A stretch of 38,511 nt of DNA from an uncultured Flavobacteriaceae bacterium (GTDB taxonomy: Bacteria > Bacteroidota > Bacteroidia > Flavobacteriales > Flavobacteriaceae). Made by a program: the position numbers and the translations under genes. Shown here piece by piece: positions 1-38,511 of the stretch. The stretch covers positions 1 to 38,511 of the forward strand of contig CAJQMK010000077.1 in the NCBI GenBank assembly GCA_905479415.1. The letters are read 5' to 3'. How positions within the stretch are numbered: position 1 is the first letter of the stretch; every line of letters begins with the position of its first letter. The notes under the pieces were generated by a model that was given only the letters and a program-made list of their open reading frames with translations, ran no database searches and was not told where the DNA came from.

Positions 1-24
1 AGTCTCTATAAATAGAGACTTTTG
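1..24. terminator. Hairpin, likely rho-independent terminator
   Basis: A perfect 8-bp inverted repeat (AGTCTCTA / TAGAGACT, 4-base loop) occupies 1-20 and is followed by TTTT on the plus strand. It can terminate a plus-strand gene lying before the window. It also sits just downstream of the minus-strand tRNA-Phe, so it may serve both directions. Which gene it serves cannot be decided here. Confidence 0.6.
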
Positions 25-97
25 TGGTACCTCCAGGAATCGAACCAGGGACACAAGGATTTTCAGTCCTTTGCTCTACCAACTGAGCTAAGGTACC
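25..97 (-). tRNA. tRNA-Phe (anticodon GAA)
   Basis: Read on the minus strand this is a complete 73-nt cloverleaf. The acceptor stem is GGTACCT paired with AGGTACC, with discriminator A. The D-arm carries AGCTCAGTTGGTAGAGC, the anticodon loop is CTGAAAA with anticodon GAA, and the T-arm contains GGTTCGATTCC. The CCA end is not fully encoded: the bases after the discriminator read CA. A good promoter lies 22 nt upstream and a hairpin follows the gene. Confidence 0.96.
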
Positions 98-118
98 ATT
101 GCTTTTTTTTTGCAAGAG

Positions 119-151
119 CAAATATAAATTCTTTTATTAGAGAAGCAAAAA
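119..151 (-). promoter_or_regulatory. Bacteroidota-type promoter of tRNA-Phe
   Basis: The minus strand carries TATATTTG (119-126), an exact match to the Bacteroidota -7 consensus TAnnTTTG. A TTTG -33 element (148-151) lies 21 nt further upstream. The -7 box ends 22 nt before the mature tRNA 5' end, leaving room for a short leader. Confidence 0.65.
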
Positions 152-197
152 ATCATTAAATAAATCTTCTTTATTTTTAGACTTAAATACAAATAAA

Positions 198-920
198 TTG
201 AATTTAGTAGTAGATATAGGGAATTCCTCGCTTAAAGTCGCGATCTTTGATAAAAAATTAATGACAAGTAAATTCATTTACACCAATCAATCATTAAATA
301 TTTTTTCAGACCTTTTCAAAAATAACGTTATTGATAATTGTCTTATATCTAATGTTTCAACTATTGATAAAAATATTTTAGATTTTTTAAAAATCAATTC
401 TAATTTATTTTCTATAAATGAATCTATTAATTTACCATTCATTAATTTATACAAAACTAAAAACACACTAGGTCATGATCGAATAGCACTTGTAAGTGCA
501 GCAGCAATTGATTTTCCAGATCAAAACATATTAATTATTGATACAGGAACTTGTATTACGTATGATTTTAAAAACAGTGAAAACGAGTATTTAGGAGGTG
601 GAATTTCACCTGGAATTCAAATGAGATTTAAATCATTAAATTCGCAAACATCTAAACTTCCTTTGTCAACAATTAATCTAGACTATAAATTAATTGGTGA
701 TGATACAAATAGTTCAATCAACTCAGGTGTTGTACACGGGGTTATCTCAGAAATTAATGGTATAATTAATCAGTATCAAGAAAGGTTTAAAAACATTAAG
801 ATAATTTTAACAGGAGGTGATTCTAATTTTTTGCTCAAGAAGATAAAAAATACCATCTTTGCTGATCAAAATTTCCTTCTTAAAGGATTAAACTATCTTT
901 TAGAGGATAATATTAAATAA
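198..920 (+). CDS. coaX: Type III pantothenate kinase
   Basis: CoaX phosphorylates pantothenate, the first committed step of coenzyme A synthesis, in the cytoplasm. The 240-residue length is usual for the family. Type III hallmarks are visible: the N-terminal phosphate loop DIGNS at 6-10, GHDR at 92-95 (pantothenate-binding region), the second nucleotide motif DTGT at 115-118, and GGGISPG at 133-139. The start is TTG: the DIGN motif begins at residue 6 and there is no nearby ATG, so translation must start about here. It heads a plus-strand run of envelope genes, and its stop codon overlaps the next start by one base. The assignment is secure; the transcriptional link to the downstream genes is inferred from spacing. 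Confidence 0.95.
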   Translation: MNLVVDIGNSSLKVAIFDKKLMTSKFIYTNQSLNIFSDLFKNNVIDNCLISNVSTIDKNILDFLKINSNLFSINESINLPFINLYKTKNTLGHDRIALVSAAAIDFPDQNILIIDTGTCITYDFKNSENEYLGGGISPGIQMRFKSLNSQTSKLPLSTINLDYKLIGDDTNSSINSGVVHGVISEINGIINQYQERFKNIKIILTGGDSNFLLKKIKNTIFADQNFLLKGLNYLLEDNIK

Positions 921-2176
921 TGAAAAAACTTTTATATACTATTTTATTTTTAGTTATCACCTTAAATACTTATTCTCAATCGGGTACTTCATCGCCCTAT
1001 TCTTTTTATGGGGTTGGTACTAGTACTTTTAAAGGTTCTATTGATAACAGATCAATGGGCGGATTAAGTGTTTATTCAGATAGTATTAATTTAAATTTAA
1101 CAAATCCTGCTTCTTTATCTGAATTAAAGAGAGTTAATTATTCGCTAGGAATAACTTATGACAATTTAACTTTTAAGTCTGAAAATGCTAATGAGAACTC
1201 AAACAGCTCTAATGTTAATTATTTAGCCGTTGCAATACCAACTAAACACTTTACATTTGCTTTTGGTGTAATCCCACAAACTTCAGTAGGTTATCTTTTA
1301 GAAAGTACAGATGAGACTGTTATTCCAAATGTTATAGATAGATACAGAGGAGAGGGTGGTGTTAATACTGCTTTTTTATCTTTTGGTTTCAAACTTTTTA
1401 ATAAGATAAGCGTTGGACTAACAACTAATTATGAATTCGGAAATTTAAATCATATAACTACTCGATTTTTAGAAGATGTTGAGTTAGCTACCAGACTTGA
1501 GAGTAATTCATCTTTAAGTGGTTTAAATAATGTTTATTCTCTAATGTACAGAGAAAAAATTTCAAATAAATTAACATTACATGCCACATATGTATCTAGT
1601 CAAAAATTTGAGTTGACCTCTAACAATACTCAAACTTTATCTACATATTCATTAACCAATCAGTATGGTGGTGATGAAGAACAAATAGATTTAGGTGCAT
1701 TGAATTTAGAAAAAACAGAAATTACAGTTCCTAAATTTCAAACATTTGGACTAGGATTTGGAGTCGATACTAAATGGTTTTTAGGAGCTGAGTATAAGTT
1801 AGTTGAAGGAGGAGGATTAAACAATAAATTATTTGATCTTGATAATGTTGAATTTAAAAAAGGTTCTAAATTATCAATGGGCGGTTTTTATATACCTAAA
1901 TATGATTCTTTTACCAGTTTTTTCAGTAGACTTGTTTACAGAGGAGGTTTTAGAATTGAAGACTCAGGTCTTCACATAGACAATCAGTCAATTAAAGAGG
2001 TCGGGTTTAATTTTGGATTCGGAATCCCTTTTCAAGGATTTTCAAGTATTAATTTGGGATTTGAAGTTGGTAAAAGAGGAACTACAAACGCAGGTTTAAT
2101 TCAAGAAAACTTTTTTAGTGTTAGACTGGGTATGTCTTTAAGTGATCTTTGGTTTGTAAAAAACAAATACAATTAA
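920..2176 (+). CDS. Putative outer-membrane beta-barrel protein
   Basis: The protein has 418 residues. A signal peptide (residues 1 to about 20, ending near TYSQS) is followed by alternating hydrophobic and polar strands rich in Gly, Asn and aromatics, typical of an outer-membrane barrel. The N-terminal region (SPYSFYGVGT, then RSMGGLSVYSD and LNLTNPASL) resembles FadL/UPF0164-type barrels of Bacteroidota, where a 'small change, NPA' segment opens the barrel. The substrate is unknown. It overlaps coaX by one base (TAATG) and precedes a TPR protein and lptC, so it probably belongs to an envelope-biogenesis operon. Barrel architecture is well supported; a FadL-like transport role is only an analogy. 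Confidence 0.75.
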   Translation: MKKLLYTILFLVITLNTYSQSGTSSPYSFYGVGTSTFKGSIDNRSMGGLSVYSDSINLNLTNPASLSELKRVNYSLGITYDNLTFKSENANENSNSSNVNYLAVAIPTKHFTFAFGVIPQTSVGYLLESTDETVIPNVIDRYRGEGGVNTAFLSFGFKLFNKISVGLTTNYEFGNLNHITTRFLEDVELATRLESNSSLSGLNNVYSLMYREKISNKLTLHATYVSSQKFELTSNNTQTLSTYSLTNQYGGDEEQIDLGALNLEKTEITVPKFQTFGLGFGVDTKWFLGAEYKLVEGGGLNNKLFDLDNVEFKKGSKLSMGGFYIPKYDSFTSFFSRLVYRGGFRIEDSGLHIDNQSIKEVGFNFGFGIPFQGFSSINLGFEVGKRGTTNAGLIQENFFSVRLGMSLSDLWFVKNKYN

Positions 2177-2225
2177 TAAATTGGGCATCGTTTTTGATTT
2201 CATCAATAATATGTAATAAAACACA

Positions 2226-3614
2226 ATGAAAAAAGTTATATTTTTTAGTCTTATATTCTTAATTTCTTTAACTACTTTTTCTCAGTCAAAAGAAGAATGT
2301 TTTTCAAACCTTTCAATTTTCGCAGAGTATGCTAAAGTTAAAAACTACAAAGAAGCATATCAGCCTTGGCTAGACTTAAAAAGTGAGTGTCCTGATATAA
2401 ATTCTGCAGTTTATGTTTTAGGTGAAAGAATGCTGAAATCTTTTATAAAAACATCTGATGGTGATGTTAAACAAAAATATAAAAATGATTTAGTTAATCT
2501 ATACGGTGAATGGTTAACCTATTTTCCTAAAAATAAAAGAGGAGTGAGTGAGGTTGGTAAGATTCTAGCTATAAAAGCTCAAACTATGATTGATTACAAA
2601 TTGGCTGAGGATAGTGAGATATTTGAAATATACGACCAGGCATTTAAAAAAGACTCGAAAAGTTTTAAATCTCCAAAAGGTTTATACAATTATTTTAAAA
2701 TATACTTTAGACTATACAAAGATGGTAATAATGATGTATCCTTAGAGCAGGTTTTTGATAAGTATGAAGAATTAACTGAAAAATTTGAGTTTGAGATGGG
2801 AGCTTATACATCTAAGTTGGATAAACTATTACAAAAAGAAAATAATAGTGATCCATTAACATCTAGAGAGGTTAGAAACAAGAAGGTTTATGAAGTTAAT
2901 ATGGTTGCTTGTAATACTTATTTAAACAATCTTAATGCTATAATTGCAAAGGAATCTACCTGTGAAAACTTAATTCCATTATACAGAAAAAACTTTGATA
3001 AATTTAAGTCTGATTCAGTTTGGCTAAACAGAGCTGCTAGTAGAATGGATAGTAAAGATTGCTCAGATGACCCATTATTCGTTGAGCTTGTTGAAGCTTT
3101 ACACGAATTAAATCCTTCTGCAAATTCAGCATATTATTTAGGGTTGTTAAATGATAAAAAAGGAGATACTAAATTAGCAATACAATACTACAATGAATCT
3201 ATTGATTTAGAAACTGACAATTTGAAGAAAGCTAAAACACTTTATAAAATTGCAATTAAGTTCAAGAAATCTGGACAATTCTCAAAATCTAGAACATATG
3301 CTAATAAAGCTTTAGTATTTCAACCTTCCATGGGAAGAGCATATTTGCTTATTGCTAATTTGTATGCTAGTAGTGCAAATAATTGTGGTAAAACTCAGTT
3401 CGAAAAAAGGTCCATTTATTGGCTTGCTTTGAAAGAAGCAAAAAAAGCAGCTTCTGTCGATGCCTCTGTAAGAAAACTTGCTAATAAAACAGCTATAAGC
3501 TATGAGGGAAGAGCACCATCTAAAACTGATATTTTTAGTGAAGCAATGAGTGGTAAAACAATTTCTTTTAAATGTTGGATAGGTAAATCAGTTACCGTAC
3601 CTTCATTGAACTGA
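2226..3614 (+). CDS. Secreted tetratricopeptide-repeat protein
   Basis: The 462-residue protein begins with a clear signal peptide (MKKVIFFSLIFLISLTTFSQS). The middle is helical. From about residue 295 there are TPR-like helix pairs, for example SAYYLGLLNDKKGDTKLAIQ followed by KAKTLYKIAIKFKKSGQFSK and a third pair containing ANKALVFQP. Several cysteines (near residues 25, 55, 226, 243 and 278) could form periplasmic disulfides. No catalytic motif is evident. It lies 49 bp after the barrel protein and its stop overlaps the lptC start by one base, so co-translation with lptC is likely. A scaffold role in the periplasm is inferred from the repeats; the partner is unknown. Confidence 0.8.
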   Translation: MKKVIFFSLIFLISLTTFSQSKEECFSNLSIFAEYAKVKNYKEAYQPWLDLKSECPDINSAVYVLGERMLKSFIKTSDGDVKQKYKNDLVNLYGEWLTYFPKNKRGVSEVGKILAIKAQTMIDYKLAEDSEIFEIYDQAFKKDSKSFKSPKGLYNYFKIYFRLYKDGNNDVSLEQVFDKYEELTEKFEFEMGAYTSKLDKLLQKENNSDPLTSREVRNKKVYEVNMVACNTYLNNLNAIIAKESTCENLIPLYRKNFDKFKSDSVWLNRAASRMDSKDCSDDPLFVELVEALHELNPSANSAYYLGLLNDKKGDTKLAIQYYNESIDLETDNLKKAKTLYKIAIKFKKSGQFSKSRTYANKALVFQPSMGRAYLLIANLYASSANNCGKTQFEKRSIYWLALKEAKKAASVDASVRKLANKTAISYEGRAPSKTDIFSEAMSGKTISFKCWIGKSVTVPSLN

Positions 3615-4144
3615 TGAATTTTTTAAGATTTTTAGTATTTTTTTTTCTTTTTTCGTGTGAAGATAATTTTCAAGAAATACAAAACATAAATAGCAAAAAC
3701 ACTTTACCCGTAGGTATTACTGAAAATTTAAAATTAATATATACTGATTCTGCAAAAGTTAAAGCTATTCTTTACTCTAGCTTAAACAAAGATTTTACCA
3801 ATAAAATTTTTCCTTATTCAGAATTTCCAAATGGAATTAAAATAACATTTTTTGATAAAGATAATAATGAAACAAATGTTATTTCTGATTATGCAATAAT
3901 GTATAGTAAAACTAATATTGTTGACATGAAAGGAAATGTAATTATTAATAATTATGACGGTTCTGAACTCAAAACAAGTCAATTGTTTTGGGATCCTGAC
4001 CAAGAATGGTTGTTCACAGAAAAAAAATTTACATTTAAAAATATTGATTATGATATTGCAGCTACAAGATTAGATGCTAATAGATCATTTACTATATTTA
4101 ACACAGGAAAACTCGACGGTAAAGTATTAGTTGAAGATAATTAA
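3614..4144 (+). CDS. lptC: LPS-export periplasmic lipoprotein LptC
   Basis: LptC passes lipopolysaccharide from the inner-membrane LptBFG transporter to the periplasmic LptA bridge. This 176-residue protein has a short hydrophobic leader ending in FLFSC, so Cys15 is the likely lipidated residue. A lipoprotein anchor replaces the membrane helix of E. coli LptC, as is common in Bacteroidota. The rest is beta-rich, with the LptC-type pattern 'DG ... ITFFD ... SDYAIMYSKTNIVDMKGNVIIN ... LKTSQLFWD' that forms the half jelly-roll. The start codon overlaps the preceding stop (ATGA). The LptE lipoprotein of the same pathway is encoded at 26073-26594. Confidence 0.85.
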   Translation: MNFLRFLVFFFLFSCEDNFQEIQNINSKNTLPVGITENLKLIYTDSAKVKAILYSSLNKDFTNKIFPYSEFPNGIKITFFDKDNNETNVISDYAIMYSKTNIVDMKGNVIINNYDGSELKTSQLFWDPDQEWLFTEKKFTFKNIDYDIAATRLDANRSFTIFNTGKLDGKVLVEDN

Positions 4145-4151
4145 TGAATTT

Positions 4152-4340
4152 ATGAACAATTACAGAAGAATTTCAGAATACATATATTTAGTCATTTCCT
4201 TTGTTTCAATATTTGAATATTTTTTTGGTGACAATTCATCTCAAAAAAGCAATATTTTTTTAATATTGGCTATATTTTCATTTGGAATGTTTTTGTTTCG
4301 CAGACACTACAGAATTAAATTTAAAAACAGAAGAAAATAG
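4152..4340 (+). CDS. Small two-helix membrane protein, unknown function
   Basis: This encodes 62 residues from the ATG at 4152. An in-frame TTG at 4131 would add seven residues and overlap lptC by 14 bp. Two hydrophobic segments are visible (about residues 11-25 and 35-47), followed by a strongly basic tail (RRHYRIKFKNRRK). The positive-inside rule suggests a hairpin with the tail in the cytoplasm. I do not recognise a named family. It is wedged between lptC (7-bp gap) and a CNNM/CorC gene (5-bp gap), so it is almost certainly co-transcribed and may act in the membrane with one of them. Confidence 0.65.
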   Translation: MNNYRRISEYIYLVISFVSIFEYFFGDNSSQKSNIFLILAIFSFGMFLFRRHYRIKFKNRRK

Positions 4341-4345
4341 ATTTA

Positions 4346-5611
4346 ATGGATAATCATTTTTTAGTTATTCTTATTTCTATTGTTTTTTCAGGCTTTTTCT
4401 CCGGCATGGAGATTGCATTTGTTTCAACCAACAAAATTTTTTTAGAAATAGAAAAAAAACAAAAAGGTTTAGTTTCTTTTTTTATTAAAAAAATCACCAT
4501 AAATCCCTCAAAATTTATTACCACAATGTTACTTGGTAATAATATTGCTTTAGTTATTTACGGTATATACTCAGGAAGGTTAATTATTAATGTTTTTTTT
4601 CCTGAACTTATTAATGAAACTTCAATTGATTTTAAATATATCTTTTATCAAACATTGATTTCTACTCTTGTTATTTTAATAACTGCTGAATTTTTGCCTA
4701 AAGTTTTTTTTCAAATTTACGCCAATAGACTTTTTAAATTATTTTCTTTTCCAGCTTTTATTTTTTATTATTTATTCTCACCATTAACCTTTGTATTTAA
4801 TTCGATTTCTGATTGTGTTTTAAATAAGTATTTTAAAACTAAAAAAGATGAATTAAAAATGGTATTTAGTAAAGATGAGTTGGGAGATTATATTAATCAA
4901 GAGATAGGTGCTGATAATGAAATGGAGTTAGATTCAGAAATTCAAATTTTTCAAAAAGCTTTAGAATTTTCTAAGGTAAGAGCTAGAGAAATAATGATTC
5001 CTAGAGCTGAAATAGTTTCGGTTGACAGGTACGTAACTCCTTCAAAATTGAAAGAAATTTTTATTAACACAGGCCTTTCAAAAATATTAGTTCATCAAGA
5101 AAATATTGATAACATTGTTGGTTATATAAGTATTCAACATATGTTTAAGGATTTTAAAAAATTTAAATCACTAATAATTTCGATTGAATTTGTGCCTGAA
5201 TCTATGTTTATTAATGACTTATTAAATCTTTTAACTAAAAAACGAAAGAGTGTCGCGGTTGTTATTGATGAATACGGAGGAACGTCTGGCATTATAACTG
5301 TTGAAGATATAATTGAAGAACTAGTTGGTGAAATTGAGGATGAACATGATTCTCCAAAACATCTAGAAAAAAAATTAGGAAATAATTACTTTAGATTATC
5401 AGCAAGGGTGGAAATTGATTATTTAAATAAAAAATTTAAACTAAATATTCCTGTAAGTGAACAATATGAAACTTTGGGTGGATTTATTATTAGTTTGAAT
5501 GAGAAAATCCCCGAAAATGATGATAAAATATTTTACAATAACTTGATGTTTAAAATCATTAATGTGTCAAGCTCAAAAATTGAGATTGTTGAATTAATTA
5601 TTGAAGATTAA
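4346..5611 (+). CDS. CNNM/CorC-family membrane protein (DUF21-CBS-CorC_HlyC)
   Basis: The 421-residue protein shows the three-part architecture of the family. Residues 1 to about 190 form the DUF21 (CNNM) membrane domain with several helices. Residues about 205-330 form a CBS pair, with REIMIPRAEIVSVD near 213 and SVAVVIDEYGGTSGIITVEDIIEELVG (split by the family's usual landmarks) near 305. The C-terminal CorC_HlyC domain follows, containing ETLGGFIISL. Members are linked to magnesium or cobalt efflux and are often annotated 'hemolysin'. In Bacteroidota the related GldE belongs to gliding clusters, but the position beside lptC argues for the general paralogue rather than GldE. Ion specificity cannot be read from the sequence. 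Confidence 0.88.
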   Translation: MDNHFLVILISIVFSGFFSGMEIAFVSTNKIFLEIEKKQKGLVSFFIKKITINPSKFITTMLLGNNIALVIYGIYSGRLIINVFFPELINETSIDFKYIFYQTLISTLVILITAEFLPKVFFQIYANRLFKLFSFPAFIFYYLFSPLTFVFNSISDCVLNKYFKTKKDELKMVFSKDELGDYINQEIGADNEMELDSEIQIFQKALEFSKVRAREIMIPRAEIVSVDRYVTPSKLKEIFINTGLSKILVHQENIDNIVGYISIQHMFKDFKKFKSLIISIEFVPESMFINDLLNLLTKKRKSVAVVIDEYGGTSGIITVEDIIEELVGEIEDEHDSPKHLEKKLGNNYFRLSARVEIDYLNKKFKLNIPVSEQYETLGGFIISLNEKIPENDDKIFYNNLMFKIINVSSSKIEIVELIIED

Positions 5612-5679
5612 TTTTAAGAGTTTAACTTTTTTTAATTCCTAAGTATATTGTATTTTCGTTTGCTACAAAAAAATAAATT

Positions 5680-7806
5680 ATGGCTATTCTAGGACAAATT
5701 CGATCTAAATCTATTTTTTTAATTATTGTGATAGGTTTAGCTCTGTTTGCATTTGTAATTTCTGGTGTTTTTGACGGTAAAGGTTATCAAGCTCAACAAC
5801 CAGTAGGTGTTATTAATGGTGAGGAGGTATTAATAGAAGACTTTAGAGGACAAGTTGACTTTTTAGAAAGAAACTACAATCAACAGGGAATGATTGCTGT
5901 AAATAATGTTTGGAATCAAAGGTTAAGATCTGAAATTTTAAGACAACAATTTGAAATTTCTGGAATTCAATCTGGTAAAGATCATTTGCAAAATATTTTA
6001 AAAAACAACCCTACTTTTAATTCAGATCCGCAATTTTTGAATGAAGCTGGAATGTTCGATATAGATAAATTTAAAACTTTAATTATTGAACTAAAGACAA
6101 CAAATCCAGAAGCTTACGAGCAATGGAAAAGTCAAGAAAAGATTTTCGAATCTCAATCTAATGAACAGATATATTTAAACTTAGTTAATGCTGGTGTTAA
6201 TTACACTCAAGCAGACGGTAAATTTGAATATACATTACAAAATGACAATGTAGACATTGAGTACATTCAAATTCCTTATTCGTCTGTTGAAGACTCATTA
6301 ATCTCTTATTCAGAATCTGACTTAAAAAAATATATTAATAATAATGAAGATGAATTTAAAGTAAATTCTTCTCGTGACATTGAGTATGTTATTTTTGAAG
6401 AAAAACCTTCTTTTGAAGATGAAAAAGCTGTAAAAAATCGTTTAAGTAAATTTTTAAAAGAGTCAAAAGAATTTAATCAGGTGTCAAAATTGGAAGAGAT
6501 TACCCCAAGTTTAACAACTGCTAAAAATATTAAAGAGTTTATTAATGAATATTCCGAGTCTAGTTTTGATTCAATTTATTTACCAAAAGGCTCTCTTCCA
6601 GCTGATCATGCAAATTTGCTTTTTAATTTAAATATTGATCAAACGTATGGACCCTACCTTGACGGAGGGTATTTTAAAATTTCTAGAATGTTGGATAAAA
6701 AAACAGGAGGATCTGTCAGAGCTAGTCATATCCTTGTTGCATATAAAGGATCTAAAAACGCCAATCCTAATGTTTCAAGATCTAAGAATGAAGCTAAAAA
6801 AGAAGCTAATAATATTTTAAGAAAAATAAGAAAATCCCCAAAAAGTTTTACTGAATTAGCCTTTGAGTTTTCTGATGGACCATCAAAGTCTAGAGGTGGA
6901 GATCTAGGGTTTGTTCAAGATGGTAATATGGTTAAGCCTTTCAATGATTTTATTTTTTCAAAAAGAATTGGTTCTACTGGAGTTGTCGAAACTGATTTTG
7001 GTTTTCATGTTATAAAAGTAGTAGCTAAAGATGACTTAGTTTTACTTGCTTCAATTACTGAAAAAAATGTTCCCTCTGACGCGACAAGCGATAAAGTTTT
7101 TAATTCAGCAACAAAATTAGAAATGAGTTTATCTAAAGATGAAGATTTAAATACTTTATCTAACAAAGAAAATTATACTGTTAAAACAGTAAATGGAATC
7201 CAAATATTAGACAACGATTTTCCAGGATTAAAAGACCAAAGAAGAATTGTTCAATGGTTGTTTAATGAATCAACTAATGTGTCAGATTTTAAAAGGTTTG
7301 ATTTGCCAAAAGGAGGTTATTTAATAGCACAAGTCACTAAAATAGTTGATGAGGGACTTTCTAACGTCCAAGATGTTTCTTATAAGGTGCTTCCAATGGT
7401 TTTAAAATCTAAAAAAGCTGATTTTATAATCAGTAAAAACGATAATTCTCTTAGTCTTGAGGAAATTGCTGAGATTAACGGAACTGAAGTTAGAAAGGCA
7501 CTAGCATTAAATCAAAAAAATGCAACAATTACTGGTTCAGGTTTAGAACCTTTAGTTATAGGGGCTTCTTTTGGTACTAATATTAATGAAACTTCAGATT
7601 TTATTATAGGAGAAAATGGAATTTATAAATTAAAAGTTATTAAAAGAAAAGATACTAACACAAATTCTGATTCAATTGATTCAAATTTCATTATTTCTTA
7701 TAAAAATCAGTTATTAAATTTAAATAGAACTTCATCTTTTGCAAGAGTTTACGAATCTCTAAAAGAAAATGCGGAGGTTACAGACAATAGATCAGTTTAT
7801 TATTAA
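5680..7806 (+). CDS. PpiD/SurA-like membrane-anchored peptidyl-prolyl isomerase
   Basis: This 708-residue envelope foldase has one N-terminal membrane helix (about residues 12-28), placing the bulk in the periplasm. A SurA_N-type chaperone region follows, starting with GVINGEEVLIEDF. A parvulin domain spans about 346-450, from VRASHILVAYKG to GFHVIKVV, with the conserved SDGPSKSRGGDLGFV stretch. The C-terminal third is a second helical chaperone-like region. Parvulins catalyse cis-trans isomerisation of prolyl bonds in exported proteins, especially barrel proteins. It lies 68 bp after the CNNM gene and may have its own promoter: TATTTTCG at 5651-5658 is one mismatch from TAnnTTTG. The stop overlaps the stop of the convergent DUF456 gene. 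Confidence 0.9.
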   Translation: MAILGQIRSKSIFLIIVIGLALFAFVISGVFDGKGYQAQQPVGVINGEEVLIEDFRGQVDFLERNYNQQGMIAVNNVWNQRLRSEILRQQFEISGIQSGKDHLQNILKNNPTFNSDPQFLNEAGMFDIDKFKTLIIELKTTNPEAYEQWKSQEKIFESQSNEQIYLNLVNAGVNYTQADGKFEYTLQNDNVDIEYIQIPYSSVEDSLISYSESDLKKYINNNEDEFKVNSSRDIEYVIFEEKPSFEDEKAVKNRLSKFLKESKEFNQVSKLEEITPSLTTAKNIKEFINEYSESSFDSIYLPKGSLPADHANLLFNLNIDQTYGPYLDGGYFKISRMLDKKTGGSVRASHILVAYKGSKNANPNVSRSKNEAKKEANNILRKIRKSPKSFTELAFEFSDGPSKSRGGDLGFVQDGNMVKPFNDFIFSKRIGSTGVVETDFGFHVIKVVAKDDLVLLASITEKNVPSDATSDKVFNSATKLEMSLSKDEDLNTLSNKENYTVKTVNGIQILDNDFPGLKDQRRIVQWLFNESTNVSDFKRFDLPKGGYLIAQVTKIVDEGLSNVQDVSYKVLPMVLKSKKADFIISKNDNSLSLEEIAEINGTEVRKALALNQKNATITGSGLEPLVIGASFGTNINETSDFIIGENGIYKLKVIKRKDTNTNSDSIDSNFIISYKNQLLNLNRTSSFARVYESLKENAEVTDNRSVYY

Positions 7807-8294
7807 ACTAAGATTATCGTATAAACTTTATAGAAGTATATTCCCAGGAAAACAGTTGAAATAATAAATTTTAAAGCTGTTCCTATAGCTAGTCCTATAA
7901 ATGTTCCTAATGCAGGCTTTAAAGCCATTTTAAAGTTAGTTTTGTCCATAAATTCACCGCTTAATGCGCCTAGAAACGCTCCAAGAATTAATCCGAATGG
8001 CCCACCGATAAAAAGCCCAAGAATTAATCCAATTGTAGCTCCTATTAATCCGTTTTTAGAGCCCCCGAGTTTTTTTAATCCAATTATTGGAATAAAAATA
8101 TCTAATAAAAAAACAATAAAAGCTATTAGAAAAGTAGTTATTAATAACTTATTACTAAAAGGTATATATGACGTAAAATGAATTATTAAAATACCTAGCC
8201 AACTTGATAAAGGACCAGGAATTATTGGAGTAAAGCTTCCTATTATTCCAGTTATACATAGAATTAACCCTAATATTAAAAGAAAAACATCCAT
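7803..8294 (-). CDS. DUF456 family membrane protein
   Basis: The 163-residue protein is almost entirely hydrophobic, with about five membrane segments. A central glycine-rich stretch (GLILGLFIGGPFGLILGAFL, then GALSGEF) looks like a glycine zipper and is typical of DUF456 proteins. Their biochemical role is unknown. The N-terminal segment contains the family's GSFTPIIPGP motif. The gene is convergent with the PpiD-like gene, overlapping it by four bases at the stop codons, and is divergent from the small lipoprotein gene at 8357. Family membership is confident; function is not known. Confidence 0.82.
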   Translation of the reverse strand: MDVFLLILGLILCITGIIGSFTPIIPGPLSSWLGILIIHFTSYIPFSNKLLITTFLIAFIVFLLDIFIPIIGLKKLGGSKNGLIGATIGLILGLFIGGPFGLILGAFLGALSGEFMDKTNFKMALKPALGTFIGLAIGTALKFIISTVFLGIYFYKVYTIILV

Positions 8295-8356
8295 AAAATT
8301 TTTAAATAGATTATTTATTTAAAATTATACTTAATTTTAGAATAAATAAATTAAAC

Positions 8357-8818
8357 GTGAAATTAAAGCAAGTTTTATTTTTATTGTTTTTAATTGTGGG
8401 TTGTAATTATAATCCTAATAATTCAACTTACAAAGCTCCTGAGGTTAAGTGGACAACAAAAGACGAACACCCTTCAATAGATAAATGTGATGAATATGAA
8501 ATTGAAATTGATAGAATAAACTGTTTTAATTCTAAACTTATTAACTTGATTTATTCGAATATTAATTTAGGGGATATTTTAGTTTCAAAAAAACTTAACG
8601 ACACTGTATTTCTTTCTTTGTTAGTTGACGAGCAAGGTAAACTTTCGTTATTAAATATTGAAAATAAAAAAAGCATTACGAATGAAATTCCTAATATAGA
8701 TTTAATAATAAAAAATTCACTAAATAATATTCCTTCTTTATATCCAGCTACCAAAACTAATTTTGGTATTCCTGTAAGCACTAAATTTCAGTTACCTTTA
8801 ATATTAAAATCAAACTAA
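8357..8818 (+). CDS. Small lipoprotein, unknown function
   Basis: The 153-residue product has a lipoprotein signal peptide ending in LIVGC, giving lipidated Cys16. The start is GTG. The mature part includes a 'DKCDEYEIEIDRINCFNSKL' segment with two cysteines and a beta-rich half that resembles the TonB C-terminal-like 'energy transducer' fragments common in Bacteroidota (FLSLLVDEQGKLSLLNIE), though I cannot confirm this. The next gene, ruvC, begins six bases after its stop, so it is probably translated in one unit with ruvC and hemW. No function is assigned. Confidence 0.7.
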   Translation: MKLKQVLFLLFLIVGCNYNPNNSTYKAPEVKWTTKDEHPSIDKCDEYEIEIDRINCFNSKLINLIYSNINLGDILVSKKLNDTVFLSLLVDEQGKLSLLNIENKKSITNEIPNIDLIIKNSLNNIPSLYPATKTNFGIPVSTKFQLPLILKSN

Positions 8819-8824
8819 AACAAG

Positions 8825-9388
8825 TTGAAAGTTCAAAGGGAAAAAATAATTTTGGGAATTGATCCAGGTACAACAATTATGGGGTTTGGATTAATAAAAG
8901 TTGTTGGTAATAAAATGAGTTTTCTTTTGCTGAATGAACTTGTTTTAAATAAACTTGATGATCATTATCTCAGACTAAAATATATTTTTGAAAGAACTAT
9001 AGATTTGATAGAGAAGTATCATCCGGACGAAATAGCAATTGAAGCTCCTTTCTTTGGAAAGAACGTTCAATCTATGCTTAAATTGGGCAGGGCACAGGGC
9101 GTTGCAATGGCTGCGGGCCTTTCAAAAGAAATACCAATAACTGAGTATTCACCAAAAAAAATAAAGATGTCTATTACTGGAAGCGGAAATGCTTCTAAAG
9201 AACAGGTTGCCAAAATGCTTCAAAGTTTACTTGGAATCAAAAAGTTGCCAAAAAATTTAGATTCTACTGACGGTTTAGCTGCTGCAGTATGTCACTTTTA
9301 TAATCAAAATAATAAATTAAGCTCTGAAAAAAATTATTCAGGTTGGAGTGCGTTTGTTAAACAAAATGAAAAAAGAATTAAGAAATGA
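8825..9388 (+). CDS. ruvC: Holliday junction resolvase RuvC
   Basis: RuvC is the endonuclease that cuts Holliday junctions with RuvAB during recombinational repair. The 187-residue protein has the RNase H-like fold with all four acidic catalytic residues in place: Asp13 (GIDPGT), Glu73 (AIEAPFF), Asp146 and Asp149 (LDSTDGLAAAVCH). The motif GKNVQSMLKLGRAQGV for substrate binding is also intact. The start is TTG; GIDPGT lies at residues 11-16 and no ATG precedes it, so a non-ATG start is required. It follows a lipoprotein gene by six bases and precedes hemW by 41 bp. The C-terminal extension after residue 165 is lysine-rich. Confidence 0.95.
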   Translation: MKVQREKIILGIDPGTTIMGFGLIKVVGNKMSFLLLNELVLNKLDDHYLRLKYIFERTIDLIEKYHPDEIAIEAPFFGKNVQSMLKLGRAQGVAMAAGLSKEIPITEYSPKKIKMSITGSGNASKEQVAKMLQSLLGIKKLPKNLDSTDGLAAAVCHFYNQNNKLSSEKNYSGWSAFVKQNEKRIKK

Positions 9389-9429
9389 TGATTTTTTTCA
9401 AACAGTTTTTTAATCTAAAATAATTTTTT

Positions 9430-10557
9430 GTGTCAGGAATATATATTCATATACCTTATTGTAAACAAGCCTGTCATTATTGTAACTATCATTTTTCAAC
9501 TTCTTTAAACAATAAGGAAAGTGTAATTAATTCAATGTTAAAAGAAATTGAGATTAAATCTGCTGGGAGTAATGATTTAATACAAACTATTTATTTTGGA
9601 GGAGGAACACCATCTTTTTTTGCCACAAAAGAAATAAATAAAATAATTAATTCGATTTTTGAAAAATTTCAAATATCTGAAAACCCTGAAATAACTTTAG
9701 AAGCTAATCCTGATGATCTATCTAAAGCTAAACTTATAGAATTGTCACAGAGTTATATCAATAGACTAAGTATTGGTGTTCAGTCATTTAATGATGATGA
9801 GCTAAAACTTATGAATAGATCACACAATTCCAATGATGCTAAAACTTGCATTGATAATGCATTAAAATATTATGACAATATTTCTATTGATTTAATTTTT
9901 GGTATGCCTAATAGTAATTTAAAAACGTGGGAATCAAATTTAAATTATGTTACTAGTTGGAATCTTAACCATATGTCTGCATATGCTCTGACTGTTGAGC
10001 CCAAAACTGCTTTGGAATCGTTTGTAAAAAAAAATATTATTAAACCATTAAATGAAGACTTGGTATTTGAGCAACACGAATTTATGTGTAATAAAATGTC
10101 AAATCATGAATACGTAAATTATGAATTGTCAAGCTTTGCAAAAAAAGGATATTTTTCAAGAAATAATTCTGCTTATTGGCTACGAAAAAAATATATTGGA
10201 ATAGGACCTTCAGCTCATAGTTTTGATGGATCTTATAGAAGTTGGAATGTGTCAAATAATTCATTATATATTAAAGACATAAGTGAAAACAAAATGTTTT
10301 CTGGAAGAGAAAAGCTTTCAATTATTGATAAGTATAATGAATATGTAATGACCGGCTTAAGAACTAAGTGGGGAATATCACTTACACATTTGGAAAATAA
10401 CTTTGGTCCATACTACAAAAATAATTTTGAAACTAGAATTGTAAAATATGTGAACACATCTCTAGTTGTAATAAAGGATGATGTTTTTAGAACGACAATT
10501 AAAGGTAAATTTCTTGCAGATGGAATTGCATCTGAATTATTTTTAATTAATCCTTAG
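9430..10557 (+). CDS. hemW: Radical SAM heme chaperone HemW
   Basis: The 375-residue protein is a coproporphyrinogen-oxidase-like radical SAM protein. The iron-sulfur motif is C11-x3-C15-x2-C18 followed by N-Y. The lack of the extra cysteine found in HemN (CxxxCxxCxC) identifies it as HemW, which binds heme and delivers it to respiratory proteins rather than acting as the oxidase. GGGTPS near residue 57, the EANPDD segment near 95 and RLSIGVQSFND near 114 are standard family landmarks, and a HemN_C domain follows. The start is GTG directly before SGIYIHIPYC. The 3' end overlaps the convergent M20 peptidase by 11 bp. Confidence 0.93.
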   Translation: MSGIYIHIPYCKQACHYCNYHFSTSLNNKESVINSMLKEIEIKSAGSNDLIQTIYFGGGTPSFFATKEINKIINSIFEKFQISENPEITLEANPDDLSKAKLIELSQSYINRLSIGVQSFNDDELKLMNRSHNSNDAKTCIDNALKYYDNISIDLIFGMPNSNLKTWESNLNYVTSWNLNHMSAYALTVEPKTALESFVKKNIIKPLNEDLVFEQHEFMCNKMSNHEYVNYELSSFAKKGYFSRNNSAYWLRKKYIGIGPSAHSFDGSYRSWNVSNNSLYIKDISENKMFSGREKLSIIDKYNEYVMTGLRTKWGISLTHLENNFGPYYKNNFETRIVKYVNTSLVVIKDDVFRTTIKGKFLADGIASELFLINP

Positions 10558-11938
10558 ACAATTTTGTAAAATAATAATAAAATTTAGAGATAGTTTCAAT
10601 TCCATTTAAAAAATTTGAAACTCCGTAGTGTTCATTTGGCGAATGAATCGCATCACTATCTAATCCAAATCCCATTAAAATAGTTTTGCTATTTAACTCT
10701 TGTTCAAAAAGGGCTATTATTGGAATACTCCCCCCATCTCTTGTAGCAATTGGTTTTTTGTTAAAGACATCTTCATAAGCTTTACTAGCAGCTGCAAAAC
10801 CAATTGTATCTGTTGGAGCGACATAAGGTTGTCCTCCATGATGTTCAGTAACTTTTACACTAACTGTGTCGGGAGCAATATCCGTAATATGTTTTGCAAA
10901 TAAATCATTAATTCTTTTCCAATTTTGTCCTGGAACTAATCTCATTGAAATTTTAGCAAATGCTTTACTTGGTAAAACAGTTTTAGCACCTTCCTCTGTA
11001 TAACCTCCCCATATTCCATTTACATCTAAGGCTGGTCTAATTGATTGTCTTTCAATTGTAGTATAGCCTTCCTCCCCATGCTCTTTTTTAAGACCAATTG
11101 AACTTTTGAATTCATCAATATTGAAGGGAGCTAAATTCATTTTTTTTCTATCATCATCAGAAACTTTAATCACATTATCATAAAAACCTGGTATAGTAAT
11201 TTTATTATTTGAATCGTGCAACTCATTAATAATTTTAGATAAAACATTTATTGGATTAGCTACTGTTCCGCCGTAATGACCAGAATGTAAATCTCTATTA
11301 GGACCAGTTAACTCAACCTCCATATAAGATAATCCTCTTAAACCTGTTGTTATAGAAGGGGTTGTTTTACTAATCATTCCTGTGTCTGAAACTAATATTA
11401 TATCATTAGATAATTTTTCTTTGTTTTGTTTTACGAATAATTCAAGGTTATCACTTCCAACTTCTTCCTCACCTTCAATCATAAACTTCACATTACAAGG
11501 CAAGTCACCATTTTCAATCATTACCTCTAAAGCTTTTAAGTGCATAAACATTTGACCTTTATCATCACATGCTCCTCTTGCGAAAATTGCACCTTCTGGA
11601 TGTATTCCTGTTTTCTTTATGTAAGGATTGAATGGATCTTGATCCCAAAGATCTATAGGGTCTACAGGTTGAACATCATAATGACCATAAACTAATATAG
11701 TTGGGAGCTTGGTATTGATTAATTTTTCTCCGTAGACAATAGGGTGTCCGTTAGTTTCGCAAATTTCACAATTATCTAAACTTAGTTTTATAAAATGTTT
11801 TTTAATTAATTCTGCAGCTGATCTTACATCTGAATCATGTTCAGATTTAGCACTCACAGAAGGAATTCTTAATAATTCAAATAATTCGTTTATAAAACGA
11901 CTTTTATTTTTTTCGATATAGTTTTTGAAATTTTTCAC
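10547..11938 (-). CDS. M20 family dipeptidase (CNDP/PepV-like)
   Basis: This 463-residue zinc peptidase probably hydrolyses dipeptides in the cytoplasm; no signal peptide is seen. The di-zinc centre is recognisable: H86 and D88 in VYGHYDVQPVD, D125 in RGACDDKG, the catalytic E158/E159 pair in EGEEEVGS, and D185 in VSDTG. A lid/dimerisation domain begins near residue 205 (LRGLSYMEVELTGPNRDLHSG), where the histidine of DLHSG contributes to the active site across the dimer. The final zinc histidine is probably in AIHSPNEH near the C-terminus. It is convergent with hemW. Exact peptide specificity is unknown. Confidence 0.92.
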   Translation of the reverse strand: MKNFKNYIEKNKSRFINELFELLRIPSVSAKSEHDSDVRSAAELIKKHFIKLSLDNCEICETNGHPIVYGEKLINTKLPTILVYGHYDVQPVDPIDLWDQDPFNPYIKKTGIHPEGAIFARGACDDKGQMFMHLKALEVMIENGDLPCNVKFMIEGEEEVGSDNLELFVKQNKEKLSNDIILVSDTGMISKTTPSITTGLRGLSYMEVELTGPNRDLHSGHYGGTVANPINVLSKIINELHDSNNKITIPGFYDNVIKVSDDDRKKMNLAPFNIDEFKSSIGLKKEHGEEGYTTIERQSIRPALDVNGIWGGYTEEGAKTVLPSKAFAKISMRLVPGQNWKRINDLFAKHITDIAPDTVSVKVTEHHGGQPYVAPTDTIGFAAASKAYEDVFNKKPIATRDGGSIPIIALFEQELNSKTILMGFGLDSDAIHSPNEHYGVSNFLNGIETISKFYYYFTKLSKD

Positions 11939-12019
11939 TTTAAATATTTTGTGTAAATGTAATTAAATCTAGTTTTTTAACATAGTAAATTTCATAGTGA
12001 TATTTTATACAATCTTGCT

Positions 12020-12027
12020 TATATTTG
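12020..12027 (+). promoter_or_regulatory. -7 element of tRNA-Leu promoter
   Basis: TATATTTG matches the Bacteroidota -7 consensus TAnnTTTG exactly and ends nine bases before the tRNA-Leu 5' end. No good TTTG -33 element is present at the right distance. The same octamer precedes tRNA-Phe and miaB in this window. Confidence 0.5.
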
Positions 12028-12035
12028 CCTGCCTT

Positions 12036-12117
12036 GCGGGTGTGGTGAAATTGGTAGACACGCTAGACTTAGGATCTAGTGCTTAACGGCTTGGGGGTTC
12101 GAGTCCCTTCACCCGCA
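12036..12117 (+). tRNA. tRNA-Leu (anticodon TAG)
   Basis: This is a complete 82-nt tRNA with a long variable arm, as expected of a class II leucine tRNA. The acceptor stem GCGGGTG pairs with CACCCGC, with discriminator A. The anticodon loop reads ACTTAGG with anticodon TAG (reading CUA). The T-arm contains GGTTCGAGTCC. CCA is not fully encoded (bases after the discriminator are CAA). A clear terminator follows directly. Confidence 0.97.
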
Positions 12118-12120
12118 CAA

Positions 12121-12150
12121 AAAAAACCTTTACTTAGTAAGGGTTTTTTT
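12121..12150 (+). terminator. Rho-independent terminator of tRNA-Leu
   Basis: A stem of AACCTTTA and TAAGGGTT (one G-T wobble, 5-base loop CTTAG) is followed by a run of T. It lies four bases after the tRNA. The A-run on the other side would allow some function on the minus strand too. Confidence 0.8.
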
Positions 12151-12250
12151 GTTTCTTATCATTTCTGTTTAACTTAGTTTTATTAGTAAATTTAATTAAA
12201 TCAATTATTAGCATGATTATTGAAATAATCTTGAGTATATTAAAGTCAAT

Positions 12251-14380
12251 ATGAAAAAAATATTTATAACCCTTTTTGTGTCATTAACCTTTATTTTTAT
12301 AAGTTGGAAATATCACGAGGTTAAGTTTGATGATCCAAACAAGGACAAGTTATTAATAGAACTTCTTAAATATGTTTTAGAGAAAGGTCACTATCAATCT
12401 CAAGATATTAACGATCAGTTATCAATTAAAGTATTTAATAGTTATTTAGAAATGATAGATCCTCAAAAAAAATACTTTTTGAATTCAGATTTTAAAGAAT
12501 TCAAAAAGTATGAAAAATTAATTGATGATCAATGGCTTAGTTATGATTTGACTTTTTTCAATTTAACCCACGACAGACTTGTTCAAAGAATAAATGAGGT
12601 AGAATTGTTTTTACCTTCTTTATTTAAAAAAACATTTGAATTTGATAGCGATGAAAAAATAAATGTAGATTTCGAAAATTTATCATTTCCTAAAAATGAT
12701 AATGAAAGAAAAGAAAGATGGAGAAAACAATTAAAATTCTCAATGCTAGATTTATACGATATAAAAATTTTAGATCAAAAAAAATTAATAGAATCCAATA
12801 GCGATTATGTTAAAAAATCTAATTCTGATCTCCTAAATGAATCTCTCGAAATCGTGAATGATAATATCAATGATATTTTTGATTTAATGAATGACTTGGA
12901 AAGAAAAGACTGGTTCTCAAATTATGTTAATTCATTTGTTACCCAATATGATCCCCATACTGTTTATTTTAAGCCTGAAGATAAAGATCGTTTTGATGTT
13001 AATATTTCAGGGAGGTTTGATGGAATTGGAGCTAGATTACAAAAACGTGACGGTGGAATTGAAATTGTTCAAATTATTTTAGGAGGTCCGCTTTGGAAAG
13101 ACAAAAAGATAGAAGCAGGTGACGAGATAATTAAAGTTGGTGAACCTGGAAAAGACCCTGTCAATGTTATTGGGATGAGAATTGATGATGCAATCAAATT
13201 AATTAAAGGTCCTAAAGGAACTGTTGTTGAATTAACCGTTCGACGTAAAGTTGATAATGAAATAAAAACTTTTCCAATTACAAGAGATGAAGTTGTTTTA
13301 GAAGAGAGCTACGCAAAATCTACACTAATTAAAAAAGATAACAAAACTTATGGTCTTATAACTTTACCTAAGTTTTATGTTGATTTTAATGATTACAAAG
13401 AAATAAACTGTGCCTCTGATGTAAAAAAAGAAATTATAAACTTGAAAAAAGAAGGTATTGAAGGTCTTGTATTAGATTTAAGAAATAATGGAGGAGGAGC
13501 TCTACAAACGGTTGTTGATATGACGGGGTTATTTATCGAAACTGGTCCAATTGTACAAGTTAAATCTATTGGAAACAGAAAAAAAGTTTTGTATGATAAA
13601 GATCCTTCTGTTTTCTGGGACGGACCATTAGTTATCTTAGTAAATCAAATGTCTGCTTCAGCCTCAGAGATTATGGCTGCCGCTCTACAAGATTATGAAA
13701 GAGCTGTGGTTATAGGAAGTGACAATACCTTTGGAAAAGGAACAGTACAAAATGTCTTAGATTTAAACAGGTTTTTATCTAACAGTGACTTTGATTTAGG
13801 TGCTTTAAAGATAACAACTGAAAAATTTTACAGGATTAATGGAGGTTCTGTTCAGCTTAAAGGAGTTGAAAGCGACATTGTAACGCCTAATACATATTCT
13901 CATATTGAAATAGGTGAGGCAGATGAAAAAAATCCTTTAAAGTGGGATCAAATAGACAAAGCACAATTTAGAAAATGGGACGGATATTACAACTTAGAAA
14001 GTGTTATTAATGATTCTAAATTAAGGATATCTAAAAATGAGTTATTTAGTCTTATTGATCAAAATGCTAAGTGGTTTTCCGAAAGAAGAAAAAATAAAAG
14101 TTATTCTTTAAATTATAATACTTTTAAAAATGATCAGAAAAACAATAAATTAAAACTTAAGAAATTTGATAGAATAAAAGATTATAATAATAATTTGAAT
14201 TTTAATCTTTTGAGTGATCAATCATCCAAAATTAAAGACACTGAAGAATATAAAGAAAATAGAAAGAGATGGCATAATAGTTTGAAATCTGACATCTATA
14301 TAAACGAAAGTATTAATGTTTTATTAAATTTAAAAACAAAGAAAATAGAAAATAATAATATTTTAGCTAAAGTTGGTTAA
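12251..14380 (+). CDS. prc: Carboxy-terminal (tail-specific) processing protease, S41A
   Basis: Prc/Tsp degrades or trims periplasmic proteins from their C-terminus. The 709-residue protein has an N-terminal signal/anchor (residues 1-18), the helical Tsp N-terminal domain, a PDZ domain at about 245-335 (GIGARLQKRDGG, AGDEIIKVG), and the S41 protease core. The catalytic residues align with E. coli Tsp: Ser470 in SASASE, Asp481 in LQDYERA and Lys496 in TFGKGTVQ. A lysine-rich C-terminal domain (DUF3340-like) follows. The upstream 100 bp show no convincing promoter. Its stop codon overlaps the start of the ABC permease gene by one base. Confidence 0.95.
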   Translation: MKKIFITLFVSLTFIFISWKYHEVKFDDPNKDKLLIELLKYVLEKGHYQSQDINDQLSIKVFNSYLEMIDPQKKYFLNSDFKEFKKYEKLIDDQWLSYDLTFFNLTHDRLVQRINEVELFLPSLFKKTFEFDSDEKINVDFENLSFPKNDNERKERWRKQLKFSMLDLYDIKILDQKKLIESNSDYVKKSNSDLLNESLEIVNDNINDIFDLMNDLERKDWFSNYVNSFVTQYDPHTVYFKPEDKDRFDVNISGRFDGIGARLQKRDGGIEIVQIILGGPLWKDKKIEAGDEIIKVGEPGKDPVNVIGMRIDDAIKLIKGPKGTVVELTVRRKVDNEIKTFPITRDEVVLEESYAKSTLIKKDNKTYGLITLPKFYVDFNDYKEINCASDVKKEIINLKKEGIEGLVLDLRNNGGGALQTVVDMTGLFIETGPIVQVKSIGNRKKVLYDKDPSVFWDGPLVILVNQMSASASEIMAAALQDYERAVVIGSDNTFGKGTVQNVLDLNRFLSNSDFDLGALKITTEKFYRINGGSVQLKGVESDIVTPNTYSHIEIGEADEKNPLKWDQIDKAQFRKWDGYYNLESVINDSKLRISKNELFSLIDQNAKWFSERRKNKSYSLNYNTFKNDQKNNKLKLKKFDRIKDYNNNLNFNLLSDQSSKIKDTEEYKENRKRWHNSLKSDIYINESINVLLNLKTKKIENNNILAKVG

Positions 14381-15456
14381 TGAAACTTTTTAAAAACACA
14401 GTATCTCTAAATAATATAGGTATTATTTTAAGTTCTTGTTTTGTATTGTTTTGCCTTATTATATCTTTATTTTCATACGTTTTTATCCCTGATAGTTCTA
14501 GGTTTTCAAATCAGATGCATTTGCCAATCAACTCAAAAAGCCCAGGTTTTACAGCAACTTTTATTATAGTCCCAAATAATAGTAATAATCAACAATCTTT
14601 TTTGAGTAAGTTATTTACTGGAAATAAATATCCCGATACTGAAATTTTAATTTCTAATTTTCAATTGTCAAAAAATTCTATAAATTATTCTGATCTGTCA
14701 AATGACGGAATTAAAAAATCTATTCCTTTTACTGACTTTCCTTCAAATTTAACTTCAAGCCAAATTATAGAACAATTCTTAATTAAAAGAAATTATATTT
14801 TTGGTACTGATAATTATGGAAGAGATGTTTTTGGTAGAGTCATGTTAGGAACCAGAGTGTCTATGTCCATTGGTATAATTGCAGTCTTGATTTCTTTGTT
14901 AATAGGATTATTTATAGGACTAACCAGTGGTTACTATGGAGGTTTAACAGACAAAATATTAATGATGGTTATTAATATTTTTTGGTCTATTCCTACTCTT
15001 TTATTGGTTATCGCATTTTCTCTAGCTTTAGGTAAAGGCTTTTGGCAGGTGTATGTAGCTGTTGGTTTAACAATGTGGGTTGAAGTCGCTAGAGTTGTTC
15101 GAGGACAAGTAATTTCGGAAAAAAACAAAGATTATATTGTTGCAACCAAAGTATTAGGGTTTTCTGATTTAAGAGTTTTTTTTAAGCATTTAATTCCAAA
15201 TATAATAGGTCCTATTTTAATTATTTCTGCTGCAAATTTCGCTTCAGCTATCTTAATAGAAAGTGGATTAAGTTTTTTAGGCATTGGAACTCAACCGCCT
15301 ATTCCTAGCTGGGGATCGATGATTAAAGATAATTATCAATATATTATTTTGGGAAAGGCTTATCTTGCAGTTATTCCAGGTATTGCTATAATGTTATTGG
15401 TTACTAGTTTTATGTTTTTAGGAAATAATTTAGAAGAATATTTTAAATTTAAATAA
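14380..15456 (+). CDS. OppC/DppC-like ABC transporter permease with large periplasmic loop
   Basis: The 358-residue protein is a peptide/nickel-type ABC permease. The first membrane helix is at about residues 14-36. The binding-protein-dependent transport domain begins near residue 145 with the OppC signature GTDNYGRDVFGR. Further helices follow, and the ATPase-coupling EAA loop is seen around DYIVATKVLGFSDLRVFFKH. Between TM1 and TM2 lies an extended hydrophilic region of about 105 residues (about 40-143), longer than in typical OppC. No other transporter subunit is encoded nearby. The gene overlaps prc by one base and abuts the convergent rodA stop codon. Substrate is unknown. Confidence 0.87.
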   Translation: MKLFKNTVSLNNIGIILSSCFVLFCLIISLFSYVFIPDSSRFSNQMHLPINSKSPGFTATFIIVPNNSNNQQSFLSKLFTGNKYPDTEILISNFQLSKNSINYSDLSNDGIKKSIPFTDFPSNLTSSQIIEQFLIKRNYIFGTDNYGRDVFGRVMLGTRVSMSIGIIAVLISLLIGLFIGLTSGYYGGLTDKILMMVINIFWSIPTLLLVIAFSLALGKGFWQVYVAVGLTMWVEVARVVRGQVISEKNKDYIVATKVLGFSDLRVFFKHLIPNIIGPILIISAANFASAILIESGLSFLGIGTQPPIPSWGSMIKDNYQYIILGKAYLAVIPGIAIMLLVTSFMFLGNNLEEYFKFK

Positions 15457-16707
15457 TTACCATTTACTAGTTCTTTCTGAGTCTAGTTTTATATATATAG
15501 AGAATAATAAAACAAAAGCCATTAAACTTGACCCTCCATAGCTTAAAAACGGTAGTGGAATTCCAATTGTAGGGACCAAACCTATTACCATACCTATATT
15601 TATAAAAAAATGTGAAAAAATAATAGTTACAGCTGAGTAAGAATAGATTTTACTGAACAAATTTCTTTGAAGTTCTGCTCTTTTAGTAATTCTAAGCATT
15701 AAAAAAGTATACAGAAGAATTATAAATGAAGCTCCTAAAAACCCCCATTCTTCACCAACAGTAGAAAATATGTAATCCGTGTGTTGCTCGGGAACAAAAT
15801 TCCCTCGAGTTTGAGATCCTTTTAAAAACCCTTCACCCGTTAATCCACCAGAAGCAAATGCTATTCTTGATTGATTTGTGTTATATCCAATTCCTTGATT
15901 ATCTTGTTTTATCCCCATTACAATATTAAATCTATTTCTGTGGCGTTCTTCAAAAATATTATTAAATATAAAGTCAACAGAAAATACAAATACAGAAAAA
16001 ATTAGGCCATAAATAAATGTTTTTTTTACAACTTTTTTATTTTTCTTATTTAAAAAAAGAAAAATTATCATTGATGCAATTATAAAAAGAATAACATTTT
16101 TTGGAGTTAAAAGAATTGTAGCAAAAAACAATATTATAAATCCCACGAATAGATTCATATATATAGAGGGAAGACCTATTTTATAAAAAACTAAAATAAA
16201 ACTTAAGAAAATAATTATAGTTCCGGGATCTGGTTGAAGTATAATTAAAGTTATTGGAATTAAAATTATTAAAAATGAATAAAACTGAGTTTTAATTGTT
16301 TTAATATTTGAATTAATATCACTTAGGTATTTTGCTAAGGCAAGAGCGGTTATTGGTTTTGCGAATTCACTTGGCTGAATACTAAATCCATTTATTTTAT
16401 ACCAAGCCAATGCACCATTAACTTCATTTCCAAAAACAAAAAGTCCAATTAAAGACAGTATTGAAAGGATGTATAAAATACTCGAATATTTTAAAAAAAA
16501 ATTAATGGAAAGAATTTGAACGAAGAAGAAAATAAAAACTGAAATAATTGCAAAAAATAATTGCTTTGTAAATGGATTAAAAGAAAAAACAGAATCTAAT
16601 AAATAAATTTGAGATGATGAAAATATATTTCCTAATCCAAGAGCAATAAGTATACTAAGAATAAAAACACTTAGCCAGTCTATTTTTTTTATATTAACCT
16701 CACTCAT
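15457..16707 (-). CDS. rodA: Peptidoglycan glycosyltransferase RodA (SEDS family)
   Basis: RodA polymerises glycan strands in the elongasome together with PBP2. The 416-residue protein has about ten membrane helices and SEDS landmarks: the QPSEFAK motif at 111-117, QPDPGT at 158-163, and the extracellular loop VPEQHTDYIF in which Asp311 corresponds to the catalytic aspartate. The end contains the conserved VPTIGIPLPFLSYGGSS. It overlaps mrdA by eight bases (ATGAGTGA), so translational coupling is likely. It is the last gene of the purH-mreBCD-mrdA-rodA run. Confidence 0.95.
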   Translation of the reverse strand: MSEVNIKKIDWLSVFILSILIALGLGNIFSSSQIYLLDSVFSFNPFTKQLFFAIISVFIFFFVQILSINFFLKYSSILYILSILSLIGLFVFGNEVNGALAWYKINGFSIQPSEFAKPITALALAKYLSDINSNIKTIKTQFYSFLIILIPITLIILQPDPGTIIIFLSFILVFYKIGLPSIYMNLFVGFIILFFATILLTPKNVILFIIASMIIFLFLNKKNKKVVKKTFIYGLIFSVFVFSVDFIFNNIFEERHRNRFNIVMGIKQDNQGIGYNTNQSRIAFASGGLTGEGFLKGSQTRGNFVPEQHTDYIFSTVGEEWGFLGASFIILLYTFLMLRITKRAELQRNLFSKIYSYSAVTIIFSHFFINIGMVIGLVPTIGIPLPFLSYGGSSLMAFVLLFSIYIKLDSERTSKW

Positions 16708-18562
16708 TAATTGAAAAATTATTTTTTGTATAAGGTTTTAAATATTCTTCCATTAGATTTCCGTTCAAAATATAATTTTCAAGATATTTTCTTTTAACTT
16801 CTTTTTTTAAATACTTTTCCATCATAAGGCTTGCTATTGGAGCGGCCCATCTTGTACCCCAATATCCATTCTCTATAAAAACTGCAATAGCAATTTTAGG
16901 ATTCTCTTTTGGAGCGAATCCAATAAAGATAGAGTGATCGGTTAGTTGAGATCTTTTTCCATTTATTTTTATAAAATTTTCTGCAGTTCCGGTTTTTCCA
17001 GCTATTTCAATTCCTTTTATTTTTGAATTTTGAGCTGTTCCTTTTTCAATCACGTCAAACATTCCATTAATTATCTTTTCATAATGAACAGATTTTATGG
17101 ATGTGTGTTTTTTATCTAAGAATTTCGAATTAATTGAGTCATTGCTTATTTTTTTTACTAAATGTGGAGTTTTATACCATCCTCTATTCGCAATTATTGC
17201 AGTTATATTTGCCAATTGAATGGGAGTTGTTAAAATTTCACCTTGTCCAATTCCATTCGAAATAGTTGTTGCAGCTCTCCATCTATTGTTTGGATACCAC
17301 TTGTCATAATATTTAGCATCAGGTATTAAGCCTGGTCTACCTAAAGGATGATCATATCCTAAATAATTGCCTAAACCAAAACTTTCAACATGATTTTTCC
17401 AATTATTCATTCCTTCTTTAGAGCTAGAGTATTTGTTTAGAGTGTTTTTATATATCGTAGCAAAATAAGTGTTACATGAGTTATAAATTGCTTTATTTAA
17501 GTCATTAGAAGTTCCTGGCTCACAATGACATCTCATAAATCTATTTTTTGAATAGTAATGTCCTTCGTTACATGAAATTTTAGTATTTGATGTTATGATA
17601 TTTTCTTCTAAGGCTATGAGACCGTTTATTAATTTAAATGTTGATCCTGGGGGGTATTGTCCTTGTAATCCTCTATCAAAAAGTGGTTTTCCTATTGTGT
17701 CGTTTTTAAGCTTTATATAGTTTTTTGATCTGTTTCTTCCAATTAGTAAGTTTGGGTCAAAATTTGGAGCATTTATAAGTGATAGAATCTCACCACTTTC
17801 AGGTTCAATTGCAATTATACTTCCAAACTTATTAATCATTAGTGAATCTCCATAAATTTGAAGATCCACATCAATTGTTAAGTTAATATCCTTAGCAGGC
17901 TTGAAAATTGTATCATAAATTCCATCTTTATATCTACCTGTAATTCTATTAAAATTATCTTTTTGAAAATAGCTAACTCCTTTAACTCCTCTGAGTTTTT
18001 CTTCGTAAGCTTTTTCAATTCCCTGCCTACCAATTAATTCTCCTGACTCATAATAACTATCGTCTTTAATCTCATAGTCATTAACCTCACTTATATAACC
18101 TAATATATTTGAAGCTGAATTTAGAAGATAATTTCTATTAGATTTTTTGGTTACAGAAAAACCCTCATATTTCCATAATTTTTCTTGAAGAATGGCATAA
18201 TCTTTCTTTGAAATTTGAGATAAAAAAACTGAAGGTTTAATTCTAGAGTAGTTTTTTGCTTTTTTTATTTTATCTATAAATAGTTTTTTGTCAATTTTTA
18301 ATATTTTACAAAATTCTATGGTATCAATTGATTTTAATTTTGAAGGCACTATCATCAAATCATAAAAAGGCTCATTTTCAACTAATAATTTATTATTTCT
18401 GTCAAAAATATAACCTCTTTCTGGGTAATTATAAATCTTCTCAACAGAGTTTTTATTCGACAGTTTAACGTCATTGATATTTATTATCTGAACCCAGAAA
18501 AGACGAAGAATAAAAATTATCGAAGTCGTAACGATTAAAAATGGAAGAAACTTATTTTTCAT
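16700..18562 (-). CDS. mrdA: Penicillin-binding protein 2 (elongation transpeptidase)
   Basis: This PBP2 cross-links peptidoglycan during lateral growth, working with RodA. From the ATG at 18562 it has 620 residues; a TTG two codons upstream is also possible. An N-terminal membrane helix (about residues 7-26) is followed by the dimerisation domain starting at YPERGYIFDRN. The transpeptidase motifs are intact: S309-T-F-K (PPGSTFK, nucleophile Ser309), S364-C-N, and K525-T-G (AGKTGTAE); all positions are numbered from the TTG start, so subtract two for the ATG. The start overlaps the end of mreD by 11 bases, and the 3' end overlaps rodA by eight. Confidence 0.95.
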   Translation of the reverse strand: MKNKFLPFLIVTTSIIFILRLFWVQIININDVKLSNKNSVEKIYNYPERGYIFDRNNKLLVENEPFYDLMIVPSKLKSIDTIEFCKILKIDKKLFIDKIKKAKNYSRIKPSVFLSQISKKDYAILQEKLWKYEGFSVTKKSNRNYLLNSASNILGYISEVNDYEIKDDSYYESGELIGRQGIEKAYEEKLRGVKGVSYFQKDNFNRITGRYKDGIYDTIFKPAKDINLTIDVDLQIYGDSLMINKFGSIIAIEPESGEILSLINAPNFDPNLLIGRNRSKNYIKLKNDTIGKPLFDRGLQGQYPPGSTFKLINGLIALEENIITSNTKISCNEGHYYSKNRFMRCHCEPGTSNDLNKAIYNSCNTYFATIYKNTLNKYSSSKEGMNNWKNHVESFGLGNYLGYDHPLGRPGLIPDAKYYDKWYPNNRWRAATTISNGIGQGEILTTPIQLANITAIIANRGWYKTPHLVKKISNDSINSKFLDKKHTSIKSVHYEKIINGMFDVIEKGTAQNSKIKGIEIAGKTGTAENFIKINGKRSQLTDHSIFIGFAPKENPKIAIAVFIENGYWGTRWAAPIASLMMEKYLKKEVKRKYLENYILNGNLMEEYLKPYTKNNFSINE

Positions 18563-19073
18563 TTTCAATCATAATATAAATAAATGTTGTACAAAAAATT
18601 AAAGAAATTGAGAATGTTATTAATGTTTTATAGATAACCAAAGAAATAAAATTAAAACTAAAGGTTTCTAATGAAAAAATAATTAAATGATGAATTATGA
18701 TGACAGAGCTTAGATATAAAAATTTTTGTGAAAATGTTGACTCTGTGACATAGTTTTTAATTAATTTAACACCATGTGGGTCATAAAATGAGCCAAACAC
18801 AAAACTTAAAATATATGACCTTAAAAAAGCAATTGATAAACAAGCAGCAGCATTAATTCCTATAGAATCTGAATACAAGTCAAGAACAAATCCAAAGAAA
18901 AAACTAATTATCATAAAAGTAATTTTGTTAATCTTAATTGGAAATGTAATTAAAAAAACTAGACAGATATAGGGATCGTAAATATCAAAAAAATCAAAAT
19001 TATTAAAAATTAATCCTTGTAACAGAGTAAAAAATATAAATCTTTTTAAAATTAATAAATAGACACTTGCCAT
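18552..19073 (-). CDS. mreD: Rod shape-determining protein MreD
   Basis: MreD is a small inner-membrane protein of the elongasome. The 173-residue product has about five or six membrane segments and the characteristic FFFGFVLDLYSDSIGINAA stretch near residue 60. Sequence conservation in MreD is weak, but the location between mreC and mrdA fixes the identity. The start codon overlaps the mreC stop by one base (TAATG). The end overlaps mrdA by about 11 bases. Confidence 0.9.
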   Translation of the reverse strand: MASVYLLILKRFIFFTLLQGLIFNNFDFFDIYDPYICLVFLITFPIKINKITFMIISFFFGFVLDLYSDSIGINAAACLSIAFLRSYILSFVFGSFYDPHGVKLIKNYVTESTFSQKFLYLSSVIIIHHLIIFSLETFSFNFISLVIYKTLITFSISLIFCTTFIYIMIENEK

Positions 19074-19939
19074 TATTCTTTTAATTTTTGAAATTCTTGT
19101 TTGTTGAAACTTTCAATTATATAAACGTTATTTAAATTACTAATGTCATTATGTAATTTAACCTCAACATTTAAGTAATTTTCTTTAAACTCAAAGTCTA
19201 AATATTTAGCTTTGTTAATATTTCCTACAAATCTTACAACAGAATCATTAAATTCATTTTGATTGATTATCTCGGATACAATCCCAATATTAATTCCCTC
19301 TGGAAAAATTAATGACATTCCTCCTGTAACTATTGTATCCCCAACTTTTATATTAGCTGTTTCTGATATATCGTTTAACATCAAATGCCTAGTATTAAAG
19401 CCGTCCCATTCTAAAGTTCCAAAATGTTTTGTTCTTTTTACTTTTGCATTTATTTTCATTTCAATATTTAAAATTGATATTATTGACGAAAATTTTGGTG
19501 TTGTATTATTAATAATACCTACAATTCCATTGGAACTGATTACTCCCATTTCACTTTTTACTCCATCATTACTTCCTTTATTAATAATAATTTTATTTTT
19601 AAATGAGGACAGATTGTTAGAAATTACTTTTGCATTTTTATATGAAAAATTTAAATTCCTTAATGAGTCTAACCCTTTATTTATATTAGTTTTTTCTAAT
19701 TTATTTTTGAGATCTAAATTTTCTTTAGAAAGCTGAAAATTGACCTCTTTCAATTTAAAATATTCGTTAAAGAAATTTAAATTTTCCTTAGTGTAATTAG
19801 AAATATTATTGGATAAAAGTAAGACTTTTGATTTCTGAAAATAGTTTGAGTTTAATATAAGAGCTAATGATAATGACAATAAGATAAAATAAACTACAAC
19901 ATCTTTTTTTCTTATAATGAAATCAATGATTTGTTGCAT
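19073..19939 (-). CDS. mreC: Rod shape-determining protein MreC
   Basis: MreC is the periplasmic scaffold that links MreB to PBP2. The 288-residue protein has one N-terminal membrane helix (about 13-30), a coiled-coil segment (about 55-95, ending in KENLDLKNKLEKT), and the beta-barrel region with the family motifs INKGSNDGVKSEMGVIS and GIVGIINNT, followed by VGDTIVTGGMSLIFPEGINIG. The gene lies ten bases after mreB and overlaps mreD by one base. Confidence 0.94.
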   Translation of the reverse strand: MQQIIDFIIRKKDVVVYFILLSLSLALILNSNYFQKSKVLLLSNNISNYTKENLNFFNEYFKLKEVNFQLSKENLDLKNKLEKTNINKGLDSLRNLNFSYKNAKVISNNLSSFKNKIIINKGSNDGVKSEMGVISSNGIVGIINNTTPKFSSIISILNIEMKINAKVKRTKHFGTLEWDGFNTRHLMLNDISETANIKVGDTIVTGGMSLIFPEGINIGIVSEIINQNEFNDSVVRFVGNINKAKYLDFEFKENYLNVEVKLHNDISNLNNVYIIESFNKQEFQKLKE

Positions 19940-19949
19940 AATTTAAGAA

Positions 19950-20978
19950 CTATTTCACTAACACACTTTTATATCTTTCAATGTTTTTAAGTGTAATTCC
20001 AGTTCCTCTTACTACTGCTCTTAGAGGGTCTTCTGCTATAAACACTGGTAAATCAGTTTTTTTTGAAAGTCTTTTATCCAAACCTCTTAGCATTGATCCT
20101 CCACCAGCAAGATAAATTCCAGTATTATAAATATCTGCTGCTAGTTCGGGTGGCGTTTGAGATAATGTTTCCATAACAGAATCTTCAATTCTTATTATTG
20201 ATTTATCTAACGCCTTAGCAATTTCTCTATATGAAATCATAGCTTCCTTAGGCTTTCCAGTTAACAAGTCTCTTCCTTGTACAGAAATATCATCAGGTGG
20301 ACTCTCTAATTCTTCCGAAGCTGAACCAATTGTAATCTTTATCTTTTCTGCAGTTCTTTCTCCAATGAAAAGATTATGTTGAGTTCTCATGTAGTAGATA
20401 ATGTCTCCTGTAAACACATCTCCTGCTACTTTTACCGATTTGTCACATACAATACCAGATAATGCTATCACTGCAATTTCTGTTGTACCACCACCAATAT
20501 CAACTATCATATTTCCTTTTGGTTGCATTATATCAACTCCAATTCCAATAGCTGCTGCCATTGGTTCGTGAATTAAATAAACTTCTTTTCCATTTACTCT
20601 TTCTGCAGATTCTCTTACCGCTCTCATTTCCACTTCTGTTATTCCAGAGGGAATACAGATAACCATTTTCAATGCTGGGGTAAAAAATCTTTTTTTAAGA
20701 GACGGAATACTATTAATCAGTAAACTAATCATTTGCTCTGAAGCATTGAAGTCTGCAATAACTCCGTCTTTAAGAGGTCTTACTGTTTTAATATTCTCGT
20801 GAGTTTTACCTTGCATAAGACTTGCTTCTTTTCCAACTGCAATTATTCTTTCAGTTTTTTTGTCAATAGCAACAATAGATGGGCTGTCCACAACCACTTT
20901 GTCATTGTGTATGATAAGTGTATTTGCAGTTCCAAGATCTATCGCTATCGATTCAGTCCAAAAATCAAAAAAAGCCAT
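19950..20978 (-). CDS. mreB: Rod shape-determining actin homologue MreB
   Basis: MreB forms membrane-associated filaments that orient cell-wall synthesis. The 342-residue length is normal. Actin-fold landmarks are clear: the phosphate-1 loop DLGTANT at 14-20, the phosphate-2 loop DIGGGTTEIAVI near 163, and the adenosine motif GGGSMLRGL near 292. The N-terminus MAFFDFW is amphipathic and could bind the membrane. The start codon lies 32 bases after purH, and mreC follows after ten bases. No strong promoter appears in the 32-bp gap, so transcription from purH is likely. Confidence 0.97.
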   Translation of the reverse strand: MAFFDFWTESIAIDLGTANTLIIHNDKVVVDSPSIVAIDKKTERIIAVGKEASLMQGKTHENIKTVRPLKDGVIADFNASEQMISLLINSIPSLKKRFFTPALKMVICIPSGITEVEMRAVRESAERVNGKEVYLIHEPMAAAIGIGVDIMQPKGNMIVDIGGGTTEIAVIALSGIVCDKSVKVAGDVFTGDIIYYMRTQHNLFIGERTAEKIKITIGSASEELESPPDDISVQGRDLLTGKPKEAMISYREIAKALDKSIIRIEDSVMETLSQTPPELAADIYNTGIYLAGGGSMLRGLDKRLSKKTDLPVFIAEDPLRAVVRGTGITLKNIERYKSVLVK

Positions 20979-21010
20979 ATTTAAAAAGTTATATTACAAG
21001 TTAATAAAAA

Positions 21011-22528
21011 TTAATGTTTAAAGTGTCTAGTTCCAGTCAAAACCATTGAAATATTATTTTTATCACAATATTCAATTGAAAGATTATCTTTGATTGAACC
21101 ACCAGGCTGAATAACTGAGCTAATTCCATTTTTGTGAGCTATTTCTACACAATCAGGAAAAGGAAAAAATGCATCACTTGCCATAACTGAATTATTTAAA
21201 TCAAATTTAAAGCTGTTTGATTTTTCTATGGCTTGCTTTAAAGCATCAACTCTTGATGTTTGACCTGTTCCTGAACTTATTAATTGTAGATTCTTTGCTA
21301 AAACAATAGTATTTGATTTTGTGTGTTTACAAATTTTTGAAGCAAATTCTAAATCTTTAATTTCTTCATCGTTTGGAGATTTTTTTGTACATGTCTTGAA
21401 GTTAGAGATTGAATCTGTAATATTGTCTTTATCCTGAGTAAGAACTCCGTTTAAGCAAGTTCTTAATTGTTGTTTATTTAATTCTGTGTTTTTTAACACT
21501 AGTAATATTCTGTTTTTTTTAGATTTTAATAAATCAACAGCAGATTTTTCAAAACTAGGGGCAATCACAACTTCACAAAAAAGTTTGTTAATTTCTTTAG
21601 CAGTTTCTAAATCAATTTTTTTATTTGAAATTAAAACTCCACCAAAAGCAGAAACAGGATCACCAGCTAAAGCATCTTTATAAGCATCTATGAGCGAATC
21701 TCTGGAAGCCAATCCACATGCATTATTGTGCTTTAATATTGCAAATGTTGGTATATCATTATAAAATTCTAAAATTAAATTTACAGCTGCATCAACATCA
21801 AGTAAATTATTGTAAGAAAGCTCTTTTCCATGTAATTGATCAAACATTGAATTAAAATCGCCATAAAACGTACCATTTTGATGTGGATTTTCACCATAAC
21901 GTAGTTCTTTCCCATTTTTAAAACTTGCTTTAAGAGAATTGTTGTCATCTTTAAAATAATTAAAAATAGCTGTATCATAATGAGAAGATACATTGAAAGC
22001 TCTGGATGCAAAGTCTTTTCTAGATTCTAAATTGACTTCACCACCGTTGTTGTTAAGTATTTCTAAAAAATCTGAATAGTCGTTTTTTGAAGAAATACAC
22101 ATTACATCTTTGAAGTTTTTAGCAGCAGCTCTAATTAGTGAAATACCACCTATGTCAATTTTTTCTATTATATTTTGTTCAGTATCGTTGGATTTTACTG
22201 TTTCTTCAAAAGGATAGAGATCAACGATTACTACATCAATATTTGGGATTTTAAAATTTTCAAGATCAGTTACATCATTATTATTGTCGTTTCTGTTTAA
22301 AATTCCTCCAAAAATTTTAGGATGAAGTGTTTTGACTCTTCCTCCAAGAATAGACGGGTATCCAGTAACGTCTTCCACTCTAATTACAGGGATACCAATT
22401 TTTTTTAAAAACAGTTCAGTTCCTCCTGTAGAATAAATTTTGACACCAAGTGTGTTGAGTTTCTTAGCAATTGGTTCTAATCCGTCTTTATTAAAAACAG
22501 ATATTAAGGCTGACTTTAATTTTAGCAT
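21011..22528 (-). CDS. purH: Bifunctional AICAR transformylase / IMP cyclohydrolase
   Basis: PurH performs the last two steps of IMP synthesis. The 505-residue protein is full length. The N-terminal IMP cyclohydrolase (MGS-like) domain starts with KSALISVFNKDGLE and includes YSTGGTE and GGRVKTLHPKIFGGIL. The AICAR transformylase domain follows, with FAILKHNNACGLA carrying the catalytic Lys-His pair and DAFFPFPD near the end. It heads a minus-strand run into mreB. Only a weak promoter candidate lies upstream (TACTTTTT near 22539-22546). A T9A9 tract is at 22562-22579. Confidence 0.96.
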   Translation of the reverse strand: MLKLKSALISVFNKDGLEPIAKKLNTLGVKIYSTGGTELFLKKIGIPVIRVEDVTGYPSILGGRVKTLHPKIFGGILNRNDNNNDVTDLENFKIPNIDVVIVDLYPFEETVKSNDTEQNIIEKIDIGGISLIRAAAKNFKDVMCISSKNDYSDFLEILNNNGGEVNLESRKDFASRAFNVSSHYDTAIFNYFKDDNNSLKASFKNGKELRYGENPHQNGTFYGDFNSMFDQLHGKELSYNNLLDVDAAVNLILEFYNDIPTFAILKHNNACGLASRDSLIDAYKDALAGDPVSAFGGVLISNKKIDLETAKEINKLFCEVVIAPSFEKSAVDLLKSKKNRILLVLKNTELNKQQLRTCLNGVLTQDKDNITDSISNFKTCTKKSPNDEEIKDLEFASKICKHTKSNTIVLAKNLQLISSGTGQTSRVDALKQAIEKSNSFKFDLNNSVMASDAFFPFPDCVEIAHKNGISSVIQPGGSIKDNLSIEYCDKNNISMVLTGTRHFKH

Positions 22529-22598
22529 AATTTTATGGAAAAAAGTATATTATAAAAGTAGTTTTTTTTTAAAAAAAAAGTAGAGTTTTTGTAAAATT

Positions 22599-23042
22599 TT
22601 ATATTTTTTTTGAAATTAAAATATTTACTTTTTTTAAAAATTTTAAATCATCTAATTTAAATCTACTTAGAGTGTTTGAATCAATATCAATTTGACCAAT
22701 ATTTATATTATTTGAAAATAAAGGAACTACTATTTCAGATTTGACATTTATATTACAAGAGATGTAATTTTCTTCATTATTAACATCATCCACAATCATG
22801 TGCGTATTAGATTCAGCAGTTTGTCCACAAATTCCTTTTCCGAAGGGAATGATTGTATGATCAGTTTTTAAACCAAAATATGTTTTTAGAACTAATTGAT
22901 TTTCATCGTTGTGAAAATAATATCCAACCCAGTCGTATCCTTTAATATTTTTTTGCAGAAATTCACAAACAAAACTCAGAGAATCATCCATATTAAGATT
23001 CTCTATTTTTTTTTCAATTATTGAATATTCTTTTTCGTACAT
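22599..23042 (-). CDS. GAF-domain protein, free methionine-R-sulfoxide reductase-like
   Basis: The 147 residues form one GAF domain of the fRMsr (YebR/MsrC) type, which reduces free methionine-R-sulfoxide. Family features are present: WVGYYF near 38-43, FGKGICGQ at 67-74, SEIVVPL at 102-108 and IGQIDIDS at 115-122. Two of the three redox cysteines are kept, Cys72 (as in GVCG) and Cys96 (as in HIACD, the catalytic one). The third, normally about ten residues before Cys72, is absent (DHTIIPF). Activity is therefore plausible but not certain. The ATG directly follows the T-run of the groEL terminator, so there is no ordinary leader; expression may rely on read-through. Confidence 0.8.
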   Translation of the reverse strand: MYEKEYSIIEKKIENLNMDDSLSFVCEFLQKNIKGYDWVGYYFHNDENQLVLKTYFGLKTDHTIIPFGKGICGQTAESNTHMIVDDVNNEENYISCNINVKSEIVVPLFSNNINIGQIDIDSNTLSRFKLDDLKFLKKVNILISKKI

Positions 23043-23070
23043 AAAAAAAAACTGCCCGTAAAGGGCAGTT
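23043..23070 (-). terminator. Rho-independent terminator after groEL
   Basis: On the minus strand an 8-bp stem (AACTGCCC / GGGCAGTT, 5-base loop) is followed by eight T. It lies 13 bases after the groEL stop codon. The T-run ends exactly at the start codon of the GAF-domain gene. Confidence 0.88.
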
Positions 23071-23082
23071 ATATGTTTGTGA

Positions 23083-24735
<1,653 letters not shown>

Positions 24736-25014
24736 TTAAACAATTGCAAGAATATCTGATTCTCGCATAATTAAGTAATTTTTACTATCTAGTTTAAGCT
24801 CTGTTCCACTATATTTTCCATATAAAACAGAATCTCCAACTTTAACTGTTACAGGGTTTTCCTTAGTTCCAGGTCCAACAGCAACAATATTTCCTTTTTG
24901 AGGTTTTTCTTTAGCTGTATCTGGGATAATTATTCCAGATGCAGTTTTAGTTTCTGCCTCAAGAGGTTCTACTAATACTCTATCAGCTAATGGTTTAATG
25001 TTTAATTTACTCAT
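24736..25014 (-). CDS. groS: Co-chaperonin GroES
   Basis: GroES caps the GroEL chamber. The 92-residue protein shows the standard features: [11 protein letters not shown] at the N-terminus, the mobile loop [19 protein letters not shown], and the end segment [18 protein letters not shown]. The leader (25015-25124) contains several TGACA/TGTCA motifs and a near-match to a -24/-12 promoter, described separately, so this gene may be under its own stress control as well as linked to secG. Confidence 0.97.
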
Positions 25015-25040
25015 AATTTTATTTTTAATATTAAATTACA

Positions 25041-25108
25041 GCAATCATGCCAAGGTAATTATTATGACAAAATGATCAAAGATTGTTTTTTTCAGTGACA
25101 AGCTGACA
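25041..25108 (-). promoter_or_regulatory. groES control region: TGTCA motifs and -24/-12-like element
   Basis: On the minus strand the region holds three TGTCA motifs (plus-strand TGACA at 25065, 25096 and 25104, the last two eight bases apart). Downstream is TGGCATGATTGC (25041-25052), about 27 bases before the groES ATG. The TGGCA and TTGC blocks match the sigma-54 -24 and -12 halves, but the gap between them is three bases instead of six. Also, AATCTTTG nearby is one base from the TAnnTTTG housekeeping element. Regulatory function is inferred. Confidence 0.4.
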
Positions 25109-25124
25109 TTTAGTTTGTGAAAAA

Positions 25125-25466
25125 TTATTCCTGAACTGGAATTTCCAGAGGAATTTCATCAGGTAATGCTTCAGGAATTGCCGTTTCTAAATTATTAGAA
25201 TCTAACAGTTTTGAATCAATATTTTCGTTGTTTCTGTCAAGTGTTATATTAGAAAGTAATATTAGAATTAGTAATAAAGAAGCTAATACCCAAGTGCTTT
25301 TATCTAAAAAATCGGTAGTTTTTCTTACTCCACCTATTTGTTGAGAATCTCCGCCACCAAATGAGGATGACAATCCGCCACCTTTTGGGTTCTGAACCAT
25401 TATTACCAACACAAGTAAAAAAGAAACTACTAATATTAATATTAAAAAAATTGAAAAACTACTCAT
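25125..25466 (-). CDS. secG: Preprotein translocase subunit SecG
   Basis: SecG assists the SecYE channel. The 113-residue protein has two membrane helices (about 5-24 and 55-75) flanking the family core VMVQNPKGGGLSSSFGG, and the ...DKSTWVLA segment that begins the second helix. The C-terminal tail of about 35 residues is acidic and proline-rich (ALPDEIPLEIPVQE), common in Bacteroidota SecG. Its start overlaps the end of the upstream TPR gene by eight bases. Confidence 0.93.
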   Translation of the reverse strand: MSSFSIFLILILVVSFLLVLVIMVQNPKGGGLSSSFGGGDSQQIGGVRKTTDFLDKSTWVLASLLLILILLSNITLDRNNENIDSKLLDSNNLETAIPEALPDEIPLEIPVQE

Positions 25467-26079
25467 AACTTTTATTTTTTAAACTATTCTTTATAGTTTT
25501 GATTTGGTCTGCAAATAAACTGATTTTTTCTGGATATTTCAAGGAAAGAATTTCATAAGCTCTTATTGCCTCTTCAAATTTATTTTGTTTAAAATAAATT
25601 TTAGCTAAAGTTTCTGTCATAAATTCTTTTTTAGTGAGTTTAAAATCAGATGCTAAATCAGTATTTGAAATGTTTTTTTCAGGATTAATCTTTGGAGTAA
25701 CTTTTAAAAAATTTTCTATGAGCGATTCTTGTGATGATTCGTTGTTTGATAGATGTTTACTTACTTTAAGCCACTTAATAAATGAGTTTTTGGTATTCTC
25801 TGAAGAAAGAATAGGTTTAGTTTTTTTAGAAATTACTTTGTCAAGTTCTATTATATCATATAAAACCGTTCTGTCAGTTGAGTAGATTGAACTAGTTTTT
25901 AAAGCACTATTGAACCTAATATTATTAAATTTTTTTAAACCAATTAGTTCAATAATTCGTGCTGTTTGAAAATATGGATATTTTTTGATTATTTTTTTTA
26001 TTAAAATACTTTGATCCAAATTTATGTCATTTGGATTTTTCACAAGATTATTAAAATTGTCTATACTAATGTCTACCAT
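25459..26079 (-). CDS. Conserved TPR-containing protein, unknown function
   Basis: The 206-residue protein lacks a signal peptide and is probably cytoplasmic. The N-terminal half contains a 'KKYPYFQTARIIELIGLKK' segment that suggests a helical fold. The C-terminal part has one recognisable TPR-like helix pair (LAKIYFKQNKFEEAIRAYEI, then LSLKYPEKISLFADQ). Overlaps with lptE (seven bases) and secG (eight bases) imply tight translational coupling. The association with LPS assembly and Sec genes suggests an envelope-related role, but no function is known to me. Confidence 0.78.
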   Translation of the reverse strand: MVDISIDNFNNLVKNPNDINLDQSILIKKIIKKYPYFQTARIIELIGLKKFNNIRFNSALKTSSIYSTDRTVLYDIIELDKVISKKTKPILSSENTKNSFIKWLKVSKHLSNNESSQESLIENFLKVTPKINPEKNISNTDLASDFKLTKKEFMTETLAKIYFKQNKFEEAIRAYEILSLKYPEKISLFADQIKTIKNSLKNKSYE

Positions 26080-26594
26080 TTTGCTAATGATGCGTTAAAA
26101 ATGTCTTGTGTAATTCTTTCAAATATTATATCGTGAGCTTCAGATTTTACATTTAACAATTGTGTTTCTGCAGGATAATCAAAATAAAATGAAAATTTTC
26201 TTTCGAAATTATCTTCTTCTTTTTTAATATTTATAAATCTTACATTTACTCCAACACTAAGTCTATTTTGTGAAGCTTGAAGGTTTGATGTAGAGGTCAT
26301 AGGACTGACTCTGTATTCTTTTATTTCACCCTCGTAAATTAAATCAGCATCCGAGCTCAAAAGTTGTAAATTAGTTTGGTTTTGTAAAATATTTTGAAGA
26401 GCTATGGTAAAATCTCTATCCAACCCAGGTTCAAATATTGAGCCCATTGAGTTGCCTGCTTCATTTTCAAAAAAATTAACCTGAAAACTTTCGGTTCCTT
26501 CAGGTATTGAAGCTCCTGTAAAAGAATAATTTCCGCAACTCTCTAATATAATAGAGAATAACAATAATGTTATTATTTTATAATTCGATGTCAT
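26073..26594 (-). CDS. lptE: LPS-assembly lipoprotein LptE
   Basis: LptE sits inside the LptD barrel and helps insert LPS in the outer membrane. The 173-residue protein has a lipoprotein signal ending in LESC (Cys20) followed by GNYSFTGASIP, the Bacteroidota LptE signature. The mature chain has the expected alpha-beta pattern with IALQNILQNQTNLQLLSSDA and IYEGEIKEYRVSP. The gene overlaps the upstream activator gene by 17 bases and the downstream TPR gene by seven. LptC is encoded at 3614-4144. Confidence 0.88.
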   Translation of the reverse strand: MTSNYKIITLLLFSIILESCGNYSFTGASIPEGTESFQVNFFENEAGNSMGSIFEPGLDRDFTIALQNILQNQTNLQLLSSDADLIYEGEIKEYRVSPMTSTSNLQASQNRLSVGVNVRFINIKKEEDNFERKFSFYFDYPAETQLLNVKSEAHDIIFERITQDIFNASLAKW

Positions 26595-27822
26595 GCTGCT
26601 TAATTTTTCTATATAAAGTTCTTTCCGAAATTCCTAACTCAATTGCTGCTGCTTTCCTTTTGCCGTTATTTCTTTCCAATGCTTTTTTTATCAACTCAAG
26701 TTCTTTATCGTGAATTGATAGTGTTTCTTCTTCCTTTATTTCCTCAGCAAAGTGGTATTTATCTTCTTTTGAATTAAAAATACTTTCTTTTTCCTTAATT
26801 TCTATAATTTCTGTCTCCTTTTCTCTAATTAATTTTTCGTGTAAACTATCTAATGAATTGAAATCTTTTTCTTTTATATCAGATTTGTATTCATCACTGT
26901 TTAGATGATTTGTTATTTTTTTTAAGTCATTTAAATCTTTTTTCATATCAAATAAGATTTTATATAAAATCTCTCTTTCATTTGAAAAATCGTCTGCTGA
27001 TTTAACTTTATTAATTAAAGCTGGCAATGTAGAGTTGAATTCTGGTAAATAAGATTGAAGCAACTGACTTGAAACTTCTCTTTTTTCTTCTAAAACTGAA
27101 AGCTGTTCAGCGACATTTCTTAATTGACGAATATTTCCGTTCCAACGATACATATTTAAAAGATGCTGAGCATTTTCATTAAGTCGAATGGTTGGCATGT
27201 TATATTTTTTTGCAAAATCACTTGCAAACTTTCTAAATAATAAATGAATGTCTTCTCTTCTGTTTCGTAATGGAGGAATTTTGATTTCAACAGTACTTAA
27301 TCTATAATATAAATCTTCTCTAAATTTTCCTTTTTGGATTGCTTTTTCCATATCAAGATTGGTGGCAGCAACAATTCTTACATTAGTTTTTTGAACCTCT
27401 GAGGCACCTACTTTTATATATTCTCCATTTTCTAACACTCTTAAAAGTCTAACTTGAGTTGTTAATGGAAGTTCTCCAACTTCATCGAGAAAAATAGTAC
27501 CACCATCTGCGACTTCAAAATAACCTTTTCTTGCACTATTTGCACCAGTAAACGCTCCTTTTTCGTGTCCAAATAATTCTGAATCAATAGTTCCGTCAGG
27601 AATAGCTCCACAGTTAACGGCAATATATTTATTGTGTTTTCTATGAGATAATTGATGAATTATTTTTGGAAAACTTTCTTTTCCAACTCCGCTTTCACCT
27701 GTAACTAAGACAGAAATATCAGTTGGAGATACTCTCATTGCTTTTTCAATAGATCTGTTTAAAGTTGGATCATTACCAATTATTCCAAATCTTTGTTTAA
27801 TATTTTGTGTACTAGATTCCAT
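26578..27822 (-). CDS. Sigma-54-dependent transcriptional activator without sensor domain
   Basis: From the ATG at 27822 the protein has 414 residues (a TTG at 27855 would overlap miaB). It starts almost directly with the AAA+ domain: Walker A GESGVGKE at 42-49, the sigma-54-contacting GAFTGA loop at 89-94, Walker B TIFLDE at 109-114, and FREDLYYRLS near 167. There is no receiver, GAF or PAS domain. A long charged, coiled-coil-like linker (about 265-370) leads to a Fis-type helix-turn-helix (373-412). Such proteins are usually controlled by a partner or by abundance. It lies ten bases after miaB and overlaps lptE. Target promoters are unknown. Confidence 0.93.
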   Translation of the reverse strand: MESSTQNIKQRFGIIGNDPTLNRSIEKAMRVSPTDISVLVTGESGVGKESFPKIIHQLSHRKHNKYIAVNCGAIPDGTIDSELFGHEKGAFTGANSARKGYFEVADGGTIFLDEVGELPLTTQVRLLRVLENGEYIKVGASEVQKTNVRIVAATNLDMEKAIQKGKFREDLYYRLSTVEIKIPPLRNRREDIHLLFRKFASDFAKKYNMPTIRLNENAQHLLNMYRWNGNIRQLRNVAEQLSVLEEKREVSSQLLQSYLPEFNSTLPALINKVKSADDFSNEREILYKILFDMKKDLNDLKKITNHLNSDEYKSDIKEKDFNSLDSLHEKLIREKETEIIEIKEKESIFNSKEDKYHFAEEIKEEETLSIHDKELELIKKALERNNGKRKAAAIELGISERTLYRKIKQHDIEL

Positions 27823-27832
27823 AATATTTTTT

Positions 27833-29236
27833 TTATAAATCTTGACTAACTCCAATTAAAGTAGCAGATGTACATTTTAAAATTTTTACTTTAACAAAAT
27901 CACCTATTTTATGTGATCCTTTAGGAAAAACAACCATCGTATTTTGCTCATTTCTTCCCGCCCAATGGGTGTTAGATTTTTTAGATTCTTTTTCTATCAA
28001 AACTTCCACTATTTTACCTATATACTGTTTAGTTCTATAATGACTGTGTGCTTGTTGCAAGTCTATTATCTGTTGTAATCTTATTTTTTTTACTGATTCT
28101 TTAACATTGTCATCAAATTTTTTTGCAGCATAAGTACCAGGTCTTTCAGAGTATTTAAACATGTATCCAAAATCATACTTCACTTCTCTCATTAAACTTA
28201 AAGTTTGTTTATGATCTATGTCACTTTCATTAGGAAATCCAGTAATCATATCATGAGAAATTCCGCAATTAGGTATAATGTCTTTAATATTTTTTATTAA
28301 GTTTAAGTATTCCTCTCTTGTATGCTGTCTATTCATTGACTTTAATATCGAATTACTTCCAGACTGAACAGGAAGATGAATGTAATTACATATGTTATCA
28401 TAATTTGCCATAGTTTTTATAACATCCAAACTCATGTCTTGAGGATTTGATGTTGAAAATCTAATTCTAAGTTTAGGGTATGCTTCTGCTACAAGTTTTA
28501 TAAGTTTAGAAAAATCAACAGATGTCTTTTTAATAAATTCATTAGCGTTTTTAAAATCTTTTTTTAATCCCCCACCATACCATAAGTAACTGTCTACATT
28601 CTGCCCCAGTAAAGTAATTTCTTTATAATTTGAATTATTTAATTCTTTGATTTCATCTAAAATACTTTTAGGATCTCTACTTCTTTCTCGTCCTCTTGTA
28701 AATGGAACTACACAAAAAGTACACATATTATCACATCCTCTTGTTATTGAAACAAAAGCTGTAACTCCGTTTGAAGAGAGTCTAACTGGACTAATATCTC
28801 CATATGTTTCTTCTTTAGATAAAATAACATTTACAGCATTTCTACCCTCATTAATTTCCTCTAAAAGATTAGGAATATCTTTATAGGCATCAGGACCAAC
28901 AACTAGGTCAACAATTTTTTCTTCATCTAAAAATTTACTTTTAAGTCTTTCAGCCATGCAGCCAAGGACTCCAACTTTTAAATTTTTATTTTTTCTTTTT
29001 AATTTATTAAAACTTTCAAGTCTCTTTCTTACTGTTAGTTCAGCTTTTTCTCTAATTGAGCATGTGTTAAGTAAAATTAAATCAGCGTCATTTAAATCGT
29101 TGGTAGAGTTGTAGCCTTCTTTAGAAACAATTGAGGCGACAACTTCACTGTCAGCAAAATTCATTTGACATCCGTAACTTTCTATATAAAACTTCTTAGA
29201 AACTTTTTTTTTATTTATTTTCAATCCAATACTCAT
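27833..29236 (-). CDS. miaB: tRNA-2-methylthio-N6-dimethylallyladenosine synthase MiaB
   Basis: MiaB adds a methylthio group to i6A37 of tRNAs reading UNN codons; tRNA-Phe, encoded at 25-97, and Leu tRNAs are potential substrates. The ATG at 29236 gives 467 residues; a TTG two codons upstream is possible. The UPF0004 domain carries cluster cysteines Cys22 (SYGCQMN), Cys58 (LNTCSIRE) and Cys92 (LGCMAE). The radical SAM motif is C167-x3-C171-x2-C174 (RGCDNMCTFC). A TRAM domain ends the protein. The upstream region has a good -7 element at 29264-29271. Confidence 0.95.
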   Translation of the reverse strand: MSIGLKINKKKVSKKFYIESYGCQMNFADSEVVASIVSKEGYNSTNDLNDADLILLNTCSIREKAELTVRKRLESFNKLKRKNKNLKVGVLGCMAERLKSKFLDEEKIVDLVVGPDAYKDIPNLLEEINEGRNAVNVILSKEETYGDISPVRLSSNGVTAFVSITRGCDNMCTFCVVPFTRGRERSRDPKSILDEIKELNNSNYKEITLLGQNVDSYLWYGGGLKKDFKNANEFIKKTSVDFSKLIKLVAEAYPKLRIRFSTSNPQDMSLDVIKTMANYDNICNYIHLPVQSGSNSILKSMNRQHTREEYLNLIKNIKDIIPNCGISHDMITGFPNESDIDHKQTLSLMREVKYDFGYMFKYSERPGTYAAKKFDDNVKESVKKIRLQQIIDLQQAHSHYRTKQYIGKIVEVLIEKESKKSNTHWAGRNEQNTMVVFPKGSHKIGDFVKVKILKCTSATLIGVSQDL

Positions 29237-29263
29237 AGTCAATTAATCTGTGTAAATTTTATG

Positions 29264-29271
29264 CAAATATA
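29264..29271 (-). promoter_or_regulatory. -7 element of the miaB promoter
   Basis: TATATTTG on the minus strand matches TAnnTTTG exactly, 28 bases before the miaB ATG. The spacer upstream is occupied by two tandem 10-bp repeats and a TGACA/TGTCA inverted repeat, described separately. A clear -33 element is not seen. Confidence 0.5.
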
Positions 29272-29292
29272 ACAATATGTGACAATATGTCA
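29272..29292. repeat. Tandem ACAATATGT repeat with TGACA-ATA-TGTCA palindrome
   Basis: The plus strand carries ACAATATGT twice at an exact 10-bp period (29272-29280 and 29282-29290). The second copy is part of the 13-base inverted repeat TGACAATATGTCA (29280-29292). It lies in the divergent miaB-topA region, next to the miaB -7 element, so it could be an operator. Confidence 0.55.
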
Positions 29293-29338
29293 GTATAAAT
29301 TTTAATCAAAAATATACTATTTATTAGTTGCTCTAAAT

Positions 29339-29366
29339 TTTGAATAAAAAAAAAAATATACTTTTG
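29339..29366 (+). promoter_or_regulatory. Promoter of topA
   Basis: TACTTTTG at 29359-29366 matches the TAnnTTTG -7 consensus. TTTG at 29339-29342 could be the -33 element, but the 16-base spacer is shorter than the usual 19-21. The element ends 21 bases before the topA ATG. Confidence 0.5.
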
Positions 29367-29387
29367 TGATCTCAAAATCAATTTTAA

Positions 29388-31859
29388 ATGTCTAAAAATT
29401 TAGTAATTGTTGAATCTCCTGCTAAGGCAAAAACTATAGAAAAATACCTTGGATCAGACTTTAAAGTATCCTCCAGTTATGGTCATATTTCTGATTTGCC
29501 ATCTAAAGAAATTGGGATTGATGTAGATAATGATTTTAAGCCAAAATATATCATTTCAACTGATAAAAAAGATATCGTAAAGCAATTAAAAAAACAGGCT
29601 TCCTCAGCAGATACCGTTTGGTTAGCTAGTGATGAAGATAGAGAAGGAGAGGCTATTGCATGGCATTTATTTGAAAGCTTAAAATTAGAAAAAGCAAAGA
29701 CTAAAAGAATCGTTTTTAGGGAAATTACCAAAAAAGCAATTTTAAATGCAATTGAAAATCCAAGAGAAATAAATTATGATTTAGTTAATGCTCAACAAGC
29801 AAGACGTATAATTGATAGATTAGTTGGATTTGAAATTTCTCCAATTTTATGGAGAAAAGTTAAAGGAGGTCTTTCTGCAGGAAGAGTTCAGTCTGTAGCT
29901 GTTAGATTATTAGTAGATAGAGAAAATGAGATAAATGATTTCGTCCCTGTCTCTTCGTTCAAAATCTCAGGAAAATTTTCTGATTCAAGTGATAATATTT
30001 TAGATGCTCAATTAACTGGAGTTTTTGGCTCTGAAGAAGAAGCTAAAAGTATTCTGGAAAAAAGTATAGATTCAAAATTTTTAATTTCATCTGTTGAAAA
30101 GAAACCGTTTAAAAAATCTTCATCAGCTCCATTTACTACTTCTACCTTGCAACAAGAGGCATCTAGAAAATTAGGATTTTCAGTAAGTCGAACAATGTCT
30201 GCAGCTCAAAGATTATATGAGTCTGGAAATATAACATACATGAGAACCGACAGTGTCAATCTTTCTGATGATGCTTTGAATGCCGCTGGAAAAGTTATAT
30301 CGAAGACTTACGGAGATAATTATCATAAAAGAAAAAAATTTTCAAATAAAAATAAAGGAGCACAAGAAGCTCATGAAGCCATAAGGCCTACCAATTTTGA
30401 AAATAGACAAGTTAATATGGAGTCTGATCAAATTAAATTATATAATTTAATTTGGCTTAGAACTATCGCTTCTCAAATGAGTGATGCAATCTTAGAAAGA
30501 ACCATTTTAAAAATATCATCTGACAAATACGAAAATCAGTTTACTTGTAAAGGTGAGATAATTCAATTTGACGGATTTTTAAAAGTTTATATTGAGGGAA
30601 TTGATAATAATGAAAATGAAGATTCTCAGGGATTGCTTCCAAATCTTCAAAGAGGGACTCGATTATCTGGTTACTCAATTACAGCAACTGAAAAGTTTAG
30701 CCGACCGCCATACCGATATTCTGAAGCTTCTTTGGTTAAGAAGTTAGAAGAATTAGGAATTGGACGCCCATCCACATACGCTCCAACAATTACAACTATT
30801 CAAAACAGAAAATATGTTGTAAAGGGTAGTTATGAGGGACATGAGAGAAATTATAGACAACTTTTCACTCAAAACAATGAAATAAAAACTTCTATATTAA
30901 CAGAAAATACAGGTTCTGACAAAGGAAAATTAGTGCCCACCGAAGTTGGAATGATTGTAACAGATTTTTTAGTTAATAACTTTCAAAATATTTTAAATTA
31001 TAATTTTACCGCCAGTGTTGAACAAGATTTTGATAAAATTGCCAACGGTGATATAGAATGGACTAGTATTTTAAAAGATTTTTATGGTCCGTTTCACTCT
31101 ACAGTTGAGGATGTACAACAAAATGCAACTAGAGAAACTGGAGAAAGAGTCCTTGGAGTTGATCCAGTGAGCGGAAGAAAGGTGAGTGTTAGACTTGGTA
31201 AATTTGGTCCGATGGCTCAAATTGGAACTGTTGATGAAGAAGAAAAACCAATATTCGCAGGGCTACTTCCAGATCAAAAAATAAGTAAAATTACTTTTGA
31301 AGAAACAATGCAGCTTTTTAAATTACCTTGTTATTTAGGTGATTTTGAAGATTTAAGCGTAGAATCGAATGCAGGTAGATTTGGACCATATGTCAAACAT
31401 AATAATGTATTTGTGTCTCTACCTAAAGGCTTAAGTCCTCTCGAAGTATCTTTGGAACAAGCTATCGAGCTGATTTTAGAAAAAAGAAGAATTGACGCTC
31501 CAATTGCTACTTATGAAGGTTATGATATAAGTAAAGGAAAAGGAAGGTTTGGTCCATTTATTAAATGGAACGGTTTGTTTATAAACGTTAATAAATCATA
31601 CGATTTTGATAATCTTAGTGAAAATGATTGTTTTGAATTAATTGAACTTAAAAAGAAAAAGGAAGCTGAAAAGCTATTAAAGGTTTGGGATGATCTTGGA
31701 ATTCGATTAGAAAAAGCTAGATGGGGAAGATTTAATTTAATAAAAGGAAAAGTTAAAGTAGAATTCCCTAAGGGTACAGATTTAGATAAATTTAATGAGA
31801 ATAATGTAGGTGATTACTTTAAAAAGAAAAAACCCAAAAAATCTAAGTCAAAGAAATAG
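29388..31859 (+). CDS. topA: DNA topoisomerase I
   Basis: TopA relaxes negative supercoils via a type IA mechanism. The 823-residue protein has the TOPRIM domain at the N-terminus (VESPAKAKTIEKYLG, and the metal-binding DEDREGEAIAWH near 83), and the catalytic Tyr284 in NITYMRTDS. The C-terminal third contains Toprim_C repeats (KFGPMAQIG, AGRFGPYVKHNN, GRFGPFIKWNG) and no zinc-finger cysteine pairs, as is common outside the proteobacteria. It ends in a lysine-rich tail (KKKKPKKSKSKK) that probably helps bind DNA. The next gene starts two bases after the stop. Confidence 0.97.
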   Translation: MSKNLVIVESPAKAKTIEKYLGSDFKVSSSYGHISDLPSKEIGIDVDNDFKPKYIISTDKKDIVKQLKKQASSADTVWLASDEDREGEAIAWHLFESLKLEKAKTKRIVFREITKKAILNAIENPREINYDLVNAQQARRIIDRLVGFEISPILWRKVKGGLSAGRVQSVAVRLLVDRENEINDFVPVSSFKISGKFSDSSDNILDAQLTGVFGSEEEAKSILEKSIDSKFLISSVEKKPFKKSSSAPFTTSTLQQEASRKLGFSVSRTMSAAQRLYESGNITYMRTDSVNLSDDALNAAGKVISKTYGDNYHKRKKFSNKNKGAQEAHEAIRPTNFENRQVNMESDQIKLYNLIWLRTIASQMSDAILERTILKISSDKYENQFTCKGEIIQFDGFLKVYIEGIDNNENEDSQGLLPNLQRGTRLSGYSITATEKFSRPPYRYSEASLVKKLEELGIGRPSTYAPTITTIQNRKYVVKGSYEGHERNYRQLFTQNNEIKTSILTENTGSDKGKLVPTEVGMIVTDFLVNNFQNILNYNFTASVEQDFDKIANGDIEWTSILKDFYGPFHSTVEDVQQNATRETGERVLGVDPVSGRKVSVRLGKFGPMAQIGTVDEEEKPIFAGLLPDQKISKITFEETMQLFKLPCYLGDFEDLSVESNAGRFGPYVKHNNVFVSLPKGLSPLEVSLEQAIELILEKRRIDAPIATYEGYDISKGKGRFGPFIKWNGLFINVNKSYDFDNLSENDCFELIELKKKKEAEKLLKVWDDLGIRLEKARWGRFNLIKGKVKVEFPKGTDLDKFNENNVGDYFKKKKPKKSKSKK

Positions 31860-31861
31860 TT

Positions 31862-33001
31862 ATGACTAGTGACTATTTATCTCCAATTAGTAAAAAACTT
31901 ATCGATTTTAAAAATAAACTTCCAAACGATAGTTTGGGAAAAAAAATTATTCTGTACAATATTAAGAAGTTTGATTACAACAAAATTGATATTGCTATTA
32001 TTGGAATAAAAGAATATAGGAACTCAGTTGAAGTAAAATCTAATTTTATTGATTTAGATGAATTTAGAAAAGAATTATATTCTCTCTACTATGGTGATTG
32101 GAATGTAAATATTTTAGATTTAGGGGATTTAATAAATGGAGATAATTATAATGATACATACTTCGCATTTAAGACAATAAGTGATGAGTTACTTAGGCAA
32201 AATGTTAAGTTAATTGTTGTAGGTGGGGGAAATGATTTTGCTTTTCCTTTATACCAATCTTTATCTAAAATTCATTCTAGTTTAAATATAAGTTCAGTTG
32301 ATAACAGGTTTGATTTTGGAAAAATTGATAAAGATTTTAATTCCAATTCATACATGTCTAAAATTATATTGGAAAAAAATAATAGTCTAAATCATTTTTG
32401 TAATATAGGTTATCAGACATTTTTAAATTCACAAGAAGAAATGGATTTATTAAATAATTTAAATTTTGAATTTCATAGAATTGGTAAAATAAACAGAGAT
32501 ATTCAAACAGTCGAACCACTGTTAAGGGAAACTCATTTATTATCCATTGATTTTAAGTCAATAAAAGCATCGGAATTAAATTTTGCTCATAATTTTCCTA
32601 ATGGATTTGAAGGTGATCATATATGTTCAATAAGCAGGTATGCGGGACTTAGTAATTCTGTTTCTGCAATTGGTTTCTTTGAACTTTTAAACAGTAGCAT
32701 TTCAAATTCTTTGCTTTCTCAGGCTATTTGGTATTTTGTTGAGGGTTTTTGCTTAAGAATTGAGGAAAATCCAAAATCTAAAAATTTTAAGGGTTACAAG
32801 TATAATGTGCTTTGTGAAGGAATTAATTTAAAATTTTATAACAGTGAATTATCACAAAAATGGTGGGTTGAGTTTTTAGATGATAAACAAGCTAACGCTA
32901 ATAATGAACTTATCCCATGTAGCAAAAAAGATTACTTAAAAGCTTGTGATGAGTTATTATCCGATCGCTTATTACTAGTACTAAGAAGAAATTTATTATA
33001 A
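31862..33001 (+). CDS. Arginase-fold protein with degenerate metal site
   Basis: The 379-residue protein has the arginase/agmatinase/formimidoylglutamase fold, but the metal-binding motifs are altered. GGGHD is replaced by GGGND (Asn124). The D-A-H-x-D motif reads D147-N-R149-F-D151, so the His is Arg. The third motif SxDxD reads S-I-D230-F-K232. Three of the six manganese ligands (His, His, Asp) are therefore missing. Normal hydrolase activity is unlikely; a binding or structural role is possible. There is no signal peptide. It starts two bases after topA, and gldK follows after 70 bp, so a connection with gliding is possible but unproven. Confidence 0.8.
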   Translation: MTSDYLSPISKKLIDFKNKLPNDSLGKKIILYNIKKFDYNKIDIAIIGIKEYRNSVEVKSNFIDLDEFRKELYSLYYGDWNVNILDLGDLINGDNYNDTYFAFKTISDELLRQNVKLIVVGGGNDFAFPLYQSLSKIHSSLNISSVDNRFDFGKIDKDFNSNSYMSKIILEKNNSLNHFCNIGYQTFLNSQEEMDLLNNLNFEFHRIGKINRDIQTVEPLLRETHLLSIDFKSIKASELNFAHNFPNGFEGDHICSISRYAGLSNSVSAIGFFELLNSSISNSLLSQAIWYFVEGFCLRIEENPKSKNFKGYKYNVLCEGINLKFYNSELSQKWWVEFLDDKQANANNELIPCSKKDYLKACDELLSDRLLLVLRRNLL

Positions 33002-33012
33002 TTGGTACGAAA

Positions 33013-33046
33013 TTTGAAGCACTTTTAAATAATATTATTAAATTTA
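33013..33046 (+). promoter_or_regulatory. Candidate promoter of gldKLMN
   Basis: TTTG at 33013-33016 and TAAATTTA at 33039-33046 (one mismatch from TAnnTTTG) are 22 bases apart. They lie in the 70-bp gap between the arginase-fold gene and gldK. This is a weak candidate; read-through from topA is an alternative. Confidence 0.3.
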
Positions 33047-33071
33047 TGGACTTGTAATATAAAAACAACTA

Positions 33072-34505
33072 GTGAAAAACATATTTAACCTCCTTTTTAT
33101 TGTCATATTTATAACAAGTTGTTCAAACAAAAATGATAGGGGTGAACTTGTGGGTGTTAAAGGAACGAAATTTTTCCCTGACAAACCCTCTGGAATGGTT
33201 CTAGTGCCAAGTGGTTCTTTTTTGATGGGTATGGCAGATGACGATATCGCTGGACTTCAAAACGCTCCGATAAGTACGGTTTCTATAAAAGCCTTTTTTA
33301 TGGACGAAACTGAAATTACTAATGGTGAATATAGACAATATGTAAATTGGGTAAAAGATTCTATAGTAAGGCAATCTCTTGCAGTTAGAGCGATTGAAGA
33401 AATTGGAGAATCCCCCTCCCAAGAAGATTTAGACAAAGAAAATAGTATAAATTCTTATTTTCCTTTATACCAACCAATTAGTGAAGTAAGTGATGATGAG
33501 AAAAACGGTTATGAGTTATACAGAGAACAAAATTCGTTTGGAATTAATCCCTATGATAAGAAAACATTTAATTTAAACTTCGACAATGATTTAATTTGGG
33601 AAAGAGAAGATTACCCTGATTTAGCTTATGCTGAAGTTATGGAAGGTCCAATTGAAGGTACGGGTTTTTATTTGCCAGAAGATGAGTCTTACAATGGAGA
33701 AAGAATATTTGACATAAAGAAAATTGTATACAACTACACTACTTTTGATGCTGCTGAGGCTATAAAATATCCTGACAGCGCAAGAAAAAATTTCTTTGTT
33801 CAAAAATCAATTCCTGTTTATCCTGACACAACTGCTTGGATTAAAGATTTTTCTTACAGCTACAACGAGCCTATGCATAATGATTACTTTTGGCACGATG
33901 CATATACCGATTATCCTGTGGTAGGTATTTCTTGGGAACAAGCTACTGCCTTTGCTCATTGGAGAACAATGTATAAAAACAATTATCAAAAGACATTAAA
34001 AAATAGTTCAAGAGTTGCTAGCTACAGGCTCCCAAGTGAGGCAGAATGGGAGTATGCAGCAAGAGGTGGACTAGAATCTGCAACATACCCGTGGGGTGGT
34101 CCATATACAATGGATTCAGAAGGATGTTTTTTAGCTAACTTTAAGCCTAACAGAGGAGATTATGCGGCTGATGAAGCTTTGTATACTGTAGAAGCAAAGT
34201 CATTTTGGCCCAATGATTATGGATTATATAATATGGCTGGAAATGTTTCAGAGTGGACCAGATCATCTTATGATAAAGGTGCTTATCAGTTTGATTCAGG
34301 ACTTAATCCAAATGTTACAGATACCATTAATTTAAGAAAAGTTATTAGAGGAGGATCGTGGAAAGATACTGCCTATTTTTTAAGGGTAAGTACAAGAGAT
34401 TATGAGTACAAAGATGAAAAAAGATCCTATATTGGTTTTAGAACTGTTCAGGACTACTTAGGTGAAGATGGTGGAGGTGATAGAAACCAAAATAAAATAT
34501 TTTAA
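33072..34505 (+). CDS. gldK: Type IX secretion/gliding lipoprotein GldK
   Basis: GldK (PorK in Porphyromonas) forms, with GldN, the periplasmic ring of the type IX secretion system under the outer membrane. The 477-residue protein has a lipoprotein signal with Cys17 (ITSC). The rest is a formylglycine-generating-enzyme-like (FGE/SUMF1) domain: MVLVPSGSFLMGM near 40, ETEITNGEYRQYV near 79, YRLPSEAEWEYAARGG near 318, GLYNMAGNVSEW near 383 and VIRGGSWKD near 417. The catalytic cysteines of true FGE are not apparent, matching a structural role. The start is GTG. Order gldK-L-M-N is standard. Confidence 0.95.
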   Translation: MKNIFNLLFIVIFITSCSNKNDRGELVGVKGTKFFPDKPSGMVLVPSGSFLMGMADDDIAGLQNAPISTVSIKAFFMDETEITNGEYRQYVNWVKDSIVRQSLAVRAIEEIGESPSQEDLDKENSINSYFPLYQPISEVSDDEKNGYELYREQNSFGINPYDKKTFNLNFDNDLIWEREDYPDLAYAEVMEGPIEGTGFYLPEDESYNGERIFDIKKIVYNYTTFDAAEAIKYPDSARKNFFVQKSIPVYPDTTAWIKDFSYSYNEPMHNDYFWHDAYTDYPVVGISWEQATAFAHWRTMYKNNYQKTLKNSSRVASYRLPSEAEWEYAARGGLESATYPWGGPYTMDSEGCFLANFKPNRGDYAADEALYTVEAKSFWPNDYGLYNMAGNVSEWTRSSYDKGAYQFDSGLNPNVTDTINLRKVIRGGSWKDTAYFLRVSTRDYEYKDEKRSYIGFRTVQDYLGEDGGGDRNQNKIF

Positions 34506-34557
34506 ACCATCTATTATAATGATGTTCTAATTTTTGAAATTAAATAATAAAAAAGCT

Positions 34558-35148
34558 ATGGCAAATAAAAGAAAAAAATTCATACCTGATAATTGGATTG
34601 AATTAATGTTTGGAATTGGTGCTTCTATTGTAATTATTGGAGCGTTATTAAAAATCACTCACAGTGATTTTATTTTCACAGGAAACACCTGGTTAACTGC
34701 AGGGCTTATAACTGAGGCAATAATTTTTTCTATTTCAGGTATTCAAGGTTTTATGACAGGAGATTCTTCAGTTGAAGATCCAGGTCTTCAAACAATTGAA
34801 GCTGAAACTCAATCATTACAACAAGCAGTTGATCAAACGGTCAGTGGATTAAGTTCTTTGAATAAAAATTTAACCGCTGCTACAGCTGCAACAGAATCTT
34901 TTTCTGTGCCAAATGATATTAGTGAAAATTTAAATAGCTACAATGATAATTTATCGTCTGCAGCTTCTAAACTTACTAGTATTAATGAATTGTACGATTC
35001 TTTAAATAAATCTTTAAGTGAAGTAAATTCTTCAACTTCTTCAATGAATATCCCCGAAGGTCTGGGTGACGAACTGAATAAAATGAAAGCAACTATCAAT
35101 GAGCTTAATGCTAAGTATTCTTCAATGCTTGAAGGAATGAATAAATAA
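34558..35148 (+). CDS. gldL: Type IX secretion/gliding motor protein GldL
   Basis: GldL (PorL) is the inner-membrane stator-like protein that, with GldM, uses the proton gradient to power T9SS and gliding. From the ATG at 34558 it has 196 residues; a TTG at 34534 would add eight. Two membrane helices (about 17-33 and 43-62) carry the charged residues important in the motor: Lys32 in GALLKITH and Glu53 in GLITEAIIF. The cytoplasmic C-terminal part is coiled-coil-like with repeating Ser/Leu/Asn (LQQAVDQTVSGL, NLNSYNDNL). gldM starts four bases after its stop. Confidence 0.95.
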   Translation: MANKRKKFIPDNWIELMFGIGASIVIIGALLKITHSDFIFTGNTWLTAGLITEAIIFSISGIQGFMTGDSSVEDPGLQTIEAETQSLQQAVDQTVSGLSSLNKNLTAATAATESFSVPNDISENLNSYNDNLSSAASKLTSINELYDSLNKSLSEVNSSTSSMNIPEGLGDELNKMKATINELNAKYSSMLEGMNK

Positions 35149-35151
35149 CAT

Positions 35152-36840
35152 ATGGCTGGAAAATCCGATACTAGACAGAAAATGATAAATATGATGTACC
35201 TCGTGTTTATTGCCATGCTTGCTTTAAATATTAGTAAAGAAGTTTTAGCAACTCTTGGTATTTTAAATGATGACCTAGAATCTTCGATTGTAGAACTAGA
35301 GTCATCCTCAAAAATAAATTACGATCAGATAAGTTCAAACTCTGATAATCTAGATTATAAAATTGCTGCGGAGATGGTAGGTAACGTAAAAAATGTTTCT
35401 GATGATTTTTACAACTTTATTCAAAATATTAAAGATTCTCTAATTAGTTCGGATGAAAATAGTTATTTAAAAGAGGTTAATGTAAAATCAAATAGAGATT
35501 CTATAATTGTTATGACGGATTATCAAATAATGGATAAGTCACAAACTCTTGACGATTATTTCTTTGTCGGTGATTTATATACAGAAAAAGGAGATTTGTT
35601 TCTCAATAAGTTTACTAATTATCCTTTTTCAATTAATGAAACTTTAGACCAAATAACTGATAAAGAATTAAATTCAGAAAAAGAAACTAAAATAAATTTT
35701 GAATTTGGTTCAATTAAAGATGATTTATCAAACAGATTTAAATATTCTGAAAAAGTTGTAACAAGTGAAGGAACAGAATCACCATTTCTGAACTATAATT
35801 TTCAAGGCTTTCCTATGATAGCTTCAATTTCAAAATTAACTAAGATCCAATCTGATATTCGTTATATTGAAAATAAAGTATTAACTCAAATATTAAATGC
35901 TGTTCAAAATAAGGGCCTTAATTTTAATACCTTTCAAACTCTTTTAGAAACTACTAAACCTGTTTACTATACAACTGATGTTATCGATGCGGCTGTAGTA
36001 ATGGGTAAAAAAGATGAAAGTTTTAAGCCTGACGGAGTAGATTTATTTATAAATGGAAAGTCTCTACGTTCTAGTGAATATAAGATTGAAAGTGGTAAGG
36101 TAGTTTTAAATAAAAAATTATCATCTCCGGGAACTTATGAGTTAACCGGAACAATAACTAAAAGAAACGCTGATAGTCAAGAACTAGTATCAATTCCAGT
36201 AAACCAAACTATCGTGGTTATTAAAGAGCCTAACTCAGCAGTAGTTTCTGCTGATAATATGAAAGTTTTCTATAGAGGTTTAAGAAACCCTTCTTCAATA
36301 TCTATTCCAGGCGTTACTGAGAGTTCCATTAGACCATCAAGTAATAATGGTGATTTTATAAAACTTAAAAGTGGTGGATGGGGTGCTGTTCCCACTAGTG
36401 ATTTTTCTAAAAAAACTATGAAAGTTTCTGTTTCTGGTGTTTTAAATGGTAAAAGAAAACAATTTGATGGGGGGGAGTTTAGAATTCTAGAGCCACCACC
36501 TGGACTTGGCTCTGTTAAGGTAAACGATAATTATTATAAGCCTACTCAGAATATTCCTAAGAGATATTTGTCTAATGGAATGATCACAGGCAACAAGCCA
36601 AAAGATTTTTTATACGACTTTGTCATAGAGGTTACTTCTTTTGATATTAAGGTTGGTAATTCACCTTCTAAGTCTGTAAAAGGTAATACTGCCAGAAATA
36701 ATTCAAAGGCTGTTGCTGATATAAATAGTCAGGGTAAAGGAACAGTTGTTAGAATATCAAACATAAAAGCTAATGCAAAAGATGGAGATTTTATAAATCC
36801 TAATTATATTGTAAATGATTTTATATTAATACTAGAATGA
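35152..36840 (+). CDS. gldM: Type IX secretion/gliding motor protein GldM
   Basis: GldM (PorM) spans the periplasm from the GldL motor to the GldKN ring. The 562-residue protein has the conserved N-terminus MAGKSDTRQKMINMMYLVFI with one membrane helix. Residues matching those needed for motor function are Arg8, Tyr16 and Glu30 (NISKEVL). The periplasmic part holds four beta/helical domains; the last ones contain GVNLFINGKSL-like (DGVDLFINGKSL) and FYRGLRNPSSISIPGV. It is about 45-50 residues longer than the best-known GldM/PorM, with the extra length probably spread over loops. It overlaps gldN by four bases (ATGA). Confidence 0.95.
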   Translation: MAGKSDTRQKMINMMYLVFIAMLALNISKEVLATLGILNDDLESSIVELESSSKINYDQISSNSDNLDYKIAAEMVGNVKNVSDDFYNFIQNIKDSLISSDENSYLKEVNVKSNRDSIIVMTDYQIMDKSQTLDDYFFVGDLYTEKGDLFLNKFTNYPFSINETLDQITDKELNSEKETKINFEFGSIKDDLSNRFKYSEKVVTSEGTESPFLNYNFQGFPMIASISKLTKIQSDIRYIENKVLTQILNAVQNKGLNFNTFQTLLETTKPVYYTTDVIDAAVVMGKKDESFKPDGVDLFINGKSLRSSEYKIESGKVVLNKKLSSPGTYELTGTITKRNADSQELVSIPVNQTIVVIKEPNSAVVSADNMKVFYRGLRNPSSISIPGVTESSIRPSSNNGDFIKLKSGGWGAVPTSDFSKKTMKVSVSGVLNGKRKQFDGGEFRILEPPPGLGSVKVNDNYYKPTQNIPKRYLSNGMITGNKPKDFLYDFVIEVTSFDIKVGNSPSKSVKGNTARNNSKAVADINSQGKGTVVRISNIKANAKDGDFINPNYIVNDFILILE

Positions 36841-37676
36841 AAAATTTAATATTTCTTTTTTGTGTATTGTTTAGTGTAAATGCTTTTTCGCAAGCAAACA
36901 TATTAAATGCTTCAACGCCCTCTGAAATTGGAATTAAGAACTTTGATCAAAAACAGTCCGACAGTGATTCTTTTCTTGAATTTGATTACATTGATGAGAG
37001 AGATATTCTTTGGTCAAAAATAGTTTACGAGAAAATTGATTTGAACGAAAAATTAAATTTCCCTTTATTATTTCCTGTTAATGATGAGACCTATGAAAAA
37101 AATAGAAAGTCCCTTTGGAGAATTTTAAAAGAAAATATAATTAATAAACGTATTACAGAGCTGTATTTTGATAGAAATGATAATTTTAAAGATAAGATGT
37201 CCTATAATGATGTTATGGAAGTTGTTTCATTTACAGAACTAATTAACGGAGTACCAACACCTCCTGAAGAATTAAAATCCATTGATATTACTGCCTACAG
37301 AATAAAAGGAATGTGGTATTTTGATAAAAGACAAGGTGAAATGAAATACAGGTTATTAGGGCTTATGCCTGTGGGAAAAAATCTTAAAGATGATGATGGT
37401 AAAAATAATACTGATCTTTTTTGGATATGGTATCCAAGCTTAAGAAAAATTCTTCACCAAGAAATGGTTTTTAATGAAAAAAACAATGCAAATAGAATTT
37501 CTTTTGATCAATTATTAATTTCTAGAAGGTTTAGTTCATACATATATAAAGAAGATAATTTATATGGTGATCGTCCTATATCTTCCTACAAGGATAAAGG
37601 TCTTCAATCAATTTTAGAGTCTGAAAGAATTAAAAAAGAAATTCTTGATTTTGAGCAAGATATGTGGAATAGATAG
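36837..37676 (+). CDS. gldN: Type IX secretion/gliding protein GldN
   Basis: GldN (PorN) partners GldK in the periplasmic ring. The 279-residue protein has a signal peptide (1 to about 18, ending NAFSQA). The mature part has the family pattern: ERDILWSKIVYEKIDLNEK near 54, NFPLLFPV, and the later segment YRIKGMWYFDKRQGEMKYRLLGLMPVG near 164, followed by FWIWYPSLRKILH. The start overlaps the gldM stop. A terminator lies about 235 bases downstream, leaving a long T-rich 3' region. Confidence 0.94.
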   Translation: MKNLIFLFCVLFSVNAFSQANILNASTPSEIGIKNFDQKQSDSDSFLEFDYIDERDILWSKIVYEKIDLNEKLNFPLLFPVNDETYEKNRKSLWRILKENIINKRITELYFDRNDNFKDKMSYNDVMEVVSFTELINGVPTPPEELKSIDITAYRIKGMWYFDKRQGEMKYRLLGLMPVGKNLKDDDGKNNTDLFWIWYPSLRKILHQEMVFNEKNNANRISFDQLLISRRFSSYIYKEDNLYGDRPISSYKDKGLQSILESERIKKEILDFEQDMWNR

Positions 37677-37817
37677 AGAGTTAATTTTCCAATTTTTATA
37701 TTTCCTTTTTTCAATCTTTTAATCATGGTTTGTTTTTACAATAAACTATTCAATTTTTATTTCCGGTTTCCTCATATAAAACGAACTATCTCTATTTATT
37801 TTTTTCTATTTTAACGA

Positions 37818-37889
37818 GTTCTCTAAATGTTAAAATTGTTCTTTTTCGACTAAATCAACGTTCTTTTTTTGTTAAGTAAGTTCTTTTTA
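37818..37889 (+). repeat. Four phased GTTCT direct repeats
   Basis: GTTCT occurs at 37818, 37838, 37860 and 37880, with spacings of 20, 22 and 20 bases. The last three extend to GTTCTTTTT. The period is close to two helical turns, as in direct-repeat operators. Function is inferred. Confidence 0.5.
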
Positions 37890-37912
37890 TATAAATTGTA
37901 TAAACAGTCATA

Positions 37913-37936
37913 AGGGGTATTTATTACCCTTTTTTC
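37913..37936 (+). terminator. Rho-independent terminator upstream of the repeat-protein gene
   Basis: A 7-bp stem AGGGGTA / TACCCTT (one G-T wobble, 5-base loop) is followed by a run of six T, with two of them in the stem. It lies 237 bases after gldN and about 80 before the next gene. It probably ends the gldKLMN transcript or a small RNA. Confidence 0.6.
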
Positions 37937-38015
37937 TCTGTAACAACTAATTTATTAATGAAAATATTTACACTTAGCATTAAGCTTTCAAACACTTTAT
38001 TATAATAATACCCCT

Positions 38016-38511
38016 ATGAAAAATTTTTTATCCTTAATTTTTTTAACTTTTTCTTTTTTATCCTATTCTCAAAACGTTGCTCCAACTGTTTCTGATGCTA
38101 CGGCTACAGTTACGGAAGGTGGTGGAATTGACGTAAATCTATCTATTTCTGATGATGATGGTGATTCATGGACAATTTCTATTGTTTCAGCCCCAAGTGT
38201 TGGAACTACAGAAATTAATCCTGGTGACCAAATAACCTATACCCATGACGGTTCGGAAGGTAATGAAGTTACATTTACTTACAGAGCTACTGACAGTAAT
38301 AATAATGAAAGTTCAATTGCAACTGTAACTATCACTGTTACAGGTGTGAATGATATGCCAACAGTAGAGGAAATTACTAAAACTGTTGACGAAAACAGTA
38401 CAACTGAGATAATTCTTTCAGGAAACGATGCAGAAGGTTCAGCATTAGTTTATTCCTTAGTCACTCAGCCAAACGATGGAGATTTTACATTTGATACAGC
38501 AACAGGGGTCG
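38016..38511 (+). CDS. Secreted cadherin/Big_9-like tandem-repeat protein, partial
   Basis: The reading frame starts at the ATG at 38016 and is open for 165 codons to the window end. A signal peptide (1 to about 19, ending SYSQ) is followed by NVAPTVSDATATVTEGGGI, then beta-rich repeats rich in Asp, Thr and Gly: VTFTYRATDSNNNESS, VTITVTGVND (to residue 113), and a second unit with PTVEEITKTVDENSTTEI and NDAEGSALVYSLVTQP. This is the VCBS/Big_9/cadherin-like pattern of large surface adhesins. Gliding adhesins and other type IX substrates often look like this, and the gene lies just after gldN, but the C-terminal sorting domain would be outside the window. Confidence 0.8.
   Translation, partial: MKNFLSLIFLTFSFLSYSQNVAPTVSDATATVTEGGGIDVNLSISDDDGDSWTISIVSAPSVGTTEINPGDQITYTHDGSEGNEVTFTYRATDSNNNESSIATVTITVTGVNDMPTVEEITKTVDENSTTEIILSGNDAEGSALVYSLVTQPNDGDFTFDTATGV

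Follow-up and report, generated by a model that had tools for sequence, protein, structure and literature searches.

Introduction

Hydrolases of the arginase family typically use two metals, according to PMC11271267. Pseudo-ureohydrolases are nevertheless already known. The arginase-like protein of T. brucei (Hai et al. 2015) is inactive and has no binuclear manganese cluster, as cited in two articles (PMC10820115, PMC11271267), which makes it the closest earlier example of a metal-free arginase fold that stands alone. The latter article also mentions metal-free arginase-type proteins with elusive functions in other prokaryotes. Metformin hydrolase comprises an inactive subunit with the ureohydrolase fold (MetCb, MefH-beta or MfmB), which binds no metal (PMC11271267 and PMC11399263) and provides a precedent for a binding role (PMC11271267).

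Here, we analysed an arginase-fold pseudoenzyme encoded at positions 31862-33001 of a 38,511-nucleotide stretch of DNA from an uncultured Flavobacteriaceae bacterium, hereafter the window. This protein and its homologues are named ALP, and the family adds a variant to the known pseudo-ureohydrolases. Like the T. brucei protein as cited there, ALP has the fold of arginases and lacks a binuclear manganese cluster, but the former is protozoan, whereas ALP is bacterial, occurs across a class, and has an extra domain. MetCb adjoins and works with an active partner, whereas ALP is sometimes found in genomes without any other ureohydrolase. Among the active enzymes, HutG (B. subtilis 3m1r; T. cruzi 2a0m and 4mxr) has a fold similar to that of ALP over residues 15-301 (Z 30.6-32.2), and the T. 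cruzi formiminoglutamase shares with the window ALP an Asn at the first ligand position. In contrast to HutG, ALP has lost the metal-B ligands and gained a C-terminal extension and new invariant residues, and the window protein scores 36.9 bits with the HutG model TIGR01227, far under the equivalog cut-off of 229.15.

In the literature found, in which subscription journals are little covered, nothing joined arginase or formimidoylglutamase with gldK, nothing linked the term "arginase family" with the type IX secretion system (T9SS), and Fjoh_1851/1852 were not named; for gldK, topA and Flavobacterium, there was a single paper, on PorV adhesion. The words arginase and formimidoyl are absent from PMC12635249. 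Within this literature, part of which was represented by titles and the first lines of abstracts, the ALP gene appears to be undescribed. Its importance lies in its strong conservation, in its position beside the T9SS motor operon, and in its breadth, since 207 of the 217 class genomes sampled have a match.

Gene organisation and structural model

The ALP gene of the window is a single intact ORF encoding 379 residues on the forward strand, as are its neighbours, which were scored against NCBIfam cut-offs. Upstream lies topA, encoding DNA topoisomerase I (29388-31859, 823 residues; TIGR01051, above its cut-off). Downstream lie gldK, encoding the T9SS ring lipoprotein (33072-34505; TIGR03525, 555 bits, cut-off 350), gldL (34534-35148; 61.6 bits, just below the cut-off of 68.3), gldM (35152-36840; 248 bits, cut-off 180), and gldN (36837-37676; 230 bits, cut-off 85.9). 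The ALP start is 2 nt past the topA stop at 31859, in agreement with the tight packing described in the initial annotation, and 70 nt separate the end of ALP from the start of gldK. As no obvious signal peptide was seen in the window ALP on inspection by eye, the protein is probably located in the cytoplasm.

The Arginase family of Pfam (PF00491) matches the window ALP (E 7.5e-7, 29.3 bits, cut-off 22) and, at E 0.01, 38 of the 39 homologues from which the profile A1 was built. The AlphaFold2 model, obtained from 51 sequences (pLDDT 87.2, pTM 0.90), exhibits the arginase alpha/beta fold, whose retention had been proposed, and groups with formimidoylglutamases, agmatinases, and arginases in Foldseek and VIA-align. 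The best solved match is T. cruzi formiminoglutamase (Z 32.2, 2.4 A, 274 residues), B. subtilis formimidoylglutamase gives Z 30.6, and all 50 structure matches listed are entries of the arginase superfamily (Z 23.9-32.2). A PDB sequence search with the window ALP alone gave no match; the family profile matched 3m1r at 2.9e-14 and the chain 8ryi_C, named subunit B, at 9.6e-7. As the best database matches of ALP are formimidoylglutamase and agmatinase models, an annotation of its members as such enzymes is easily made and would lead metabolic models to include an activity that these proteins can hardly have.

Residues at the metal-binding positions

Catalytic members exhibit a binuclear set of His, Asp, His, Asp, Asp, and Asp. 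At these positions, the window ALP exhibits Asn124 (codon 32231-32233, first metal-A ligand position), Asp147, Arg149, and Asp151 (motif D147-N-R149-F-D151, 32300-32314), and Asp230 and Lys232 (motif D230-F-K232, 32549-32557), R149 and K232 being at the places of the metal-B His and the metal-B Asp, respectively. Alignments and codons confirm the row exactly as it was first read. For comparison, we used 168 aligned ALP sequences, whose rows share descent and are not independent, a set of 37 sequences (chosen among the stronger matches listed, with 37 class families represented once each), and eight canonical relatives, which are phylum profile matches without the C-terminal extension. Both ligands that bind metal B only, at positions 149 and 232, occur together in none of the 205 ALP sequences (0/168 and 0/37), whereas His149 and Asp232 are present in 8/8 canonical relatives. 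This argues for the proposed absence of a binuclear metal site, and the full His/Asp set, which the initial annotation had suggested looking for in homologues with the same context, did not occur there.

The three ligand losses that had been noted are not equivalent. Asn is found at the position of N124 in the alignment of T. cruzi formiminoglutamase, entries of which are titled "with Mn2+2" (4mxr) and "N114H variant" (4myn), and in one of the eight canonical relatives. As Asn thus occurs in a two-manganese enzyme, only two of the three losses are diagnostic: N124 alone is no argument against a metal in ALP, whereas R149 and K232, as judged from the alignments, are. Among the 168 sequences, position 124 is Q in 124, H in 21, and N in 14; position 149 is R in 63, K in 61, and H in two; and Asp is found at position 232 in 12, none of which has His149, and in none of the 37-family set. 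The idea that Arg/Lys149 replaces the metal universally was considered and dropped: such a residue is present in 124/168 sequences but in only 15/37 of the most diverse set, and for this reason the idea is not claimed for the family.

The remaining acidic residues are more frequently kept. Asp is found at positions 147, 151, and 230 in 151, 145, and 151 of the 168 sequences, respectively, and 20/168 exhibit the full H-D-D-D set of metal A, which makes a single-metal site conceivable and speaks against a purely non-catalytic protein. So does position 253, which in our alignment corresponds to the substrate-binding Glu of arginases: it is Glu in 146/168 sequences and His in the window protein (codon 32618-32620). 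ALP could accordingly be pictured as a mononuclear metalloenzyme that uses metal A only (positions 124, 147, 151, and 230) for another chemistry, and the presence of Asn at the first ligand position of the manganese-binding T. cruzi enzyme is compatible with this. Nevertheless, the basic residue at position 149 would sit in the site in most of the 168 sequences (yet in a minority of the 37), and the enzymes of this family typically rely on two metals (PMC11271267). Moreover, all three metal-site Asp are absent in 14 of 164 rows (11 of family f4 and three of family f6; four divergent rows of family f18, L199-L202, are omitted from this count), the rest of these proteins being conserved. Because of these rows, ALP would not need a metal family-wide. 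The decay of the metal site has taken different courses across lineages. This speaks against any metal-dependent function shared by the whole family, and we consider a mononuclear enzyme unlikely.

Selection and newly conserved residues

The ALP gene is not decaying, as had been stated from its intact frame: the median dN/dS is 0.062 (range 0.011-0.449; 124 pairs of named ALP loci with dS < 1.5). Several residues are nearly invariant. In the stretch encoded at 32477-32527, which comprises R206 and E218-P219-x-x-R222, the residues R206, E218, P219, and R222 are found in 162, 167, 167, and 167 of the 168 sequences and in 36, 37, 36, and 37 of the 37-family set. C255 is present in 161/168, and W290, W334, and C353 are present in 167-168/168 and in 36-37/37. 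Among the eight canonical relatives, R206, R222, and C255 are never found, E218 and W290 are found once each, and P219 is found three times; the part with W334 and C353 is missing from all eight. The constraint on ALP has thus shifted rather than disappeared.

W334 and C353 belong to the C-terminal extension (residues 305-379, encoded at 32774-32998), which comprises 75 residues with beta strands and two helices. Modelled alone, it reaches a pLDDT of 82.5 and a pTM of 0.71. Structure comparison gave no usable known fold for it (best Foldseek E 0.79; best VIA Z 3.9 over 46 residues at 3.4 A), which is no proof of a new fold, and the profile of the extension had no match among PDB sequences.

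At the level of sequence and model, ALP exhibits the features of a pseudo-ureohydrolase, namely a kept fold, lost ligands, and purifying selection. Together with the new invariant residues and the added extension, they agree with the repurposed role that had been suggested. From these data, we infer a loss of hydrolase activity and a binding role. We somewhat favour the explanation that ALP is an ancient, probably cytoplasmic pseudo-ureohydrolase, which selection retains for binding or scaffolding rather than for catalysis. It would have descended from an enzyme similar to formimidoylglutamase or agmatinase, and no sampled member retains both metal-B ligands. Its former active site would have been remodelled, usually with Gln, His, or Asn at position 124 and the three Asp, and in many lineages with Arg or Lys at the place of metal B. 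The fold, the remodelled site, R206, E218-P219-R222, C255, W290, and the C-terminal domain with W334 and C353 may jointly bind a partner. ALP would have kept its old place in the T9SS cluster while serving something that is not confined to T9SS.

Ligand sensing, which had also been suggested, is possible. In a more specific version, ALP would be nearly core to the class and would have changed from an enzyme of nitrogen metabolism to an adaptor gated by a metabolite. The metal-free pocket would bind an amino acid of the guanidino or formimino type, and the C-terminal domain would relay the signal to a partner in the cytoplasm whose gene is in the topA-gldK operon or next to it. Although we regard this version as distinctly unlikely, it would link nitrogen status to envelope and surface functions, and a second partner would account for the retention of ALP in genomes that have lost the T9SS motor.

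Conservation of the gene neighbourhood

The non-catalytic binding protein favoured above has to be weighed against the genomic context, as its long-standing synteny with gldK could reflect a role in T9SS after all. The recurring gene order is topA-ALP-(porP)-gldK-L-M-N, and miaB frequently lies upstream in the opposite orientation. In the order, ALP is followed by a gldK of the same orientation in 59/70 loci (30 of these being short stretches), and the remaining 11 are all from family f4. In the class, ALP has porP and/or gldK as a co-oriented neighbour in 25/37 families, with one genome for each, and at least 60 of the 96 genomes in which both are listed have ALP and a listed GldM no more than 10 kb apart. 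The latter count was made on 141 of the 150 listed ALP rows, which gave 60/95; among the nine rows omitted, only that of G550 has a listed GldM, which is on another contig. The value is a lower bound because G531, G496, and G475 were counted as apart and yet have porP or gldK beside ALP. The order topA-ALP-porP-gldKLMN thus appears to be old, and the position of ALP in the T9SS gene cluster is conserved.

These counts speak for ALP being an accessory or assembly factor of T9SS or of the gliding motor, one that would act in the cytoplasm (for example on GldL) and be useful but dispensable. Two loci, from f18 and f4, point in the same direction. In f18 locus L201, a Mur-ligase gene lies between ALP and gldK, and genes of the PorP, C25-peptidase (PorU-like), and PorV types are found farther out. 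In f4 locus L044 (3572-7769), where gldK is not found, ALP lies beside porG (NF052316, 144 bits, cut-off 130), a uppS-type gene, and the gene of a POTRA protein. Polysaccharide-type genes are found in between in another f4 locus, L048. The OmpA-domain gene beside ALP in f18 had been considered as porE, a label that was dropped because the copy in L201 scores 51.9 bits against a PorE cut-off of 600.

Another frequent neighbour is topA, which adjoins ALP in 26/37 families of the class, with a gap of -4 to 20 nt in 45/65 measurable loci, the window included (starts picked by script). This spacing could reflect a translationally coupled factor that works with TopA in DNA topology. However, neither topA nor gldK is near ALP in the mapped loci of f16, f17, f21, and f22, and topA stays in place where ALP is missing from its usual spot, as in L212 (topA-porP-gldKLMN) and L214 (miaB-topA-gldKLMN). 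We therefore consider a function with TopA very unlikely. Outside the T9SS and topA context, the only other recurring neighbour, in some families, is an NAD-dependent epimerase-type gene (L181, L182, L184, L189, L196, L220, and L251-L253; Pfam checked on L181 alone).

Separation from the T9SS motor

If ALP were a part of the motor, both would be expected to be present and lost together, and they are not. In the genus of G630, a near full-length ALP without stops is found in 60/60 genomes, whereas GldM is found in 52/60. Three of the eight genomes without a GldM match consist of a single contig (G650, G678, and G687), and G666 is only 85% complete. The 52 genomes counted with GldM include G640, in which a remnant persists in a frame of 97 residues with a stop, and G672, in which the gene is split. 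G630 gave no match for PorV and none for the PorP family; in the other seven genomes without GldM, the search covered GldM only. The absence of PorP from G630 says little, as its GldM-bearing sibling G148 also has no PorP match. This series of loss, remnant, and split in one genus offers a natural set for the cost of losing the T9SS motor.

The separation is also observed in the other direction. GldM occurs without ALP, even by profile, in 7/147 genomes of the order, G012 having only a partial match without the extension. In two of the seven, ALP is absent from its place between topA and the gldK cluster. In the class sample of 217 genomes, both are found in 205, GldM only in six, ALP only in two, and neither in four. 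PorV is present in all six genomes with GldM only. The separation should not be overstated: both are present in most class genomes; G502, one of the two cases with ALP only, is probably explained by an assembly gap, since PorV is present there; and both ALP and GldM are absent from 27/147 genomes of the order, many of which are very small.

The initial annotation had proposed a motor-associated part. The old synteny stands in its favour, and the two-way separation from GldM weakens it. From the distribution of the two genes, ALP appears to be an old companion of the T9SS cluster and no obligate part of it, and the dispensable accessory factor described above is an alternative that we consider fairly unlikely. 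The pairs of genomes that differ in ALP or GldM supply natural test pairs for the role of ALP.

Other ureohydrolases in the same genomes

The metformin hydrolase suggests a further alternative to a binding protein that acts without an active ureohydrolase: ALP could serve a catalytic ureohydrolase as its inactive, activating subunit, in the manner of MetCb/MefH-beta. The fold and the type of ligand loss are the same, and another PF00491 protein is encoded in 25 of 30 hand-picked genomes. Nevertheless, ALP is the only PF00491 protein in the other five, which include G010 (99% complete, two contigs) and the genome of the window (81% complete), and the loci L181-L202 have one family match each, with none beside it. 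As ALP is the sole PF00491 protein in these five genomes, a role as a partner subunit is unlikely as a rule, that of a heteromeric partner of an active arginase was rejected as a general rule, and we judge the activating subunit highly improbable.

Phylogenetic distribution

A search with the single sequence of the window ALP found homologues in 113/147 genomes of the order, and the best 80 of 584 confirmed named homologues are largely from Flavobacteriaceae. The 207 class genomes with a match (the class sampled being, we assume, Bacteroidia) were obtained with A1, whose 39 sequences were drawn from these homologues of the order; one of the class genomes, G528, scores only 8.5e-19 and possibly has no full ALP member. 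In the phylum, A1 has matches in 176/345 genomes. Those listed outside the class end at or before position 322 of the 387 positions of the profile, without the part comprising W334 and C353, and thus look like ordinary ureohydrolases. In a tree of 61 rows, midpoint-rooted for drawing only, one branch with support 100/100 splits the eight canonical relatives from the 53 ALP rows.

A mobile or viral origin of the gene was considered and rejected, as the plasmid collection gave no tblastn match to the window ALP and none of the 85 pattern-matching viral stretches encodes a relative. The most divergent members are found in family f18 (L199-L202), where ALP shows strong divergence or shortening in its N-terminal half but can be recognised in its C-terminal half, and where the tree branches are long; the proteins of L200 and L201 comprise 277-278 residues.
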